NCBI RefSeq assembly: GCF_013911085.1
Contig: NZ_JACERN010000006.1
Location: 62,001-126,000, forward strand
Origin: Aquitalea aquatica
GTDB lineage: Bacteria > Pseudomonadota > Gammaproteobacteria > Burkholderiales > Chromobacteriaceae
Direction: 5' to 3'
Length of the DNA: 64,000 nucleotides
Under the pieces are notes generated by a model. The model was not told the origin of the DNA, searched no databases, and worked only from the letters and a program-made list of their open reading frames with translations. Positions 1 to 64,000 of the stretch are shown here, piece by piece. A program made the translations under genes and the position numbers. Every line of letters starts with the position of its first letter. Position 1 is the stretch's first letter.

Positions 1-151
1 AGATGACCGCCAGTATCTGGATCTCAATGGCATGGACCACGTCATCGTGGTGAAGAACCTGACTCATCTCTACGATGGCCGGCTGTTTGAGTACACCGAG
101 TCGCGTCATCGGCTGGATAAGTTCTACTTTACCGATATTGCCAGACGTTAG
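1..151 (+). CDS. treR: Trehalose operon repressor TreR, GntR/UTRA family (C-terminal end only)
   Basis: Only the last 49 codons are present; the reading frame is open from base 2 to a TAG at 149-151. The visible residues (a strand-rich stretch with LTHLYDGRLFEYTESRHR and a KFYFTDIARR end) look like the C-terminal part of a UTRA ligand-binding domain of GntR-family regulators. In TreR-type regulators this domain binds trehalose-6-phosphate and releases DNA. The identification rests largely on context: the next genes on the same strand are a trehalose PTS transporter and phosphotrehalase, and two palindromic operators lie between. The DNA-binding N-terminus is outside the window, so GntR rather than LacI membership is inferred from the C-terminal end alone. 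Confidence 0.7.
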   Translation, partial: DDRQYLDLNGMDHVIVVKNLTHLYDGRLFEYTESRHRLDKFYFTDIARR

Positions 152-181
152 CGTTTTTTGGAGTTTTTTTGCCAACAATTT

Positions 182-215
182 AGGGCCCGGTACTGGTTGA
201 TCCAGGCCGGGCCCT
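182..215 (+). terminator. GC-rich hairpin after treR
   Basis: Arms AGGGCCCGG (182-190) and CCGGGCCCT (207-215) are perfectly complementary, with an extra CTGG/CCAG pair inside. The T run lies before rather than after the hairpin, so it is a weak intrinsic terminator on the plus strand. It may partly separate treR from treB. Confidence 0.45.
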
Positions 216-234
216 TGTCATTGCCGCAGCCGTG

Positions 235-262
235 TTGCGTTTTGGTCGCAGCGTTTTATGAT
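235..262 (+). promoter_or_regulatory. Candidate treB promoter
   Basis: TTGCGT (235-240) and TATGAT (257-262) are separated by 16 bp and resemble sigma-70 -35 and -10 boxes. The first tre operator begins 10 bp after the -10 box, where a bound repressor would block initiation. The -35 box is a poor match, so the assignment is tentative. Confidence 0.4.
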
Positions 263-272
263 AAAAATGCCA

Positions 273-288
273 ACTCGTACATACGAGT
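273..288. promoter_or_regulatory. Palindromic tre operator 1
   Basis: ACTCGTA-CA-TACGAGT has perfect 7-bp arms around a 2-bp centre. A related palindrome lies 25 bp downstream (centre to centre). The pair sits between treR and treB, the expected place for TreR binding sites. Binding by TreR is an inference from position and symmetry. Confidence 0.65.
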
Positions 289-297
289 ATTGCAATA

Positions 298-313
298 ACT
301 CGTCTGTACGAGT
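298..313. promoter_or_regulatory. Palindromic tre operator 2
   Basis: ACTCGT-CTGT-ACGAGT repeats the outer arms of operator 1 with one changed inner position. Two near-identical sites about 2.5 helical turns apart suggest cooperative binding of dimers. Confidence 0.6.
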
Positions 314-401
314 TTAATGCCGTCATGGTGACTGACAAACCATCAGTCTGGGCAAGCGGCATTAATGTCTTGTCCCGGCTGCCAAACAGGACGGAGACAA
401 A

Positions 402-1853
402 ATGAGCCAGAACTATTCAGCAATTGCCGCTCAACTGCTTGCTGCCATTGGCGGGGCTGGCAATATCCAGCAGGCAGCCCACTGCCTGACCCGGCTGCGC
501 ATCGCCCTGCGTGACGACAGCCTGGTGCAGGTCGATGCCATACGCCAGGTCGAACTGGTCAAGGGCTGTTTCAGCAATGCCGGGGTGTTTCAAATCGTGA
601 TTGGTGCCGGGGATGTCGACCGGGTTTATGCCGAGCTGGTGGCGCAGGCAGGGATCGCCACCGCCACGGTGGCACAGGTGAAGTCCAGTGGTGATCACAA
701 GCAAAACCGGCTGCAACAGCTGGTGAAGGTGTTTTCCGATGTGTTCATGCCGATTCTGCCGGCCATTATCGTGGCTGGCCTGCTGATGGGCCTGAACAAC
801 CTGCTGGGTGCCCGTGGCATGTTCATCGCGGATAAAACCCTGCTGCAGGCCTATCCCGGCCTGGATGGGGTGTGGGGGCTGATCAATATGATGGCCAACA
901 CTTCCTTTGTGTTCTTGCCGGCGCTGGTTGGGTGGTCGGCAGCCAAGCGCTTTGGCGGCAGTGAGATCCTTGGCATCGTGTTGGGCTTGTTGCTGGTGCA
1001 TCCGGATTTGCTCAACGCCTGGAACTACGGCAAAGCCGCTGCCGGGCTGGACGGTGCATCCGTGCCGTATTTTGATGTATTTGGCCTGCATATCGAAAAA
1101 GTGGGCTACCAGGGGCAGATTCTGCCGATTCTCGCCGCCAGCTGGGTCATGAGCCGTATCGAGCTGTGGCTGCGCCCGCGCGTGCCCAACGCCATCCAGC
1201 TGCTGGTGATTCCCATCGTGACCATTGTGATCAGCGGCCTGCTGGCGCTGGCAGTGATCGGCCCGCTGACGCGCCATCTGGGTATCGCCATTACCGATGC
1301 GCTGGTCTATGTGTTCAATCTGGCACCATGGCTGGGCGCTTTACTGTTTGGCGCGCTGTATGCCCCGCTGGTACTGACCGGCATGCATCACATGTTTATC
1401 GCGGTAGACCTGCAGCTGATTGCCAACCAGGGCGGCACCTTCATCTGGCCGATGATTGCGCTGTCCAATATCGCGCAGGGTAGTGCGGCGCTGGCCATGT
1501 TCTGGCTGCTCAAGTCGCCACGCGACAAGAGCATGGCTTCCACCTCCGCCATCTCGGCCTTCTTTGGCATCACCGAGCCGGCCATGTTCGGGGTGAACCT
1601 GCGCTACAAGCTGCCCTTTTATGCCGGGCTGACCGGTTCGGCCTGCGCCGCTGTGCTGATTACCCTGGGCCATGTCCGGGCGGCGGCCATCGGGGTAGGC
1701 GGCCTGCCGGCATTTATTTCCATCATTCCCACATTCATTCCGCTGTTTTTGCTGGGAACACTGGTGGCGATCATCGTCCCGATCTGCCTTACCCTGCTGC
1801 TGGCGCGCCGGCATGCTGCCATGGCCGGGGATGAGGTAGCACAGCATGCCTGA
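402..1853 (+). CDS. treB: PTS trehalose-specific transporter, EIIBC component
   Basis: This 483-residue protein should phosphorylate trehalose during uptake through the inner membrane, giving trehalose-6-phosphate. The N-terminal EIIB domain (about residues 1-90) carries the phosphorylated cysteine in HCLTRLR (Cys28). The rest is a hydrophobic EIIC domain with about ten membrane segments and the conserved FFGITEPAMFGV stretch near residue 390. No EIIA domain is fused and none is encoded nearby, so phosphate must come from a separate EIIA (EIIA-Glc type). It overlaps the next gene by 8 bp, implying translational coupling. Trehalose rather than sucrose or beta-glucoside specificity follows from the phosphotrehalase next door. 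Confidence 0.9.
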   Translation: MSQNYSAIAAQLLAAIGGAGNIQQAAHCLTRLRIALRDDSLVQVDAIRQVELVKGCFSNAGVFQIVIGAGDVDRVYAELVAQAGIATATVAQVKSSGDHKQNRLQQLVKVFSDVFMPILPAIIVAGLLMGLNNLLGARGMFIADKTLLQAYPGLDGVWGLINMMANTSFVFLPALVGWSAAKRFGGSEILGIVLGLLLVHPDLLNAWNYGKAAAGLDGASVPYFDVFGLHIEKVGYQGQILPILAASWVMSRIELWLRPRVPNAIQLLVIPIVTIVISGLLALAVIGPLTRHLGIAITDALVYVFNLAPWLGALLFGALYAPLVLTGMHHMFIAVDLQLIANQGGTFIWPMIALSNIAQGSAALAMFWLLKSPRDKSMASTSAISAFFGITEPAMFGVNLRYKLPFYAGLTGSACAAVLITLGHVRAAAIGVGGLPAFISIIPTFIPLFLLGTLVAIIVPICLTLLLARRHAAMAGDEVAQHA

Positions 1854-3504
1854 CAACATGAAGCAGGCCGTGGTCTACCAGATTTATCCCAAGAGTTTCA
1901 GCAGCCATCGCCAGCAGACTACCGGCGATCTGCTGGGGGTGGTCGACCGGCTGGACTACCTGGCCTGGCTGGGCGTGGATTATCTATGGCTGACGCCGTT
2001 TTACTGCTCGCCGCAAAAGGACAATGGCTACGATGTCAGCGATTATTACCGCATTGATCCGGCCTACGGCAGCATGGCTGATTTCGAGCTGCTGCTGGCC
2101 GAGGCGCGGCAGCGTGGCATCGGCATCATGCTGGACATCGTGGTCAACCATACCTCGACCGAGCACGCCTGGTTTCGCCAGGCGCTGAAGGGGCGCGACA
2201 ATTTCTACCGCGACTTCTATATCTGGCGCGACCAGCCCAATAACTGGCAGTCCAAGTTTGGTGGCTCGGCCTGGGCTTTCGAGCCGGAAAGCGGCCAGTA
2301 TTATCTGCATCTGTTCGATCAGACCCAGGCCGACCTGAACTGGGAAAACCCGCAGTTGCGTCAGGCGGTGTTCGAGATGATGCGTTTTTGGGCGGACAAG
2401 GGGGTGGCCGGTTTCCGGCTGGACGTGATCAACCTGATCTCGAAAGACCCGGCTTTTTCCGAAGATGACAGCGATGGCCGCCATTTTTATACCGATGGCC
2501 CGCGCGTGCACGAATACCTGCAGCAGATGCACCGCGAAGTCTTTGCCGGGCGCGAACTGCTGACTGTGGGCGAGATGTCGTCCACCTCGCTGGCGCACTG
2601 CATCGATTATTCGCACCCGGAGCGGCGTGAGTTGTCGATGACCTTCAATTTTCATCACCTAAAGGTCGATTACCCGCAGGGGCAGAAGTGGCAGCTGGGC
2701 CGCTTCGACTTTGTCGGCCTCAAACGCATCCTGTCGGACTGGCAGCAGGGCATGCATGCCGGGGGGGGCTGGAACGCTTTGTTCTGGTGCAACCATGATC
2801 AGCCGCGCGTGGTATCGCGCTTTGGCGATGAAGGCCAGTACCGGCAGGTTTCGGCCAAGATGCTGGCCACCGCCCTGCATGGCCTGCAAGGCACGCCTTA
2901 TCTCTTTCAGGGCGAGGAAATCGCCATGGCCAATCCGGCATTCCAGCACATTGAAGAGCTGCGCGATGTGGAAAGCCTCAATGCCTACCAGCAGCTGCTG
3001 GCCAGCGGGCTGGATCGCACACAGGCGATGGCGGTGATCCGCCAGAAATCACGTGATAACAGCCGCACGCCCATGCAATGGGACAACAGTCGGTTTGCCG
3101 GCTTCAGCCAGGCCCAGCCCTGGTTGCGGCTGGCCGATGATGCTGGCCACATCAATGTGGCCGCTGCCCTGGCCGATCCGGATTCGGTCTTGCACCACTA
3201 CCGGCGCTTGATTGCCCTGCGCAAGCAATACCCGGTACTAGCTGATGGCGATTACCGCTGCCTGACGCCGGAACACCCCAGCCTGTGGGTGTATACCCGG
3301 CGTAGCGCCGCAGAAATGTTGCTGGTGATCAGCCATTTCGGAGCCGAAGCGCAAAGCTACCGGCTGCCGGAGGGGGTGATTCCGGAGGGCTGGCAAGCCG
3401 AGTTGCTGTTGAGCAACTACCCGGCACCGCCAGCCGGCTGGCAATGGCAGCTGCGCCCCTGGCATTCGCTGCTGTACCGGTTTTATCCCGTCACACCACC
3501 TTAA
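1846..3504 (+). CDS. treC: Alpha,alpha-phosphotrehalase (trehalose-6-phosphate hydrolase)
   Basis: A 552-residue GH13 enzyme that cleaves cytosolic trehalose-6-phosphate to glucose and glucose-6-phosphate. The start VVYQIYPKSF is typical of the family. The GH13 catalytic triad is visible: nucleophile Asp193 in GFRLDV, acid/base Glu243 in VGEMSS and transition-state Asp318 in NHDQPR; IVVNH is the first conserved GH13 block. The chosen ATG has a GAGG motif 9 bp upstream inside treB and overlaps it by 8 bp. A second in-frame ATG four codons later (1858) is possible. Length is normal for TreC (about 550 residues). Confidence 0.93.
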   Translation: MPDNMKQAVVYQIYPKSFSSHRQQTTGDLLGVVDRLDYLAWLGVDYLWLTPFYCSPQKDNGYDVSDYYRIDPAYGSMADFELLLAEARQRGIGIMLDIVVNHTSTEHAWFRQALKGRDNFYRDFYIWRDQPNNWQSKFGGSAWAFEPESGQYYLHLFDQTQADLNWENPQLRQAVFEMMRFWADKGVAGFRLDVINLISKDPAFSEDDSDGRHFYTDGPRVHEYLQQMHREVFAGRELLTVGEMSSTSLAHCIDYSHPERRELSMTFNFHHLKVDYPQGQKWQLGRFDFVGLKRILSDWQQGMHAGGGWNALFWCNHDQPRVVSRFGDEGQYRQVSAKMLATALHGLQGTPYLFQGEEIAMANPAFQHIEELRDVESLNAYQQLLASGLDRTQAMAVIRQKSRDNSRTPMQWDNSRFAGFSQAQPWLRLADDAGHINVAAALADPDSVLHHYRRLIALRKQYPVLADGDYRCLTPEHPSLWVYTRRSAAEMLLVISHFGAEAQSYRLPEGVIPEGWQAELLLSNYPAPPAGWQWQLRPWHSLLYRFYPVTPP

Positions 3505-3635
3505 CGACACCTGACCCCGCATGACCGTCATGCCTGCGCTTGCGCCGGCAGGGCGGAGCTTTGCCCGCACGCCACGCTCTGGGGGACAGCAGGGCGGCGT
3601 TGCGCAGATCAATAACACGGATAAGGAGAATACCC

Positions 3636-4931
3636 ATGACAACAACACCATCGACCATCGTCCTGAGTGCCTTGCTACTGGGCCTGAGTGGAGCCGCCAT
3701 GGCCGCCGACAGTACAAGCGGCGGCAGTACGCCCAGTGCCGAGCAATTGGGCAGTGCCATGAAACAGGCACTGGAAGACAGCGGTTTCAGTTTTGATGGC
3801 TATTTACGTAGCGGCTTTTACTCCGGCGGCAAGGATGAACCGCGCGGCCAATACCAACTGGGCGGCGATTTACAGCACTTCCGGCTGGGTAACGAAGGTG
3901 ACACCTACGGCGAATTCGGTATCGGCAAGAAATGGAGTGGCAGCGGTGGCGTCAGCTGGGGGGTATACGCCATGCCCACCTTTTATAGCTATGACCCGGT
4001 GATCGGCGACAGCGGCAGCACTAGCAAGACCAGCGCCGCACAGCTCTATGCCTATCTGTCCGGCTTGGCCTTTGCCCCCGAGTTGACCTTCTGGGCTGGC
4101 CAGCGCTACCACCGCATTCAGGACATCCATATTCTGGACAACTGGCTGATGCAGGATGGTGACAATTACGGTGCCGGCGTCGACGGCATTGCCATCGGCC
4201 ACAGCGCGCGGCTGAATGTGTCCCTGTCCAGCTCGGGCAACTATGCCAATAGCAATGCCACGCTGAACAATGCGCGACGTGTCAATTTCCAGCTGATCAA
4301 TATTGCAAGCAATCCCGGGGGCAAGCTGGCGCTGACCGGTGGCGTCATCAGCGGAGACTTTGCCATGGGCAAGGCCGGCAGTGCCTGGGGGCTGCTGCAT
4401 AATCAGCAAGACTTCCTGGTGACCGGGCTGCAAAACGCACTGTTCCTGCAGACTGCCTCCGGCCATGCCTCACTGTCCGGCGAGTTTTACAATCTGGATA
4501 GCGCGGGGGCCGCCCAGCCAGGGGCCAGACAGAACCGGCTGGCCGAAGTGCTCAGCTGGCAGCGTGGTCGTTTTGGCGGACAGGCGGTGTTCGGCTACCA
4601 GACCGTGGCTCCCGATCATGCCGCCAAATACCGTGATGTCAGCCTGGGTGGGCGCCTTTCCTACGGGCTGGTGGCCAATATCAAGTTGCTGGGTGAGGTT
4701 GGCCTGACCAGCCGCAACACCGACGGGCAGGATACGCAGCAGTTGAACAAGGCCACGCTGGCGCTGGCGTTTGCTCCGGATACCGATTTCTGGAGTCGAC
4801 CGGAGTTCCGGCTATATGTCAGCCGCTTTAACTGGAATGATGCCGCAGCCCTGGCCAATGCCAGTACGTTTGCCAGCAATGGCCGGCGCAATGCCACCAC
4901 GCTGGGGGCGCAAATCGAAGCCTGGTGGTGA
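3636..4931 (+). CDS. LamB-type maltoporin/trehalose porin
   Basis: A 431-residue outer-membrane sugar porin. The signal peptide (about residues 1-23, ending AMA before ADS) is clear. The mature protein starts with FSFDGYLRSGF and has LGGDLQHFRLGNEGDTYGEFGIG and WAGQRYHRIQDIHILD, a pattern of the LamB family. The start at 3636 is favoured by an AAGGAG 7 bp upstream; longer in-frame starts lack a signal peptide. It lies 131 bp after treC on the same strand and probably brings trehalose and maltodextrin-like sugars across the outer membrane. Sugar specificity cannot be read from the sequence. Confidence 0.85.
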   Translation: MTTTPSTIVLSALLLGLSGAAMAADSTSGGSTPSAEQLGSAMKQALEDSGFSFDGYLRSGFYSGGKDEPRGQYQLGGDLQHFRLGNEGDTYGEFGIGKKWSGSGGVSWGVYAMPTFYSYDPVIGDSGSTSKTSAAQLYAYLSGLAFAPELTFWAGQRYHRIQDIHILDNWLMQDGDNYGAGVDGIAIGHSARLNVSLSSSGNYANSNATLNNARRVNFQLINIASNPGGKLALTGGVISGDFAMGKAGSAWGLLHNQQDFLVTGLQNALFLQTASGHASLSGEFYNLDSAGAAQPGARQNRLAEVLSWQRGRFGGQAVFGYQTVAPDHAAKYRDVSLGGRLSYGLVANIKLLGEVGLTSRNTDGQDTQQLNKATLALAFAPDTDFWSRPEFRLYVSRFNWNDAAALANASTFASNGRRNATTLGAQIEAWW

Positions 4932-4949
4932 TTCAGTCTGCTGTCATCG

Positions 4950-4979
4950 CGCCCTGTCGCATTATGTTGCGGCAGGGCG
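4950..4979 (+). terminator. Hairpin after the trehalose unit
   Basis: CGCCCTGtCGC (4950-4960) pairs with GCGgCAGGGCG (4969-4979) around an 8-nt loop, 18 bp after the porin stop. The following T run is poor, so this may be a weak or Rho-assisted terminator. Confidence 0.45.
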
Positions 4980-5174
4980 AATCAGATTTGCAGTAAGGCA
5001 AACTGCTGTCAAATAGGCATGGCATTGCGTTTTTATGGCAATTTCTACCGGATTGTGGGCTATCTAGCGCTATTAACTGCCTTGTCTTGCAGGCTTATGA
5101 CAGCTTTGAGGCAAATCCTGCTGCCAGAACTGCCATGGAATGGATAATGGATACACTTTGTCCGATTTTATGGC
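4980..5174. other. Gene-free spacer
   Basis: No convincing reading frame, RNA gene or repeat is visible here. It separates the trehalose unit from the leader of the amino acid permease. Confidence 0.5.
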
Positions 5175-5202
5175 TTGAACTGTTCCCCCCTTCCTGTAAG
5201 AT
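5175..5202 (+). promoter_or_regulatory. Candidate promoter for the APC permease
   Basis: TTGAAC (5175-5180) and TAAGAT (5197-5202) have a 16-bp spacer, with four matches each to sigma-70 boxes. Transcription would start near 5209 and give a leader of about 150 nt before the ATG at 5359. Confidence 0.35.
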
Positions 5203-5232
5203 CGCGCGTTTTCCGCTGCAGTGTCCTGCGTT

Positions 5233-5312
5233 GAGGTGTCGGTCACGAACCGGCAACAGACGGGGCAGCCGCGGATGGGCTGAGTATGATCATCAACGCC
5301 GGCTACCCCGTC
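5233..5312 (+). promoter_or_regulatory. Structured 5' leader of the permease mRNA (class unknown)
   Basis: Several nested hairpins are visible. TGTCGG pairs with CCGGCA across CACGAA (about 5236-5253). GACGGGG (5259-5265) pairs with CCCCGTC (5306-5312), enclosing a smaller CAGCC/GGCTG hairpin (5266-5282) and a TGATCA palindrome. I could not match it to a riboswitch class I know (glycine, lysine, ZTP and guanidine consensus elements were considered). It may be a regulatory leader or incidental structure. Confidence 0.35.
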
Positions 5313-5358
5313 GCCCAAACATGGCAAGGGGAAGCGGCGCACACAGGATAGTCTGAAC

Positions 5359-6756
5359 ATGAGTTTGATGCGCAAGAAGAGCGTTCAGGGCATGCTGGAA
5401 TTTGCCCAGACCGCCAAAGGGCTTCGCAAGGAGCTGACGGCTTTCGACCTGACCATGCTGGGGATCGGTGCCATCATCGGTACCGGTATTTTCGTGCTGA
5501 CCGGTACCGGTGCCACGGTGGCCGGCCCGGGACTGGTGCTGTCCTTCATCATCGGTGCCATGGCCTGCGGTTTTGCCGCGCTGTGCTATGCCGAATTTGC
5601 CGCCATGCTGCCGATTTCCGGCTCCACTTACACCTATGCCTATGCCACGCTGGGCGAGCTGGTGGCCTGGATCATCGGCTGGGACCTGATGCTGGAATAC
5701 CTGCTGGCCTCCTCGGCGGTATCCGTTGGTTGGTCCGGCTACTTCCAAAGCCTGTTGGGTGGTTTCGGCATTCATCTGCCGGTGGCCCTGACGGCCGCCG
5801 CCGGGGCTGTGCCGGGCAAGGAGACGCTGTTCAACCTGCCGGCCTTTACCATCGCCATCCTGATTACCGCCTTGCTGGCTTTTGGCATCAAGGAATCCAA
5901 GCGCGTCAACAATATCGTGGTGCTGATCAAGGTCGCTGTGGTACTGGTATTCATCGCCATCGGCATCTGGCACGTCAAGCCGGTCAACTGGAGCCCGGCC
6001 CTGCCTTATGGCATGAATGGCGTGTTCCATGGCGCGGCTATCGTGTTCTTCAGCTTCCTCGGGTTTGATGCAGTGACCTGCGCAGCCGAAGAAGTGAAAG
6101 ACCCGGCGCGTGACATTCCCAAGGGCGTGATCTGGTCGCTGGCCATCTGTTCCATCCTGTACGTCATCGTGTCGGCCATCATGACCGGCATCGTGCCTTA
6201 CGCCCAGTTTGCCGGTATCGACCACCCGGTATCGCTGGCCCTGCAAGTGGCCAAGCTGGACTGGTTTGCCGGCTTTGTCGACCTGGGTGCCATTCTGGGC
6301 ATGCTGACGGTGATTCTGGTGATGACCTACGGCCAGACCCGCATCCTGTTCGCCATGAGCCGAGATGGCCTGCTGCCAAAGATCTTCTCCGAGGTAAACC
6401 CGAAATACGGCACGCCGTACAAGGCCACCTGGCTGATCGGCTCCATCATTGCGCTGATTGCCGGTTTCATTCCGCTGCACACCCTGGCCGAGCTGGTGAA
6501 CATCGGCACCCTGGCGGCGTTCTCGCTGATTGCCATCGCCATCATCAAGCTGCGCAAGACCGAACCCAACCTGCCGCGCAAGTTCCACTGCCCGGGTGTA
6601 CCGTATGTGCCGGCACTGGCGGTCATTTTCTGTGTCTTCCTGATGACCCAGCTGTCCGCACTCACCTGGCTGTGCTTCGTGGTGTGGCTGGTGATTGGCC
6701 TGGCGGTCTACTTCGGTTACTCACGCAAGAACTCTCATCTGCACAAGCAGTCCTGA
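5359..6756 (+). CDS. APC-family amino acid permease (cationic amino acid transporter type)
   Basis: A 465-residue inner-membrane protein with about twelve hydrophobic segments. The motifs GIGAIIGTGIFVLTG (first helix, substrate-binding region) and FFSFLGFDAVTCAAEEVKDPARDIP place it in the APC superfamily, close to the YfnA/CAT group. The substrate is an amino acid, but which one is not visible. It stands alone between a structured leader and a strong bidirectional terminator, so it is monocistronic. Start ATG 5359 is preceded by AGGA about 12 bp upstream; ATG 5368 is an alternative. Confidence 0.88.
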   Translation: MSLMRKKSVQGMLEFAQTAKGLRKELTAFDLTMLGIGAIIGTGIFVLTGTGATVAGPGLVLSFIIGAMACGFAALCYAEFAAMLPISGSTYTYAYATLGELVAWIIGWDLMLEYLLASSAVSVGWSGYFQSLLGGFGIHLPVALTAAAGAVPGKETLFNLPAFTIAILITALLAFGIKESKRVNNIVVLIKVAVVLVFIAIGIWHVKPVNWSPALPYGMNGVFHGAAIVFFSFLGFDAVTCAAEEVKDPARDIPKGVIWSLAICSILYVIVSAIMTGIVPYAQFAGIDHPVSLALQVAKLDWFAGFVDLGAILGMLTVILVMTYGQTRILFAMSRDGLLPKIFSEVNPKYGTPYKATWLIGSIIALIAGFIPLHTLAELVNIGTLAAFSLIAIAIIKLRKTEPNLPRKFHCPGVPYVPALAVIFCVFLMTQLSALTWLCFVVWLVIGLAVYFGYSRKNSHLHKQS

Positions 6757-6773
6757 GCCGGCGATTGCCCATG

Positions 6774-6806
6774 AAAAAAGCCACCTTGAACAAGGTGGCT
6801 TTTTTT
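6774..6806. terminator. Bidirectional intrinsic terminator
   Basis: AAAAAAGCCACCTTG and CAAGGTGGCTTTTTT form a perfect hairpin with A and T runs on both sides. It ends transcription of both the plus-strand permease and the minus-strand flavodoxin-like gene. A second palindrome, GCTAGCTG-ata-CAGCTAGC (6816-6834), lies beside it. Confidence 0.9.
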
Positions 6807-6838
6807 ACATCTTTAGCTAGCTGATACAGCTAGCACAA

Positions 6839-7393
6839 TCAGCCGCGCAGCTTGGCGGCGATGGCGGCTACGCGTGCGCCGTATTGCTTGGCGGTGTCCA
6901 GGTCGCCTTGCGGAATTTCATCCACGCTGGCATCTGACGGGGATTGCACCAGCAGGCCGACCGAGCCACCCAGATTGTTGACGTCGGTACGGGCGGCTGC
7001 CTTGCTGTTGCTGGGCAGCAGACCCAGGCTGACCCAGATGCCACCGTGTTGCGAGGCCAGGGTTTGCAGGTTGATCAGTGCTACCTGCTTGTCGCCATTC
7101 AGACTGGCGCTATTGGTGAAACCGCCAAATACCTTGTCCTGCCAGGCGCGGGTAAACCAGGCTTTGGAGCTGGCATCGGCAAATTTCTTGAACTGCCAGC
7201 TCGGGCTGCCCATATAGGTGGGCGAGCCAAAGATGATGGCATCTGCAGCCGCCAAGGTATCCCAGGCGCTGTCCGGCACATTGCCTTCGGCATCGATGGC
7301 GATGAGTTCGGCATTGGCACCGGCAGCCACTTGCTGGGCAACGCGTTGGGTATGACCGTAACCGGAGTGATAAACGACGACGACTTTTGCCAT
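6839..7393 (-). CDS. Flavodoxin-family NAD(P)H:quinone reductase (WrbA-like)
   Basis: A 184-residue protein. It has the flavodoxin FMN phosphate loop near the start (VVVYHSGYGHTQRVAQQVA, residues 4-22), the GSPTYMGSPSWQFKKF stretch around residue 56 that contacts the flavin, and GGFTNSAS after residue 90. Relatives are FMN-dependent quinone reductases that protect against redox cycling. It is slightly shorter than E. coli WrbA (about 198) and differs in detail, so the name WrbA is not used. It is followed by a bidirectional terminator and stands apart from leuA upstream. Confidence 0.8.
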   Translation of the reverse strand: MAKVVVVYHSGYGHTQRVAQQVAAGANAELIAIDAEGNVPDSAWDTLAAADAIIFGSPTYMGSPSWQFKKFADASSKAWFTRAWQDKVFGGFTNSASLNGDKQVALINLQTLASQHGGIWVSLGLLPSNSKAAARTDVNNLGGSVGLLVQSPSDASVDEIPQGDLDTAKQYGARVAAIAAKLRG

Positions 7394-7510
7394 GTTCTTG
7401 CCTTTCGTGAAGGACGATCATGAGAAGTTAAGCGGCCTGCGCTGCCGCAGGCCGGATGTTCATAGTATTGGTGAGAAATCGTGCAAGAAAAAGCGCTGTT
7501 GGATGAATAA

Positions 7511-7533
7511 ATTGTTTAGCTCAACTAAACAAT
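7511..7533 (-). terminator. Weak hairpin at the leuA stop
   Basis: ATTGTTTAG (7511-7519) pairs with CTAAACAAT (7525-7533), and the first arm on the minus strand overlaps the leuA stop codon. The stem is AT-rich and only loosely followed by T residues, so it is a weak terminator at best. Confidence 0.4.
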
Positions 7534-9203
7534 CACGCGGCAGCCTCCGCGCTGGTGATGGTCGGCGTGGTGGTGAGGCCTGCCAGTACCGCGCGCAGCG
7601 CTGCGCGCTCCACATCCGCATCTGTCGCTGCAGCCAGGACGCGCTTGCCTGCGGCTAGCATCAGTTCGACGTAGCAGATGGCGCAGGCATCCGAGCCACT
7701 GGCCAGCGCATGCTCCTGGTAATCCAGCACCTGCACCGCTTGTGGCAAGGCGTCTAGCAAGGCGCTGATTAGTCCTTGGCCGCTGCCGCGCAGCGTGCAT
7801 GGGCCATTTGCGGTCAGCAGTTGCACTTCCAGCGTGACAGCGCCGTTTGCTGTGTTGCTCAGCGAATGCGCCTGATAGCGCCAGTTGTTGGCCGGCGTCA
7901 GATAAGCGGCCTCGAACAAGGCGTACAGCCGGATGGGCTCCAGCTCTTTACCATCGCTGTCGGCGGCGAGTTGCGCACGGTGGCTGAGGTCGGTCTGGAA
8001 GGCGCGTGGCAAGCGCAAGCCGTAGTGTCTTTCCAGCAGCCAGCTAATGCCTCCCTTACCTGATTGACTGTTGACGCGGATTACCGCTTCGTAGCTTCGG
8101 CCTACATCGGCCGGGTCTATCGGCAGATAGGGTACACGCCATGGCTCATCGGCCTTTTGCTGCGCGAGGCCTTTGCGGATGGCGTCCTGATGCGACCCGG
8201 AAAAGGCGGTGTAGACCAACTCGCCGGCGTAGGGGTGGCGTGGATGCACCGGTAATTGCAGAAAGTCCTCTACTTGTCGGCGCAGGGTGTCGATGTCGGA
8301 AAAATCCAGGCCTGGTGCAAGCCCCTGGCTGTAGAGGTTGAGCGCCAGCGTCACGAGGTCGACATTGCCGGTGCGTTCGCCGTTACCGAACAGACAGCCT
8401 TCCACCCGTTCAGCACCGGCCAGCATCGCCAGCTCGGCTGCCGCTACCGCGCTGCCCCGGTCGTTGTGGGGGTGGACGCTGAGAATCAGGCTGTCTCGGT
8501 GCGGCAGGCGGCGGGATAGCCATTCGATCTGGTCGGCATAGGTGTTGGGTGTTGACATCTCTACTGTTGCCGGCAGATTGAGGATCATCGGTTTGCTTGG
8601 CGTGGGTCCCCAGCAATCGATGACGGCGGTACACACCGAGAGGGCAACCTCAGCCTCGGTCGCAGAGAAGGTCTCCGGTGAATACTGGAATACCCATTCT
8701 GTGTCTGGCTGTTGTTGTGCGTGCTTACGTATCAGACGGCAACCATCAACTGCCAGTTGGGTTACTCCGGCTACATCCAGGCCGAATACCATTTCGCGCC
8801 AAGCCGGCGCGGTGGCGTTGTAGAGGTGAACAATGGCGCGCCGTGCGCCACGCAGGGCATCGAAGGTGCGGGCGATCAAATCGACGCGTGATTGGGTGAT
8901 CACCTGCAGCGTGACATCGTCGGGAACCCGGCCGTCTTCAATCAGACGTCGCACGAAATCGAAATCTGTTTGCGAGGCGGCAGGGAAGGCAACTTCGATT
9001 TCCTTGAAGCCACATTGCACCAGCACGTCGAAAAAGTGCAGCTTCTGTTCCACTGTCAGCGGCTCGGCCAGGGCCTGGTTGCCGTCACGCAGATCAGTGC
9101 TGAGCCAGATCGGAGCATGAGTCTGCTGACGTGACGGCCATTGCCGGTCTGGCAGCGGCCAGGGCTGGAAAGTCGGATAACGATGGGTGGGGAAGGGCAG
9201 CAT
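7533..9203 (-). CDS. leuA: 2-isopropylmalate synthase (long, LeuA2-type)
   Basis: A 556-residue enzyme making 2-isopropylmalate from acetyl-CoA and 2-ketoisovalerate, the first committed step of leucine synthesis. The start of the TIM barrel has STDLRDGNQAL (metal and substrate binding) and the metal-binding SVHPHNDRG follows near residue 245. The C-terminal part (after about 430) is the LeuA dimer regulatory domain that normally senses leucine. This length and its N-terminus match the longer LeuA form of Pseudomonas and Corynebacterium rather than E. coli (523). A strong AAAGGAG lies just before the ATG. No leader peptide with leucine codons was seen. Confidence 0.92.
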   Translation of the reverse strand: MLPFPTHRYPTFQPWPLPDRQWPSRQQTHAPIWLSTDLRDGNQALAEPLTVEQKLHFFDVLVQCGFKEIEVAFPAASQTDFDFVRRLIEDGRVPDDVTLQVITQSRVDLIARTFDALRGARRAIVHLYNATAPAWREMVFGLDVAGVTQLAVDGCRLIRKHAQQQPDTEWVFQYSPETFSATEAEVALSVCTAVIDCWGPTPSKPMILNLPATVEMSTPNTYADQIEWLSRRLPHRDSLILSVHPHNDRGSAVAAAELAMLAGAERVEGCLFGNGERTGNVDLVTLALNLYSQGLAPGLDFSDIDTLRRQVEDFLQLPVHPRHPYAGELVYTAFSGSHQDAIRKGLAQQKADEPWRVPYLPIDPADVGRSYEAVIRVNSQSGKGGISWLLERHYGLRLPRAFQTDLSHRAQLAADSDGKELEPIRLYALFEAAYLTPANNWRYQAHSLSNTANGAVTLEVQLLTANGPCTLRGSGQGLISALLDALPQAVQVLDYQEHALASGSDACAICYVELMLAAGKRVLAAATDADVERAALRAVLAGLTTTPTITSAEAAA

Positions 9204-9413
9204 GGGGATCTCCTTTGCAAGGGCATGATGAGCTTGTGGCTTGCAGAGAAGTTTGACAGAAAGTCTTATATTTTCATTTAATTTGATTTAATTTTATTTA
9301 GAAAGAAAATAATTTGGACTTAATGTAGAAATTATTGATGTTTAAGGCTGTTTGTTTTACAAATTGTAGAATTGACTGTGGTGGTTTTGCCACGACATCA
9401 TTTTGCGCGGGCA
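9204..9413. other. AT-rich spacer upstream of leuA
   Basis: Bases 9250-9345 are strongly AT-rich (many TTTA and AATTT runs) in a GC-rich region. The stretch must contain the leuA promoter on the minus strand, but no good -35/-10 pair could be chosen. No gene is seen. Confidence 0.4.
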
Positions 9414-9438
9414 ATAAAAAACCCGCCTTGCGGCGGGC
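9414..9438 (-). terminator. Intrinsic terminator of aceA
   Basis: On the minus strand CCCGCC and GGCGGG form a stem (9422-9437) followed directly by a run of six T residues. It lies 35 bp after the aceA stop. Confidence 0.88.
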
Positions 9439-9472
9439 TGTCGATGCGTTACCGGCGACCGGTATGCGCAGC

Positions 9473-10771
9473 TTAGTGGAACTGCTCTTCTTCGGTGGAG
9501 CCGGTCAGCGCGGTCACGCTGGACTGGCCGCCCTGGATCACGGTGGTGACATCGTCGAAGTAGCCGGTGCCCACTTCCTGCTGGTGCGATACGAAGGTGT
9601 AGCCGCGGTCGCGTGCTGCGAATTCCGGCTCTTGTACCTTCTCGACGTAGGCCGACATGCCGCGTGCAACATAGTCTTGTGCCAGATCGTACATGTTGTA
9701 CCACATGCTGTGGATACCAGCCAAAGTGATGAACTGGTATTTGTAGCCCATGGCACCCAGTTCGCGCTGGAACTTGGCGATGGTGGCATCGTCCAGGTTC
9801 TTTTTCCAGTTGAAGGACGGCGAGCAGTTGTAGGCCAGCAGCTTGCCCGGATGCTTGGCGTGTACCGCTTCGGCAAATTTGCGGGCAAATTCCAGATCCG
9901 GCGTGCCGGTTTCGCACCATACCAGGTCGGCGTAGTCAGCGTAGGCTACGGCGCGGCTGATGGCTTGTTCCAGACCCTTCTTGGTCTTGTAGAAGCCTTC
10001 GGCAGTGCGCTCGCCAGTCAGGAAGGGCTTGTCGTTGGCATCGTAGTCGCTGGTGATCAAATCAGCAGCTTCCGCGTCGGTACGGGCAATCACCAGGGTC
10101 GGCACGCCGTACACGTCGGCAGCCATACGGGCGGCGATCAGCTTCTGGATGGCTTCCTGGGTCGGTACCAGTACCTTGCCGCCCATGTGGCCACATTTCT
10201 TAACCGAGGCCAGTTGGTCTTCAAAGTGCACACCACCGGCACCAGCGCGGATCATGGCCTTCATCAGTTCGTAGGCGTTCAGTACGCCACCGAAACCGGC
10301 TTCGGCATCGGCTACGATGGGAGCGTAGTAGTCAACAAAACCGGCGGCACCTTTTTCAACACCTTTGGAGTGCTGGATTTCGTCGGCGCGGGTGAAGGCG
10401 TTGTTGATGCGCTCTACTACCTTCGGCACCGAGTCCACCGGGTACAAGGACTGGTCCGGGTACATGGCGGAGTATTCGTTGTTGTCAGCAGCCACTTGCC
10501 AGCCGGACAGGTAGATGGCCTTGATACCGGCTTTCACCTGCTGCATGGCCTGACCACCGGTCAGCGCGCCCAGACAGTTGATGTAGGGTTCGTTGTTGAC
10601 CAGGTTCCACAGTTTCTCGGCGCCTTGGCGGGCCAGGGTGTGTTCCACTTGCACCGAACCACGCAGACGCTCTACGTCGGCGGCGGTGTAACCACGCTTG
10701 ATACCCTTCCAGCGCGGGTTGGTGTCCCAGTCATGTTGAATGGCGGCGATACGTTGTTCGCGAGTAGTCAT
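9473..10771 (-). CDS. aceA: Isocitrate lyase
   Basis: A 432-residue glyoxylate-cycle enzyme that splits isocitrate into succinate and glyoxylate, needed for growth on acetate and fatty acids. The catalytic-loop signature [13 protein letters not shown] with the active-site Cys is present, as are the Mg-binding [10 protein letters not shown] and the [10 protein letters not shown] stretch. The start at 10771 (MTTREQRI) has AGAAGGG upstream and matches the E. coli length (434); an in-frame start 21 codons earlier lacks family similarity. Malate synthase is not next door. A long structured leader precedes it. Confidence 0.95.
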
Positions 10772-10896
10772 GTTCAAACCCTTCTCGAATAGTTTTCTCT
10801 GCAGACCGGTGAATTCCGGCAATCCTCTGGCCAAATGACATTCCGGTTTTTCCGGAGTGATTTTGTTGACAACGGTTTTTGCCTGTTGCCCGTTCT

Positions 10897-10938
10897 GACC
10901 ACCAAAAGCCCGCGGATAACGGCTTTGCTTGGTGGGTC
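10897..10938 (-). promoter_or_regulatory. Strong hairpin at the start of the aceA leader
   Basis: GACCACCAAAAGCC (10897-10910) is complementary, with one small bulge, to GGCTTTGCTTGGTGGGTC (10921-10938). If transcription begins near 10950 the hairpin forms almost at the 5' end of the aceA mRNA. It could stabilise the mRNA or act in regulation; no class is recognised. Confidence 0.4.
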
Positions 10939-10956
10939 ATTCAGCGTGTGTGGCTC

Positions 10957-10962
10957 ATTATA
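10957..10962 (-). promoter_or_regulatory. Candidate -10 box for aceA
   Basis: A perfect TATAAT on the minus strand, preceded by a T-rich spacer but without a clear -35 box. It would give a leader of roughly 180 nt. An activator could compensate for the weak -35. Confidence 0.4.
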
Positions 10963-11152
10963 AGCACAAAAAAAATAGCTTGTGTGCGGTGCAACACCGA
11001 AAAAACCACGATGTTCAGAAGGTGACAATTGTGGCGAAAAATGAATAATTGATCGCCCAGTTTTTGTTGCAGTTGCGAAAAGAAAAGTCCGAAAACGCAC
11101 CGCGAGGTGAGCGCTGGTCACAGCGGTTGTGAACCCTTGGCAAGACCAGGGA

Positions 11153-11180
11153 CTTGAATTCCCGCAGAGAGACCTTATCT
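11153..11180 (+). promoter_or_regulatory. Sigma-32 heat-shock promoter of grpE
   Basis: CTTGAA (11153-11158), a 14-bp spacer and CCTTATCT (11173-11180) match the sigma-32 consensus (CTTGAA and CCCCATNT with 13-17 bp between). It lies 45 bp before the grpE start. No CIRCE element is seen. Confidence 0.75.
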
Positions 11181-11224
11181 GGCATCGGGACATCGTTAAA
11201 AGCTGATTCACTTGAGGTCTTGCC

Positions 11225-11770
11225 ATGCAGGAAAACCAGAACAACGCGACCAACGAAGCCGCGGTCGACGAAACCATCAACGCAGCAGCCAGCGAACAGA
11301 CTGTCGAGCAAACCGCTGAACAGCGCATCGCCGCACTGGAGGCACAGCTTGCCGAACTGCAGGATCAGTTGCTGCGCAGTCGTGCAGATCAGGAAAACCA
11401 GCGTCGTCGCAATGCTGAAGAGCTGCTTAACACCCAGAAGTACGCCATCAACAAGTTTGCCCAGGAACTGGTACCGGTAAAGGACTACCTGGAAATGGCG
11501 CTGCTGGACCAGAGCGGTCAGATCGACACCCTGAAAATGGGCGTGGACATGACGCTGAAACAACTGGTGGCCGCCTTTGACAAGGCGCAGATCAAGGAAA
11601 TTTCGCCGGCAGTGGGCGACAAGCTCGACCCGCACCAGCATCAGGCCATGAGCGCGGAAGAATCCGATGCCGAAGCCAATACGGTGTTACGGGTGCTACA
11701 GAAAGGTTATCAGCTGGCTGAGCGCACGCTGCGTCCGGCCATGGTGATCGTGGCCAAGGCGCGTGCCTGA
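11225..11770 (+). CDS. grpE: Nucleotide exchange factor GrpE
   Basis: A 181-residue co-chaperone that releases ADP from DnaK. It has the long N-terminal coiled coil (about residues 20-75, many E, Q and A) and the C-terminal beta domain ending in VLRVLQKGYQLAERTLRPAMVIVAK, the GrpE signature. It is first in the grpE-dnaK-dnaJ order. A GAGG lies upstream of the ATG. Confidence 0.95.
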   Translation: MQENQNNATNEAAVDETINAAASEQTVEQTAEQRIAALEAQLAELQDQLLRSRADQENQRRRNAEELLNTQKYAINKFAQELVPVKDYLEMALLDQSGQIDTLKMGVDMTLKQLVAAFDKAQIKEISPAVGDKLDPHQHQAMSAEESDAEANTVLRVLQKGYQLAERTLRPAMVIVAKARA

Positions 11771-11802
11771 CCCGGAAATCATAAAAAGGTTCTTGGCGGC
11801 CA

Positions 11803-11830
11803 CTTGAAAAAGACAGCATAGCCAATACCT
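11803..11830 (+). promoter_or_regulatory. Possible second heat-shock promoter before dnaK
   Basis: A second CTTGAA (11803-11808) occurs in the 132-bp gap between grpE and dnaK. The downstream half (around CCAATACC) is a poor match to the sigma-32 -10 box, so an independent dnaK promoter is only a possibility. Confidence 0.25.
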
Positions 11831-11902
11831 ATGAAGACAACAGGCCTCGGCTATCAGCGTTTGGCCGCAGTCGCAACGAATTGAGATAAAGGAATACTGA
11901 AT

Positions 11903-13822
11903 ATGGGCAAAATCATTGGTATCGACCTGGGCACCACCAACTCCTGCGTAGCAGTTGTTGAGGGCGGTAACCCCAAGGTGATTGAAAACGCCGAAGGCGC
12001 ACGCACCACCCCGTCCATCATTGCTTATATGGAAGACGGCGAAATCCTGGTTGGCGCACCGGCCAAGCGTCAGGCTGTGACCAACCCGAAAAACACCCTC
12101 TACGCAGCCAAGCGCCTGATCGGCCGCCGCTTCGAAGACAAGGAAGTACAAAAAGACATCGACCTGATGCCTTTCCAGATCATGAAGGCGCCCAATGGCG
12201 ACGCCTGGGTCAAGGTACGCGATCAGGAACTGGCTCCGCCGCAAATCTCCGCAGAAGTACTGCGCAAGATGAAAAAGGCTGCCGAAGACTACCTGGGCGA
12301 AGAAGTGACCGAAGCGGTGATTACCGTTCCGGCCTACTTCAACGACAGCCAGCGTCAGGCTACCAAGGATGCCGGCCGTATTGCTGGTCTGGAAGTAAAG
12401 CGCATCATCAATGAACCGACTGCCGCTGCGCTGGCGTTTGGCCTGGCCAAGCAGGAAGGCGACCGCAAGATTGCAGTATACGATCTGGGCGGTGGTACTT
12501 TCGACGTGTCCATCATTGAAATCGCCGACGTTGACGGCGAGCACCAGTTCGAAGTGCTGTCCACCAACGGTGACACCTTCCTGGGCGGTGAAGACTTCGA
12601 CCAGCGCATCATCGATTACATCGTGACCGAGTTCCAGCGCGAACAGGGCGTGAACCTGAAGAACGACGTAATGGCCCTGCAACGTCTGAAGGAAGCTGCT
12701 GAAAAGGCCAAGATCGAGCTGTCCAGCGCCACCCAGACCGAAGTGAACCTGCCGTACATCACCATGGATGCCACCGGTCCGAAGCACTTGGCCATGAAGA
12801 TTACCCGTGCCAAGTTCGAAAGCCTGGTTGACGACCTGATCACCCGCTCCATCGAGCCGTGCCGCGTGGCCCTGAAGGACGCCGGTGTCTCGCTGTCCGA
12901 CATCACCGACGTGATCTTGGTTGGCGGTCAGTCGCGCATGCCGAAGGTACAGGATGCCGTTAAGGAATTCTTTGGCAAGGAACCGCGCAAGGACGTGAAC
13001 CCGGACGAAGCCGTGGCCGTTGGTGCTGCGATTCAGGGCTCGGTACTGTCCGGCGAGCGCAAGGACGTGCTGCTGCTGGACGTGACCCCGCTGTCGCTGG
13101 GTATCGAAACCCTGGGCGGCGTGATGACCAAGCTGATCCAGAAGAACACCACCATCCCGACCAAGGCTTCGCAAACCTTCTCGACGGCAGATGACAACCA
13201 GACTGCGGTAACCATCCACGTGCTGCAAGGCGAACGTGAAAAGGCAGCCGCCAACAAGAGCCTGGGCCAGTTCAACCTGGGTGATATCCCGCCGGCACCG
13301 CGTGGCATTCCGCAAATCGAAGTGGAATTCAACATCGATGCCAACGGTATCCTGCATGTGTCCGCCAAGGACAAGGCTAGCGGCAAGCAGGCCAACATCA
13401 CCATCCAGGCGTCTTCTGGTCTGTCGGAAGATGAAATCCAGCGCATGGTGAAGGATGCCGAAGCCAATGCCGAGGAAGACAAGAAGCTGCATGAGCTGGT
13501 GACTGCCCGTAACCAGGCAGAAGGTCTGATCCACAGCGTGAAGAAGTCGCTGGCGGAACACGGCGACAAGATCGACGCTGCTGAAAAGGCCAAGATCGAA
13601 GACGCCGTCAAGGCCGCTGAAGAAGTGGTGAAGAGCGAAGACAAGGCTGTCATCGAAGCCAAGACCGAAGAACTGGCCAAGGCCAGCCAGAAGCTGGGCG
13701 AAATCATGTATGCCCAAGCGCAGCAGGCTGAAGCCGGCCAGGGCGCTGCCGATGCTGGCAAGGCCAAGGAGGAAGGCGATGTGGTGGATGCCGAGTTCGA
13801 AGAAGTGAAAGACAAGAAGTAA
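11903..13822 (+). CDS. dnaK: Chaperone DnaK (Hsp70)
   Basis: A 639-residue Hsp70 chaperone. The N-terminal ATPase domain starts with [13 protein letters not shown] and contains [13 protein letters not shown] and [15 protein letters not shown]. The substrate-binding domain starts after the [14 protein letters not shown] linker region, and a helical lid leads to an acidic tail ending EEVKDKK. ATP-driven binding and release of unfolded segments is controlled by GrpE and DnaJ from the same operon. Length matches E. coli DnaK (638). Confidence 0.98.
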
Positions 13823-13844
13823 GCACCCGCTTGCTGACTGAACG

Positions 13845-13888
13845 AGGCACAGGGAATGGCGGAGGGCTCTCCACCGGCCTCTGTGCCT
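13845..13888 (+). terminator. Hairpin between dnaK and dnaJ
   Basis: AGGCACAG (13845-13852) pairs with CTGTGCCT (13881-13888), and an inner GGCGGAG/CTCCACC pairing extends the stem. Only three T residues follow. It probably attenuates read-through so that dnaJ is made in smaller amounts than dnaK, or marks an mRNA processing point. Confidence 0.5.
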
Positions 13889-13951
13889 TTGCCGTATCAA
13901 GAAGATCATTGCCTGCCGGACCGGCTGGTCGCGGCCAGAGAGTGAAACACC

Positions 13952-15082
13952 ATGTCCAAAAGAGATTTTTATGATGTGCTCGGCATCAATCGTGATGCTT
14001 CCGAGGACGACATCAAAAAGGCATACCGCAAGCTGGCGATGAAATATCACCCGGACCGCAATCCGGACAGCAAGGAAGCCGAAGAAAAATTCAAGGAAGT
14101 CAAAGAGGCCTATGAAATCCTCTCTGACAGCCAGAAGCGCAGTGCCTACGACCAGTTCGGCCATGCCGGGGTAGACCCGCAAGCCGGTGGTGGCGGCGGT
14201 GGTGCCGGTTTTGGTGGCTTTGGCGATTTCGCCGACATTTTCAGCGACATTTTCGGCGGTGGCCGTGGCGGTGCTGGCGGTGGTGGTCGTTCCAATGTCT
14301 ATCGCGGTGCCGACCTGCGCTACAACCTGGATATTTCACTGGAAGAGGCGGCGCGTGGCTGCGAAAAGCAGATCCGCATTCCCTCGCATGAGGATTGCGA
14401 TGTCTGCCACGGCACCGGTGCCAAGCCGGGTACGCAGCCCAAGACCTGCTCCACCTGCGGTGGACATGGTCAGGTGCGCATGAGCCAGGGTTTCTTCTCC
14501 ATCCAGCAGACCTGCCCGACCTGCCACGGCACCGGCAAGCAGATCAGCGATCCTTGCACCAGCTGCCATGGTGCAGGTCAGAAGAAGACCAACAAGACGC
14601 TGAACGTGAAGATTCCGGCCGGGGTGGATGAGGGCGACCGTATCCGCCTGTCTGGTGAAGGCGAGCCGGGACAGAATGGCGGCCCGTCCGGCGATCTGTA
14701 TGTGGTTACCCATATCAAGCAGCACGCGGTATTCCAGCGTGACGGCATGGACCTGCATTGCGAAATGCCGATTTCCTTTGCCACGGCAGCGCTGGGCGGC
14801 GAGGTGGAGATCCCCACGCTGGACGGCATGGCCAAGGTGAAGATCGCCGCCGAAACGCAAAGTGGCCGGGTATACCGTCTGCGCGGCAAGGGCGTCAAGG
14901 CCGTACGCGGTACCGACTATGGCGATCTGCATTGCCACGTGGTGGTGGAAACGCCGGTCAAGCTGACCGAGCGCCAGCGCGAACTGCTGCGTGAGTTCGA
15001 AGCCATCAGCCAGGGCGACGTTGCCATGCATAATCCGCGTTCCAAGTCCTTTATGGACAAGCTGCGCGATTTCTTCGAATAA
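13952..15082 (+). CDS. dnaJ: Co-chaperone DnaJ (Hsp40)
   Basis: A 376-residue type I Hsp40. The J domain (residues 1-70) carries HPD in [10 protein letters not shown] Gly/Phe-rich linker follows (about 75-115). Four zinc-binding repeats of the CxxCxGxG kind follow: [24 protein letters not shown] and CTSCHGAG. The C-terminal substrate-binding domain ends in MDKLRDFFE. It stimulates DnaK ATPase and delivers substrates. It is third in the heat-shock operon and is followed by a strong terminator. Confidence 0.97.
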
Positions 15083-15127
15083 GCCGCCAGACAGCGTCTG
15101 CGGCTGCGTGCAGGCACTATTGAACAA

Positions 15128-15155
15128 CCCCCGGTTTTCCGGGGGTTTTGTTTTT
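15128..15155 (+). terminator. Intrinsic terminator of the dnaJ operon
   Basis: CCCCCGG-TTTT-CCGGGGG forms a perfect 7-bp stem (15128-15145) followed by TTTTGTTTTT. Confidence 0.92.
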
Positions 15156-15180
15156 CAGGGGTGTTGATGGCGGCAGAATG

Positions 15181-15208
15181 AAAAAAGCCACCGCGGCAAA
15201 GCGGTGGC
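15181..15208 (-). terminator. Intrinsic terminator of the porin gene
   Basis: GCCACCGC (15187-15194) pairs with GCGGTGGC (15201-15208), and on the minus strand six T residues follow. It stands back to back with the dnaJ terminator, insulating two convergent, highly expressed genes. Confidence 0.92.
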
Positions 15209-15245
15209 AAATGACTTTTCAAAGGAACCAGCCAGTGGATCTTGC

Positions 15246-16352
15246 TTAGAAGTTGTGTTTCAGCATAACCCAGGTAATGGAAGCTTTGTCTTCTGCCCAA
15301 CCCAGTGCAGCTTGTGCACCCTTGTCTTCCTTCACCTGACCGTAGCCAGCTTGCAGCATGGTGCGCTTGCTCAGGCTGTAGTCCACTGCAGCTGCCCACT
15401 GGGTAGCACCCCAGTCTTGTGACTGGCCGTCAACCTTCACGCTGCTGCGCTTGGAGTAGACGATGGACGGCTTGAAGGCGCCGATGGTGTAGGCCGCATT
15501 GATAGCCCAGGAGCGGCTGGTCAGCTTGTTGGCGCCAGTATTGGCAACGGTAGTGCCAGCAATACCAGACACTGCATAGCTGCCATCGGTGTTCTTGGAC
15601 CAGGCATCGCCCCACAGAGTGGTTTTCTGCAAGGTGGCGGCCAGGTAGAGATTGTTGGCGTCGTAACCGAATTCAACACGGTGTACACCGCTGTTGTGAT
15701 CGGCAACGGTATTGTACTTGGCCATGTAGGCGTAGGCACCGAAGAAGCCGGCATTGGAGTAGGCCAGACGGGTACCCAGGGTGTTGCCGGTTTTCTTGCC
15801 GCCAGCAGCTTGTGCTTCACCGGAGCCCAGGTGAACCATGGCATTGAAGCCGTTCAGATCCGGGCTGTCATAGCGCACGCCATTTTTAACGCGGCTATCA
15901 CCATAAGTGCCGAATACGTCGCTGCCTTCATACAGCGGGAAAGCCATACCAGTGTTGTCGCGACGCGGGCCGTACAGGTTGTCGGTAGACTCGGTCTCGC
16001 CCAGTACGTCATCGAGGTAACCCAGGCGGATTTTACCGAAGTTGCCTTCTACGCCAACAAAGCTGGTACGGTTGGCGAAGGTGCCTGAACCGGTACCGCC
16101 GGTGGTAACGCCATCCACGTTCATACCGGTTTCAACTTGCCAGATAGCCTTCAGGCCATTGCCCAGGTCTTCGCTACCCTTAAAGCCGATACGGCTGGCA
16201 AAGTCGTCAACACCGGTGTTCGACTTGAAGTTGGTGTCGCTGCTCTTCATGCTGTCAAGGCCAGCACGAATGGAGCCGTAGATGGTCACGTCTGCTTGGG
16301 CGAGCACCGGCATGGCTGCTGCGAGGGCAGCAACGAGTACGAGTTTTTTCAT
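15246..16352 (-). CDS. Gram-negative general porin (Neisseria/OmpC-like)
   Basis: A 368-residue outer-membrane porin with a classic signal peptide (MKKLVLVAALAAAMPVLAQA, residues 1-20). The mature start DVTIYGSIRAGLDS and the FGKIRLGYLDD, RIGFKGSEDLGNG and final VMLKHNF segments are typical of beta-proteobacterial trimeric porins, with a terminal Phe needed for outer-membrane assembly. The start at 16352 is chosen because the signal peptide begins there and AGAGGA lies just upstream. It is probably one of the main porins: isolated gene, strong terminator, long AT-rich promoter region. Confidence 0.92.
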   Translation of the reverse strand: MKKLVLVAALAAAMPVLAQADVTIYGSIRAGLDSMKSSDTNFKSNTGVDDFASRIGFKGSEDLGNGLKAIWQVETGMNVDGVTTGGTGSGTFANRTSFVGVEGNFGKIRLGYLDDVLGETESTDNLYGPRRDNTGMAFPLYEGSDVFGTYGDSRVKNGVRYDSPDLNGFNAMVHLGSGEAQAAGGKKTGNTLGTRLAYSNAGFFGAYAYMAKYNTVADHNSGVHRVEFGYDANNLYLAATLQKTTLWGDAWSKNTDGSYAVSGIAGTTVANTGANKLTSRSWAINAAYTIGAFKPSIVYSKRSSVKVDGQSQDWGATQWAAAVDYSLSKRTMLQAGYGQVKEDKGAQAALGWAEDKASITWVMLKHNF

Positions 16353-16382
16353 TCCTCTAAATCCTTTAGTAGTTTTTTCTAG

Positions 16383-16405
16383 GCCTGCCTGATCTGTTGG
16401 CAGGC
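16383..16405 (-). promoter_or_regulatory. Hairpin in the porin 5' untranslated region
   Basis: GCCTGCC (16383-16389) pairs with GGCAGGC (16399-16405) about 30 bp before the porin start on the minus strand. It could stabilise the porin mRNA. It is far from a promoter-like TTGACG on the minus strand near 16479-16484. Confidence 0.35.
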
Positions 16406-16419
16406 TGGGCGCGGTGTAA

Positions 16420-17955
<1,536 letters not shown>

Positions 17956-18016
17956 TCACTCGCACTACGCCGCCTGTTTGCCCGGGCGGCGCACTGTGCT
18001 GAAAAAGGAGTAGGCC

Positions 18017-18232
18017 ATGGATTTTCTGCACTCAACCTGGTTCTGGCTGTTTGTCATCGTGGCGCTGGTGATGTCCACCATCGGTTCGCTGGCCAGACTG
18101 TCCAAGGCCCCGCCGCCGGTCGACCTGCCCGGCGTCAAGCCGCAGCCCTATGCGGCGGATGATGATGATGACGAAGACGGACCGGATAGCCCGGCCGGCC
18201 ATACTCCGGCCAGCCTGCGCAAGCCAAAGTAG
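18017..18232 (+). CDS. Small single-pass membrane protein of unknown function
   Basis: A 71-residue protein with one hydrophobic segment (about residues 6-27) and a charged, Asp/Glu-rich C-terminal tail including five consecutive Asp residues, then a basic end. A good AAGGAG lies upstream of the ATG. It follows hemB by 61 bp on the same strand and may be cotranscribed with it. I do not recognise the family; the single helix and acidic cytoplasmic tail suggest a small inner-membrane protein. Confidence 0.7.
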   Translation: MDFLHSTWFWLFVIVALVMSTIGSLARLSKAPPPVDLPGVKPQPYAADDDDDEDGPDSPAGHTPASLRKPK

Positions 18233-18271
18233 TGTGTTGTATTGTTGCTGATCGGCGTGCGGGCAGGGGCA

Positions 18272-19177
18272 TCACGCCAGCCCGCCGCGCTGAAAATACT
18301 GCTGGATGAATTCGACACAGACACGCAGTTTGGCCGAGTTGGCCAGCTTTTCCGGATACACTGCCCAGATGTCTGCCGGCAGATAGTAGTCTGGCAGTAC
18401 CTGTACCAGTTCTCCCCCTTCCAGTTCGTGCGCCACATCCCATAGTGAGCGCAGCATGATGCCATGTCCCTGCAAGGCCCATTGGTGCACCACCTCGCCA
18501 TGGTTGGCCGCTAGCGCACCCTGTACCCGAATGCTGCATTCCCCTTGCGGGCTGAGCAGGCGCCATACCCCGAAAGGGTGATCTCTTTCCTTGATGACCA
18601 GGCAGTTGTGCTGGCTCAGTGCATTGAGCGTGGCCGGAGAGCCATGTTGTGCCAGATAGGTTGGTGAGGCGCACAGGATGCGCCGGTTATTGGCCAGCTT
18701 GCGCGCCAGCAGCTGTGGGGCAATCTGGTTTCCCACCCGGATGTCCAGGTCGATTCCCTCTTGTGCCAAGTCAACCAGACAGTCGGCTACCTCGAAGCGG
18801 ATGCTCAGCTCAGGGTAGTGCTGTGCCAGTTCCCCCAGTGCCGGTGCCAGATGCACCCTGCCAAAGCCAAAGCTGCTGCTGATGCGAATGATGCCGCGTG
18901 GTTGCTCGCGTGCCGTACCGATCTCCACGCTCATCTGCTCCACATCCTGCAGGATTTTCCCGGCCCAGCCGTAGATGCGTTCTCCACGTTCCGTCATGGC
19001 AATACGCCGGGTGGTACGGTCCAGCAGGCGACATCCCAGGCATTGCTCCAGCACACGAATACGTTTGCTGACATAGGCCGGGGATGCGGCCATGGCTTCG
19101 GCGGCGGCGGCAAATCCTCCCTTGCGGACGACCAGGCAAAATACCCGCAAATCCTCTAGCTGCAGCAGATCCTTCAT
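18272..19177 (-). CDS. LysR-family transcriptional regulator, likely of the carnitine cluster
   Basis: A 301-residue LysR protein: winged helix-turn-helix at residues 5-65 (FAAAAEAMAASPAYVSKRIRVLEQCLGCRLLDRTTRR), then the two-lobed effector domain. It is divergent from the malate/tartrate dehydrogenase gene that begins 110 bp away, the usual LysR arrangement, so it probably controls the carnitine cluster. The effector (carnitine, malic semialdehyde or D-malate) is not visible. Related regulators act on tartrate/D-malate dehydrogenases (DmlR group). Confidence 0.85.
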   Translation of the reverse strand: MKDLLQLEDLRVFCLVVRKGGFAAAAEAMAASPAYVSKRIRVLEQCLGCRLLDRTTRRIAMTERGERIYGWAGKILQDVEQMSVEIGTAREQPRGIIRISSSFGFGRVHLAPALGELAQHYPELSIRFEVADCLVDLAQEGIDLDIRVGNQIAPQLLARKLANNRRILCASPTYLAQHGSPATLNALSQHNCLVIKERDHPFGVWRLLSPQGECSIRVQGALAANHGEVVHQWALQGHGIMLRSLWDVAHELEGGELVQVLPDYYLPADIWAVYPEKLANSAKLRVCVEFIQQYFQRGGLA

Positions 19178-19255
19178 GTTTCGTGTCTTCTGTATGCACG
19201 GAGCAGCCCATTATCCAGGCTTTGTTTTCCGCCATGCTAGGCCTCGAAGTACAAA

Positions 19256-19266
19256 GTCATTATGAC
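19256..19266. promoter_or_regulatory. Palindrome between the divergent LysR and dehydrogenase genes
   Basis: GTCATTATGAC is an 11-bp perfect palindrome 21 bp before the dehydrogenase ATG, a plausible half of a LysR binding region. Function is inferred from position. Confidence 0.35.
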
Positions 19267-19287
19267 GAAAGAACAGAGGAGGGCAGG

Positions 19288-20391
19288 ATGCGGGCTTACA
19301 GGATTGCGGCCATCGCGGGCGATGGCATCGGGCAGGAAGTGCTGCCGGAAGGCTTGCGGGTGCTGGAGGCAGCTGCCAGGCGCTTTGCTATCGAGTTGAC
19401 GGTGACCCGGTTTGACTGGGCCAGCTGTGACTATTACCTGCAACACGGGCAGATGATGCCTGACGACTGGTTTGACACCCTGCAGGGCTTTGATGCCATC
19501 TATTTTGGGGCGGTCGGCATGCCTGATCAGGTGCCTGATCATGTATCGCTGTGGGGCTCATTGTTGAAGTTCCGCCGCCAGTTCGACCAATACGTCAATC
19601 TGCGCCCGGTGCGTTTGCTGCCTGGTGTGCCCTGCCCGCTGGCCAATCGCCAGCCAGGTGATATCGATTTCCTGGTGGTGCGGGAGAATACCGAGGGAGA
19701 GTACTCCGCAGTCGGTGGCCGCATGTTTGAAGGAACAGAGCGCGAGCTGGTGTTGCAACAATCGATATTTACCCGCCATGGCGTCGATCGCATCCTGCAT
19801 CACGCTTTTGCCCTGGCACAAAGCCGGCCGCGCAAAAAGCTGACGGCCGCGACCAAATCCAACGGCATCGCCGTGAGCATGCCCTATTGGGATGAACGCG
19901 TGGCGGCGGTGGCACAGCACTACCCGGATGTGCAATGGGAACGCCAGCATGTGGATATTCTGGCAGCGCGTTTTGTATTGCAGCCCGACCGTTTCGACGT
20001 GGTGGTGGCATCCAATCTGTTTGGCGACATCCTGTCCGACCTGGGGCCGGCTTGCACCGGCACCATTGGCCTGGCAGCGTCCGCCAATCTCAACCCCGAG
20101 CGTCGTTTCCCCTCGCTGTTTGAACCGGTACATGGTTCCGCCCCGGACATCTTCGGTAAAAACATCGCCAACCCCATCGCCATGATCTGGTCCGGTGCAC
20201 TGATGCTGGATTTCCTTGGCCATGGCCAGGGGCCTTGCCGTGCTGCGCACGACGCCATCATGCAGGCCATCGAATCGGTGCTGCTCAGCGGGCCACTGAC
20301 CGCTGATCTTGGCGGTAAGGCCAGCACAACCGAGCTGGGTCAAGCCATTGCGGCTGCGGTTTCGCAGGCCTCGCTGGCGGTAAAGGGCTAG
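19288..20391 (+). CDS. Tartrate/D-malate dehydrogenase (decarboxylating), TtuC/DmlA family
   Basis: A 367-residue member of the isocitrate/isopropylmalate dehydrogenase family. The NAD-site and active-site stretches are visible: IAGDGIGQEVLPEGL at the start, VRENTEGEYSAVGG, the metal-binding SNLFGDILSDL and EPVHGSAPDIFGKNIANP. This subfamily oxidises and decarboxylates D-malate to pyruvate, and often tartrate. In carnitine breakdown D-malate arises from malic semialdehyde, so this would be the final step. GAGGAGG precedes ATG 19288; the longer frame upstream overlaps the divergent regulator and lacks similarity. Confidence 0.88.
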   Translation: MRAYRIAAIAGDGIGQEVLPEGLRVLEAAARRFAIELTVTRFDWASCDYYLQHGQMMPDDWFDTLQGFDAIYFGAVGMPDQVPDHVSLWGSLLKFRRQFDQYVNLRPVRLLPGVPCPLANRQPGDIDFLVVRENTEGEYSAVGGRMFEGTERELVLQQSIFTRHGVDRILHHAFALAQSRPRKKLTAATKSNGIAVSMPYWDERVAAVAQHYPDVQWERQHVDILAARFVLQPDRFDVVVASNLFGDILSDLGPACTGTIGLAASANLNPERRFPSLFEPVHGSAPDIFGKNIANPIAMIWSGALMLDFLGHGQGPCRAAHDAIMQAIESVLLSGPLTADLGGKASTTELGQAIAAAVSQASLAVKG

Positions 20392-20485
20392 TCCAGAGCC
20401 TGCTGGCAGACCGGTCCGCAACATTGCGGCAGTGTCTGCCGCGATCCCCCGGCAGCTGCTGGGCCAAGGATATTAAGGAGAAAAC

Positions 20486-22060
20486 ATGCAAACCTCCAAG
20501 CAGGGCCAGCGTGATATTCCGCTGGCCATCATTAGCCTGTTGATTGTGTTTGCGCTGGTCTTTGTCATGATTGCCATGCCAAAAGAATCGGTCGCGGTGG
20601 CCAATCGACTGATGTACTGGTGTACCACGGTATTTGCCTCGCCCATATTGTTGTTTGCCTTTTTTGCCGTGCTGTTTGTCATCTGGCTGGGCCTGAGCAA
20701 GTACGGTCAGATTAGGCTGGGGGAGGGCGGGCCGGACTATTCGACTTCAACATGGATTTTCATGTTCATCATGTCCGGACTGGGTTCGTCCACGTTGTAT
20801 TGGGGTTTTTTGGACTGGGCGTATTACTACCAGACCCCTGGCCTTAATTTGCCACCCGCATCGCCGCAGGCATTGAAATACAGTGTGGCTTACTCGTTCT
20901 TTCATTCCGGTCTGAGTGCCTGGGCCATGTATGCGCTGGGGGCGGTGGCCATGTGCTATCACTTTCATGTGCGCAAGAACAAGGGTCTGAGCCTGGCCGC
21001 GATTATTGGTGCCATCACTGGTCGCAAGCCCGATGGGGCCTTGGGGCGATTGGTCGATTTGCTGTTCATGTTGTGCATGTTTGGCGCACTGACCATCTCG
21101 CTGGTACTGACCGCCATCACCTTTGCCCGGTTGCTGTCCATTCTGACTGGCATTCCCGATAGCTTCACCATGCAGCTGATCATCATTCTGGCGGTATCCG
21201 TGCTATTCACCCTGTCTTCCTGGGTGGGCATGGATGGTGGCATGAAGCGCCTGAGCCAGATGGTGTGCTGGGGCGTGGTGCTGCTGGCTTGCTACATCTA
21301 TTTGCTCGGCCCCACTCAGTTTATTACCAGCAATGCTTTGTCCAGCCTGGGGCTGATGCTGAGCAGTTTTGTCGACATGAGTCTGTTTACCGATCCGATG
21401 GGCGATGGCAAGTTCACTCGCGAATGGACGGTGTTCTACTGGCTCTGGTGGATTTCCTATGCACCGGGGGTGGCATTGTTTGTCACCCGCATTTCGCGTG
21501 GCCGTACCATTCGAGAAGTATTGCTGGCCATGGTGGTCGGTGGCTGTGCTGGTATCTGGTGCGTCTATGGCGTACTGGAAAGTTACAGCGTGCATAGCTT
21601 CATCAGCGGCCTGATCAATGTGCCGCAAGTGCTGAGCGAGCAGGGTGGTGAAGTGGCGATTGGCCAGCTGCTGGATTTGCTGCCGGCCGGGCGTTGGGTG
21701 ATGGCATTTTTCCTGGCGGTGATGGCGATCTTTTTGGCCGCCCACATGGATGCCGTGGGTTATGCGGTAACCGCGACCTGTACCCGCAATCTGGCCGAAG
21801 GTGAAGACCCATCCCCTGTCGATCGCCTGTTCTGGTGCGTGATGCTGACGCTGGTTCCGCTGGCAATGATCTTTGCCAAGGCACCGCTCAATACCATGAA
21901 GACCACGGTGATTGTAACGGCCATCCCCTTTGCCCTGATCACGCTGGTCATGGTGTATGGCCTGCTCAAGTGGCTGCGTGAAGATTATGGCGATGTTCCG
22001 GCACATCAGATTGGCGAACAGCCTCCCCCTGAAGTGGCCAGTAATCAGTCCAGCAGCTGA
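20486..22060 (+). CDS. BCCT-family transporter, probably carnitine/betaine uptake
   Basis: A 524-residue inner-membrane protein with about twelve helices. The BCCT signature region [25 protein letters not shown] and the substrate-cage helix [18 protein letters not shown] are evident. These resemble the CaiT branch, whose members carry trimethylammonium compounds. Its place between the D-malate dehydrogenase and cntA makes carnitine the likely substrate. AAGGAG precedes the ATG. Confidence 0.88.
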
Positions 22061-22068
22061 GCCCGGCC

Positions 22069-23022
22069 ATGGCGAGTACTTATCAGCTTTCTGCGGAAAT
22101 GCAGTCTTTTGTCAACCAGTGCGCCTTGTTTCAACCGGCGGATGACAGCCTGTCGGAAATGCGGGTCGCCTACGACGCCCTGTGCCGTTACTTCACACCG
22201 GTGCTGCCGGATGGGCTGCAGGTTGAGGACCATCTGCTGCTGGTAGCCGGACGACATATCCCGCTGCGCTCGTACCGTCCGGCTGCGCCTATGCCGCCAG
22301 CCGGTTGGCCCTGTGTTCTGTATTTGCATGGTGGTGGCTGGATACTGGGCGGCTTGGATTCACATGCTTTTATTGCGGCACCGCTGGCGCAGGAATGTGC
22401 TGCGGCTGTGCTGGTCGTCGATTACCGCCTGGCTCCAGAGCATGTATTTCCTGCCGCATTTGAGGATTGCATGGCGGTGTGGGACCAGCTGCGCGTGGAT
22501 GGCCTGACGCTGGGTATCAATGCCAGCAGGATCGTGGTCGCCGGTGACAGTGCCGGTGGCAATCTGGCTGCTGCACTCTGTATGGCCGCACGTGGCAAAG
22601 ACGGCCCTGCCTTGCGCGGGCAGGCGCTGATCTACCCCGCGCTGGCCGCTGATCCAAGCCCACCAGCTGCAATTGAACATGCGGCTGCGCCGCTATTAAG
22701 CCGCGTGGACATGGCGTATTACCTGGCGCAGTACGCCCCAGATCCAGCAACGCATGCCGACCCACGGCTGGCACCACTGATGGAGGCCAATCTGCAGGGT
22801 TTGCCCCCGGCCTTTGTTGCAGTGGCAGAGTACGACCCGCTTCGTGACGATGGCCTGTGCTATGTGCAGCGCCTGCTGGCACATGGCATTGCCGCCGAGT
22901 GCCATGTTGGTCGCGGGCTGCTGCATGGCTGCCTGCGCTTTTGGCCACAAGGCATGGAGACTGCCCGCATGTACCGTGCACTGGTCACCGCCCTGCGTCG
23001 CCTGTTGGCTGGCCAGGCATGA
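22069..23022 (+). CDS. Alpha/beta hydrolase, HSL (hormone-sensitive lipase) family esterase
   Basis: A 317-residue hydrolase with the HSL oxyanion motif HGGGW (near residue 87), the nucleophile motif GDSAGG (near 161), and Asp and His of the triad expected in EYDPLRDDG and LLHGC. It starts 8 bp after the BCCT stop, so it is in the same operon as the carnitine genes. HSL-family members cut short acyl esters. A role in hydrolysing O-acylcarnitines to free carnitine is my inference from context and has not been shown for this protein. Confidence 0.83.
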   Translation: MASTYQLSAEMQSFVNQCALFQPADDSLSEMRVAYDALCRYFTPVLPDGLQVEDHLLLVAGRHIPLRSYRPAAPMPPAGWPCVLYLHGGGWILGGLDSHAFIAAPLAQECAAAVLVVDYRLAPEHVFPAAFEDCMAVWDQLRVDGLTLGINASRIVVAGDSAGGNLAAALCMAARGKDGPALRGQALIYPALAADPSPPAAIEHAAAPLLSRVDMAYYLAQYAPDPATHADPRLAPLMEANLQGLPPAFVAVAEYDPLRDDGLCYVQRLLAHGIAAECHVGRGLLHGCLRFWPQGMETARMYRALVTALRRLLAGQA

Positions 23023-23161
23023 CACTTGTCGCGTATTGGCACGCGATATGGCGCTGCACAAGCTTTCCCGGCCTTGCCATCCTTATTCGTCAGGCATGAC
23101 CGGACAAGAAAAGGGCAGGCATTTACCGCCCTGTGACGACCCCAAGCAGAGGAGAACACCC

Positions 23162-24280
23162 ATGAATGACTACATCAGATTGAGCCCGGATTTCTGTGCC
23201 GATCCTGAGCGTGCCTGGACCTTGCCGGCCGAGTATTACACCTCAGCGCGGGTTTATCAGTATGAGAAGGAGAAGATTTTTGCCCATAGCTGGATTTGTG
23301 TAGCACATGTCAGCGAACTGGCCGAATCCAACGACTACATCACGCGGGATGTGGCGGGCGAGAGCATCATCGTGGTGCGTGGCCGGGATGGCGTGCTGCG
23401 CAGTTTCTACAATGTCTGTCCACACCGTGGTCATCAGCTGTTGCAAGGCAGTGGGCGTGCCAAGAATGTGATCACCTGCCCCTACCACGCCTGGACCTTC
23501 AAGCTGGACGGGCAGCTGGGTCATGCACGAAATTGTGAAAACGTGGTCGATTTTGATGCCAACAAGGCTACGCTATCGCCGCTCAAGGTAGAGCAGTATG
23601 CCGGCTTCGTGTTTATCAGCATGAATCTGGATGCCGGCCCGGTGGAAGAACAACTTCCCGGGCTGGAAGAGAGTTTGCGCACGGCCTGTCCGGTGATCGA
23701 CCAGTTGCACCTGGCTGCTCGTTTTGTCACTTCTACCCCGGCCAACTGGAAAATCATCGTCGACAACTACATGGAGTGCTACCACTGTGCGCCGGCACAT
23801 CCGGGCTTTGCCGACTCGGTACAAGTAGACAAATACACCCATACCTTGCATGGCAACTGGACCGTGCAGTTCGGTTTGGCGCGCTCGTCGGAAAAGTCGT
23901 TCAAGATCGATCCCTCGGTAGAGAACCCCAGCTTCAGTGGCTACTGGGCTTGGCCTTGCACCATGTTCAACGTACCACCGGGGGCCGACTTCATGACGGT
24001 GATCTACGAATACCCGGTGGATGCAGAAACCACCTTGCAGCACTACGACGTCTATTTCCGCAACAAGGAACTGACGGCGGAACAGCAGGCACTGGTGGAG
24101 TGGTATCGCACCGTATTCCGTCCGGAAGACCTGCGGCTGGTGGAAAGTGTGCAGCGTGGATTGAAGTCGCGTGGCTACCGTGGTCAGGGCCGTATCATGA
24201 CCGACCGCCAGCGCAGTGGCATCAGTGAACACGGCATTGCCCATTTCCACCAGCTGGTGGCACGTCAGCACCAGGACTGA
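23162..24280 (+). CDS. cntA: Carnitine monooxygenase, oxygenase subunit (Rieske type)
   Basis: A 372-residue Rieske oxygenase that converts L-carnitine to trimethylamine and malic semialdehyde. The Rieske cluster ligands are in CPHRGH and CPYHAW (about residues 85-110). The mononuclear iron motif is in DNYMECYHCAPAHPGF (about 200-215), with a Glu in the position where most Rieske oxygenases use a bridging Asp, a hallmark of CntA/YeaW. The whole length agrees closely with the Acinetobacter CntA sequence as I remember it, including KSRGYRGQGRIMTD near the end. GAGGAG precedes ATG 23162; the longer frame upstream is not used. Confidence 0.93.
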   Translation: MNDYIRLSPDFCADPERAWTLPAEYYTSARVYQYEKEKIFAHSWICVAHVSELAESNDYITRDVAGESIIVVRGRDGVLRSFYNVCPHRGHQLLQGSGRAKNVITCPYHAWTFKLDGQLGHARNCENVVDFDANKATLSPLKVEQYAGFVFISMNLDAGPVEEQLPGLEESLRTACPVIDQLHLAARFVTSTPANWKIIVDNYMECYHCAPAHPGFADSVQVDKYTHTLHGNWTVQFGLARSSEKSFKIDPSVENPSFSGYWAWPCTMFNVPPGADFMTVIYEYPVDAETTLQHYDVYFRNKELTAEQQALVEWYRTVFRPEDLRLVESVQRGLKSRGYRGQGRIMTDRQRSGISEHGIAHFHQLVARQHQD

Positions 24281-24449
24281 TTCCACTGGCGGCGGTGCCG
24301 GTTTTGTCGTAGCCGCCGCTGGTGTGCAGTTCGCTGGCATTGCAAGACTCCCTGCTATACCGGCCGCAAGCCTATATCCATGGCTAGTTGTACATGGCGT
24401 GCTAAGTGCTGCTGCCGGTTTTCCCAGTCAACCCCGAGCATGGACCCAC

Positions 24450-25415
24450 ATGACCCTGCAGACTCCGAATATTGCCGTCCGCGTGGTGCGGATCGAACAA
24501 GCAAGCCCTTTGATCAAACGCTTTACCCTGCAGGCCGCAGATGGCGGCGATCTGCCGGCATTTGGCGGTGGCAGCCATATCATTGTGCAAATCCCCGCTG
24601 CCAGCGGTTTGCTCTACAACGCCTATTCCCTGCTCAGCTCTCCATTCAGGCTGCAGCAGTACCAGATTGCCGTGCGGCGTGAGGAAGCCTCGCGGGGAGG
24701 CTCGGCCTTCATGCATGAACAACTGGCCGTCGGCGACATGTTGCAGATTTCCTCGCCTAACAACCTGTTCCCGCTGCACGCCACGAGTGGGCGGCAAATA
24801 TTGATTGCCGGTGGTATCGGCATCACGCCTTTCATGTCCCAGCTAGAGGAGCTGCAGGCAAACGGCGCAGCGTTTGAGTTGCATTACGCCTTTCGCAGCC
24901 GCGAACAAGCTGCTTTTGTCGACGAACTGAGTGCACGTTGTGGTGCGCACTGCCATTTACATGATGCTGCCAGAGGTGAACAGTGTGATGTTGCCGGCTT
25001 GCTGGCGTCACTGGACATGACTGACCACGTCTATGTCTGTGGGCCGCAGTCCTTGATTGAGGCTGTGCAGCAGGCCGGAGCAGAACAGGGCATTCCGCCT
25101 GCCCGCCTGCATTGGGAGCAGTTTGCCGCCAGCACGCAAGGCGGAGAGGCATTTACCGTGGTGCTGGCCCGTTCCGGGCGCGAAATCCGGGTGGAGGCGG
25201 AACAAAGCATTCTGCAAGCCATCGAGCAGGATGGTTCGGTCGCCGTGGATTGCCTGTGCCGCGAGGGCGTGTGTGGCACTTGTGAAGTCGCCATTGTGCA
25301 AGGCGAGGCCGAGCATCGTGACCAGTACCTGAGTGAAGAGGAAAAGGCCGCGCAGAAAAGCCTGCTGATCTGTGTATCGCGGGCGCGCGCTTCCCGGCTG
25401 GTGCTGGATCTGTAA
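24450..25415 (+). CDS. cntB: Carnitine monooxygenase, reductase subunit
   Basis: A 321-residue reductase that passes electrons from NAD(P)H to CntA. It has a flavin domain (YSLLSSP at about residue 57), a nicotinamide domain (LIAGGIGITPFMSQ near 117, VYVCGPQSLI near 195) and a C-terminal plant-type 2Fe-2S ferredoxin domain with CREGVCGTC and a final Cys in LLICVSRA. The start at 24450 lacks a strong ribosome-binding site but fits the family's N-terminus. It lies 169 bp after cntA, longer than other gaps in the cluster; nothing else was found in that gap. Confidence 0.9.
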   Translation: MTLQTPNIAVRVVRIEQASPLIKRFTLQAADGGDLPAFGGGSHIIVQIPAASGLLYNAYSLLSSPFRLQQYQIAVRREEASRGGSAFMHEQLAVGDMLQISSPNNLFPLHATSGRQILIAGGIGITPFMSQLEELQANGAAFELHYAFRSREQAAFVDELSARCGAHCHLHDAARGEQCDVAGLLASLDMTDHVYVCGPQSLIEAVQQAGAEQGIPPARLHWEQFAASTQGGEAFTVVLARSGREIRVEAEQSILQAIEQDGSVAVDCLCREGVCGTCEVAIVQGEAEHRDQYLSEEEKAAQKSLLICVSRARASRLVLDL

Positions 25416-25470
25416 GCAGTGGCGGCCGGTCTGCCACCTGTCCTGGTAGGAAAGTCTCAGTCGGGTGAAT

Positions 25471-25580
25471 GATGACAGTTGTTCGCAAACTGCTTGCAAC
25501 AAGGTGACAGCTGCTCGGTGAAATCCTTGATAACTGTCACTGATAAAGCCGCATGCGCTGGGCTAGAATGGATGACAGTT
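25471..25580. promoter_or_regulatory. Array of four TGACAG motifs upstream of kbl-tdh
   Basis: GATGACAGTT occurs exactly at 25471-25480 and again at 25571-25580, 100 bp apart. GGTGACAGCT is at 25503-25512 and an inverted copy, AACTGTCACT, at 25532-25541. The array covers the kbl promoter area (a TAGAAT at 25564-25569 could be the -10 box). Repeated motifs of this kind are typical of a regulator binding site; the regulator is unknown. Confidence 0.45.
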
Positions 25581-25652
25581 TCCAGGCGCGCGGCGATCCC
25601 GCAGCTGCTCGAACCCGGCGCCCCACGATTGGCCTATAAGGACATCCCTGCC

Positions 25653-26852
25653 ATGAACCATACCTATCTTGCCCATCTTGAAGCGACGCTGGCGCAAATC
25701 CGCGCTGATGGTTTTGAAAAGCCGGAACGGGTGATTGCTACCCCGCAGCGTGCCGATATTGCCTTGTCCGGTGGTGGCCATGTACTCAACTTCTGTGCCA
25801 ACAACTACCTGGGTCTGGCCGATGATGCCCGCCTGATCGACGCGGCCAAGCGCGGGCTGGATGACTATGGTTATGGCTGCGCCTCGGTGCGCTTCATCTG
25901 TGGTACGCAGCAGGTGCACAAGGATCTGGAGCAGGCCATTTCCGGCTTCCTCGGTACCGACGACACCATTCTGTATTCCAGCTGTTTCGATGCCAATGGT
26001 GGTGTATTCGAAACCCTGCTGGGTGAAGAAGATGCGGTGATTTCGGACGAGCTGAACCACGCCTCCATCATCGACGGTGTACGCCTGTGCAAGGCCAAGC
26101 GTTTCCGTTACAAAAACAACGACATGGCCGATCTGGAAGCACAGCTGCTTGCTGCCGAAGCGGCTGGTGCCCGCTTCAAGCTGATCGTGACCGATGGCGT
26201 GTTCTCCATGGACGGCATCATTGCCGACCTGAAAACCCTGTGCGAAGTGGCGGGCCGTCATGGCGCGCTGGTGATGGTGGACGATTCTCACGCTGTCGGC
26301 TTTATCGGCGAAAACGGTGCCGGTACGCCAGAGTTGTGCGGTGTGGCCGACAAGGTGGACATCTACACCGGCACGCTGGGCAAGGCGCTGGGCGGGGCTT
26401 CCGGCGGTTATGTGTCGGCGCGCCAGCCCATTGTCGATCTGCTGCGTCAGCGTTCGCGCCCCTATCTGTTCTCCAACAGCCTGGCACCGGCCATTACCGC
26501 CGCCAGCCTGGAAGTGCTGAAACTGATCAAGAGCGAAGGCCAGCAGTTGCGCGCCCAGCTCAAGCGTAATGCCGAGCTGTTCCGCAATGAAATGTCTGCC
26601 GCCGGCTTCACCCTGGTGCCGGGCCAGCATCCCATCATTCCGGTGATGCTGGGCGATGCCCGTCTGGCCGGCGAAATGGCCGCCCGCCTGTTGCAGGAAG
26701 GCGTGTACGTGATCGGCTTCTCCTTCCCGGTGGTGCCCAAGGGCAAGGCACGCATTCGTACCCAGATGTCGGCCGGCCACACGGTGGAGCAGGTCCAGCG
26801 TGCGGTAGCCGCCTTCATCAAGGTGGGCCGCGAGCTGAAAGTGATCGACTGA
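25653..26852 (+). CDS. kbl: 2-amino-3-ketobutyrate CoA ligase (glycine C-acetyltransferase)
   Basis: A 399-residue PLP enzyme that uses CoA to split 2-amino-3-ketobutyrate into glycine and acetyl-CoA, the second step of threonine breakdown. The PLP lysine lies in [15 protein letters not shown] (near residue 245), and [10 protein letters not shown] and DDSHAVGF are alpha-oxoamine synthase landmarks. Length equals E. coli Kbl (398). The start at 25653 has AAGGA upstream; earlier in-frame starts are without similarity. It is followed by tdh, 69 bp on, the usual pair. Confidence 0.95.
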
Positions 26853-26921
26853 AGCACATCCAGACTTCAGCCCGTGGGCCTGCTGGCCGACGGGCGCGCA
26901 ACTTACAGGCAGGCAAACAGC

Positions 26922-27947
26922 ATGAAAGCATTATCCAAACTCAAGTCCGCACCCGGTTTGTGGATGAACGATGTGGCCCAGCCGGAAATCGGCCATAACG
27001 ACCTGCTGATCAAGATCAGCAAAACCGCCATCTGCGGCACCGACATCCATATCTGGAACTGGGATGAATGGGCGCAGAAAACCATTCCGGTGCCGATGCA
27101 TGTGGGCCATGAATACGTTGGCGTGGTCGCTGCCATGGGCTCCGAAGTGCGTGGCTTTGAAATCGGCCAGCGCGTGTCCGGCGAAGGCCACATCACTTGC
27201 GGGCATTGCCGTAACTGTCGTGCCGGCCGTCGCCACCTGTGCCGCAACACCGTGGGCGTGGGGGTGAACCGTGAAGGCGCATTTGCCGAATACCTGGTGA
27301 TTCCGGCCTTCAATGCCTTCCCCATTCCGGACGACATTTCCGACGATCTGGCCGCCATCTTCGACCCCTTCGGCAATGCGGTACATACCGCGCTGTCTTT
27401 CAATCTGGTGGGCGAGGACGTGCTGATCACTGGTGCCGGCCCCATCGGCATCATGGCCGTAGCCATTGCCAAGCACGTGGGCGCGCGCCATATCGTGATT
27501 ACCGACGTCAACGACTACCGCCTGGATCTGGCGCGCCAGATGGGTGCCAGCCGTGCGGTGAACGTGGCGCGTGAAGACCTGAAGCAGGTGATGGGCGAGC
27601 TGCACATGTGCGAAGGCTTTGACGTGGGCCTGGAAATGTCCGGCAACCCGCAGGCCTTCCGCCAGATGCTGGAAACCATGAACCATGGCGGCAAGGTGGC
27701 GCTGCTGGGCATTCCGCCGGCCAACACCGCCATCGACTGGAACCAGGTCATCTTCAAGGGCCTGGAAATCAAGGGTATCTATGGCCGCGAGATGTTCGAA
27801 ACCTGGTACAAGATGGTGGCACTGATCCAGTCCGGCCTGGATATCCGCCCCATCATTACTCATCATTTCAAGGTGGATGATTTCGAGCAGGGCTTCGCTG
27901 CCATGCTGTCCGGCCAGAGCGGCAAGGTAATCCTGGACTGGAACTGA
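26922..27947 (+). CDS. tdh: L-threonine 3-dehydrogenase
   Basis: A 341-residue zinc alcohol dehydrogenase family enzyme that oxidises threonine to 2-amino-3-ketobutyrate with NAD. Catalytic zinc ligands are in ICGTDIH and GHEYVG; the structural zinc site is [15 protein letters not shown]. The NAD fold is marked by [20 protein letters not shown]. Length matches E. coli Tdh (341). It forms the kbl-tdh operon and ends before a strong terminator. Confidence 0.96.
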
Positions 27948-28013
27948 TTGCTCACACTCCTGACTGGCCTGTGTCACTGTTAACGGCACGGCCGGAGCCT
28001 TGTCAGCAGCTTC

Positions 28014-28041
28014 AAACCCGGCGCAAGCCGGGTTTTGCTTT
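28014..28041 (+). terminator. Intrinsic terminator of kbl-tdh
   Basis: AACCCGGC (28015-28022) and GCCGGGTT (28027-28034) form a perfect stem with a GCAA tetraloop, followed by TTGCTTT. Confidence 0.9.
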
Positions 28042-28124
28042 GGCACTGCCGTTGATGGGGGTCAAGCCTCAGGGCGGCTGGCTGCGGCACACTGGGGTAT
28101 GGAAAATTCTGCAGATTGTTGCTC

Positions 28125-29441
28125 ATGATTGCCGTCATTGGCGCTGGCGTATCCGGCTTGTCCTGCGCCTGGTGGCTGCGCGAGCAGGGCATGGCGGTAC
28201 GGGTATTCGAGGCGGACGACAGGGTAGGTGGCAAGGTCTTGAGCCAGCATACCGGCTTGGCACAGATCGAGGGCGGCCCCAATACCTTGTATGCCGATGC
28301 CGCCTTGCTGGACTGGCTGCGGCAACTGGGCCTGAAGCCGCTGCAGCCGGCGACGGTCGGTCGTCAGCGCCATGTGCTGTGGCAGGGGCGCTATCACCAG
28401 TTGCCGGCAGGCCCGCTGGACTTGCTGTGTGGCAATTTCTTTAGCCGGCAAGCCAAATGGCGCTTGCTGGGTGATGTGTGGCGACGTGGCCAGCCAGCAC
28501 CCGCCGGCGAAACCGTCGCAGCCTTTTTCCGCCGCTGTCTGGGAGAAGAAGTACTGGCCAAGGCCGTGGCGCCGTTTATTGGCGGGGTGTTTGCCGGTGA
28601 TGCCGAAGAATTGTTGATGTGCGAGACCCTGCCACAACTGGCCCGGCTGGAAGCAGAGGCCGGCTCGATCAGCCGTGGTGCGCTGTTGCAGCTGCTGCGA
28701 GGCAAGGTAGCGCGCAAGCAGGCGGTATCGCTGGAAGGGGGGCTGGCCAGCCTGCCACAGCGGCTGGCGCAGGATGTCGATGTCAGGCTCAACTGTCCGG
28801 TGCGGGCCATCCGGCGTCAGGGTGACGCCTGGCTGCTGGAGACCGCCAGCGGTCCCTGCATGGCGCGGACGCTGGTGCTGGCCTTGCCGGCAGGGCAGGC
28901 GGCCAGCCTGCTGCAAGATTGCGATGCAAGTGCGGCGCAGGCCTTGCGGCAGATTGTGCATGCGCCGATGACGGTAGTGGCCAGTGTGCTGGATGCTGCT
29001 ACGGTACGCAGGCCATTGCAGGGTTTTGGCGGCTTGCATGCCCCCGGCGAGGGGGCTTTTGCTGCCGGGCATCTGATGAGCAGCCTGCTGTACCCGCAGC
29101 GCTGTGCGCCCGGCCAGACGCTGATTACCAGTTTTGTCGGCGGCCGCCATTACCAGCAGCAGGCTGCGCTGGCCGATGGGCCATTGCTGCAGGGCTTGAA
29201 CCGGGAACTACAGCAGTTGTTTGGCCTGGAGTCCGCGCCCTTGCAACAAACCATTATCCGCTGGCCGCAAGCCCTGCCGCAGGGAACGGCTGCCATTGGG
29301 CCAGCCCGCCAGGCCATGCAGCGGCTTGAGAGGCAGGGGCTGCATGTCTGTGCCAACTGGCTGGATGGCGTATCGCTGCCGGATTGTCTGGCCAAGGGGC
29401 GGCGGTTGGCACGCCAACTGGCGGAACAGAGTGAACACTAG
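28125..29441 (+). CDS. Protoporphyrinogen oxidase, oxygen-dependent HemY/PPOX type
   Basis: A 438-residue FAD protein. It has an N-terminal dinucleotide fold (VIGAGVSGLSCAWWL), the following VFEADDRVGGKV flavin-contact motif, IEGGPNTLYADAALLDWLRQLGL as seen in protoporphyrinogen oxidases, and a C-terminal VCANWLDGVSLPDCLAKGRRLA that closes the FAD site. It oxidises protoporphyrinogen IX in heme synthesis. Earlier TTG codons at 28116 and 28119 are possible starts, but ATG 28125 fits the fold. The related family also includes coproporphyrinogen oxidases, so exact substrate is by family. Confidence 0.87.
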   Translation: MIAVIGAGVSGLSCAWWLREQGMAVRVFEADDRVGGKVLSQHTGLAQIEGGPNTLYADAALLDWLRQLGLKPLQPATVGRQRHVLWQGRYHQLPAGPLDLLCGNFFSRQAKWRLLGDVWRRGQPAPAGETVAAFFRRCLGEEVLAKAVAPFIGGVFAGDAEELLMCETLPQLARLEAEAGSISRGALLQLLRGKVARKQAVSLEGGLASLPQRLAQDVDVRLNCPVRAIRRQGDAWLLETASGPCMARTLVLALPAGQAASLLQDCDASAAQALRQIVHAPMTVVASVLDAATVRRPLQGFGGLHAPGEGAFAAGHLMSSLLYPQRCAPGQTLITSFVGGRHYQQQAALADGPLLQGLNRELQQLFGLESAPLQQTIIRWPQALPQGTAAIGPARQAMQRLERQGLHVCANWLDGVSLPDCLAKGRRLARQLAEQSEH

Positions 29442-29567
29442 GGCAGAAACGGCGATTCTTTCGCGCAATGCACAACGCGGCAGGCGTTCTGGCCGTCGCC
29501 TTGCTTTTCGCCGGGGGCGCTAGGCGGTAGAATCGTCCTTTGACTTTTCACTAGCTACCCCACGTCT

Positions 29568-30458
29568 ATGCTTACCTTCCAGGAAATCATCCTTACCCTC
29601 CAGAATTATTGGAACGAGCAAGGGTGCGTCATCATGCAACCCTTCGACATGGAGGTGGGCGCCGGTACCTCGCATCCGGCCACCTGTCTGCGTGCCATCG
29701 GCCCGGAGCCGTGGAATGCAGCTTATGTGCAGCCCTCGCGTCGTCCCAAGGACGGCCGCTACGGTGAAAACCCGAACCGTCTGCAGCATTACTATCAGTT
29801 CCAGGTCGCCCTGAAGCCGTCGCCGGCCAATATTCAGGAGTTGTACCTGGGTTCGCTCAAGGTGCTGGGCATCGACCCCACCGTGCACGACATCCGTTTT
29901 GTGGAAGATGACTGGGAAAACCCGACGTTGGGTGCCTGGGGTCTGGGCTGGGAAGTGTGGCTGAACGGCATGGAAGTGACCCAGTTCACCTACTTCCAGC
30001 AAGTGGGCGGTCTGGATTGCAAGCCGGTACTGGGCGAAATCACCTACGGTATCGAACGTCTGGCCATGTATCTGCAAGGCGTGGAAAACGTCTACGACCT
30101 GCTGTGGACGGTCTACCCCAACGGTCAGCGTGTGACCTACGGCGACGTGTACCACCAGAACGAAGTGGAGCAGTCCACCTACAACTTCGAACACGCCAAT
30201 GTGCCCAAGCTGTTCGAACTATTCAGCTACTACGAATCCGAAGCCAAGCGTCTGCTGGAGATTCCGCTGGCGCTGCCGGCCTACGAAATGGTGCTCAAGG
30301 CTGGCCACAGCTTCAACCTGCTGGATGCGCGCGGCGCCATCTCGGTGACCGAGCGTGCCACCTATATCGGCCGGGTACGCACCCTGTCGCGCGGCGTGGC
30401 GCAAGCCTATTACGCCTCGCGTGAGGCACTGGGCTTTCCCATGTGTCCCAAGGCCTGA
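29568..30458 (+). CDS. glyQ: Glycyl-tRNA synthetase, alpha subunit
   Basis: A 296-residue catalytic subunit of the bacterial alpha2-beta2 glycyl-tRNA synthetase. The conserved start [31 protein letters not shown] and the class II motif regions ([41 protein letters not shown]) are present. It forms glycyl-adenylate. The beta subunit gene follows after one small inserted gene. Confidence 0.97.
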
Positions 30459-30464
30459 TTACCA

Positions 30465-30899
30465 ATGAAACTCTGGATCAGCCTGTTGCTTGCCCTGGCC
30501 GCCGTGCCGGCGCTGGCCGAAACCGCCGATTGGGGCGTCTACCAGCAGGGCTCTGCCCTGGAACTGGCCATGGACCGCAACTCCATCTGGGTGGAGAAAG
30601 ACGGGCTGGTCCATTTTGTGAATCAGGAACGGTTCAGCGAGCGTCAGTACGACAAGGCCACCGACATCCAGTATTACATTCGCCGCACCACGGGCTATGC
30701 CAATTGCGCCAAACAGCAATACGCGCTGATCGGGCTGGAATACGCCAGCAAGAATAACCGCCATCTGTATTCCAGCATGTTCCCGGTGCAGCGTTTTGCC
30801 TGGAACTGGCAGCCGGTGTACCAGAACTCGGTGGCCGACACCATGCTGCAAGTCGTGTGCTATCTCGCCAAAACTGCTCCGCACAAGAAATCTGAATAA
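30465..30899 (+). CDS. Secreted protein, surface-adhesin-E-like, between glyQ and glyS
   Basis: A 144-residue protein with a clear signal peptide (residues 1-18, ending ALA before ETADW) and two cysteines (in YANCAKQ and VVCYL) likely forming a disulfide. The pattern of a strand-rich body with an early W..Y and a Val-Lys-Asp-Gly turn resembles the adhesin E / CNP1-like small secreted proteins of Neisseriales. That assignment is by look only. It starts 6 bp after glyQ and ends 3 bp before glyS, so it is cotranscribed and probably translated in a coupled way. Function unknown. Confidence 0.75.
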   Translation: MKLWISLLLALAAVPALAETADWGVYQQGSALELAMDRNSIWVEKDGLVHFVNQERFSERQYDKATDIQYYIRRTTGYANCAKQQYALIGLEYASKNNRHLYSSMFPVQRFAWNWQPVYQNSVADTMLQVVCYLAKTAPHKKSE

Positions 30900-30902
30900 A
30901 CC

Positions 30903-32963
30903 ATGAACGCCACCCTGCTTATCGAGTTGCTCACCGAAGAGCTGCCGCCCAAGGCGCTGGAAAAGCTGTCGCTCAGCTTTGCCCAGACCATTTCCGAAGA
31001 ACTGAAAAAACTGCAATTCGTCGCTGCCGATGTCGAGGCGATTGCCTTCGCTTCGCCGCGCCGTCTGGCTGTGCAGGTGCCGGCCGTGCTGGCCGTGCAG
31101 CCGGACCAGAAAATCGTGCGCAAGGGCCCGGCCGTGGCCGCCGGCATGAAAGATGGTCAGCCCACTCCGGCACTGGCCGGTTTTGCCCGCTCCTGCGGCG
31201 TGGAAGTCTCCGCCCTCAGCACCATGAGTGATGGCAAACAGGATGTGTTTGCCTACGAGAGCACCAAGACCGGCGAAGCGCTGGCCGCCGTGCTCACCGA
31301 TATCGTGGCGCTGGCGCTGAAAAAACTGCCCATCCCCAAGCTGATGCACTGGGGCGATCTGGACTACCAGTTCGTGCGCCCGGTACATGGCCTGATCATG
31401 CTGTGGGGCGAAACCGTGATCGAAGGTGGCGTGCTGGGTCTCACCAGCTGCAATGCCACCCGTGGTCACCGTTTCCTGTCCACTTGCGATGTGATGGTGG
31501 AAAAGGCCGATGACTACGCCCGCGTGCTGTTCGAGCAAGGCAAGGTGCTGGCCAGCTTCAATGCCCGCCGCGAACTGATCAAGAAACGTCTGGCCGAGGC
31601 CGCCGCCGTGCACGGTGCCACCATCGCCGCCGACGAGGCCCTGCTGGACGAAGTGACTGCGCTGGTGGAATGGCCGGTGGTGCTGGAGGCTGGCTTTGAA
31701 GCCGAATTCCTCAAGGTGCCGCAGGAATGCCTGATTCTCACCATGCAGCAGAACCAGAAGTACTTCCCGCTGCTGGATGCCCAAGGCAAGCTGATGAACC
31801 GCTTCCTGCTGGTATCCAACCTGGAAACCGCTGATCCCAGCCACATCATCCAGGGTAATGAGCGCGTGCTGCGCGCCCGCCTGTCCGATGCCAAGTTCTT
31901 CTTCGAGCAAGACCAGAAAGCCCGTCTGGAAACCCGCCTGGCCAAACTGGCCGAAGTGGTTTACCACAACAAGATCGGTAGCCAGCTGGAACGGGTAGAG
32001 CGCCTGCAAGCCATTGCCGGCCAGATTGCTGCCCAACTGGGCGCGGACAAGTCCGTAGCCGAGCGTGCCGCCTTCCTGGCCAAGGCCGACCTGGTTACCG
32101 ACATGGTGGGTGAATTCCCCGAACTGCAAGGCGTGATGGGCATGTACTACGCCCAGCACGACGGCGAGAGCGAGGTGGTTGCCGCCGCCATCGAAGGCCA
32201 CTACCACCCGCGCTTTGCCGGTGACAGCCTGCCGCAGGGCGATATTGCCACCGCCGTGGCGCTGGCCGACAAGTTGGAAGCCATTGTCGGCATCTGGGGC
32301 ATCGGCCTGATCCCCACTGGCGACAAGGATCCGTACGCGCTGCGTCGCGCGGCCCTGGGCGTGCTGCGCATGGCACTGGAAGCCAAGCTGGACCTCAAGG
32401 CCCTGCTGGCGCTGGTAGCCGCCGCCTTCCCGGCAGGCAAGCTGTCTGCCACCACGGCTGACGAAGTGTTCAGCTTCATGATGGACCGCCTGAAAAACTA
32501 TCTGGCTGCCGATTATCAGGGTGATGAAGTCGATGCCGTACTGGCACTGGCACCGTCTACCCTGAACGAAGTGCCTGCGGTACTGGCTGCCGTGGCCGCC
32601 TTCAAGGCGCTGCCGGAAGCCACCACGCTGGCCGCCGCCAACAAGCGCGTGAAGAACATCCTGAAGAAAACCGAAGGCGAAGTGGGTTCGGTCAATCCGG
32701 CCCTGCTGAGCGAAGCGGCCGAACAGGCACTGTACGCTGCCGTGACCGAACTGGCTCCGCAGGTGGACGCCAAGTTTGCCGCGCACGACTTTGCCGGTGC
32801 GCTGGCCCAGCTGTCCAGCCTGAAGGCACCGGTGGATGCCTTCTTTGATGGCGTGATGGTGATGGCAGACGACCTGGCGGTACGTGCCAACCGCATCGCC
32901 CTGCTGGCCCGTCTGGCTGATCTGTTCAACCGCGTGGCGGATATCTCGCTGCTGGCGGATTAA
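30903..32963 (+). CDS. glyS: Glycyl-tRNA synthetase, beta subunit
   Basis: A 686-residue subunit that binds tRNA-Gly and completes the active enzyme. It starts with LLIELLTEELPPKAL, the beta-subunit N-terminus, and contains the HD-like domain region and a C-terminal anticodon-binding domain (about residues 560-686) with FFDGVMVMADDLAVRANRIALL. Length matches E. coli GlyS (689). It is in operon with glyQ and the inserted secreted protein. Confidence 0.96.
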   Translation: MNATLLIELLTEELPPKALEKLSLSFAQTISEELKKLQFVAADVEAIAFASPRRLAVQVPAVLAVQPDQKIVRKGPAVAAGMKDGQPTPALAGFARSCGVEVSALSTMSDGKQDVFAYESTKTGEALAAVLTDIVALALKKLPIPKLMHWGDLDYQFVRPVHGLIMLWGETVIEGGVLGLTSCNATRGHRFLSTCDVMVEKADDYARVLFEQGKVLASFNARRELIKKRLAEAAAVHGATIAADEALLDEVTALVEWPVVLEAGFEAEFLKVPQECLILTMQQNQKYFPLLDAQGKLMNRFLLVSNLETADPSHIIQGNERVLRARLSDAKFFFEQDQKARLETRLAKLAEVVYHNKIGSQLERVERLQAIAGQIAAQLGADKSVAERAAFLAKADLVTDMVGEFPELQGVMGMYYAQHDGESEVVAAAIEGHYHPRFAGDSLPQGDIATAVALADKLEAIVGIWGIGLIPTGDKDPYALRRAALGVLRMALEAKLDLKALLALVAAAFPAGKLSATTADEVFSFMMDRLKNYLAADYQGDEVDAVLALAPSTLNEVPAVLAAVAAFKALPEATTLAAANKRVKNILKKTEGEVGSVNPALLSEAAEQALYAAVTELAPQVDAKFAAHDFAGALAQLSSLKAPVDAFFDGVMVMADDLAVRANRIALLARLADLFNRVADISLLAD

Positions 32964-32970
32964 GCTTGTA

Positions 32971-32990
32971 GCCGGTCCTGCGGGACCGGC
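32971..32990 (+). terminator. Hairpin between glyS and gmhB
   Basis: GCCGGTCC-tgcg-GGACCGGC is a perfect 8-bp stem just after the glyS stop, with a TTTTT run 8 bp further on. It is likely a partial terminator. Confidence 0.55.
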
Positions 32991-33069
32991 TGGCGCAGTT
33001 TTTGCCTGCATCAATCCGGCAAGGTGGCACGTTTGCCCGCCGGATTGTTCTCCCACTGCAAGGAAAACC

Positions 33070-33606
33070 ATGAAACTCGTCATCCTGGATCGCGACGGCG
33101 TCATCAACGAAGACCGCGATGATTTCGTCAAGAACACCATGGAGTGGGTGCCGCTGCCGCACAGTCTGGAAGCCATCGCCAACCTGACCCAGGCCGGCTG
33201 GCATGTGGTGGTGGCCACCAATCAGTCCGGCCTGGCGCGTGGCCTGTTCGATGTGCATGCGCTCAATGCCATGCATGAAAAGATGCACCGGCTGGTGGGG
33301 CAGGCTGGTGGCCGTATCGATGCCATCGCCTACTGCCCGCATGGCCCGGATCACGGCTGTGAATGCCGCAAACCGCTGCCGGGCATGGTGCTGGAGCTGG
33401 CCGAGCGTTTCAATGTCAAGCTGCAGGGCCTGCCCTTGATCGGCGACAGCCTGCGCGATCTGGAATCGGTGGCTGCGGTTGGCGGACAGCCCATTCTGGT
33501 GCGTAGCGGCAAGGGCATGAAGACTCTGGAAAAGGGCGGCCTGCCCGAAGGAACGCTGGTGTTCGACGACCTGTTCGACGCCGCCGAGCACTTGATCAAT
33601 CTGTGA
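33070..33606 (+). CDS. gmhB: D-glycero-beta-D-manno-heptose 1,7-bisphosphate 7-phosphatase
   Basis: A 178-residue HAD phosphatase of the lipopolysaccharide heptose pathway. The nucleophile motif DRDGVIN (Asp8, Asp10) is at the N-terminus, and the GmhB zinc-binding loop CPHGPDHGCECRKPLPGM is near residue 95. It removes the 7-phosphate from heptose bisphosphate. The start at 33070 is at the HAD motif; the upstream extension in frame overlaps glyS and is not real. It is followed by plsC 29 bp on. Confidence 0.92.
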   Translation: MKLVILDRDGVINEDRDDFVKNTMEWVPLPHSLEAIANLTQAGWHVVVATNQSGLARGLFDVHALNAMHEKMHRLVGQAGGRIDAIAYCPHGPDHGCECRKPLPGMVLELAERFNVKLQGLPLIGDSLRDLESVAAVGGQPILVRSGKGMKTLEKGGLPEGTLVFDDLFDAAEHLINL

Positions 33607-33635
33607 ACTGGCTAAGTCCAAGGCTGATATAACCC

Positions 33636-34406
33636 ATGATCTGGATTCGTAATCTGATTTACTGGCTGTTACTGCTGATTGTCACGCCGCTGTGTTTTCT
33701 GGGCCTGTTCATCGCCGCACCGCTGCCACGCCGTACCCGCCATGTGTTTGGCGAGAGCTGGGCCAAGATCATGCTGTGGCTGCTGGTGCATGTGGTGGGC
33801 CTGAAATACAAGGTGATCGGGGCCGAGAACATCCCGTCCGAGCCGTCCATCATCTGCTCCAAGCACCAGTCCGGCTGGGAAACCCTGGCCTTGCAGAAAA
33901 TCTTTCCCTCGCAGATTTATGTCGCCAAGCGCGAATTGCTGTGGCTGCCCTTCTTCGGCTGGGGCCTGGCCTTGATGAACCCCATTGCCATCAACCGTTC
34001 CGACCGTTCCCGAGCCAACGACCGCATGCTGCAACAGGGGCTGGAGCGCAAGAAACACGGCTTCTGGATTACCGTGTTTCCCGAAGGTACCCGCACCAAG
34101 CCGGGTGTGGCTGGCAAGTACAAACACGGCGCAGCGCGCATGGCGCGTCAGCTGGACATGCCACTGGTGCCGGTGGCACACAATGCCGGCGAATTCTGGC
34201 CGCGCAATGCTTTTCTGAAATATCCGGGCGAGATTACCGTGGTGATCGGCCCGGCCATCCGGCCGCAGGATGGTGTTGGCCCGGAGGCCATGACCCAGCA
34301 GGCGCAGCAATGGATCGAAGCGCGTCAGCGCGAGATCGGCGGCGTCGGCCCCTTTGCCCATCCCGATGACAAGCGCCGCCGCCTGGACCATCCTGCCGCT
34401 GCCTGA
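33636..34406 (+). CDS. plsC: 1-acyl-sn-glycerol-3-phosphate acyltransferase
   Basis: A 256-residue inner-membrane enzyme that adds the second acyl chain to make phosphatidic acid. A hydrophobic N-terminal segment (residues 5-28) anchors it. The catalytic block reads KHQSGWET, where the usual NHx4D aspartate is replaced by Glu, a form also known in Neisseria-type enzymes. The glycerol-phosphate block is FPEGTRTKPG. The 3' end overlaps the next gene. Confidence 0.9.
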   Translation: MIWIRNLIYWLLLLIVTPLCFLGLFIAAPLPRRTRHVFGESWAKIMLWLLVHVVGLKYKVIGAENIPSEPSIICSKHQSGWETLALQKIFPSQIYVAKRELLWLPFFGWGLALMNPIAINRSDRSRANDRMLQQGLERKKHGFWITVFPEGTRTKPGVAGKYKHGAARMARQLDMPLVPVAHNAGEFWPRNAFLKYPGEITVVIGPAIRPQDGVGPEAMTQQAQQWIEARQREIGGVGPFAHPDDKRRRLDHPAAA

Positions 34407-35076
34407 GGGCGCGGTAGAGGTGCACCTGGTGAGGCGGGTGCGCAAAAGCATAGGCATCCGCATTGCCGATGGCCGGGTGGAGCTGATTGCCCACCCCCGC
34501 ATCAGCCAGGCCCGTTTGCGCGAGGTGTTGCTGGCGCGACAGGACTGGATTGCCCGGCATGTGCTGACACAGCGGGAACAAAAACAGCAGCTGGCCGATC
34601 TGACCAGCCTGTCTTATCTGGGGCGCGAGCTGCCCATCCAGCTGCAGGGCGGCCAGCGCCGCACGGCGCGGCTGGACGGCGATGTGCTGCAGGTATGCGG
34701 CATTGCCCCGGGTGACACGGCTGGCCTGCAGGCGGTGGTCAGCGCCTGGCTCAAGCGTCAGGCCCAGTTGTGCTTTGCCCAGCGGCTGGGGCAGTTCGCC
34801 GTGCACTGCCCGCGTCAGCCGGGCAAGCTGTCGCTGTCATCGGCCCGCACCCGCTGGGGCAGCTGTACCGCCGCTGGCGATATCCGCCTCAACTGGCGGC
34901 TGATGCAGGCTCCACTGCCCATCATCGATTATGTGCTGGCACACGAGCTGGCCCATTTGCTGCACATGAACCATTCTTCCGCCTTCTGGGCGGAAACCGC
35001 CCGCTTGTTTCCCGACTGGAAAAATGCTCGCCACTGGTTGAAACAACAGGGGAGTAGCCTGTTTCGTTTTGGCTAG
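34366..35076 (+). CDS. YgjP-like (M48-related, DUF45) metallopeptidase
   Basis: A 236-residue protein with the zinc-peptidase motif HELAHLLHMNHSSAFW (HExxH, third ligand downstream) near residue 190 and the family's SARTRWGSCTAAGDIRLNWRL stretch before it. Relatives (YgjP/WLM-type) are predicted metal-dependent hydrolases. ATG 34366 overlaps plsC by 41 bp; a TTG at 34354 is an alternative start. The strong overlap means translational coupling. Substrate unknown. Confidence 0.82.
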   Translation: MTSAAAWTILPLPEGAVEVHLVRRVRKSIGIRIADGRVELIAHPRISQARLREVLLARQDWIARHVLTQREQKQQLADLTSLSYLGRELPIQLQGGQRRTARLDGDVLQVCGIAPGDTAGLQAVVSAWLKRQAQLCFAQRLGQFAVHCPRQPGKLSLSSARTRWGSCTAAGDIRLNWRLMQAPLPIIDYVLAHELAHLLHMNHSSAFWAETARLFPDWKNARHWLKQQGSSLFRFG

Positions 35077-35128
35077 TCGCCTGTCCGGTAGTGAGCACGG
35101 GCGGTTTATCTGATACAGGAGTCATACC

Positions 35129-35518
35129 ATGCAATTTCTGCACACCATGCTGCGCGTCGGCAATCTGGAACGTTCGCTGGCCTTTTATCAGGAAGTACTG
35201 GGCATGCGCCTGCTGCGCCGCCAGGACTATCCGGAAGGCCGCTTTACCCTGGCTTTTGTCGGCTACGGTGATGAAACCGACCATACCGTGCTGGAGCTGA
35301 CCCATAACTGGGATACCGACAGCTATGAACTGGGCAACGCCTTTGGCCATATCGCCATCGGAGTGGAAGATGCCTACCAGGCTTGTGAGGCGGTACGCGC
35401 CAAGGGCGGCAAGGTGGTACGCGAAGCTGGCCCGATGAAGCATGGCACTACCGTCATCGCTTTCGTGGAAGACCCGGACGGCTATAAGATCGAGTTCATT
35501 CAGAAGGGCAGCCTGTAA
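35129..35518 (+). CDS. gloA: Lactoylglutathione lyase (glyoxalase I)
   Basis: A 129-residue nickel/zinc enzyme that isomerises the methylglyoxal-glutathione adduct to S-lactoylglutathione. Metal ligands fit His5 in FLHTMLRV, a Glu near residue 56 in [10 protein letters not shown], His74 in FGHIAIGV, and Glu122 in KIEFIQ. Length and order match E. coli GloA (135). It is followed by a strong terminator. Confidence 0.94.
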
Positions 35519-35565
35519 GTGAGTCCGCTCACCAGCCCTCATCCACCGGCGGTGTAATACTGCAG

Positions 35566-35595
35566 AGGCTGGCAGCCAGACTACCAGCCTTTTTT
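35566..35595 (+). terminator. Intrinsic terminator after gloA
   Basis: AGGCTGG (35566-35572) pairs with CCAGCCT (35584-35590), then five more T residues. Confidence 0.85.
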
Positions 35596-35640
35596 CATGC
35601 CGGCGTCGCCACTAGGCCGACGCCTCAATCGGGAGAATCA

Positions 35641-37044
35641 ATGCGCACCACACTGTGCAAGCTGGCGGCCATGTTCGCCTGTCTGTTCCTGCCTGCGTTG
35701 GCACAGGCAGCCGACCTTGACGGAACAAGCCTGAGCCTGGCCTGGGTCCTGCCCTTTGCCGGCATCCTGCTGTCCATTGCCCTGTTTCCGATTTTTGCGC
35801 CGGCATTCTGGCATCATCATTTCGGTAAGGTCACCGCGCTCTGGAGCGTGCTGTTCCTGTTGCCCTTTGCCTTCAGTTTCGGGGCCAGCAGCACGCTCAG
35901 CCTGATCGTGCATGCGCTGATTACCGAATACATCCCCTTCATCGTGCTGCTGCTGGCACTGTATACCGTGTCCGGCGGCATCCTGGTGGGCGGCAGCCTG
36001 CATGGCTCACCCAGGGTCAACACCAGCATTCTGGCCATCGGTACTGTGCTGGCCTCCATCATGGGGACCACCGGGGCCGCCATGCTGCTGATCCGGCCCT
36101 TGCTCAAGGCCAACGACAACCGCACGCACCGGGTGCATGTGGTGGTGTTCTTCATTTTTCTGGTGGCCAATGTGGGCGGTGGCCTGACGCCGCTGGGTGA
36201 CCCGCCGCTGTTTCTGGGCTTTCTCAAAGGGGTGACCTTCGGCTGGACCTTCCAGCATATGCTGTTGCCGGTGGCGCTGCTGGCTGCTTTGCTGCTGCTG
36301 GTGTTCTATGCGGTGGACAGCTATTTCTACCGCCGCGAGGACGAGGAGTTCAAGCCGCATCGTGATCAACCCTTGCACTTGTTCGGCAAGATCAATTTCC
36401 TGTTGCTGGCCGGCGTGGTGGGGGCGGTATTGTTGTCCGGTTTCTGGCAGCCGGCGGTGCATTTCGAAGTGGCCGGCGTGCATGCCGAGTTGCAGAATCT
36501 GGTGCGCGATGGCCTGTTGCTGCTGCTGACCATTGTTTCCCTGTGGGTCACGCCCAAGCAAGTGCGGGCGGGCAATGAATTCAACTGGGGCCCGATTCTG
36601 GAAGTGGGCAAGCTGTTTGCCGGCATCTTTGTCACCATCGCGCCGGCCATTGCCATCTTGCGCGCAGGCACGGCCGGGCAGCTGGCCGCACTGGTGCATG
36701 CGGTATCCGCGGCCGATGGCCAGCCGGTGAATGCCATGTATTTCTGGATGACCGGCCTGCTGTCCAGTTTCCTGGACAATGCGCCAACCTATCTGGTGTT
36801 TTTCAATCTGGCCGATGGTGATGCCAGCACGCTGATGGGGCCGCTGGCCCAGACGCTACTGGCCATTTCCATGGGGGCGGTATTCATGGGTGCCAATACC
36901 TATATCGGCAATGCGCCCAACTTCATGGTCAAGTCGATTGCCGAGCAGCGCGGCGTGGCCATGCCCAGCTTCTTTGCCTACATGCTGTGGTCCATCAGCG
37001 TGCTGATGCCGCTATTTGCCCTGCTGACCTGGGTTTTCTTCTGA
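35641..37044 (+). CDS. Sodium:proton antiporter / citrate-transporter-like membrane protein (CitMHS_2 type)
   Basis: A 467-residue inner-membrane protein with about eleven hydrophobic segments and a signal-peptide-like N-terminus (LFLPALAQA). The motif ANVGGGLTPLGDPPLFLGFLKG in the middle and ANTYIGNAPNFMVKSIAE near the end are repeated half-site motifs of the ion-transporter superfamily (ArsB/NhaD relatives). Annotated relatives are called sodium:proton antiporters or putative citrate transporters. The cargo is not known. It is monocistronic. Confidence 0.75.
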   Translation: MRTTLCKLAAMFACLFLPALAQAADLDGTSLSLAWVLPFAGILLSIALFPIFAPAFWHHHFGKVTALWSVLFLLPFAFSFGASSTLSLIVHALITEYIPFIVLLLALYTVSGGILVGGSLHGSPRVNTSILAIGTVLASIMGTTGAAMLLIRPLLKANDNRTHRVHVVVFFIFLVANVGGGLTPLGDPPLFLGFLKGVTFGWTFQHMLLPVALLAALLLLVFYAVDSYFYRREDEEFKPHRDQPLHLFGKINFLLLAGVVGAVLLSGFWQPAVHFEVAGVHAELQNLVRDGLLLLLTIVSLWVTPKQVRAGNEFNWGPILEVGKLFAGIFVTIAPAIAILRAGTAGQLAALVHAVSAADGQPVNAMYFWMTGLLSSFLDNAPTYLVFFNLADGDASTLMGPLAQTLLAISMGAVFMGANTYIGNAPNFMVKSIAEQRGVAMPSFFAYMLWSISVLMPLFALLTWVFF

Positions 37045-37110
37045 TGCAAAAACGGCGTGCCTCCACTCCTGGGGCGCGCCGCTGCAGTCTTGTTACCTGG
37101 GTTTGCTTGT

Positions 37111-37797
37111 TTACTTGGGCTTGATGGCTGCCTGTTCCGGGCTAGCGCTCATGGCCTCGTCCCACACATGGCGCGGGATATGCGATTGCAGGTACTCCAG
37201 CGCCTTTTCCAGCAAATCTTCATGGATGTGGTGGCCGACAAAGGGCTCAATCTCGGCGGTGACATCGCTGCCCAGCGCGATCAGATGTTCGGCCGCCTGA
37301 ATGCTGTGCTGGTAGGGAATCACCGGGTCGGCCTTGCCATGGAACAGATGCACCGTGGTGTGTGCCAGTGGTGCAGCCGGCAGGCTGGCAAAGCGCCCGC
37401 TGAATGCCAGCACGCGGCTGGCGAGGTCCGGCTTGGCTGCTGCTGCTTCCAAGGCCATGATGGCGCCCTGGCTGAAACCCACCAGTGCGGTGGCCGCATG
37501 GCCCAGGCCGCTGTCTTGTTGCCAGCGTGTTACCGCAGCGAGAAAGTCGGGCAGGGCAGCCGCCACCCGTGCCGGGCGATTTTCTTCGGTGACTTCCTGC
37601 ACCGAAAACCACTGGAAACCCTGGCCCAGATCACTGGCATGGCTGCCGGCCACGCTGACAATCAGCGCCTGCGGAAAGCCTTTGGACAGAAACTGGCCCA
37701 CTTGCTGCATGCTGTCCGGGGTGGCGCCCACACCATGAAACAGCAGCATCAGTTGCTGTGGCTGGCCGGGACGCTGGATGACGATATCGTGGGTCAT
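37111..37797 (-). CDS. Carboxylesterase, YpfH-like alpha/beta hydrolase
   Basis: A 228-residue cytosolic serine hydrolase of the phospholipase/carboxylesterase family. The oxyanion region is MLLFHGVGATPDSM, the nucleophile is Ser in LVGFSQGAIM (near residue 108), the Asp is in FHGKADPVIPY and the His in VGHHIHEDLLEKA. Length and motifs fit E. coli YpfH. It stands alone on the minus strand, divergent from mpl. Confidence 0.85.
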   Translation of the reverse strand: MTHDIVIQRPGQPQQLMLLFHGVGATPDSMQQVGQFLSKGFPQALIVSVAGSHASDLGQGFQWFSVQEVTEENRPARVAAALPDFLAAVTRWQQDSGLGHAATALVGFSQGAIMALEAAAAKPDLASRVLAFSGRFASLPAAPLAHTTVHLFHGKADPVIPYQHSIQAAEHLIALGSDVTAEIEPFVGHHIHEDLLEKALEYLQSHIPRHVWDEAMSASPEQAAIKPK

Positions 37798-37903
37798 GGT
37801 GATTCTCCTGATGGGGCAGCGCTAGCTACCCACGGTGATTGAGTGCAGTGTGCCGCAGTGTGTGCGGCGTGCGAACAAGTGAATTATGCGGCCAAGGCGG
37901 CGT

Positions 37904-37909
37904 TATAAT
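37904..37909 (+). promoter_or_regulatory. Candidate -10 box for mpl
   Basis: A perfect TATAAT 33 bp before the mpl ATG. The -35 region (around GAATTA at 37881) is poor. Confidence 0.45.
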
Positions 37910-37942
37910 AGCCCCCTCGCGGTCAACACAGCATTTACTGTC

Positions 37943-39328
37943 ATGCACATTCATATCCTGGGCATTTGCGGCACCTTCATGGGCGGCATTGCTGCCATTG
38001 CCAAGCAGGCCGGCCACACCGTTACCGGTTGTGATGCCAACGTCTATCCCCCGATGAGCACCCAACTGGAGGCCATGGGCATTACCCTGACCCAGGGTTT
38101 TGGTGCCGAGCAGCTAGAGCTGGGGGCTGATGTGTATGTGATAGGCAATGTGGTGACCCGTGGCAAAGAATTGATGGAAGCCATCCTCAATCGTGGCCTG
38201 CCCTATATCTCCGGGCCGCAGTGGCTGGCAGAGAATGTATTGCAGGACAAATGGGTGCTGGCGGTGGCCGGTACCCACGGCAAAACCACCACCAGTTCGA
38301 TGCTGGCGTGGATTCTGGAAGACGCCGGCCTGGCGCCGGGTTTCCTGATTGGCGGCATTCCGCAGAACTTTGGCGTATCGGCCCGCCTGCCCGGTGTGCC
38401 GGCGCAGGACCCGGCCAGCATCAGCCCCTTCTTTGTGATCGAGGCCGATGAATACGACACGGCATTCTTCGACAAGCGTTCCAAGTTTGTCCACTACCGC
38501 CCGCGCACCGCCATCCTGAACAATCTGGAATACGATCACGCTGATATTTTCCCTGATCTGGCAGCCATCGAAACCCAGTTCCACCATCTGGTACGCACCA
38601 TTCCGGCACAAGGCTTGATTGTCAGCAATGGCCGCGAAGCGAGCCTCACGCGGGTGCTGGAGCGTGGCTGCTGGACCCCGGTGGAAGCTTTCGGCGTGGC
38701 TACCGGTTGGCAGGCAGGCGAGCCGGATGCGGCGGGACACTTCGATGTATTGCTGGATGGCCAGCCGCAAGGCCGGGTGGAATGGACGCTGCTGGGCGAG
38801 CACAACCGCCTGAATGCGGTGGCTGCCATTGCTGCTGCCCGCCATGCTGGCGTGGCGGTACGCGATGCCATCGCCGCCCTGGCACGCTTTGACAATGTAA
38901 AACGCCGCATGGAAGTGCGCGGCACGGTGGCCGGCATCACCGTGTATGACGACTTTGCCCACCATCCCACCGCCATTGCCACCACGCTGGAGGGCTTGCG
39001 CCGCCATGTGGGCAGTGCACGCATTCTGGCGGTACTGGAACCACGCTCCAACACCATGAAGCTGGGCACGATGAAAGACGCCTTGCCCGGTTCGCTGGCA
39101 CTGGCCGACCGGGTGTTCTGCTCCGCTGCGGGCCTGAACTGGAGCCCGGCCGAGGCACTGCAGGGCATGGGCGACAAGGCGGAAACCTTCGACCAGCTGG
39201 ACACGCTGATCGCCGCCATTCTGGCCGAGGCCAAGACGGGCGACCATATCCTGGTGATGAGCAATGGCGGTTTCGGTGGCATCCATCAGAAACTGCTGGA
39301 TGGGCTGGCTGCCGCTCAGGCACACTGA
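37943..39328 (+). CDS. mpl: UDP-N-acetylmuramate:L-alanyl-gamma-D-glutamyl-meso-diaminopimelate ligase
   Basis: A 461-residue Mur-family ligase that attaches recycled murein tripeptide to UDP-MurNAc. The N-terminal Rossmann start IHILGICGTFMGGIAAIAKQAGH, the ATP loop VAGTHGKTTTSSML (near residue 110) and the Mur motifs GEHNRLNAVAA and YDDFAHHPTAI are present. The start IHILG and length distinguish it from MurC. The ATG at 37943 directly precedes the Rossmann fold; an upstream in-frame extension overlaps the promoter. Confidence 0.94.
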   Translation: MHIHILGICGTFMGGIAAIAKQAGHTVTGCDANVYPPMSTQLEAMGITLTQGFGAEQLELGADVYVIGNVVTRGKELMEAILNRGLPYISGPQWLAENVLQDKWVLAVAGTHGKTTTSSMLAWILEDAGLAPGFLIGGIPQNFGVSARLPGVPAQDPASISPFFVIEADEYDTAFFDKRSKFVHYRPRTAILNNLEYDHADIFPDLAAIETQFHHLVRTIPAQGLIVSNGREASLTRVLERGCWTPVEAFGVATGWQAGEPDAAGHFDVLLDGQPQGRVEWTLLGEHNRLNAVAAIAAARHAGVAVRDAIAALARFDNVKRRMEVRGTVAGITVYDDFAHHPTAIATTLEGLRRHVGSARILAVLEPRSNTMKLGTMKDALPGSLALADRVFCSAAGLNWSPAEALQGMGDKAETFDQLDTLIAAILAEAKTGDHILVMSNGGFGGIHQKLLDGLAAAQAH

Positions 39329-39354
39329 ACGCCCATCCCCGAAGAAAGCCCGCC

Positions 39355-39987
39355 ATGCCACAGTCCCTGCACTGGTTGACCTTTGCCCTGCTGGCGCTGG
39401 GCATGGTGCTGACACCCGGCCCTAATATGGCCTATCTCTTGTCGCGCTCCATCTGTCAGGGGCGGCGCGCCGGTCTGATTTCGCTGGCGGGTGTCGGGGC
39501 GGGCTTTCTCTGCTACATGCTGTGCGCCGCGCTAGGCATCAGCGCGCTGCTGCTGGCGGTGCCGCTGGCTTACGATGCGCTGCGGCTGGCCGGGGCGGGC
39601 TATCTCATGTATCTGGCGTGGCAGGCGCTCCGGCCGGGTGGCCGCTCGCCTTTCGAAGTCCGCCAGTTGGCCGCAGACAGCCCACGCAAGCTGTTTGCCA
39701 TGGGCATGCTGACCAATCTGCTGAACCCCAAGGTCGCCGTGATGTATCTGTCGTTGCTGCCGCAGTTCATCGATACCGCGCAAGGCAATGTGCTGAGCCA
39801 GTCGCTGTGGCTGGGCTTTACCCAGATTGCCATCAGCTTGCTGGTCAATGCGCTGCTGGTGTTGCTGGCTGGCAGCATGGCGCGCTTTCTTGGCGGCCGC
39901 CCGCTGTTTTTGCGCTTGCAGCGCTGGCTGATGGGCGGCGTGCTGGCGGTCATGGCCGTGCATCTGGCCCGCCAGGGCCGTAGCTGA
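39355..39987 (+). CDS. LysE/RhtB-family amino acid exporter
   Basis: A 210-residue inner-membrane protein with six hydrophobic segments. The family signature GMVLTPGPNMAYLLSRSICQGRRAGL lies at residues 16-41, and the LTNLLNPKVAVMYLSLLPQF motif near 120. Members export amino acids such as homoserine, threonine or lysine. The substrate cannot be read. It starts 26 bp after mpl and ends 6 bp before the convergent next gene. Confidence 0.88.
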   Translation: MPQSLHWLTFALLALGMVLTPGPNMAYLLSRSICQGRRAGLISLAGVGAGFLCYMLCAALGISALLLAVPLAYDALRLAGAGYLMYLAWQALRPGGRSPFEVRQLAADSPRKLFAMGMLTNLLNPKVAVMYLSLLPQFIDTAQGNVLSQSLWLGFTQIAISLLVNALLVLLAGSMARFLGGRPLFLRLQRWLMGGVLAVMAVHLARQGRS

Positions 39988-39993
39988 TCCGGT

Positions 39994-40929
39994 TCAGGCC
40001 TGGCGGTGGATCTGGTTGGCTCCGGCTATCCGCGCCAGGCTCAGTGCGCCCTGCAGGCGGTCCAGCATGGCATTGGGCGAGTTTTCTTCCAGCCGCAGCG
40101 CACTGATGCCGATGCAGGCCTGAGCCTTTTCTTCCTGCCCCTGATGGATATAGGTGAGCTGCCCCAGTGAGTGCAGCAGCCTGCGGCCCAGTTCGTGAGC
40201 GCCTTCCAGGCTGGTATTGGGCATCAATACCAGAAAAACATCATCTTCCTGCCGTGCCACTTGATCGCTGTCGCGCGTGCTCTGTACGCACAGGCTGCCA
40301 GCCAGCCGCAGCAGATGGCGTCGTGCCGAGCCATTGTCCTGTTGTGGAATCAGCTGCGGGATATTGATCAGCTGTACCGCCATGCCTGACAGGTCCCCAC
40401 CATAGCGGCGGATGCGCCCGGTTTCGGCATGGGCTCCGCTCAGTAGTTGCGGCATGCCCACCACGCCGGTGAGCTGGTCGTCATCGTGGTTGGTCTGTTG
40501 TTCGTGCTTCATGCTTTTCACCAGATTGAGCGAGCGTTCGACTAGTTGGTGTTCGAAATTGAGCAATTGGCTCATCATCTGGCTTTCGGTGCGGTCACTA
40601 AAGCTGATCACCAGCGTGGTGCTGTCATCCAGCATCACTTCCCGCAGCGATAGCTGAACCTCGAAATGGCGGCCGGTGGCGGTTTTCAGTTGTAGCCGCC
40701 GGTTATAGACCATGCTGTTGCTGGCCAGTAAGGCCTTGAGTTCGGCGGCGTCGGCCGGGTGTTGCAGATACTGCCCGAAATCGCGGCCCAGTAATTCGTC
40801 GTGCGGGGTGGCCAGCAGGATGGCCGCCAGCTGATTGGCGCTGATGATGCGGCCGCTGGCAGGCTGTGCCAACAGCAGGGCACCCTGTACGGTATCGATC
40901 AGCGACTGGAATGAGGGGAAGCTGGCCAT
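39994..40929 (-). CDS. PAS domain protein with degenerate GGDEF domain
   Basis: A 311-residue cytosolic protein. The N-terminal PAS fold (about residues 8-115, LLAQPASGRIISANQLAA and ISFSDRT) is joined by a helix to a GGDEF-like domain (about 148-305). The domain opens with DQLTGVVGMPQL (normally D.LTGLPNR), but the catalytic loop at 227-232 reads QEDDVF instead of GGDEF, so diguanylate cyclase activity is unlikely. It could be a GTP or c-di-GMP sensor. The gene follows a probable tPilZ gene in the same direction. Confidence 0.8.
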   Translation of the reverse strand: MASFPSFQSLIDTVQGALLLAQPASGRIISANQLAAILLATPHDELLGRDFGQYLQHPADAAELKALLASNSMVYNRRLQLKTATGRHFEVQLSLREVMLDDSTTLVISFSDRTESQMMSQLLNFEHQLVERSLNLVKSMKHEQQTNHDDDQLTGVVGMPQLLSGAHAETGRIRRYGGDLSGMAVQLINIPQLIPQQDNGSARRHLLRLAGSLCVQSTRDSDQVARQEDDVFLVLMPNTSLEGAHELGRRLLHSLGQLTYIHQGQEEKAQACIGISALRLEENSPNAMLDRLQGALSLARIAGANQIHRQA

Positions 40930-41033
40930 GGGGCATACCTAGACTAAATGGCAGTTGAGTGCCTGATATTTTCAGTCTAAGCCAGCAGGCGGAGGATTTC
41001 ACCTGTAGGCGGCAGCCAGTGATGGGCGGGGTG

Positions 41034-41546
41034 TCAGCGCTCCAGGATGGCGCGGCGGTGGCGGCGGAAAACCCAGCGCTCCCACAGTGGGCCGGTTTGC
41101 TCGTCCGCTGGCAGCTGCAGGCGGGCGGTAATGGCATAGGCTTCGTCCGGCGTCGGACATTGGGCTTCGATACGCGCGGCCATGAACAGCATTAGCGCTG
41201 AATCCGCATTGGGCGACAGCGCAATCTGCACGGTGTCACCCACCCGCCACGGGTGGTCGGACAGCCAGGCTATGCTGTCCAGCCCCAGCCGGCAGCGGGT
41301 CAGTGGCGGGCGGTCCGGGTGATGTCCGAGCAAGGAGATTTCCAGCGCCAGATCCAGCTTGGCTTCCAGCCGTACCAGCATCGGGTCGGGTTCTTCCGGT
41401 GTTTCGCTGGGCGCGGCCAGCACCCGCAGCGCCAGCCGGGTTTCGCGCTGACGCGCTGGGGAGCATTGCTCTTCGCTGAGCAAGTGCACGCTCAGCGGCA
41501 ACATGGCATCGAAACTGGCACTGTCCAGCGGTGGTAGCGGGCTCAT
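41034..41546 (-). CDS. Probable tPilZ (atypical PilZ) cyclic-di-GMP-related protein
   Basis: A 170-residue protein. The pattern VRLEAKLDLALEISLL followed by a strand-rich region (GLDSIAWLSDHPWRVGDTVQIAL, MFMAARIEAQ, AITARLQLP) resembles the tetrameric atypical PilZ family known from Xanthomonas. Classical PilZ RxxxR and D/NxSxxG motifs are absent, as in tPilZ. It lies between serB (23 bp) and the degenerate GGDEF protein (104 bp), which supports a link to cyclic-di-GMP signalling. The family call is from pattern memory. Confidence 0.6.
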   Translation of the reverse strand: MSPLPPLDSASFDAMLPLSVHLLSEEQCSPARQRETRLALRVLAAPSETPEEPDPMLVRLEAKLDLALEISLLGHHPDRPPLTRCRLGLDSIAWLSDHPWRVGDTVQIALSPNADSALMLFMAARIEAQCPTPDEAYAITARLQLPADEQTGPLWERWVFRRHRRAILER

Positions 41547-41569
41547 GACGCTCTCCTTGGAATGGACTA

Positions 41570-42412
41570 TCAGGCGAACAGTCTGCTGACGCCATCCAGC
41601 CCCATGACATTGATGGCCACATCGGTCTGGGCCTGCACCACCGGCTTGGCTCGGTAGGCGATACCCACGCCGGCCTCTCCCAGCATCAGCAGGTCGTTGG
41701 CACCATCACCCATGGCGATGACCTGGTCTGGGCGCAAGCCCAGTTGTTCGCGTTTTTCAATCAGCAGGCGTTGCTTGGCGGCGGCATCGACGATGTCACC
41801 CACCACGCGGCCGGTCAGCTTGCCGTCCACCACTTCCAGCTGGTTGGCATAGGCGTAGTCCAGCCCCAGCTCCTGCTTGAGTTTTTCGGTAAAGAAGGTG
41901 AAACCGCCGGAAACCAGCATGAAGCGGATGCCGTGCTGCTTGCATGCAGCCAGTAGCTGCTCGGCGCCGGGGCTCAGTTGCAGGCGTTCTTTATAGACCT
42001 TTTCCAGTGCACTTTCCGGCAGGCCGGCCAGCAGGCTCACCCGTTCGCGAAGTGAGGCGGAGAAGTCCAGTTCGCCGCGCATCGAGCGTTCGGTAATGGC
42101 GGCCACCTGGGGCTTGATGCCCTGCATGTCGGCGATTTCGTCGATGCACTCGATGGTGATCAGCGTGGAGTCCATATCGGACACCAACAGGCCGAAGTTG
42201 GCCAGCTGCAGGCTGCTGTCGACAAAAGCGAAGTCGTAGCCCAGTGCCTGGCAGCAGGCGCTGATGGCATCACGGCTGGCCGGGTCGGCCTGTTCCAGCC
42301 GGGCAGATTCCAGCGAGGATTGGTTGATGCTGCTGGCACCGGCTAGCGCGGCCAGTTCCTGCAATTCCTTGCTGTCGAGACGGGGGGACTGGATGACGAG
42401 GGTAAGAGGCAT
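41570..42412 (-). CDS. serB: Phosphoserine phosphatase
   Basis: A 280-residue HAD enzyme for the final step of serine synthesis. The nucleophile motif is VSDMDSTLI (near residue 80), followed by MLVSGGFTFF and the last metal motif AMGDGANDLLML. The N-terminal 70 residues are an ACT-like region. It is likely the first gene of a three-gene unit with the tPilZ-like and PAS-GGDEF genes. Confidence 0.95.
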   Translation of the reverse strand: MPLTLVIQSPRLDSKELQELAALAGASSINQSSLESARLEQADPASRDAISACCQALGYDFAFVDSSLQLANFGLLVSDMDSTLITIECIDEIADMQGIKPQVAAITERSMRGELDFSASLRERVSLLAGLPESALEKVYKERLQLSPGAEQLLAACKQHGIRFMLVSGGFTFFTEKLKQELGLDYAYANQLEVVDGKLTGRVVGDIVDAAAKQRLLIEKREQLGLRPDQVIAMGDGANDLLMLGEAGVGIAYRAKPVVQAQTDVAINVMGLDGVSRLFA

Positions 42413-42535
42413 GGGCGGGCGGATGTGGAGTTGGGCAATACGCCATTATGCCACTGCCGGGCAGTCTGCCGGAATGTCCGTGTGCGGGAGCCGGCCGGCG
42501 TGCTGTCTGCGGCGCGCCGGGCCTGCCCGCAGGCT

Positions 42536-43003
42536 TCAGGCCGGCTGGCGGTGTTTGCCGCGCCAGCTGCGCCAGGCCGCATCCAGCGACAGGCCACCGG
42601 GGCCGAAGGCAAACAGCGCCAGCAGCAGCATGCCCCAGTAGTAGTGGAACTGGCGGGTGATGTCGGTGAGGCCGGGGTAGCTGATGACGGCCATCAGGTT
42701 GACCACGAACAGCCCGGCGGCGGCAAAGCGGCCAAACAGGCCGGCAACCAGCAGGCTGGAAAACACCGTTTCGCCAAAGGTACCCACCAGTGCCGCCAGT
42801 ACCGGCGGCAGCAGCGGCACATGATATTCCTCAGTAAACAGCAAGACCGTGGTATCCCAGTCGTCCAGCTTGGTAAGGCCAGACTTGAAAAATACATTTG
42901 CTACCCACAGCCGGAACAGCAGCAGCACCAGCGGGCGGGCAGCGTGACTGGCTTGGTCGAACAGCCGCTGCAGCGGCAGCAGTTTTTGTCTGAGAACTTG
43001 CAT
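42536..43003 (-). CDS. DoxX-family membrane protein, fifth gene of the bufferin operon
   Basis: A 155-residue inner-membrane protein with four hydrophobic segments. The DoxX motifs RLWVANVFFKSGLTKLDDWD and GTFGETVFSSLLVAGLFGRFAAAGL are clear. DoxX proteins are commonly found with DUF692/DUF2063 genes, where a redox or membrane role in the maturation or use of the peptide is suspected. The start at 43003 is chosen because the DoxX fold begins there; 94 extra in-frame codons run into the DUF2063 gene. The gene is 70 bp after it. Confidence 0.85.
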   Translation of the reverse strand: MQVLRQKLLPLQRLFDQASHAARPLVLLLFRLWVANVFFKSGLTKLDDWDTTVLLFTEEYHVPLLPPVLAALVGTFGETVFSSLLVAGLFGRFAAAGLFVVNLMAVISYPGLTDITRQFHYYWGMLLLALFAFGPGGLSLDAAWRSWRGKHRQPA

Positions 43004-43073
43004 GGTCGGTCTCCCGTGGTGTGGGCAAGCCGCGCCCCTCCGCCATGGTGGCGGATGGTGGACAAGCCTGGTC

Positions 43074-43823
43074 TTAGAGTTGGTAGTGGCTGAGCAGGCC
43101 GTCGGCGAATAACAGCGCCAGTCCGGCTTGCAGGTCGAAATCGTCTTGTGCGGCCAAGGCCAGCCCGGCAGCCTCGCCCAGCGGCAAACCATCCTGCAAG
43201 GCCAGTAGCAAGGCGGCCATGCCGGCAGCTTGTGCCTGTACGCTGACCTTGCCGGCGTGGCGGCTGACCAGTGCCTGCTCGCCACCGGCTGCCAGGTCTA
43301 CATTCAGCGTCTGGCCGGGCTGGTGTCCCTGCCAGATGGAAACCACCGGCCAGGAGGATGACAGTGCCCGGCTGCTGTCAGTCAGGCTGAAGCGCAGCTG
43401 GCTGAATTGTTCCGGGTCGATGCTGCTTAGTGTGGCGGCGGCCAGCGGGGTCTGGTCGATGGCGTAATAGCTGCGGTGTACTGCCCATTCCAGCTGGGCG
43501 ACATCCGCCAGATAAGGCAGTGTCTGTACCGGCGGGAAGTCCCGCAGGAAGTCGCCAAAACTGCCGCCATAGCGATGCAGATTGCCACTGTATGAGGCGT
43601 ACTGCTTGCTGTATTCACGCGCCAGCCCGGTCATGAATTCTTCACCGACGATCTGTCTGGTCACCGGGTAAATCATGTTCAGGGTTTCGATCAGGCCGAC
43701 GCGGTAGTTGTTGCGGTAGACCGCCAGCCCAGCAGGGTTCAGGCCCAGTGCGGCATCGGCCAGTTGCTCCTGTCGGGCAATCAATTCCAGCAGCTCTGCC
43801 TGCCAGCGTACTTCAGGCGTCAT
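43074..43823 (-). CDS. bufC: DUF2063 partner protein of the MNIO enzyme (BufC-type)
   Basis: A 249-residue protein. The N-terminal DUF2063 helical domain contains LIARQEQLADAAL and AVYRNNYRVGLIETLNMIYPVTRQIVGEEFM, and continues to about residue 95 with YGGSFGDFLRDF. The C-terminal half is a mixed domain. In bufferin and HvfABC systems the DUF2063 protein forms the complex with the DUF692 oxidase that recognises the precursor. The start overlaps the bufB 3' end by 11 bp, implying translational coupling. Start ATG 43823 is the first codon with family similarity. Confidence 0.85.
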   Translation of the reverse strand: MTPEVRWQAELLELIARQEQLADAALGLNPAGLAVYRNNYRVGLIETLNMIYPVTRQIVGEEFMTGLAREYSKQYASYSGNLHRYGGSFGDFLRDFPPVQTLPYLADVAQLEWAVHRSYYAIDQTPLAAATLSSIDPEQFSQLRFSLTDSSRALSSSWPVVSIWQGHQPGQTLNVDLAAGGEQALVSRHAGKVSVQAQAAGMAALLLALQDGLPLGEAAGLALAAQDDFDLQAGLALLFADGLLSHYQL

Positions 43824-44643
43824 GGCGTGCTCCTTGTAGGATGGCATCGGCCTTGGCGGCTTCGGCCTGCAGCGTGTCCAGCGGTGGAATATCCAGATCC
43901 CATTCAATCAGGGTCGGGCGCGGGCCAATGCTGGCGATGACCTGGGCGTATAGCTGCCACACGCCGGGGTGTACTGGCTGGCTGTGGGTGTCTACCAGCA
44001 TGCCTTCTCCCTCGCTATAGCCGGCCAGATGGATTTCGCCAATCGCCGTAGCAGGTAGCGCAGAGAGTACGGCTTGCACATCCGTCCCCAGGTTGATGCC
44101 GTTGACGTAGAGGTTGTTGACGTCCAGCAGCAGGCCGCAGCCGGTGCGCGCCACCAGTTCGGCCAGAAACTCGCCTTCGTTCATCTCGTTGCCGGGAAAT
44201 TCCACATAGCTGGACAGGTTTTCCAGCAGGATGCGCCGCCCGAGTGCCTGCTGGGTTTCATCCACATGACTGGCAATCACCGCCAGCGAGGCCATGGTGT
44301 AGGGAATGGGCAGCAGATCGTTCACATAGCGCTGGGCGCTGTGGTTGAACGACAGGTGTTCGGACACCGCCGGCGGATCGATGGCGTCCACCAGCCGCTT
44401 GAGGGCTGCCAGATGCTCTCCATCCGGGCGCACCAGCGAACCCAGACCCAGTCCCACGCCGTGTAGCGACAGCGGATAGTGGCTGGCCACCCGCTGCAGC
44501 ATGGCCAGCGGCATGCCGCCATCAAAAAAGTTTTCGCTGTGCACTTCCACCCAGCCTAGCGGCGGCAGGGTATCCAGTACCTGACGATAGTGGGGCGCAC
44601 GCAGGCCGATGCCGGCGACAGCGGGAAGAGAGGACGGAGTCAT
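43813..44643 (-). CDS. bufB: DUF692 multinuclear non-heme iron oxidase (BufB-type)
   Basis: A 276-residue TIM-barrel enzyme of the DUF692 (MNIO) family, which modifies cysteines of small peptides to thiooxazole-type rings. The MNIO landmarks are all visible: GIGLRAPHY at the start, EVHSENFF with metal-binding His/Glu, LHGVGLGLGS, SEHLSF, LLENLSSYVEF, LLLDVNNLYVN and EIHLAGYSEG. The final LIEWDLDIPPL is usual. It follows two DUF2282 precursor genes. ATG 44643 is preferred; a TTG 18 codons upstream is open. Confidence 0.92.
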   Translation of the reverse strand: MTPSSLPAVAGIGLRAPHYRQVLDTLPPLGWVEVHSENFFDGGMPLAMLQRVASHYPLSLHGVGLGLGSLVRPDGEHLAALKRLVDAIDPPAVSEHLSFNHSAQRYVNDLLPIPYTMASLAVIASHVDETQQALGRRILLENLSSYVEFPGNEMNEGEFLAELVARTGCGLLLDVNNLYVNGINLGTDVQAVLSALPATAIGEIHLAGYSEGEGMLVDTHSQPVHPGVWQLYAQVIASIGPRPTLIEWDLDIPPLDTLQAEAAKADAILQGARHDA

Positions 44644-44676
44644 GACCAGGTTTACCGGGAGGGAGAGGGGGAGGTG

Positions 44677-44698
44677 GTTGCCGGCAGTGACCGGCAAC
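44677..44698 (-). terminator. Hairpin between precursor gene and bufB
   Basis: GTTGCCGG (44677-44684) and CCGGCAAC (44691-44698) form a perfect 8-bp stem with a 6-nt loop just after the second precursor gene. No T run follows on the minus strand. It may protect or attenuate the message, giving more precursor than enzyme. Confidence 0.55.
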
Positions 44699-44712
44699 CA
44701 TGCCGGGGCGGA

Positions 44713-44967
44713 TTACTTGGCCAGTTTGCCGCCCATTTTTTCACAACTGCCCTTGGCGACGTATTTCCAGTCGCCCGGGTCCTTGTCCTTGGTGGCCTGA
44801 CCGGCGCAGGAGTGGCTGCCATTGGCGGCGGCGCAGTCGTTCTTGCCGGCCTGGGCGATGCCGAAGCATTTTTCCTTTTCTGCCGCGGCGGCTGGGGTGG
44901 CGCTGAGTGCACCCATGGCGACAACGGTGCCGAGGGCGGAGGCGAGCAGGGCTTTGGATACATTCAT
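44713..44967 (-). CDS. bufA: DUF2282 bufferin precursor peptide 2 (BufA1-type)
   Basis: An 84-residue exported peptide with a signal peptide (residues 1-29, ending AAAA before EKEKC). The mature part has four cysteines at 34, 45, 54 and 75, with the family pattern [26 protein letters not shown] and [12 protein letters not shown]2282 peptides are the substrates of DUF692 oxidases; modified cysteines bind copper in the periplasm. It is a close paralogue of the gene 111 bp upstream, with the same cysteine spacing. AAGGAG precedes the ATG. Confidence 0.9.
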
Positions 44968-45078
44968 GGTGATTCTCCTTGGGTGGGCAAGTTCAAGCGG
45001 GTTTTATAGTGGGGGCGCTGCGCCGGATCAGGCAGCCCGGTGGGCCACCCGACAGGCGTGCTGTTAACGATAGACTGT

Positions 45079-45345
45079 TTATTGTTTCATTGGTGCCATG
45101 GTCATGCCACCCATCTTTTCACAGCTGCCTTTGGCAACCAGCTTCCAGTCGCCGGGGTCCTTGTCCATCTTGGCCTGGCCTTTACAGCCATGCGCACCAG
45201 TGGCGGATGCACAGTCGTTCATGCCGGCCATGGCCACGCCATAGCATTTTTCCTGTTCTGCGGCCTGGGCCGGTACGGCAGTCAGAGCTGCCAGGCTAAC
45301 GACAGCACCGAGGGCGGAAGCAAGCAAGGTTTTGGAAGCGTTCAT
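45079..45345 (-). CDS. bufA: DUF2282 bufferin precursor peptide 1 (BufA1-type)
   Basis: An 88-residue exported peptide and first gene of the operon. Signal peptide residues 1-28 end in AQA before AEQEKC. Cysteines are at 34, 45, 54 and 75, identical in position to its neighbour. The C-terminal tail is longer and Met-rich (MTMAPM, plus other Met residues), which could add copper-binding ligands. The ATG follows AGGAG. It is read from one or both ECF-type promoters upstream. Confidence 0.9.
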
Positions 45346-45393
45346 GTCAATCTCCTGTCGGGGGTAAGCGGCAAGTGCCGGGTTTCAGGAGTC

Positions 45394-45420
45394 AGTCGCG
45401 TGGGCCGGGGCTTTCTTACA
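45394..45420 (-). promoter_or_regulatory. ECF-sigma-like promoter 1 of the bufferin operon
   Basis: On the minus strand TGTAAGAA (45420-45413), a 14-bp spacer and CGACT (45398-45394) resemble -35 and -10 boxes of ECF sigma factors. The -10 lies 49 bp before the first precursor ATG. An exact copy of both boxes with the same spacing lies 139 bp upstream. Confidence 0.6.
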
Positions 45421-45532
45421 CATCAGCAGAAAATATTTTGAAATTATTTGCATTTCGCTGCTATTGGCTGCTGTTGCAAAAAATTCAACGATGTTTTCCG
45501 CAAGCCTGCTGCGTGACCGTCTCTGCAGCATA

Positions 45533-45559
45533 AGTCGGCTTTACTGTCGGCTTCTTACA
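45533..45559 (-). promoter_or_regulatory. ECF-sigma-like promoter 2 of the bufferin operon
   Basis: TGTAAGAA (45559-45552), 14 bp, then CGACT (45537-45533) on the minus strand. Both boxes and spacing are identical to promoter 1 while the spacer differs, which argues for selection. It sits directly after the queE terminator. A transcript from here would have a leader of nearly 190 nt. Confidence 0.5.
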
Positions 45560-45568
45560 ATGACAGGC

Positions 45569-45596
45569 AAAAAAAATCGGGCGACCAGGCGCCCGA
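45569..45596 (-). terminator. Intrinsic terminator of the queCDE operon
   Basis: TCGGGCG (45577-45583) pairs with CGCCCGA (45590-45596); on the minus strand the stem is followed by eight T residues. Confidence 0.92.
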
Positions 45597-45600
45597 CGGT

Positions 45601-46236
45601 TTAACGGATGTTGACTACCTTGTGCGTCTGCACCGATAGCCGCCAGCGCGGATGGGCCATGCAGTAGGCAATGGCAGCGCGGGTATTGGCTGCCAGTTCC
45701 GGGCCATCCATCGGCTGCAGATAGAAGGTATCGAACTGCAAGTGGGCGACGGTTTCCGGTAGCTGGGTGGCTTGCGGGTAGACCAGCTTCAGTTCGTTGC
45801 CGCTGGTTTGTAGCAAGGGAGCACCGGCCTTGGGGCTGACGCAGATCCAGTCCAGCCCGGCCGGGGCGGCGATGGTGCCATTGGTTTCCACAGCGATTTC
45901 AAAGCCCTCGGCATGCAGTGCGGCGATCAGTTCAGCGTCCAGCTGCAATAGCGGCTCGCCGCCGGTACACACCACGTAGGGTGTGCCGCCGCTGCCTGCC
46001 GGCCATTGGCTGGCAATGTGTGCAGCCAGCTCGGTGGCGGTGGCAAACTTGCCGCCATCCGGGCCGGTGCCGACAAAATCGGTATCGCAGAACTGGCAGA
46101 CTGCCTTGCTGCGGTCTTCCTCGCGGCCCGACCACAAATTACAGCCACTAAAGCGGCAAAATACGGCGGCGCGGCCGGCTTGTCGGCCTTCGCCCTGCAG
46201 GGTGTAGAAGATTTCCTTGACCGTATACATGCTCAT
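45601..46236 (-). CDS. queE: 7-carboxy-7-deazaguanine synthase
   Basis: A 211-residue radical-SAM enzyme forming the 7-deazaguanine ring in queuosine synthesis. The cluster cysteines are Cys32, Cys47 and Cys50 in an unusual C-x14-C-x2-C arrangement (CNLWSG to CQFCDTDF), known for QueE instead of the common CxxxCxxC. TLQGEGRQAG at the start and VVCTGGEPLLQ are further QueE features. The start overlaps the queD stop as ATGA (4 bp). A second ATG two codons in is possible. Confidence 0.93.
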   Translation of the reverse strand: MSMYTVKEIFYTLQGEGRQAGRAAVFCRFSGCNLWSGREEDRSKAVCQFCDTDFVGTGPDGGKFATATELAAHIASQWPAGSGGTPYVVCTGGEPLLQLDAELIAALHAEGFEIAVETNGTIAAPAGLDWICVSPKAGAPLLQTSGNELKLVYPQATQLPETVAHLQFDTFYLQPMDGPELAANTRAAIAYCMAHPRWRLSVQTHKVVNIR

Positions 46237-47264
46237 TCTCCCTGCAGCAGCGGCCAGCGCATGTCGTCATGGAACAGCAGCGATACGCCGCTGTGCTCGT
46301 CGTCCATCAGGTCGATACGGGCCAGCTCCGGCACCAGCGGCGACAGATGGGCGTGAATCCACTCGGCCACCGACTGGCTGTGGCCGTCGCGCACGCCGGC
46401 CAGCTTGTCCAGCGGATTGTGGTCCAGCTGGCGATACAGCGGTTTGAAGCGGTCTTTGACATCGCCAAAGTCCAGCAGCCAGCCCATGGTGCGGTCCAGG
46501 CTGCCGGTGAGCATCAGCCGCACCAGATAGCTGTGGCCGCTGTAATTGCCATCACTGTCGAAAGGCACGGCGCTTTCAAAGCGCTGTTCCTTCCAGATGC
46601 GGAAGCGCTTGCCGTCAAACTGACTGCCGGCGGTATGGGTTTCGCGTACTTCCACCCAGGCCAGCCCTTGCAGGCCGGCGCTTTGCAGCTGGGAATACAG
46701 CCAGGCGGCAATCACCTCGCTGGTGGGGTTTTCCAGCCCCGGAATGTCGTTCAGATAGCGTTGGTGCAGCCGCAAAAACAGCGGTGCCCAGGCGGCTTCC
46801 AGCTGGCGCTGGCTGCAGTGCTGGGCATTGGCCACGATACGTACGCCAAAGCCATGGCCATGCAGGCGGCCGCATTTGTGGCCAGCCGGCACATGCGGCA
46901 GATGGTGGGCGGCTTCGAAACGGGCGGCAATCCAATAGAGTGCGGTGCCGTTTTCCAGCATCACCCCGCGCTGCGGCGTGCTTTGCAGCAGCAGGGCCGC
47001 TGGGCAGGGCAGGGCATCCTTGATGTGCTGTGCCAGGCTCAGGTCGTCGCACTGTGCCAGTTGCTGGTTGAGGTCGGCATAGTCTAGCGGTGCCAGTACC
47101 CGGGCCAGTGCGCTGTGGAGTTCGTTTTGTTCGATGTGGGTGACATCGGCACGGGCCAGGGCGCGAAAGCTGTGGCCGTGCAGGCCATTCAGGCGATCTT
47201 CATCTCCGGGGACGCGGCGGGCTGCTTCGAAACGGCCACCGGCCAGCAGGCAGGATGCATGCAT
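46233..47264 (-). CDS. queD: QueD-like protein with three tandem PTPS-type segments
   Basis: A 343-residue protein, nearly three times the usual 6-carboxytetrahydropterin synthase (about 120). Three segments can be seen. Segment 1 (about 10-105) has FEAARR and LHGHSF but lacks the first His and the catalytic Cys. Segment 2 (about 114-215) keeps FEAAHHLP, Cys131, His135 and His137 plus PTSE and RETH. Segment 3 (about 226-335) has RFESA and GHSY, and carries DFGDVK and LDHNPLD, which segment 2 lacks. The enzyme turns 7,8-dihydroneopterin triphosphate into 6-carboxytetrahydropterin. Start MHASCLL lies 1 bp after the queC stop. Confidence 0.85.
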   Translation of the reverse strand: MHASCLLAGGRFEAARRVPGDEDRLNGLHGHSFRALARADVTHIEQNELHSALARVLAPLDYADLNQQLAQCDDLSLAQHIKDALPCPAALLLQSTPQRGVMLENGTALYWIAARFEAAHHLPHVPAGHKCGRLHGHGFGVRIVANAQHCSQRQLEAAWAPLFLRLHQRYLNDIPGLENPTSEVIAAWLYSQLQSAGLQGLAWVEVRETHTAGSQFDGKRFRIWKEQRFESAVPFDSDGNYSGHSYLVRLMLTGSLDRTMGWLLDFGDVKDRFKPLYRQLDHNPLDKLAGVRDGHSQSVAEWIHAHLSPLVPELARIDLMDDEHSGVSLLFHDDMRWPLLQGE

Positions 47265-47265
47265 G

Positions 47266-47970
47266 TCAGACCTCCCTGGCGCAGCGTTCGACCAGCGGGT
47301 CGGCCACGCCAGCTTCGGCAAAGCCCTTGGCGCGCAGCTCGCAGGAGGCGCAATGGCCGCAGGGCGGTACCGCGCCGTTATAGCAGGTGTGGCTCCAGGC
47401 CAGCGCTTCCATCGCGCCCACTTGCTGTGCCAGGGTGACGGTTTCGGCCTTGCTCAAATACATCAGCGGGGTGTGCAGTTCTACCCGGCTGTCCATGCCC
47501 AGTCGCACCGCCAGCTGCAGCGCCTGCAGGGTGTTTTCGCGGCAGTCCGGGTAGCCAGAGTAGTCGGTTTGCGCCACGCCGGTAACGATATGGCGTGCAC
47601 CACGGGTGTAGCCAAAGGCAGCGGCAAAGGTGAGGAAGATCAGGTTGCGGCCCGGCACAAAGGTATTGGGCAGGGCGTCGTCGTCGCGGCTGCCTTGTTC
47701 CGGCTGGATGCTGTCGTCGGTCAGCGCATTGCCACCGATGGCGGCAAAGGTGTCGATGGGCAGCACGGTCTGGCGTACGCCAGCCATGGCGGCGATCTTG
47801 CGGGCGCAGTCCAGCTCCACGCGGTGGCGCTGGCCATAATCAAAGGTGACGGCTTCCACATTGCCGGCGCCGAATTTTTGTAGCGCCCAAAACAGGCAGG
47901 TGGTGGAGTCCTGACCGCCGGAAAGCACCACCAGGGCTTTTTCCGCAGTCGGCGTGGAATTGGGGTTCAT
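47266..47970 (-). CDS. queC: 7-cyano-7-deazaguanine synthase
   Basis: A 234-residue ATP-dependent enzyme that makes preQ0 from 7-carboxy-7-deazaguanine and ammonia. The PP-loop VVLSGGQDSTTCLFW is at the N-terminus; FDYGQRHRVE and PGRNLIFL follow. The zinc site is in CYNGAVPPCGHCASCELR near the C-terminus. The start at 47970 has GGA upstream; an ATG four codons earlier (47982) is possible. It is first in queC-queD-queE. No preQ1 riboswitch was recognised upstream. Confidence 0.93.
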   Translation of the reverse strand: MNPNSTPTAEKALVVLSGGQDSTTCLFWALQKFGAGNVEAVTFDYGQRHRVELDCARKIAAMAGVRQTVLPIDTFAAIGGNALTDDSIQPEQGSRDDDALPNTFVPGRNLIFLTFAAAFGYTRGARHIVTGVAQTDYSGYPDCRENTLQALQLAVRLGMDSRVELHTPLMYLSKAETVTLAQQVGAMEALAWSHTCYNGAVPPCGHCASCELRAKGFAEAGVADPLVERCAREV

Positions 47971-48265
47971 AGTGTGATCCATCGATAAACAGTCGAGGTG
48001 GCCTTGCTGGCTGTGGCCGGTGCTGTCGCGTCGCACACACGGGATCGGTCTCACCCGGCAGGCGGCGGCAGCCTGTAAACGGCGCAGCAAAACCGCCAAA
48101 TCTACCAGAAAACCATTGCTCCGGCCAGCTTGCCACCGGTTTATGCCCTTGATTTTGCTGTTTTGTCCCTATCCTGCCGGCCTTGGGTGCTGACGCGAGC
48201 TGGATGTTTCAAAAGCATGACATCTGTCTGATAATCCAGCGCTTCACTGCTAACGTCTTTATGTT
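47971..48265. other. Divergent promoter region between queC and the lipid kinase gene
   Basis: About 295 bp without a gene. I looked for a preQ1-type aptamer on the minus strand and found none that fits. The promoters are not obvious. Confidence 0.4.
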
Positions 48266-49204
48266 ATGGATCAGACCCGACTGGTTTTCATCCTGCACGG
48301 CCAGCGCTGCCCGCGCTCGCTGCCCAACCGTCTGCTGGAAAAGTTTGGCCAGCACTTCCAGGTGGACATTCACATCACCACTTCGGCCGTCAGTGCCGAA
48401 GCCATGGCCCTGGCGGCGGTGACGCAGGGCTGCGACTTTCTCATTGCCGTGGGGGGCGATGGCACCATCCACGAAGTGATCAACGGCGTGATGCGTGCGC
48501 CGGCTGCTGCGCGTGAGCGGGTGGCGGTAGGGGCGCTGCCCTTTGGCACGGGTAATGATTTTGTCCGTTCGCTGGGCGTGAGTGATTCGGTGGAGCAGCT
48601 GGATGGCTTGATCCGTTCCGGCCAGGTGCGCCGTATCGACCTGGGCCGGCTGACGCTGGCGGGTGGGCCTGAAGGCGAGCGGGTGGTGTGGTTTGGCAAT
48701 ATCGCTTCGCTGGGCATCAGTTCGGCCATCGTGGAGCAGGTAAAGCGCCTGCCGCGCTGGCTGCCGGCCAGTGTGGCTTTTTACTGGTCTATCGTGCTGA
48801 CCCTGCTGCGCTACCGGCCACGCCGCATGCGGCTGCTGCTGGATAATGGCGAGGTGATCAGCGGTGATTTCATCAGCCTGTGCGTGGCCAATGGCCGCTA
48901 TTTCGGCAGCGGTCTGGGCATTGCGCCGATGGCGCGGCTGGATGATGGCCTGCTGGAGGTGGTGATGATTGCCAATGCCGGCAGCTGGGATTTTGTCCGT
49001 TTCCTGCCCACCTTGCGCAAGGCACAACCGGTGCTGGATGCACGGGTGCGCTATCTGAGCGTGCGTAGCCTGAGCATAGATGGCCAGGCTTGTCCGCTGG
49101 AGGTGGATGGCGAACTGGCAGGCCATGCGCCAGCCCATATCGAAGTGGTACCGCAGGCCCTGCGCTGTCTGTCCGCTTTGGGCGCGCAGGAGGGGGTGCA
49201 TTAA
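48266..49204 (+). CDS. Diacylglycerol/lipid kinase family protein (YegS/BmrU type)
   Basis: A 312-residue kinase of the DAGK catalytic family. The nucleotide motif AVGGDGTIHEVINGV (near residue 65) and LPFGTGNDFVRSLGV (near 95) are complete. The C-terminal half is the beta-sandwich typical of YegS, ending PLEVDGELAGHAPAHIEVVPQAL. It phosphorylates a lipid such as diacylglycerol or phosphatidylglycerol. ATG 48266 is preferred. Confidence 0.88.
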   Translation: MDQTRLVFILHGQRCPRSLPNRLLEKFGQHFQVDIHITTSAVSAEAMALAAVTQGCDFLIAVGGDGTIHEVINGVMRAPAAARERVAVGALPFGTGNDFVRSLGVSDSVEQLDGLIRSGQVRRIDLGRLTLAGGPEGERVVWFGNIASLGISSAIVEQVKRLPRWLPASVAFYWSIVLTLLRYRPRRMRLLLDNGEVISGDFISLCVANGRYFGSGLGIAPMARLDDGLLEVVMIANAGSWDFVRFLPTLRKAQPVLDARVRYLSVRSLSIDGQACPLEVDGELAGHAPAHIEVVPQALRCLSALGAQEGVH

Positions 49205-49300
49205 CCGCAGCTGACAACAAAATGGCTGCTGCATCTTGCTCTTGCTACTGTCCCTGCATCGCGCTGCTATTCTGGCAGTCGTTGCAAGGCTTTGCCGCAA

Positions 49301-49327
49301 TAAAAAGGCCCCGCAGCAAGCGGGGCC
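49301..49327 (-). terminator. Intrinsic terminator of the nemR operon
   Basis: GGCCCCGC (49307-49314) and GCGGGGCC (49320-49327) form a perfect stem; on the minus strand TTTTTATT follows. It lies 27 bp after the DJ-1-like gene. Confidence 0.92.
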
Positions 49328-49353
49328 GGGCAGGGCGCGGGGGGAGCTCTGTC

Positions 49354-50031
49354 TTACAGCCGTGCCAGCAGTTTTTCTGCCACCAGTTCGGACGAGGCCG
49401 GGTTCTGGCCGGTAATCAGCAGGCCGTCTTCGCGCACGAATACGCCCCAGTCCGGGCCTTTTTCATAGATGCCACCCTTGGCTTGCAGCGCGTCTTCCAC
49501 CAGCAGCGGCACGATGGCGGTCAGTTGAACCGCGTCTTCTTCGGTATTGGAAAAACCGGTGACCTTGCGCCCGGCCACCAGCGGCTGGCCTGCGGCATCA
49601 CGGGCATTCACCAGTACCGCCGAGGCATGGCACACGGCGGCTACCGGCTTGTCGGCAGCAATAAAGGCTTCGATCAGCGCAATGGAAGCGCTGTTGTCGA
49701 CCAGATCCCACAGCGGGCCATGGCCGCCGGGGTAGAACACGGCGTCAAAATCACCGGCGTTTACGCTGTCCAGCGCCACGGTATTGGCCAGTATGGCTTG
49801 CAGGGCGGCGTCCTGATTGAAGCGTTCGGTGGCCGGGGTGCTGAAGGCCGGGTCGGCGCTCTTGGGGTCGATGGGCGGCTGGCCACCCTTGGGCGAGGCC
49901 AGGGTGATGGCAACACCCTTGTCGGCCAGCGCGTAGTAGGGCGCGGCGAATTCTTCGATCCAGAAACCGGTTTTGTGGCCGGTATTGCCCAGCGTGTCGT
50001 GGCTGGTGAGGACAAACAGGACTTTTTGCAT
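49354..50031 (-). CDS. DJ-1/PfpI-family protein (possible glutathione-independent glyoxalase)
   Basis: A 225-residue protein with the class-I amidotransferase-like fold. GFWIEEFAAPY carries the conserved Glu, and the nucleophile Cys is in AVCHASAVL (near residue 134); PGGHGPLWDL and GKVTGFSN-like stretches match Hsp31/HchA-type glyoxalase III relatives. In E. coli the nemRA operon ends with gloA; here a DJ-1 protein occupies that place, suggesting the same aldehyde-clearing role by another route. Activity is inferred. Confidence 0.82.
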   Translation of the reverse strand: MQKVLFVLTSHDTLGNTGHKTGFWIEEFAAPYYALADKGVAITLASPKGGQPPIDPKSADPAFSTPATERFNQDAALQAILANTVALDSVNAGDFDAVFYPGGHGPLWDLVDNSASIALIEAFIAADKPVAAVCHASAVLVNARDAAGQPLVAGRKVTGFSNTEEDAVQLTAIVPLLVEDALQAKGGIYEKGPDWGVFVREDGLLITGQNPASSELVAEKLLARL

Positions 50032-50106
50032 GGTGTGCCTTCTCGTGTGGAGTGGTCCGGGTGGCGCAGGCCAACCCGGACGTTTGTTATCAGTGCGCGC
50101 TGAGGA

Positions 50107-51201
50107 TTACAGCGTCGGGTAGTCGGTATAGCCCCGTGCATCGCCACCGTAGAAGGTGGAGGCATCCGGCGTATTCAGCGCGGCGCCGGCTTGCAGGCGT
50201 TCTACCAGATCCGGGTTGGCGATATAGCTGCGGCCAAAGGCCACGGCGTCGATATAGCCTTCGCCAATCAGCTTTTCCGCTTTTTCCGCGCTATAGCCAC
50301 CCGCAGCGATGATCACACCCGGATAGCGCTTGCGGATTTCCTGGCGGAAAGCTTCGGTCAGCGCCGGGCCACCGGCCCAGTCCGGTTCGGAAATGTGCAG
50401 GAAAGCCAGCTTGCGCTTGGCCAGCTGTTCGATCACATACAGCGCGATGTCCTGTTCTTCCACATTGGACAGGCCATTGAACACGCCGAGCGGGGAAATG
50501 CGGATGCCCACGTGTGCGGCATCCCATTCGGCCACCACGGCATCCACTACTTCCAGCAGGAAGCGGGCGCGGTTTTCCACGCTGCCACCGTAGGTGTCGG
50601 TACGCACATTGGCTTCCGGCGACAGGAACTGGTCGAGCAGATAGCCGTGGGCACCGTGGATTTCCACCAGGTCGAAACCGGCGCGGCGGGCGTTGTCGGT
50701 GGCGCGGCGGTAGTCTTCCAGAATGTCGGCCAGTTCGGAAATTTCCAGGGCGCGCGGCTCATCGCAAGGGACGCGGGCCAGGCTGCCATCCAGCTGGCGC
50801 ACATTGGTATTGCTTTCGGCGCGAATGGCCGACGGGGCTACCGGTGCTTCGCCATCCGGCTGCAAGGAGCGATGCGAGATACGGCCGGTATGCCACAGCT
50901 GCAGCGCGGTCTTGCCGCCAGCGGCATGGACGGAAGCATTCACCTTGCCCCAGGCGGCAACCTGTTCTTCGCTATAGATGCCCGGCGCACCGGCATAGCC
51001 CTTGGCCGTGGGGGAAATGTGAGTGCCTTCGGCAATGATCAGGCCGGCGCTGGCGCGCTGGGTGTAGTACTGCACCGACAGCTCGGTGGGCACATCGCCC
51101 GGTTCGGTATTGCGCAGGCGGGTGAGCGGGGCCATGGCCACGCGGTTGTTGAGGGTGACGGCACCTACTTGCAGCGGGGTAAACAGTTTATCCAGGCTCA
51201 T
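50107..51201 (-). CDS. nemA: Old yellow enzyme, N-ethylmaleimide reductase type
   Basis: A 364-residue FMN-dependent ene reductase. The barrel start [26 protein letters not shown] and the FMN and substrate site [25 protein letters not shown] (His and Asn pair) are present, as is the family's [10 protein letters not shown]. It reduces electrophilic alkenes, quinones and nitroesters using NADPH. It is preceded 31 bp upstream by a nitroreductase in an operon under a NemR-type repressor. Confidence 0.92.
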
Positions 51202-51232
51202 AAATCAGACCTTTCCTGTGCAGATGAAATGA

Positions 51233-51973
51233 TTAACGATCAAAACCAAAGCCCTGTTTACGGGCAACCGGGGCGACTTCGGGGAAATACACATTCTGGT
51301 AGTACTGGGCGGTATTGGCGCTCCACGGCAGGCCATCCGGGCGGCCGATCTGCTGCCAGTAGGCGGCCAGGGTCTGGTCGTACTGGCGGATCTGCTCGGG
51401 CAGTTGTGCTGCCTGGTAGTGCTCGTGATGGACAAAGCTTTCACGCGGCAGGCGCGGCTTGATGCTGCTGTCCTGATCGGTATAGCCGACGACCACGCCG
51501 GCAATCGGGAAGGTGAGTTCCGGCAATTGCAGCAGATCGATCATGGCTTGCGGATTGCGACGGATGCCGCCGATGGGCACTACGCCCAGGCCGGCGGCGC
51601 GGGCAGCGGTCATCAGGTTGCCCAGGGCAATGCCGGCGTCCACTGCGCCCACGGCAAAGCCTTCTACGCTGTCCTGGATCACCTGCTCGGCACCGGCAGC
51701 TTCCACGCCCAGCCGGGTCTTGTGGAAATCCACTACCAGGGTGACAAACACCGGCGCCTGGGCAATCCACGGCTGGCCACCGGCAATCTCGGCAATTTGC
51801 TGACGGCGTGCGGTGTCCTGCACCACCACCAAAGACACCTGCTGGCCATTGATGGAGGTGGGGCCTTTCCAGGCGGCGTCCAGTACTGCATCCAGGACGT
51901 CGGCGGGGATGGGCTTGTCCTGATAGCTGCGAATACTGCGGTGCTGTTGCATCAGCTCCAGTGTGCTGTTCAT
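51233..51973 (-). CDS. NADPH-dependent nitroreductase (NfsA-like)
   Basis: A 246-residue flavin enzyme with the nitroreductase-family start MQQHRSIRSYQDKPIP and FMN-binding GPTSINGQQ. The AARAAGLGVVPIGGIRRNP segment is typical of NfsA/FRP types. It reduces nitro compounds and quinones. A NemR-type operator lies 31-45 bp before its start. It is in operon with the old yellow enzyme. Confidence 0.88.
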   Translation of the reverse strand: MNSTLELMQQHRSIRSYQDKPIPADVLDAVLDAAWKGPTSINGQQVSLVVVQDTARRQQIAEIAGGQPWIAQAPVFVTLVVDFHKTRLGVEAAGAEQVIQDSVEGFAVGAVDAGIALGNLMTAARAAGLGVVPIGGIRRNPQAMIDLLQLPELTFPIAGVVVGYTDQDSSIKPRLPRESFVHHEHYQAAQLPEQIRQYDQTLAAYWQQIGRPDGLPWSANTAQYYQNVYFPEVAPVARKQGFGFDR

Positions 51974-52003
51974 GAAGCATTCTCCCGTGTGGGTGAAGAT
52001 AAA

Positions 52004-52018
52004 TAGACCGGTCGTCTA
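52004..52018. promoter_or_regulatory. NemR-type operator before the nitroreductase gene
   Basis: TAGACCGGTCGTCTA has TAGAC/GTCTA arms around a 5-bp centre. It matches the second copy upstream of nemR at 14 of 15 positions. Confidence 0.7.
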
Positions 52019-52076
52019 GTTGCTGTGTCAAAAATACCCGCCGCAGGGGCGGGCAAGATAAATCAGTGTTGCTGCG

Positions 52077-52691
52077 TCAGCCTGCCTGGCAGTCACCGGG
52101 CTTGAGCATGACATTGGTCAGTGCCAGTGCCTGCAGCATCGGCTGCTGGGTGTGTTGCACCTTGAACAGCAGGGCGGAACCTACCCACAGGCTGTACAGG
52201 CTGCCTGCGGTGTCCTCGGCTGACAGCCGGGTACACAAGCTGCCCTCCTGCTGGCCGCGGCGGATACAGTCGGCCAGGCGGACAATCACCCGTCCCATGC
52301 CCTCGGCCAGCGCTTCGCGCATCGGTTCGGACAGATCGGATACTTCTGCCGCCAGCTTGATGGCCAGACAGCTCTGATTGCCTTCTTCGCATTGCTGGTG
52401 GCGGTCCAGCCAGCCGGAGAAATAACGCAGCAAGCAGCTGCGTGCATCACCCTGGCTTGGGTCCAGCGCTTCCAGCAGGCGCGCATCGTAATGTTCAAAG
52501 TAACGCCGCAGCATTTCCACCCCGAAACCTTCCTTGGAACGGAAGTAGTGGTAGAACGAACCTTTGGGCACACCGGCACAGCCGAGGATTTCGGCCAGGC
52601 CAACGGCAGAAAAGCCTTTGCCCAAAATGATGGACTCGCCGGTGGCAAGCAGGTGTTCGCGGGTATCGGAAAACTGGCTGGGTCGTGACAT
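52077..52691 (-). CDS. nemR: TetR-family repressor, NemR-like
   Basis: A 204-residue repressor with a TetR DNA-binding domain (residues 8-55, GKGFSAVGLAEILGCAGVPKGSFYHYFRSKE). NemR senses electrophiles, quinones and hypochlorite through cysteines. Here Cys residues lie in RSCLLRYF, QQCEEGNQSCLAIK (near 100-112) and further downstream, in line with the reactive Cys106 of E. coli NemR. It is the first gene of the operon and has its own operator just upstream. Confidence 0.85.
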   Translation of the reverse strand: MSRPSQFSDTREHLLATGESIILGKGFSAVGLAEILGCAGVPKGSFYHYFRSKEGFGVEMLRRYFEHYDARLLEALDPSQGDARSCLLRYFSGWLDRHQQCEEGNQSCLAIKLAAEVSDLSEPMREALAEGMGRVIVRLADCIRRGQQEGSLCTRLSAEDTAGSLYSLWVGSALLFKVQHTQQPMLQALALTNVMLKPGDCQAG

Positions 52692-52704
52692 GAACTGGAT
52701 AGTA

Positions 52705-52721
52705 CTAGACCAGTCGTCTAG
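52705..52721. promoter_or_regulatory. NemR-type operator before nemR
   Basis: CTAGAC-CAGTC-GTCTAG has perfect 6-bp arms and lies 14 bp upstream of the nemR ATG. Autoregulation is expected. Confidence 0.75.
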
Positions 52722-52972
52722 TTTGCAAGTTGTTTATCAGGGAGAGGATAGGGTTTTGCTCCGTGGTGTGTCACACGCATGCCCCGCTAGCCTGCTGCCT
52801 GCGGATGTCTGCACAGCAAGTTGCGTGTTGTGATGGCCGGGCTGAGGTGTGGTGAAAACGCTCGGGAATGGGTGGGAAGTGCAGTCTGGCTGGCGGAAAT
52901 GCGCATTCCTCCGCTGCCTTATCGCAGCGTCGCCGCTATTTTGACCAAGTCCTGCAGGCAAGAAACCGCTGC
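52722..52972. other. Spacer between nemR and a LysR gene
   Basis: About 250 bp. No gene, RNA or repeat that I can support is visible. The region includes the nemR promoter on the minus strand and the 3' side of the LysR gene. Confidence 0.4.
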
Positions 52973-53887
52973 TCAGGGGCTGGCCGGGAAGAAGTCGGGA
53001 TTGGAAAAGTCGTTCACCAGCCAGTCGTATACCGCACGAATGCGTGGCGGCACCGGGCTGCGCTGTGGCCGGTACACGCTCAGCGCCCACGGCATGGGGG
53101 CCAGCTCCGGCAGCACTTCGCGCAGCGTGCCCTGGCGCAGATGCGGTATGGCAATGAAACCGGGTAGCTGGGCAAAGCCGAGGCCAGCCAGCGCGGCGGC
53201 GCATTCGGCTTGCGTGCTGTTGCCGAGCAAGGCCGGTTCGCGCGGAATCCACTGTGCATCCTGCCGGAACAGCCAGGGCCAGGGACGGCCGGTGCGCTGG
53301 TCTATGGTGCTGACCACCGGCTGCGCTTGCAGCTCGGCCAGGGTTTGCGGGCGGCCGGTCTGTTGCAGCAGGGCGGGGGCGGCCACCATGAAAAAGCGCA
53401 CTTCGGCTACCTGGCGGGCGACAAAGCGGCTGTCGCGGATCAGGCCGTGGCGGATGCCGATGTCGATCTGTTCGTCCACCACATTGGTTTCATCGTCTTC
53501 CAGATGCAGTTCGAAGCGCAGGCCGGGGTGTTGCTGGCGCAGGCGTGCCAGGCTGTCTACCAGGCTGGCCTGGCCGATGGCCTCCGGTGCAGTCAGCCGT
53601 ACATGCCCTTCCACTGGCTGGGTAGCGCTGTCTTCGGCCTGACGGAACAGGCTGTCTATGCATTCCACGCCCAGCCTGGCCTGGGCCGCCAGCCGCTCGC
53701 CGGCACGGGTGACCCGGCATTGCCGGGTATTGCGGTGAAACAGCAATTCGCCCAGCTGGCTTTCCAGCTGCTGGATGGCGCGGGTGACCGCCTGCGGCGA
53801 GATGCCCAATTGCTGGGCCGCTTCCTTGAAATTGCGCGCCTCGGCGGCGCAGCAGAAGATGCGCAGCATTTCCAGCCGGTTCAGCAT
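52973..53887 (-). CDS. LysR-family transcriptional regulator
   Basis: A 304-residue LysR protein with helix-turn-helix at residues 8-65 (NFKEAAQQLGISPQAVTRAIQQLESQLGELLFHRNTRQ) and an effector domain after 90. It is divergent from the LysO-type exporter gene (214 bp apart), so it may control it. The closest functional group cannot be told from sequence alone. Confidence 0.85.
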   Translation of the reverse strand: MLNRLEMLRIFCCAAEARNFKEAAQQLGISPQAVTRAIQQLESQLGELLFHRNTRQCRVTRAGERLAAQARLGVECIDSLFRQAEDSATQPVEGHVRLTAPEAIGQASLVDSLARLRQQHPGLRFELHLEDDETNVVDEQIDIGIRHGLIRDSRFVARQVAEVRFFMVAAPALLQQTGRPQTLAELQAQPVVSTIDQRTGRPWPWLFRQDAQWIPREPALLGNSTQAECAAALAGLGFAQLPGFIAIPHLRQGTLREVLPELAPMPWALSVYRPQRSPVPPRIRAVYDWLVNDFSNPDFFPASP

Positions 53888-54030
53888 GATGGGCTCCTGT
53901 GTCGCTCTGCCAGCAGATTATTCCGCATTATGGAATTCTGAAAGCAAATCTTGTTCATTCCTGTGATTACCCGCTTGCTGAATACTGGCGGCTTGAATAG
54001 CGGCGGCTGCCGCTGCAACAGGAGAATTTC

Positions 54031-54111
54031 ATGCAGCACCACACAACCGGGCCGCTGCCGCGGCGGCATGCCGAGCGTGGCATGAGCAGGGCAGGCCGGC
54101 CATGCAGCTGA
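54031..54111 (+). CDS. Possible 26-residue leader peptide before the exporter gene
   Basis: A short frame with a good AGGAG 6 bp before its ATG. It ends with a TGA that overlaps the exporter start (54102) by 10 bp. The exporter's own start lacks a strong ribosome-binding site, so translation may be coupled. The peptide has five Arg and four His residues and no Lys, notable before a basic amino acid exporter. It could also be chance. Confidence 0.4.
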   Translation: MQHHTTGPLPRRHAERGMSRAGRPCS

Positions 54112-55019
54112 TTCTGGCAGCCATCCTGCCCATTCTGCTGGCCTTGCTAGCCGGCTATGGCGTGGGGCGTGCCTTGCCGCGCCAGCACACTCGCCATGCC
54201 GCCAGGCTGCTGACTCCGTTGATCTGGCTACTGCTGTTCTTTTGCGGCAAGGAGTTCGGCCATGTACTGACTGAGGCCGCCGGGCTGGGCCAGACCCTGG
54301 GCACCGCGCTGGTGTTTGCCTTGCTGACAACGCTGCTGCCGTGGGGGCTGATCCTGTGCTGCCTGCCACGGCCGCACCAGGACCAGGGGGCGATGCCGGG
54401 GGGAGCTGCGTCCTGGCCGCAGCTATTGCAGGCGCTGCGTGACTGCGTGCTGGCGCTGGGCATGGTGGCGGCCGGGGTGATGGCAAGCAGCTACCCGCTG
54501 CCCTGGCTGGCTGCTGTCACCACCACGCAATTGCTCTATCTGCTGATTGTGCTGGTCGGTATCGACCTGGTGGGGGTAAAACTCGGCGCTGCCTGGCGTG
54601 CCCCGGCGGTGATGGCGGTACCCTTGCTGGTGGTGGCGGGGTCCTTGGCTGGCGGCTTGCTGGCGGCCCTGTTTACCGGCCAGGGGCTGTGGACTGGGCT
54701 GGCGCTATCCAGTGGCTTTGGCTGGGTGACCCTGTCCAGCATTCTGGTCGGCAGCAAGCTGGGCAGCGTTTATGGCGCCATCGCCTTGCTGGTTGATCTG
54801 TTTCGCGAGCTGATTGCCATTGCCATGCTGTATCTGGTGGGGGCGCGCTTCAGCCGCGAGGCCATCGGCATCTGTGGTGCCACCGCACTGGATGCCACCT
54901 TGCCGCTGATTCGCCAGCAGTGTGGCAGCCAGCATGTGTCGCTGGCGCTGATCAGCGGTTTTGTACTGACCCTGCTCAGCCCGCTGCTGATCATGGTCTG
55001 CCTGTCGGTCACTGGCTGA
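54102..55019 (+). CDS. lysO: Lysine exporter LysO family (YbjE-like)
   Basis: A 305-residue inner-membrane protein with eight or more hydrophobic segments. The N-terminal half has the DUF340-like PLIWLLLFFCGKEFG; the C-terminal half has SSGFGWVTLSSILVGSKLGSVYGAIALLVDLFRELIAI and GATALDATLPLIRQQCG, as in E. coli LysO, which exports lysine and thialysine. The start fits the family. It is divergent from a LysR regulator. Confidence 0.85.
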   Translation: MQLILAAILPILLALLAGYGVGRALPRQHTRHAARLLTPLIWLLLFFCGKEFGHVLTEAAGLGQTLGTALVFALLTTLLPWGLILCCLPRPHQDQGAMPGGAASWPQLLQALRDCVLALGMVAAGVMASSYPLPWLAAVTTTQLLYLLIVLVGIDLVGVKLGAAWRAPAVMAVPLLVVAGSLAGGLLAALFTGQGLWTGLALSSGFGWVTLSSILVGSKLGSVYGAIALLVDLFRELIAIAMLYLVGARFSREAIGICGATALDATLPLIRQQCGSQHVSLALISGFVLTLLSPLLIMVCLSVTG

Positions 55020-55068
55020 GTCGGGCCGCGCCGCTGCCGTTTACCGGGCGGCGGCGCTTGTTGCTGCT

Positions 55069-55494
55069 TCAGATCAGGGTCAGTGTCACGTCGATATTGT
55101 TGCGGGTGGCATTGGAATAGGGGCAGACGATGTGGGCTTGCTCCACCAGTGCTTGCGCCTGTTCGCGTGGCAGGCCGGGCAGGCTGATCTGCAGCTCGGC
55201 TTCGATGCCGAAGCCGCTTGCAATGGCGCCGATGCCTACGCTGCCGGTAATGCTGGCGTCGGCAGGCAGGGCCACTTTTTCTCTGGCAGCGACAAACTTC
55301 AGTGCGCCAAGAAAGCAGGCCGAGTAGCCGGCGGCGAACAGTTGCTCGGGATTGGTGCCGCTACCGCCGGCACCGCCCAGCTCGCGCGGGGTGGACAGCT
55401 GCACGTGCAGTGCGCCGTCAGAAGATTCGGCGTGGCCTTCGCGGCCTCCGCTGGCAGTGGCTTGGGCGCGGTACAGGACTTTTTCGATGGACAT
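55069..55494 (-). CDS. ohr: Organic hydroperoxide resistance protein Ohr
   Basis: A 141-residue thiol peroxidase of the OsmC/Ohr family. Both catalytic cysteines are visible: peroxidatic Cys in [10 protein letters not shown] (near residue 60) and resolving Cys in [15 protein letters not shown] (near 124). The Arg region near residue 18-20 is present. It detoxifies fatty-acid and other organic peroxides using lipoylated proteins. The start at 55494 is preceded by AGGAG. No OhrR gene is adjacent. Confidence 0.93.
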
Positions 55495-55557
55495 GGTGGG
55501 CTCCTTGGTGGAAAGCAGCGGCTTGCTGCGGGGTATGGAGCTCACTTTACGCCTTGA

Positions 55558-55588
55558 TTCAGGATTATATGTGGCATAAAGTCCTGAA
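55558..55588. promoter_or_regulatory. Inverted repeat upstream of ohr
   Basis: TTCAGGA-N17-TCCTGAA has perfect 7-bp arms in the AT-rich ohr promoter region, about 65 bp before the ATG. It may be an operator; it does not resemble the OhrR box I know. Confidence 0.4.
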
Positions 55589-55707
55589 AATTTGATTTTA
55601 CGTACTCATTTGGTGGGGGCGGCTGCCCATGCTGGTGATTTGCCACCGTGCAGACAGCAAAACGCCCCGGCGGGCCGGGGCGTGTTTGGAGTGGCTACTG
55701 CTGAGAA

Positions 55708-55819
55708 CCGCTAACAAAACCTCGTAGGGCGCCCGGGCCAAGGCGCGCCGCCGCAGACTGTACATAGAACACGGCCAAGGCGGCGCAACGCTGGAGCGGG
55801 GTTTTGTTATCGGGTTTTA
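55708..55819. repeat. Dispersed short repeat, copy 1
   Basis: About 112 bp bounded by inverted ends: CCGCTAACAAAACCTCG (55708-55724) on the left and GAGCGGGGTTTTGTTATCGGGT (55794-55815) on the right. The last bases form the stop codon of maeB on the minus strand. A second, shorter copy is at 61130-61204; the right-hand 40 bp or so of the two are nearly identical. The middle is GC-rich and can fold. It may act as a terminator for the minus-strand gene. No transposase is present. Confidence 0.7.
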
Positions 55820-58108
55820 GTGCTGTTGGCGGTTGGCTTCCATCACCGTCAGTGCCGCCATATTGATGATGCGGCGTACGGTGGAGCTGGAGGTGAGGAT
55901 GTTCACCGGTGCGTTGACACCTAGCAGGAAGGGGCCGACGGCGACATTGCTGCCGGCGGCGGTCTTCAGCAGGTTGTAGGCAATGTTGCCGGCATCGACA
56001 TTGGGGCAGACCAGCAGATTGGCCGCACCCTTCAGCTGCGACATCGGCAGGATGTCCATGCGCAGCGCTTCGTCCAGCGCGCAGTCGCCGTGCATTTCGC
56101 CATCGATTTCCAGCTCAGGCGCTTGCTGGCGTACCAGTTCCAGCACGCGGCGCATCTTGCTGCCGGAGGCCGAGCTGCCGGAGCCGAAGTTGGAGCGCGA
56201 CAGCAGCGCAGCCTTGGGCTTCATGTGCAGCAGGGCCATTTCCTCGGCGGCGGCGATGGTGAATTCGGCAATCTGCTCGGCGGTGGGGTCGTCGTTGACG
56301 TGGGTATCCACCAGCGCCACCGTCTGTTTTTCCAGCAGCAGGATGTTCATGGCGGCGTAGGTATCCGAGCCGGCCTTCTTGCCGATGACCTGGTCGATAT
56401 AGCGCAGGTGGTCGTGATAGCTGCCCACCGTGCCGCAGATCATGCCGTCGGCGTCGCCCAGGCGCACCATCATCGCGCCGATCAAGGTCAGGCGGCGGCG
56501 CATTTCCACGCGCGCCATTTCCTTGGTTACGCCATCACGGCACATCAGTTCCCAGTAACTGGTCCAGTACTGGTGGAAGCGTTCGTCGTATTCCGGGTTG
56601 GTGACTTCCACGTCCTCGCCCAGGCGCAGGCGCAGGCCGAATTTTTCGATGCGTGCCAGCAGCACTTCCGGGCGGCCCACCAGGATGGGGCGGGCCAGCT
56701 TTTCATCCACGATCACCTGCACTGCACGCAGCACGCGCTCGTCTTCGCCTTCGGTAAACACGATGCGGGTCTTGCCGCCTTCGCGCACCTGTTTCTTGGC
56801 GGCGGCAAACAAGGGCTTCATGAAGCTGCCGGAATGGTAGACAAACTGCTGCAGCTGCTCGGTGTAGGTATCGAGGTTGGCAATCGGCCGGGTGGCCACG
56901 CCGCTGTCCATCGCCGCCTTGGCCACGGCCGGGGCGATGCGCACGATCAGCCGCGGGTCAAACGGTTTGGGAATCAGGTATTGCGGGCCGAAGGACAGGT
57001 CGTAGCTGCCATAAGCCGCTGCCACCACTTCGTTCTGCTCTTCTTCGGCCAGGCCGGCAATGGCGTACACCGCCGCCACTTCCATTTCACGGGTGATGGT
57101 GGTGGCACCCACATCCAGCGCACCGCGGAAAATATAGGGGAAACACAGGACGTTGTTGACCTGGTTGGGGTAGTCGGAGCGGCCGGTGGCCATCACCACG
57201 TCGTCACGCACTGCGTGGGCGACTTCCGGCAGGATTTCCGGGGCCGGGTTGGCCAGTGCCAGGATCAGCGGGCGGGCGGCCATCTGCGCCACCATCTCGC
57301 CCTTGAGTACGCCGCCGGCGGACAGGCCAAGGAACACGTCGGCATCCTGAATCACTTCGGCAAGCGTGCGCGCACTGGTCGCTTGGGCAAAGCGCGCCTT
57401 GGCCGGGTCCATCAGGCTGGTGCGGCCCTGGTAGACCACGCCTTCGATATCGGTGACCCAGATGTTTTCCAGTGGCAGGCCCAGGTGCACCATCAGATCC
57501 AGGCAGGTCAGCGCGGCAGCGCCGGCACCAGAGGTCACTACCTTGACCTGGCGGATGTCCTTGCCCACGACCTTGAGGCCGTTGATGAAAGCAGCAGCCA
57601 CGGTGATGGCGGTGCCGTGCTGGTCGTCATGGAAGACCGGAATCTTCATCCGTTCGCGCAGCTTGCGTTCCACTTCGAAGCATTCCGGTGCCTTGATGTC
57701 TTCCAGATTAATACCGCCAAAAGTGGCTTCCAGGCTGGCGATGATGTCCACCAGCTTGTCCGGGTCGGTTTCGTTGATCTCGATGTCAAACACATCGACA
57801 CCGGCAAATTTCTTGAACAGCACCGCCTTGCCTTCCATTACCGGCTTGGAGGCCAGGGCGCCGATATTGCCCAGGCCCAGCACGGCGGTGCCGTTGGTGA
57901 TGACGCCCACCAGATTGGAACGGGCGGTAAAGCGGCTGGCATTGAGCGGGTCGGCGACGATTTCTTCGCAGGCAGCAGCCACACCAGGGGTGTAGGCCAG
58001 CGCCAGATCGCGCTGGGTCACCAGCGGCTTGCTGGCATTGACGGCGATTTTGCCCGGGGTGGGAAATTCGTGGTAGTCCAGTGCTGCCTGACGGTCGGTC
58101 GTATCCAT
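55817..58108 (-). CDS. maeB: NADP-dependent malic enzyme with C-terminal phosphotransacetylase-like domain
   Basis: A 763-residue enzyme that converts malate to pyruvate with release of CO2. The malic enzyme part (about 1-430) has [12 protein letters not shown], the metal site [19 protein letters not shown], and the NADP fold [14 protein letters not shown]. The C-terminal third (about 435-763) is a phosphotransacetylase-like domain ([16 protein letters not shown]), which acts as an acetyl-CoA sensor rather than enzyme in E. coli MaeB (759 residues). It is divergent from a LysR gene; the stop lies in a dispersed repeat. Confidence 0.95.
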
Positions 58109-58258
58109 GGTGTCGCTCCTGATGTGGGCTTGGTCGCAGTGCCAAGGCCATCGCTATGCCGTTTTGGCTGCCAGCAGGGCAGCCGCTTTGTCTCCAGCCG
58201 GGCCGTGTCGCGTGGGCCGGCTAACTGGATTAGCGGCAAGTCTAGCGAAATAACATAA

Positions 58259-58298
58259 GGTAAATATTTTGATTTACTATCAAGCCATACTATTTACC
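58259..58298. promoter_or_regulatory. Operator array between maeB and LysR gene
   Basis: GGTAAAT (58259-58265) has inverted partners ATTTACT (58272-58278, six of seven) and ATTTACC (58292-58298, perfect). The sites lie in an AT-rich patch just before the LysR start, fitting LysR-type regulator binding. Confidence 0.5.
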
Positions 58299-58315
58299 TG
58301 ATGATCTGAGCCGCC

Positions 58316-59269
58316 ATGGCCGAAATCAATGCCGACGAGATCCTGCGCCGCCTGTCTGCCCGGCTGAAAATGCGCCATCTGATCCTGCTGCTGAACATCC
58401 AGCAGCATGGCTCGCTGACGCGGGTGGCCGAACAGATGGCCAGTAGCCAGCCGGCCATTACCAATGCCCTGTCCGAGCTGGAGGGCATGTTTGGCGGTGC
58501 GCTGTTTGACCGCTCGACACGCGGCATGGCCCCCACCTCGCTGGGCAAGCTGGTGCTGGCCCGCGCCCAGGCCATGCTGCACGATCTGGACCATCTGGTG
58601 CGCGACATGGCCACCGCGGCTGCCGGCTATAGCGCTCATCTGCACGTTGGTGTTATTCCCTTCATTCCGGGGCGGCTGTTGTCGGCCGCCATCGGCCACA
58701 CCTTGCCGGAAGGCCAGGGGGGCATGACGGTGACGCTGCATGAGGGCACCAGCGACCAGCTCTTGCCACGGCTGCAGGATCACAGCCTGGACATCGTGAT
58801 TGGCCGTGCCTCGTCGGCGGTGGATCTGCAACAGCTGGAGTTCGAAGTGCTGTACCGGCAACAGCCACGGTTGATTGCCAGCCGGCGGCTGGCGGCGCAA
58901 CTGGGGCGGGTGCGGCTGGACTGGAGCCGGCTGGTGGCACTGGACTGGATTCTGGGGGCACCCAATACGCCGATGCGTGAGCAGGTGACGGATATCTTCC
59001 TGGCGGCTGGCGTCGCCCCGCCAGTGCCCATTGTGGAGAGTTATTCGTCCAAGCTGATCGGCGAGATGATTGTCGCCAGCGAACGGGCAGTGTCCATCGT
59101 GCCGGCTGATATTGCCGAAGAGCTGGTGCGCACGGCCGGCCTGTCCATCGTGCCCTATTCATTTGACTGGACGCTGCCGCCGATTGCCATGTTTACCCGC
59201 GCCGGCGGTGCGCGGCATACCGTGGCGCTGTTCTGTGCCGCCTTGCGCGGCTTGTGTCAGGAGGCCTGA
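58316..59269 (+). CDS. LysR-family transcriptional regulator divergent from maeB
   Basis: A 317-residue LysR protein with an N-terminal extension before the helix-turn-helix (residues 18-75, GSLTRVAEQMASSQPAITNALSELEGMFGG), in the style of the GbpR/PcaQ branch. Effector domain VGVIPFIPGRLLSAAI follows. Divergence from maeB suggests control of malic enzyme, and of itself, in response to a C4 or aromatic-derived acid. That is inferred. Confidence 0.85.
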   Translation: MAEINADEILRRLSARLKMRHLILLLNIQQHGSLTRVAEQMASSQPAITNALSELEGMFGGALFDRSTRGMAPTSLGKLVLARAQAMLHDLDHLVRDMATAAAGYSAHLHVGVIPFIPGRLLSAAIGHTLPEGQGGMTVTLHEGTSDQLLPRLQDHSLDIVIGRASSAVDLQQLEFEVLYRQQPRLIASRRLAAQLGRVRLDWSRLVALDWILGAPNTPMREQVTDIFLAAGVAPPVPIVESYSSKLIGEMIVASERAVSIVPADIAEELVRTAGLSIVPYSFDWTLPPIAMFTRAGGARHTVALFCAALRGLCQEA

Positions 59270-59288
59270 CTACCTTGCTGCGCGCCGC

Positions 59289-60836
59289 TTAGTCCGCGGC
59301 TGGCTCCGCGTCCAGCGCTAATGCCAGCTGTACCGTGGCCGCAGGCTTGGCGCTGCCGCCGGCACGTGCTAGTTGCTTGCGCGAGCCATGCTTGTGCAGG
59401 ATGGCCTGCTTGCCGGCCCGTACCGCCTGTTCATTGCGGCGGGCATGCAGGTGCTGGCGGGCCAGCCGGGCGGCGCTTTCCAGCTCCACCAGTGGTTGCA
59501 CCAGCGCGTATTCGCCTTCCAGCCCGTGCTGCCGGCACAGATCGTCCGGCATTTTCCACGGCTGGAACAGCCAGCTGTCCGGTACCCGGCGCATGGCGGG
59601 CAGCCATTGCCGCACAAAGCGCCCTTGCGGGTCGTGATCCATGGCCTGCTTGACCGGATTGTAGACGCGGGTGGTATTGATGCCGGTAGTGCCGGCCTGC
59701 ATTTGCAGCTGGCTCCAGTGAATACCCGGCTCGTAATCGAGAAAACAGCGCGCCAGCCATAGCCCCACTGGCCGCCAGTGCAGCCAGAGCGGGTAGGCCG
59801 CCACCGAAACCAGCATGGCGCGCATGCGGAAATTTAGCCAGCCGGTGTGACGGAGCATGGCCACGCAGGCATCCACCAGCGGCCAGCCGGTGCGGCCGTC
59901 CATCAGTGCCTGCAGCCGTGCGGCGTCGACTTCCTCCTCCCGCAGTCCGTCGTAGCCAGGGTGCAGATTGCGCCATTCGATGGCGGGTTCGGATTCCAGC
60001 TTCTGCAAGAAATGGCAGTGCCAGTGCAGGCGGCTGATGAAGGCTTGCAGCCCTTTGCGCTGGCGCGTGTTTTCTGCCGGTAATTGCGCCAGCCGGCGGC
60101 GGGTGCTCTGCACGATTTCACGCAGGCTGAGGCAGCCCATGGCCAGATAGGGCGACAGCCGCGAACAGGCGCTGGGTGCAGACAGCGGCGAGGAGATACC
60201 GCCCCGGTAGTGCGCGCTGCGCGTAGCGAGAAAATCCTGCAACACGGCAATGGCGCGGCGGCGACCGCCACGCTGGCGTTGTGGCGGGTCGAAAGGGTAG
60301 ATGCCCAGTTGCTCGGGCGATGGCGTGGTATCACTGGCTAGCGGAGCAGGCCAGGCTTGCATTGGCGGTACCGGCAGGCAGGGGGCGCTGACCAGTTGCT
60401 CCCAGCGTGCCGCCCAGCCATCGCGCGAGGCGAGGCGGCGGATGACACCGCTTTGGCGGAATTCCTGCCAGGGCAGTCCATGGCTGCGGCACCAGCTGGC
60501 GACGGCCAGATCGCGCTGGTAGGTGAAGTGATTGCCGGTTTCCTCATGCGCATACAGCGCCCGGAACGGGCTGGCCTGATACAGCTGTTGCAGTACGGTG
60601 CAGGCCTCGCCCACTTTCACCAGCAGTGTCATGCCGCGCTGCTGCAGTGATTGGCGCAGGTCGTGCAGGCATTCCAGTAAAAAGCAGTAATGTTGGCTGG
60701 ACAGATCGGGCTGCTGCCACAGCTGTGGCTCGATGATGTACAGGCACAGCAGCGGTCCCTGTGCGCTGGCGGCACACAGGGCCGCATGGTCGTGCAGGCG
60801 CAGGTCGCGCTTGAACCAGACCACACCGTAACTCAT
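59289..60836 (-). CDS. Photolyase/cryptochrome family FAD protein
   Basis: A 515-residue protein. The photolyase N-terminal alpha/beta domain begins VVWFKRDLRLHDHAAL, and the FAD domain contains SRLSPYLAMGCLSLREI, SRLHWHCHFLQKLE, the GWPLVDACVAMLRHTGWLNFRMRAMLVS stretch and WSQLQMQAGTTGINTTRVYNPVKQAMDHDPQGRFVRQWLP. These are typical of FAD-binding photolyases. A basic, Ala-rich tail of about 60 residues follows. Repair activity on cyclobutane dimers versus a cryptochrome role cannot be told. It is last in a minus-strand cluster. Confidence 0.87.
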   Translation of the reverse strand: MSYGVVWFKRDLRLHDHAALCAASAQGPLLCLYIIEPQLWQQPDLSSQHYCFLLECLHDLRQSLQQRGMTLLVKVGEACTVLQQLYQASPFRALYAHEETGNHFTYQRDLAVASWCRSHGLPWQEFRQSGVIRRLASRDGWAARWEQLVSAPCLPVPPMQAWPAPLASDTTPSPEQLGIYPFDPPQRQRGGRRRAIAVLQDFLATRSAHYRGGISSPLSAPSACSRLSPYLAMGCLSLREIVQSTRRRLAQLPAENTRQRKGLQAFISRLHWHCHFLQKLESEPAIEWRNLHPGYDGLREEEVDAARLQALMDGRTGWPLVDACVAMLRHTGWLNFRMRAMLVSVAAYPLWLHWRPVGLWLARCFLDYEPGIHWSQLQMQAGTTGINTTRVYNPVKQAMDHDPQGRFVRQWLPAMRRVPDSWLFQPWKMPDDLCRQHGLEGEYALVQPLVELESAARLARQHLHARRNEQAVRAGKQAILHKHGSRKQLARAGGSAKPAATVQLALALDAEPAAD

Positions 60837-60876
60837 GGCAAGTTATCCCGGAGCGCTGCCGGCGGAAGCTGGCGGC

Positions 60877-61101
60877 TCAATGCCAGCCCTGCCGCCACAC
60901 GGCGGTATCGGTCAGCGTTTGCCAGGCGATGATGCGGCTGTGCCGGCTGTATACCGCCTCCAGCTCCACTTCGCGGATGCCTTGCGCCGGGTCTTCCGGC
61001 TCGATCAGCCGCACCACGATGAAGTGTTTTTCCTTGTTGCGCGGCTGCACGGCCGTCCACTTGCTCAGCAGCAACTTGCGCGGGTTCAGTCGTACCGTCA
61101 T
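60877..61101 (-). CDS. Trp-rich small conserved protein (TIGR02450/DUF2389)
   Basis: A 74-residue protein beginning with NPRKLLLSKWTAVQPRNKEKHFIVV and ending with WRQGWH, the pattern of the Trp-rich TIGR02450 family. Function is unknown, but members are common beside photolyase genes. Start ATG 61101 fits the family; extra in-frame codons upstream run into a repeat. It ends 40 bp before the photolyase start. Confidence 0.85.
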   Translation of the reverse strand: MTVRLNPRKLLLSKWTAVQPRNKEKHFIVVRLIEPEDPAQGIREVELEAVYSRHSRIIAWQTLTDTAVWRQGWH

Positions 61102-61129
61102 GAGCTGTTTACCTTGATTATCCTTGGAG

Positions 61130-61204
61130 CCGCTAACAAAACCTCGCAGAGAATCCCAGCCAGGGCGGTGCAAGGCAGGAGCGGGGTTTTGTTGTCGGGT
61201 CTTA
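61130..61204. repeat. Dispersed short repeat, copy 2
   Basis: About 75 bp with CCGCTAACAAAACCTCG (61130-61146), identical to the left end of copy 1, and GAGCGGGGTTTTGTTGTCGGGT (61179-61200) on the right, one base different. The inner part is shorter than in copy 1. As in copy 1 the right end runs into the stop codon of a minus-strand gene (lipocalin). See 55708-55819. Confidence 0.7.
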
Positions 61205-61744
61205 CTGGCCGGCTGCGCTTTGCTTTACCCAGATCAGGCTGGCGGTATCAAAGCCCAGGCTGGCGGCCTGACGCAGCAGCGGCTGGGTCACGGCCTGCGG
61301 CAGCTGCTTGTCGCGTGCCAGTATCCACAGATAGTCGCGGTCGTTACCGGCCACCATGGCCCATTGATAGTCCGGGTCCAGCGCTACCACATGGTAGCCG
61401 CCGTAGAAGGGGCCGAAGAAGGACACTTTCAAGGACGCCACATGGCTGTCGCCATTGAACAGCGCCCGGCCCTGAGCCTCTTTCCAGCTGGCGCTGGACT
61501 GGTCGTAGCCACGGTTGACGACCTTGATGCTGCCATCGGCATTGAGCGAGTAAGTGGCGCTGACCTCGCTCAGACCACGCTCGAAGCGGTTGTCCAGCCG
61601 GGCGATTTCATGCCACTGGCCGCTATAGCGCGTCAGCTCGAAGCCGCTTACCGGCTGGATGCCCGGTGGCGGCAGGGTGGAGCAGGCGGCCAGTAGCAGG
61701 GTGCTGGCCAGCAGCAGGATCAGGGAGAGGGAATATCGCTTCAT
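61202..61744 (-). CDS. blc: Outer-membrane lipocalin Blc-type lipoprotein
   Basis: A 180-residue lipoprotein with a lipobox (LLLAACST; Cys near residue 21). The lipocalin motif YSGQWHEIARLDNRFERGL is at the start of the barrel and ATYSLNADGSIKVVNRG follows, then VVALDPDYQWAMVAGNDRDYLWILAR. Blc-type lipocalins bind lysophospholipids or oxidised lipids in the envelope. It lies between two photolyase-type genes; the same association is seen in light-responsive clusters in other proteobacteria. Confidence 0.92.
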   Translation of the reverse strand: MKRYSLSLILLLASTLLLAACSTLPPPGIQPVSGFELTRYSGQWHEIARLDNRFERGLSEVSATYSLNADGSIKVVNRGYDQSSASWKEAQGRALFNGDSHVASLKVSFFGPFYGGYHVVALDPDYQWAMVAGNDRDYLWILARDKQLPQAVTQPLLRQAASLGFDTASLIWVKQSAAGQ

Positions 61745-61770
61745 GGTGTGGCTTCCTTGTGGTATCAGGC

Positions 61771-63327
61771 TTACAGGGTGTCCAGCCGCTGACGGATGGC
61801 ATGGGCGGTCGTGGTAATGGCGGTGCTTTCCGCTGCGTCCATCTGCTGTAGCTGGCGATAGACCAGCGCCAGTCGGGGATTGCCCGCCAGGGTGGCGGCA
61901 TTACGCTGGAAAAAATCCCAGTACAGGGCGTTGAACGGGCAGGCGTCATCGCCGTGACGCTGTTCGCGCCGGTAGCGGCAGTCGCCGCAATAATTGCTCA
62001 TGCGCTGTATATAGGCACTGCCGGAGACATAAGGCTTGCTGGCCAGCAGGCCGCCATCGGCAAACTGGCTCATGCCCAGGGTATTGGGCAGCTCCACCCA
62101 TTCGAAGGCATCGATGTAAATGCCCAGATACCATTCATGCAGGGCCTGTGGTGACAGGCCGGCCAGCAGGGCGAAATTGCCGATGACCATCAGCCGCTGG
62201 ATGTGGTGGGCGTAGGCATCGCGCAGCGACTGGCCGATGGCCTGGGCCAGGCAGTGCATGCCGGTGTCGCCGCTCCAGAACCAGTGCGGCAGTGGCTGCT
62301 GGTGGTCGAAGTGATTGCTGCTGGCATAGCCGGGCATGCGCGCCCAGTAAACGCCGCGCACATATTCGCGCCAGCCCAGAATCTGGCGGATGAAGCCTTC
62401 CGCTGCGGCCAGCGGCACCTTGCTCTCTTGCCAGGCGGCAGCGGCAGCGTGGACCACCTCCAGCGGCGACAGCATCTTGGTGTTGAGAGCAAAGGACAGC
62501 AGCGAATGAAACAGCCGTGGCTGTTCGCTGTGCATGGCGTCCTGATAGTCGCCGAAGCAGGGCAGGCCGTGCTGGATGAAATGCTGCAGCAAGGCCAGGG
62601 CCTCCTCGCGGTGCAGTGGCCAGCGTAGCTGCGCGGCACAGGGCTGACCCAGCGCGGCCACGCCGGCATCCTGCAGCATCTGCCACAGCGCGCTGTGATC
62701 GTGGCTGGGGCGTGCATCGGCCAACGGCGCGGGGCTGCCGCGCCACGGCTTGCGATTGTCCTGGTCGAAATTCCATTTGCCGCCGGCCGGGCCGCCACGC
62801 TCATCCAGCAGCACGCCATATTGCTTGCGCATGTGGCGGTAGAAGGTTTCCATGCGCCAGCTGGCCTTGCCGGCAAACAGCTGGCTGGCAGCCAGCCGTG
62901 GGGCGAGGAAGTGCTCGCTGTCCACCGCCTGACACACCACGGTCTGCCGCGCTGCCCAGGCTTGCAGTTGCTGGTCCAGCCGCCATTCATCCGGATATTG
63001 CCAGCTGAAATGGCTGGCGGCGTAGTGCTGTAGCAGGGCATCCAGATTGGCTTCCAGCGTGCCCCGATTGGACGGGTGATCGAGTGCGACATAGCGCACG
63101 CGGTGGCCGGCGGCTTTCAGGCGGGCGGCGAAGTGGCGCATGGCGGCCAGTACCGCCAGCAGCTTTTGCGCATGATGGCGCACGTAGTCGGTTTCCTGGC
63201 GCAGCTCCAGCATCAGGTAAACCACATGGTCATCCACGCGGGAAAACCAGCTGTGCCGGGGGTTGAGCTGGTCGCCCAGAATCAGTCGCAGCTCCTTACA
63301 TCGGCGGCTCCGCCGGGCTGGCTGCAT
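61771..63327 (-). CDS. Iron-sulfur bacterial cryptochrome/(6-4) photolyase family protein
   Basis: A 518-residue protein of the FeS-BCP (PhrB) family. The N-terminus has LRLILGDQLNPRHSWF. The iron-sulfur cysteines fit one Cys in HGLPCFGDYQDAM (near residue 250) and three in NYCGDCRYR and DDACPFN (near 440-455). The FAD site includes ALNTKMLSPLEVV, GWREYVRGVYW and HIQRLMVIGNFALLAG. Known members repair (6-4) photoproducts. The start at 63327 is followed by basic residues and then the conserved region. Confidence 0.9.
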   Translation of the reverse strand: MQPARRSRRCKELRLILGDQLNPRHSWFSRVDDHVVYLMLELRQETDYVRHHAQKLLAVLAAMRHFAARLKAAGHRVRYVALDHPSNRGTLEANLDALLQHYAASHFSWQYPDEWRLDQQLQAWAARQTVVCQAVDSEHFLAPRLAASQLFAGKASWRMETFYRHMRKQYGVLLDERGGPAGGKWNFDQDNRKPWRGSPAPLADARPSHDHSALWQMLQDAGVAALGQPCAAQLRWPLHREEALALLQHFIQHGLPCFGDYQDAMHSEQPRLFHSLLSFALNTKMLSPLEVVHAAAAAWQESKVPLAAAEGFIRQILGWREYVRGVYWARMPGYASSNHFDHQQPLPHWFWSGDTGMHCLAQAIGQSLRDAYAHHIQRLMVIGNFALLAGLSPQALHEWYLGIYIDAFEWVELPNTLGMSQFADGGLLASKPYVSGSAYIQRMSNYCGDCRYRREQRHGDDACPFNALYWDFFQRNAATLAGNPRLALVYRQLQQMDAAESTAITTTAHAIRQRLDTL

Positions 63328-63386
63328 GGTGCTCAGCGGTAGGTGCAAGAGGGAGTGACATGGTGGCAGGGTATGGTTTTGCTGGT

Positions 63387-63533
63387 TCAATGCTGTCGGC
63401 GGCAGCGCTCGGAGCAGAATTGCACCTGTTCCCAGCAGCGCGCCCATTTGCGCCGCCAGCTCATTGGCTTGCCGCAGCCACGGCAGGGCTTGGAGGGCAG
63501 TGCCTGCTTGTTGCCCTTGAAACCGGCTTTCAT
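63387..63533 (-). CDS. DUF2256 small cysteine-rich protein
   Basis: A 48-residue protein with four cysteines in a zinc-ribbon-like pattern (CRGCGKPMSWRRKW, then FCSERCRR), as in DUF2256 peptides. Function unknown; such genes often stand beside FeS photolyases. Start overlaps the stop of the upstream gene (ATGA, 4 bp). It ends 59 bp before the photolyase. Confidence 0.85.
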   Translation of the reverse strand: MKAGFKGNKQALPSKPCRGCGKPMSWRRKWARCWEQVQFCSERCRRQH

Positions 63534-64000
63534 GCCGGGCGGTCCTCGTCGCATACCGACAGCAGCCGGCGCAGCAGCCGCAGCGGTGCGCCGATCAAGG
63601 GCAGCTTGTGCAGCAGTTCTTCGGCCGAATCCCAATAGTCGCGGTGCAGGATGAGTAGGCCATCCTCGTTGAAACGCAGATGGCTGCCACCGTGCAGGCA
63701 GTAATCCTTGCCGCGCAGGCGGAAATGAAAGTCCCAGCTGAGGAAAGCCTGCTGGCCATCCAGCAATTGCTCCAGCACCACGAAGCGCGGCTGCTCCAGC
63801 TTGCGGAACATGTGCTCGAAAATCAGCCTGACCCCTGCGCGGCTGTGCACCGTATTGAAGGGGTCCTTGAAGCTGACCGTGGCGGCGTAATACAGCGGCA
63901 GCTGTTCCAGGCTGTGTGGGGTGAGCTGGCTGTACCACCCCACCAGTGCGGACAGCTGCGCTCTCAGTGCCGCGCCAGCCGGCGCAGCAGCGGCAGCCGC
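63530..64000 (-). CDS. NTF2-like (SnoaL-type) protein, 5' end outside the window
   Basis: At least 137 residues from a GTG at 63943, but the reading frame stays open to the window edge. The extra upstream residues (LRAQLSALVGWYSQLTP) fit the family better, so the true start probably lies beyond 64000. VSFKDPFNTVHSRAGVRLIFEHMF and FRLRGKDYCLHGGSHLRFN are NTF2-like cone-fold features. The ligand is unknown. It is coupled to the DUF2256 gene. Confidence 0.8.
   Translation of the reverse strand, partial: AAAAAAPAGAALRAQLSALVGWYSQLTPHSLEQLPLYYAATVSFKDPFNTVHSRAGVRLIFEHMFRKLEQPRFVVLEQLLDGQQAFLSWDFHFRLRGKDYCLHGGSHLRFNEDGLLILHRDYWDSAEELLHKLPLIGAPLRLLRRLLSVCDEDRPA

Follow-up and report, generated by a model that had tools for sequence, protein, structure and literature searches.

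The locus described here in Aquitalea aquatica is probably a chromosomal bufferin-1 (DUF2282) cluster in which two diverged precursor peptides share one enzyme pair. We assign it to this group because it has DUF2282 precursors with four cysteines, a BufB protein that scores over the family cutoff, and the gene order bufA-bufB-bufC with doxX. A fuller reading, to which we give somewhat less than even weight, is that of a hetero-bufferin: two metallopeptides with different functions would come from one MNIO/partner pair, the additional peptide having diverged through changes beside the modified cysteines, and an envelope-stress ECF sigma factor working in trans through tandem promoters, and not a copper sensor, would turn the set on. 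The system as such is known, and what is new here is the spread of the precursor pair and the purifying selection on it, the lysine after Cys54, and the upstream sites with their sigma co-occurrence.

Operon layout and spread of the precursor pair

The features, from upstream to downstream, lie as follows in the window, by which we mean the whole 64,000-nucleotide stretch that was analyzed.

45569..45595, minus strand: terminator-like hairpin and T run after queE, parting queE from the operon (by eye)
45533..45559, minus strand: distal ECF-sigma promoter-like site, matching the proximal one in motif and spacing (exact match)
45394..45420, minus strand: proximal ECF-sigma promoter-like site, TGTAAGAA-N14-CGACT (exact match)
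45079..45345, minus strand: bufA-a, first DUF2282 precursor (88 aa; PF10048, 1.4e-22)
44713..44967, minus strand: bufA-b, second DUF2282 precursor (84 aa; NDC-A and HSC-A cores; PF10048, 4.5e-24)
44675..44700, minus strand: hairpin in the bufA-b/bufB gap, perhaps a stoichiometry element (folding; z -2.5)
43813..44643, minus strand: bufB, MNIO (DUF692) enzyme (276 aa; PF05114, 3.4e-102; NF050167, 354.7 bits)
43074..43832, minus strand: bufC, DUF2063 partner protein, PME type 1 (252 aa; PF09836, 5.1e-20)
42536..43003, minus strand: doxX, DoxX-family membrane protein (155 aa; PF07681, 5.1e-15)

All five operon proteins are above the Pfam cutoff, and coordinates and families agree with the order DUF2282, DUF2282, DUF692, DUF2063, DoxX on the minus strand that the initial annotation had read; its bufferin-type identification is backed by the families, the gene order and the literature. 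The interval it gave ends at 45559, where a conserved promoter-like site has its first base. The reading frames of bufB and bufC overlap by 20 nt. BufB passes the NCBIfam model NF050167, for which the cutoff is 310 bits, while the matches of bufC to the HvfC model and of doxX to the HvfX model are under the cutoff and none of the NCBIfam precursor models was passed (bufA-a reached 27.4 of 60 bits with BufA2, and bufA-b had no match). BufB carries Arg15, Ala16, Asp249 and Leu250, and Arg15 with Asp249 and no Arg16 is the pattern described for DUF2282 MNIOs (PMC12668002). A sequence search of the PDB returned 3bww, 8hci and 7dz9 as relatives of BufB; single-sequence searches returned none with an E value of ≤0.1 for the DUF2063 protein or of ≤1 for bufA-b. 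The DUF2063 protein is recognized by its family match and by a length that fits the bufferin-1 partner.

One MNIO gene and two DUF2282 genes were found in the source genome, and each of the 10 Aquitalea genomes likewise has one MNIO gene. The precursor pair is present in 10/10 Aquitalea and 18/19 Chromobacterium-group genomes, and the arrangement queE-bufA(s)-bufB-bufC-doxX-serB recurs across genera. A DNA tree places the Aquitalea bufA-a copies in a single starred clade and groups bufA-b with the Chromobacterium copies, the type-II extra ones excepted. The AU tests rejected none of the groupings tried (P values of 0.29 to 0.49 for four of them and 0.069 for all canonical copies as a clade), so one old duplication and several are indistinguishable.

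The Caulobacter bufferin-1 cluster CC3254-CC3257 has its DUF2282, MNIO, DUF2063 and DoxX genes in the same order but contains one precursor and not two, and its bufferin has been reported to carry thiooxazole and to chelate copper (PMC12452194). Tandem precursors are already in print (PMC12452194), with two DUF2282 genes before one MNIO, as here, and the Photobacterium loci compared below share this arrangement. Our literature searches found nothing on Chromobacterium together with DUF2282 and, among the matches listed, nothing on Aquitalea together with MNIO or captophorin. One listed article, on fish gills, combines Aquitalea with the word start "bufferin"; this word start also catches "buffering," and matches to it therefore carry little weight.

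In the alignment, the hairpin after queE keeps its T run and some of its stem. Gaps that follow a precursor gene are richer in hairpins than those between bufC and doxX. Gaps with z ≤ -2 occur between bufA and bufB in 13 of 52 cases and between tandem precursors in 19 of 29, compared with 1/38 for bufC-doxX and 8/44 for doxX-serB. However, the bufA-b/bufB hairpin is missing in four Aquitalea genomes and the gap between the two precursors of this operon has a z of -0.2, and we have rejected the hairpins as a conserved stoichiometry element; a stoichiometry role is at best a weak lead.

Divergence of the two precursors

The four cysteines at positions 34, 45, 54 and 75 are identical in the two precursors, as the initial annotation had noted. 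Its further statement that the peptides differ in their tails holds in that the mature part contains seven methionines in bufA-a and one in bufA-b, but it is incomplete, as differences also lie outside the tail, at positions 39, 42, 53, 55 and 69. These five positions are nearly or fully consistent paralogue differences across the 10 Aquitalea genomes, with Met42 and Lys55 found in the bufA-a copies of all 10. The residue after the core Cys54 is thus lysine in every Aquitalea bufA-a, against alanine in 28/28 canonical tandem and 19/19 single-at-locus precursors. The changes flanking the cysteines that are expected to be modified are more telling than those in the tail. The four cysteines are among nine invariant columns in 43 DUF2282 sequences, and this alignment, which had been proposed as a check, finds all nine in both copies. 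The AlphaFold model of bufA-a has a mean pLDDT of 77.4 (block means of >90 for residues 31 to 80) and gave no match in the PDB with an E value of ≤0.001; the Cys34-Cys75 disulfide is taken from the literature (PMC12452194).

By their pN/pS values within Aquitalea, both copies are under purifying selection, in the mature parts (0.14 and 0.12) and in the signal peptides (0.19 and 0.17). By eye, both putative signal peptides have a lysine near the start, a hydrophobic run and an AxA end. Published work hints, in a preliminary way, that BufBC recognition involves the signal peptide (PMC12452194), and the mean identity of 73% between the paralogue signal peptides within Aquitalea fits this.

Mere extra dosage of the same product would be another reason for a second gene. 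Tandem copies are present in 14 of 21 Photobacterium loci, and the 13 pairs measured there are 85 to 95% identical in the mature part. In contrast, the Aquitalea copies are 65 to 72% identical in this part (6/6 named loci) and have diverged at residues next to core cysteines, and the same paralogue differences are fixed in 10/10 genomes of the genus, which makes dosage an improbable explanation. This fixed difference is compatible with the inference in the initial annotation that the two mature products may differ in their properties.

It is also conceivable that full modification is confined to bufA-b, with bufA-a a Met/Cys metal-binding peptide that is modified in part or not at all and whose leader was kept by descent. 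The FonBC enzyme left substrates with a charged residue after the cysteine unprocessed (PMC12668002), so the Cys54-Lys site of bufA-a may stay unmodified, and modification of only some precursors has been raised by the authors of the bufferin survey (PMC12452194). Against this, bufA-a retains all four cysteines and the NDC motif, and its signal peptide is still constrained. Cys-Lys is moreover the rule in the Buf2 group (PMC12668002), although there it goes with an enzyme Asp, and BufB has no Asp at position 250. We regard this alternative as unlikely, and modification of both peptides by one BufBC pair is the most likely reading.

Promoter-like sites and a candidate ECF sigma factor

The two exact TGTAAGAA-N14-CGACT sites are the only ones in the assembly, both precede the operon, and shuffled sequences gave an expectation of 0. 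In all 10 Aquitalea genomes the proximal site is kept at 73 to 76 nt and the distal site at 200 to 213 nt, the latter ending in CGACA in four of them, and a looser form is found upstream of bufA in 46 of 56 family genomes (55 plus the source genome). The exact short pattern has 50 matches in 61 genomes, compared with 35 for the reversed control, and is thus not rare in itself; only its placement is telling, with 35 of the 50 matches preceding bufA. With one mismatch allowed, the source genome has six matches and the reversed control also has six, so the four extra matches, taken by themselves, are indistinguishable from chance, and a wider regulon built on them was rejected. Two of these each precede a gene (one HD-domain and one Sel1-repeat, by eye) that carries an exact site in other genomes, the third is inside the sigma gene, and the fourth gave nothing notable. 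Among the 20 loci of the source genome that match PF08281, a scan gave one more loose site (L234).

The candidate ECF sigma gene is located away from the operon, with a zinc-finger anti-sigma gene directly after it, and this pair exceeds the cutoffs of TIGR02943 (253.9 against 162.2 bits), NF052368 (70.7 against 50) and zf-HC2 (29.7 against 22.2). Homologues of the sigma factor (E value of 1.4e-58 or better) are present in 46/46 site-bearing family genomes, which does not amount to 46 independent events because sigma factor and site share ancestry. In one family genome (G039), a homologous sigma/anti-sigma pair is transcribed away from bufA, and there is one site with an 18-nt spacer for each direction; another (G046) has a sigma homologue at 75% yet no N17 site. 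Upstream of the source genome's own sigma gene, where a Neisseria-type regulon would have its autoregulation site, the search returned none; G039 has one there. From these patterns, the operon appears to be turned on by a stress ECF sigma factor encoded elsewhere, presumably this one.

Earlier reports describe parallels. The Caulobacter bufferin cluster is under ECF sigma control (PMC3511200), with sigF and a DUF1109 negative regulator beside it by locus number, whereas the Aquitalea sigma gene is elsewhere and has a zinc-finger anti-sigma; the sites are GTAACC-N16-CGAA and GTAAGAA-N14-CGACT, respectively. The Neisseria sigmaE operon NMB2140-2145 (gonophorin) and the Haemophilus RpoE2 cluster contain DoxX, DUF2063 and DUF692-type genes, as here, and their ECF sigma factors have a zinc anti-sigma, a likeness of arrangement. 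The Neisseria site is GTMAGBWTT, 12 to 13 nt, CGTCTAAH, its -10 core CGTCT differs by one base from CGACT, and its promoter spacing is 21 to 22 nt start to start compared with 21 in Aquitalea (PMC2893595). In Haemophilus, the DoxX/hvf-type cluster is at a different locus from the sigma gene (PMC7907618). The Neisseria and Haemophilus precursors are, however, of the EGKCG type (PMC12668002), while those of Aquitalea are DUF2282 proteins.

These likenesses bear on whether copper is incidental and the task of the operon lies in oxidant or thiol stress or with another metal. The Neisseria and Haemophilus regulons, which the Aquitalea sites and sigma/anti-sigma pair resemble, control msrAB together with the DoxX/MNIO cluster, and HOCl induces the Haemophilus cluster by way of RpoE2 (PMC7907618). 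The same type of site precedes an msrB-like gene (by eye) in five other family genomes, and none was found upstream of msrB in the source genome. On the other hand, the captophorins and bufferins characterized so far bind copper (PMC12668002, PMC12452194), and Caulobacter sigmaF responds to heavy metals, its targets not being induced by agents that generate reactive oxygen (PMC3511200). A stress role with incidental copper binding is in our view doubtful. The sites suggest an ECF sigma factor, and ECF sigma factors in charge of such clusters respond to heavy metals in Caulobacter and to HOCl in Haemophilus.

Proposed working and meaning

We infer the following chemistry, export, metal binding and regulation for the operon. 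The ECF sigma factor would start transcription in trans at the two tandem sites upstream of bufA-a, and BufC would bind both signal-peptide-bearing precursors, in which BufB would oxidize the central Cys45 and Cys54 to 5-thiooxazoles. The peptides would be exported by Sec, the outer Cys34 and Cys75 would form a disulfide, and the products would bind copper in the periplasm, a function ascribed to this operon by analogy with its characterized relatives. bufA-b would be the canonical peptide and bufA-a a diverged form richer in Met, in which the second core site (Cys54-Lys) may be a poorer target for modification or may differ in how it binds metal.

The published survey does not settle whether a single MNIO complex acts on several precursors or on just a subset (PMC12452194). 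Aquitalea and Chromobacterium offer natural pairs, with a conserved and a diverged copy in one operon and lysine for alanine after a core cysteine among the differences, and since these pairs differ beside the core cysteine, MNIO selectivity becomes directly testable. The promoter evidence, if right, links the DUF2282 bufferins to stress regulons of the sort known for the EGKCG-type clusters of Neisseria and Haemophilus.

Operon composition and spread of the precursor pair

The five-gene order proposed for the minus strand in the initial annotation was borne out, with Pfam matches above the cut-off for all five genes:

45345-45079, minus strand, bufA-a, first DUF2282 precursor (Met-rich, 88 aa)
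44967-44713, minus strand, bufA-b, second, canonical DUF2282 precursor (84 aa)
44643-43813, minus strand, bufB, MNIO
43832-43074, minus strand, bufC, DUF2063 partner
43003-42536, minus strand, doxX

Both precursors also carry the four cysteines at the claimed positions 34, 45, 54 and 75. NCBIfam assigns the enzyme to BufB with 354.7 bits (cut-off 310), while the matches of bufC to the HvfC model, doxX to HvfX and bufA-a to BufA2 were all under cut-off and bufA-b matched no NCBIfam model. Genome searches found one MNIO gene and two DUF2282 genes in this strain. Tandem precursors and sigma genes within Buf1 clusters have been reported (PMC12452194); among the matches listed, no paper treated this operon in Aquitalea by title or abstract start.

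PF10048 was present in 57 of 61 family genomes, and a close tandem precursor pair was found in all 10 Aquitalea genomes, in 18 of the 19 genomes of the Chromobacterium group (which takes in one record titled Xenophilus sp. AP218F) and in one g9 genome. A synteny comparison of 60 loci from 55 genomes plus the window showed that the order queE-bufA-bufB-bufC-doxX-serB is common to several genera, with exceptions. At two loci (L070 in G038 and L074 in G040), a lone bufA lies between queE and serB; bufB, bufC and doxX were not found there, and MNIO genes are present elsewhere in both genomes. These lone genes may be leftovers or substrates in trans. Among 80 named loci out of 142 relatives, two DUF2282 open reading frames (ORFs) were seen in Aquitalea (6/6), Chromobacterium (11/11), Xenophilus (1/1) and Photobacterium (14/21) but in none of the 24 Vibrio loci or the 17 remaining others. 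The mature parts of the pairs are 85-95% identical in Photobacterium and 65-72% in Aquitalea, excluding three values (two Chromobacterium, one Photobacterium) that a parsing error had set to 0.

Constraint on the precursors and residues at the core cysteines

Both precursor genes are maintained, with pN/pS within Aquitalea of 0.14 (bufA-a) and 0.12 (bufA-b) for the mature parts. The corresponding values for the signal peptides are 0.19 and 0.17, so that in the Aquitalea comparison the signal peptide is constrained nearly as much as the product. The signal peptide of the Chromobacterium type-I extra copies, one of two classes of diverged tandem precursor in that group, is looser (0.41).

Residues were counted in 78 of 90 precursor records, leaving out one distant copy in G036 and 11 loci whose precursors are diverged or truncated. 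Residue 55, directly C-terminal to core Cys54, is Lys in all 10 Aquitalea bufA-a and in 1 of 13 type-I extra copies; it is Ala in bufA-b (10/10), the canonical Chromobacterium copies (18/18) and the single-at-locus genes (19/19). Directly after core Cys45, residue 46 is Lys in 13/13 type-I extra copies and Ala in 62/62 of the other tabulated classes. Residue 53, preceding Cys54, is Tyr in all five type-II extra copies, Gly (9/10) or Ser (1/10) in Aquitalea bufA-a and Ser in all 19 single-at-locus genes, and residue 42 is Met in 10/10 Aquitalea bufA-a and Lys in 17/19 single-at-locus genes. Across Aquitalea, the mature Met count is 4-9 for bufA-a and 1-2 for bufA-b. In the wider named set (112 precursors), the first core Cys is followed by Ala in 103 and Lys in 9, and the second by Ala in 105 and Lys in 7. 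Beyond the 78-record set, diverged precursors (e.g., at L062, L072 and L080) have Lys or His after the first core Cys, which limits the core-neighbour rule to the queE-serB locus and close kin rather than all DUF2282 proteins.

On the enzyme side, BufB has Arg15, Ala16, Asp249 and Leu250, matched by equal numbering and motif to Arg15, Arg16, the catalytic Asp249 and Phe250 described for FonB; DUF2282 MNIOs are described as having lost Arg16, with site 250 not conserved (PMC12668002). Since substrates with a charged residue after the Cys are reported not to be processed by FonBC (PMC12668002), it is a genuine question whether the Lys55 site is processed. Whether one MNIO handles multiple substrates is presented as open in the literature (PMC12452194).

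Hairpins were more frequent in the gaps after the precursor genes (window 44644-44712 and relatives) than in the bufC-doxX gaps, although not uniformly; perhaps they set the level of precursor over that of enzyme.

Promoter-like sites and a candidate sigma factor

Alignment of the queE-bufA gap from 10 Aquitalea genomes revealed two conserved blocks, TGTAAGAA-N14-CGACT or close to it. In the window both blocks match the pattern exactly (expectation from shuffles, 0), and no further exact copies were found in the 4.46-Mb assembly. In the 61 family genomes, GTAAGAA-N14-CGACT gave 50 matches in 36 genomes, against 35 matches for the reversed control, and 35 of the 50 precede bufA when compared with PF10048 match positions. 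In 46 of 56 genomes, the looser GTAA-N17-CGAC(T/C/A) lies ≤330 nt upstream of a bufA, and no site was found in the 350 nt scanned upstream of 29 downstream tandem copies. The spacing of the Aquitalea sites agrees with the neisserial sigmaE consensus as given in PMC2893595; the Caulobacter sigmaF site is given as GTAACC-N16-CGAA (PMC3511200).

The same site type lies approximately 60-80 nt upstream of a gene identified by eye as msrB-like at L210, L211, L212, L213 and L200 (in G051, G052, G053, G048 and G020). In Aquitalea and Chromobacterium, this site also precedes an HD-domain gene (L183, L178, L199), and in two Aquitalea genomes it precedes a Sel1-repeat gene (L189, L176); in the strain's own genome it has one mismatch. 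Both gene types were identified by eye, and these genes are possible further regulon members.

The genome has 20 PF08281 matches, 17 above cut-off and not necessarily all sigma factors. One of them is the candidate sigma gene (G000:C45:165594-166151), after which comes an anti-sigma gene of the zinc-finger type (NF052368). Each of the 46 genomes with a site has a homologue of this sigma at E 1.4e-58 or better, the one in G025 being partial with an internal stop. Of the 10 site-less genomes, six lack a homologue at E ≤ 1e-20, three have weaker ones with identities of 34% (G023), 41% (G039) and 50% (G042), and the homologue in G046 is 75% identical. A homologous sigma/anti-sigma pair in G039 is transcribed divergently from bufA, with an 18-nt-spacer site in each direction. 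In G047, such a pair is separated by ~4 kb from a second bufferin cluster, in which bufA likewise has a site with an 18-nt spacer; four additional loose sites occur in this 7.5-kb stretch. Contigs C13, C34 and C36 of G047 gave identical scores for this cluster and its sigma gene and may be true copies or an assembly duplicate. On G023:C61 (L247, 1906-4607), the layout resembles the neisserial sigmaE operon: a precursor with SCSKK (Cys-Lys) repeats comes first, then an MNIO gene, a short gene in the DUF2063 position and DoxX, followed by an ECF sigma 33% identical to the candidate and lastly a 60-aa ORF that did not match the strain's own anti-sigma at E 1e-3. G023 has no bufA site, and no gene closely homologous to the main sigma. 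The co-occurrence of sigma and site, together with these three arrangements, makes their pairing likely, if unproven.

Regarding the inducer, HOCl induction of the Haemophilus DoxX/COG3220/DUF2063 cluster is reported to require RpoE2 (PMC7907618). The reported lack of response of meningococcal sigmaE to peroxide, diamide or singlet oxygen (PMC2893595) and the induction of Caulobacter sigmaF targets by heavy metals but not by reactive-oxygen-generating agents (PMC3511200) count against a general oxidant role.

Overall, the operon belongs to the bufferin-1 family, has kept a second precursor that is diverged, and is predicted to be regulated in trans by an ECF sigma.
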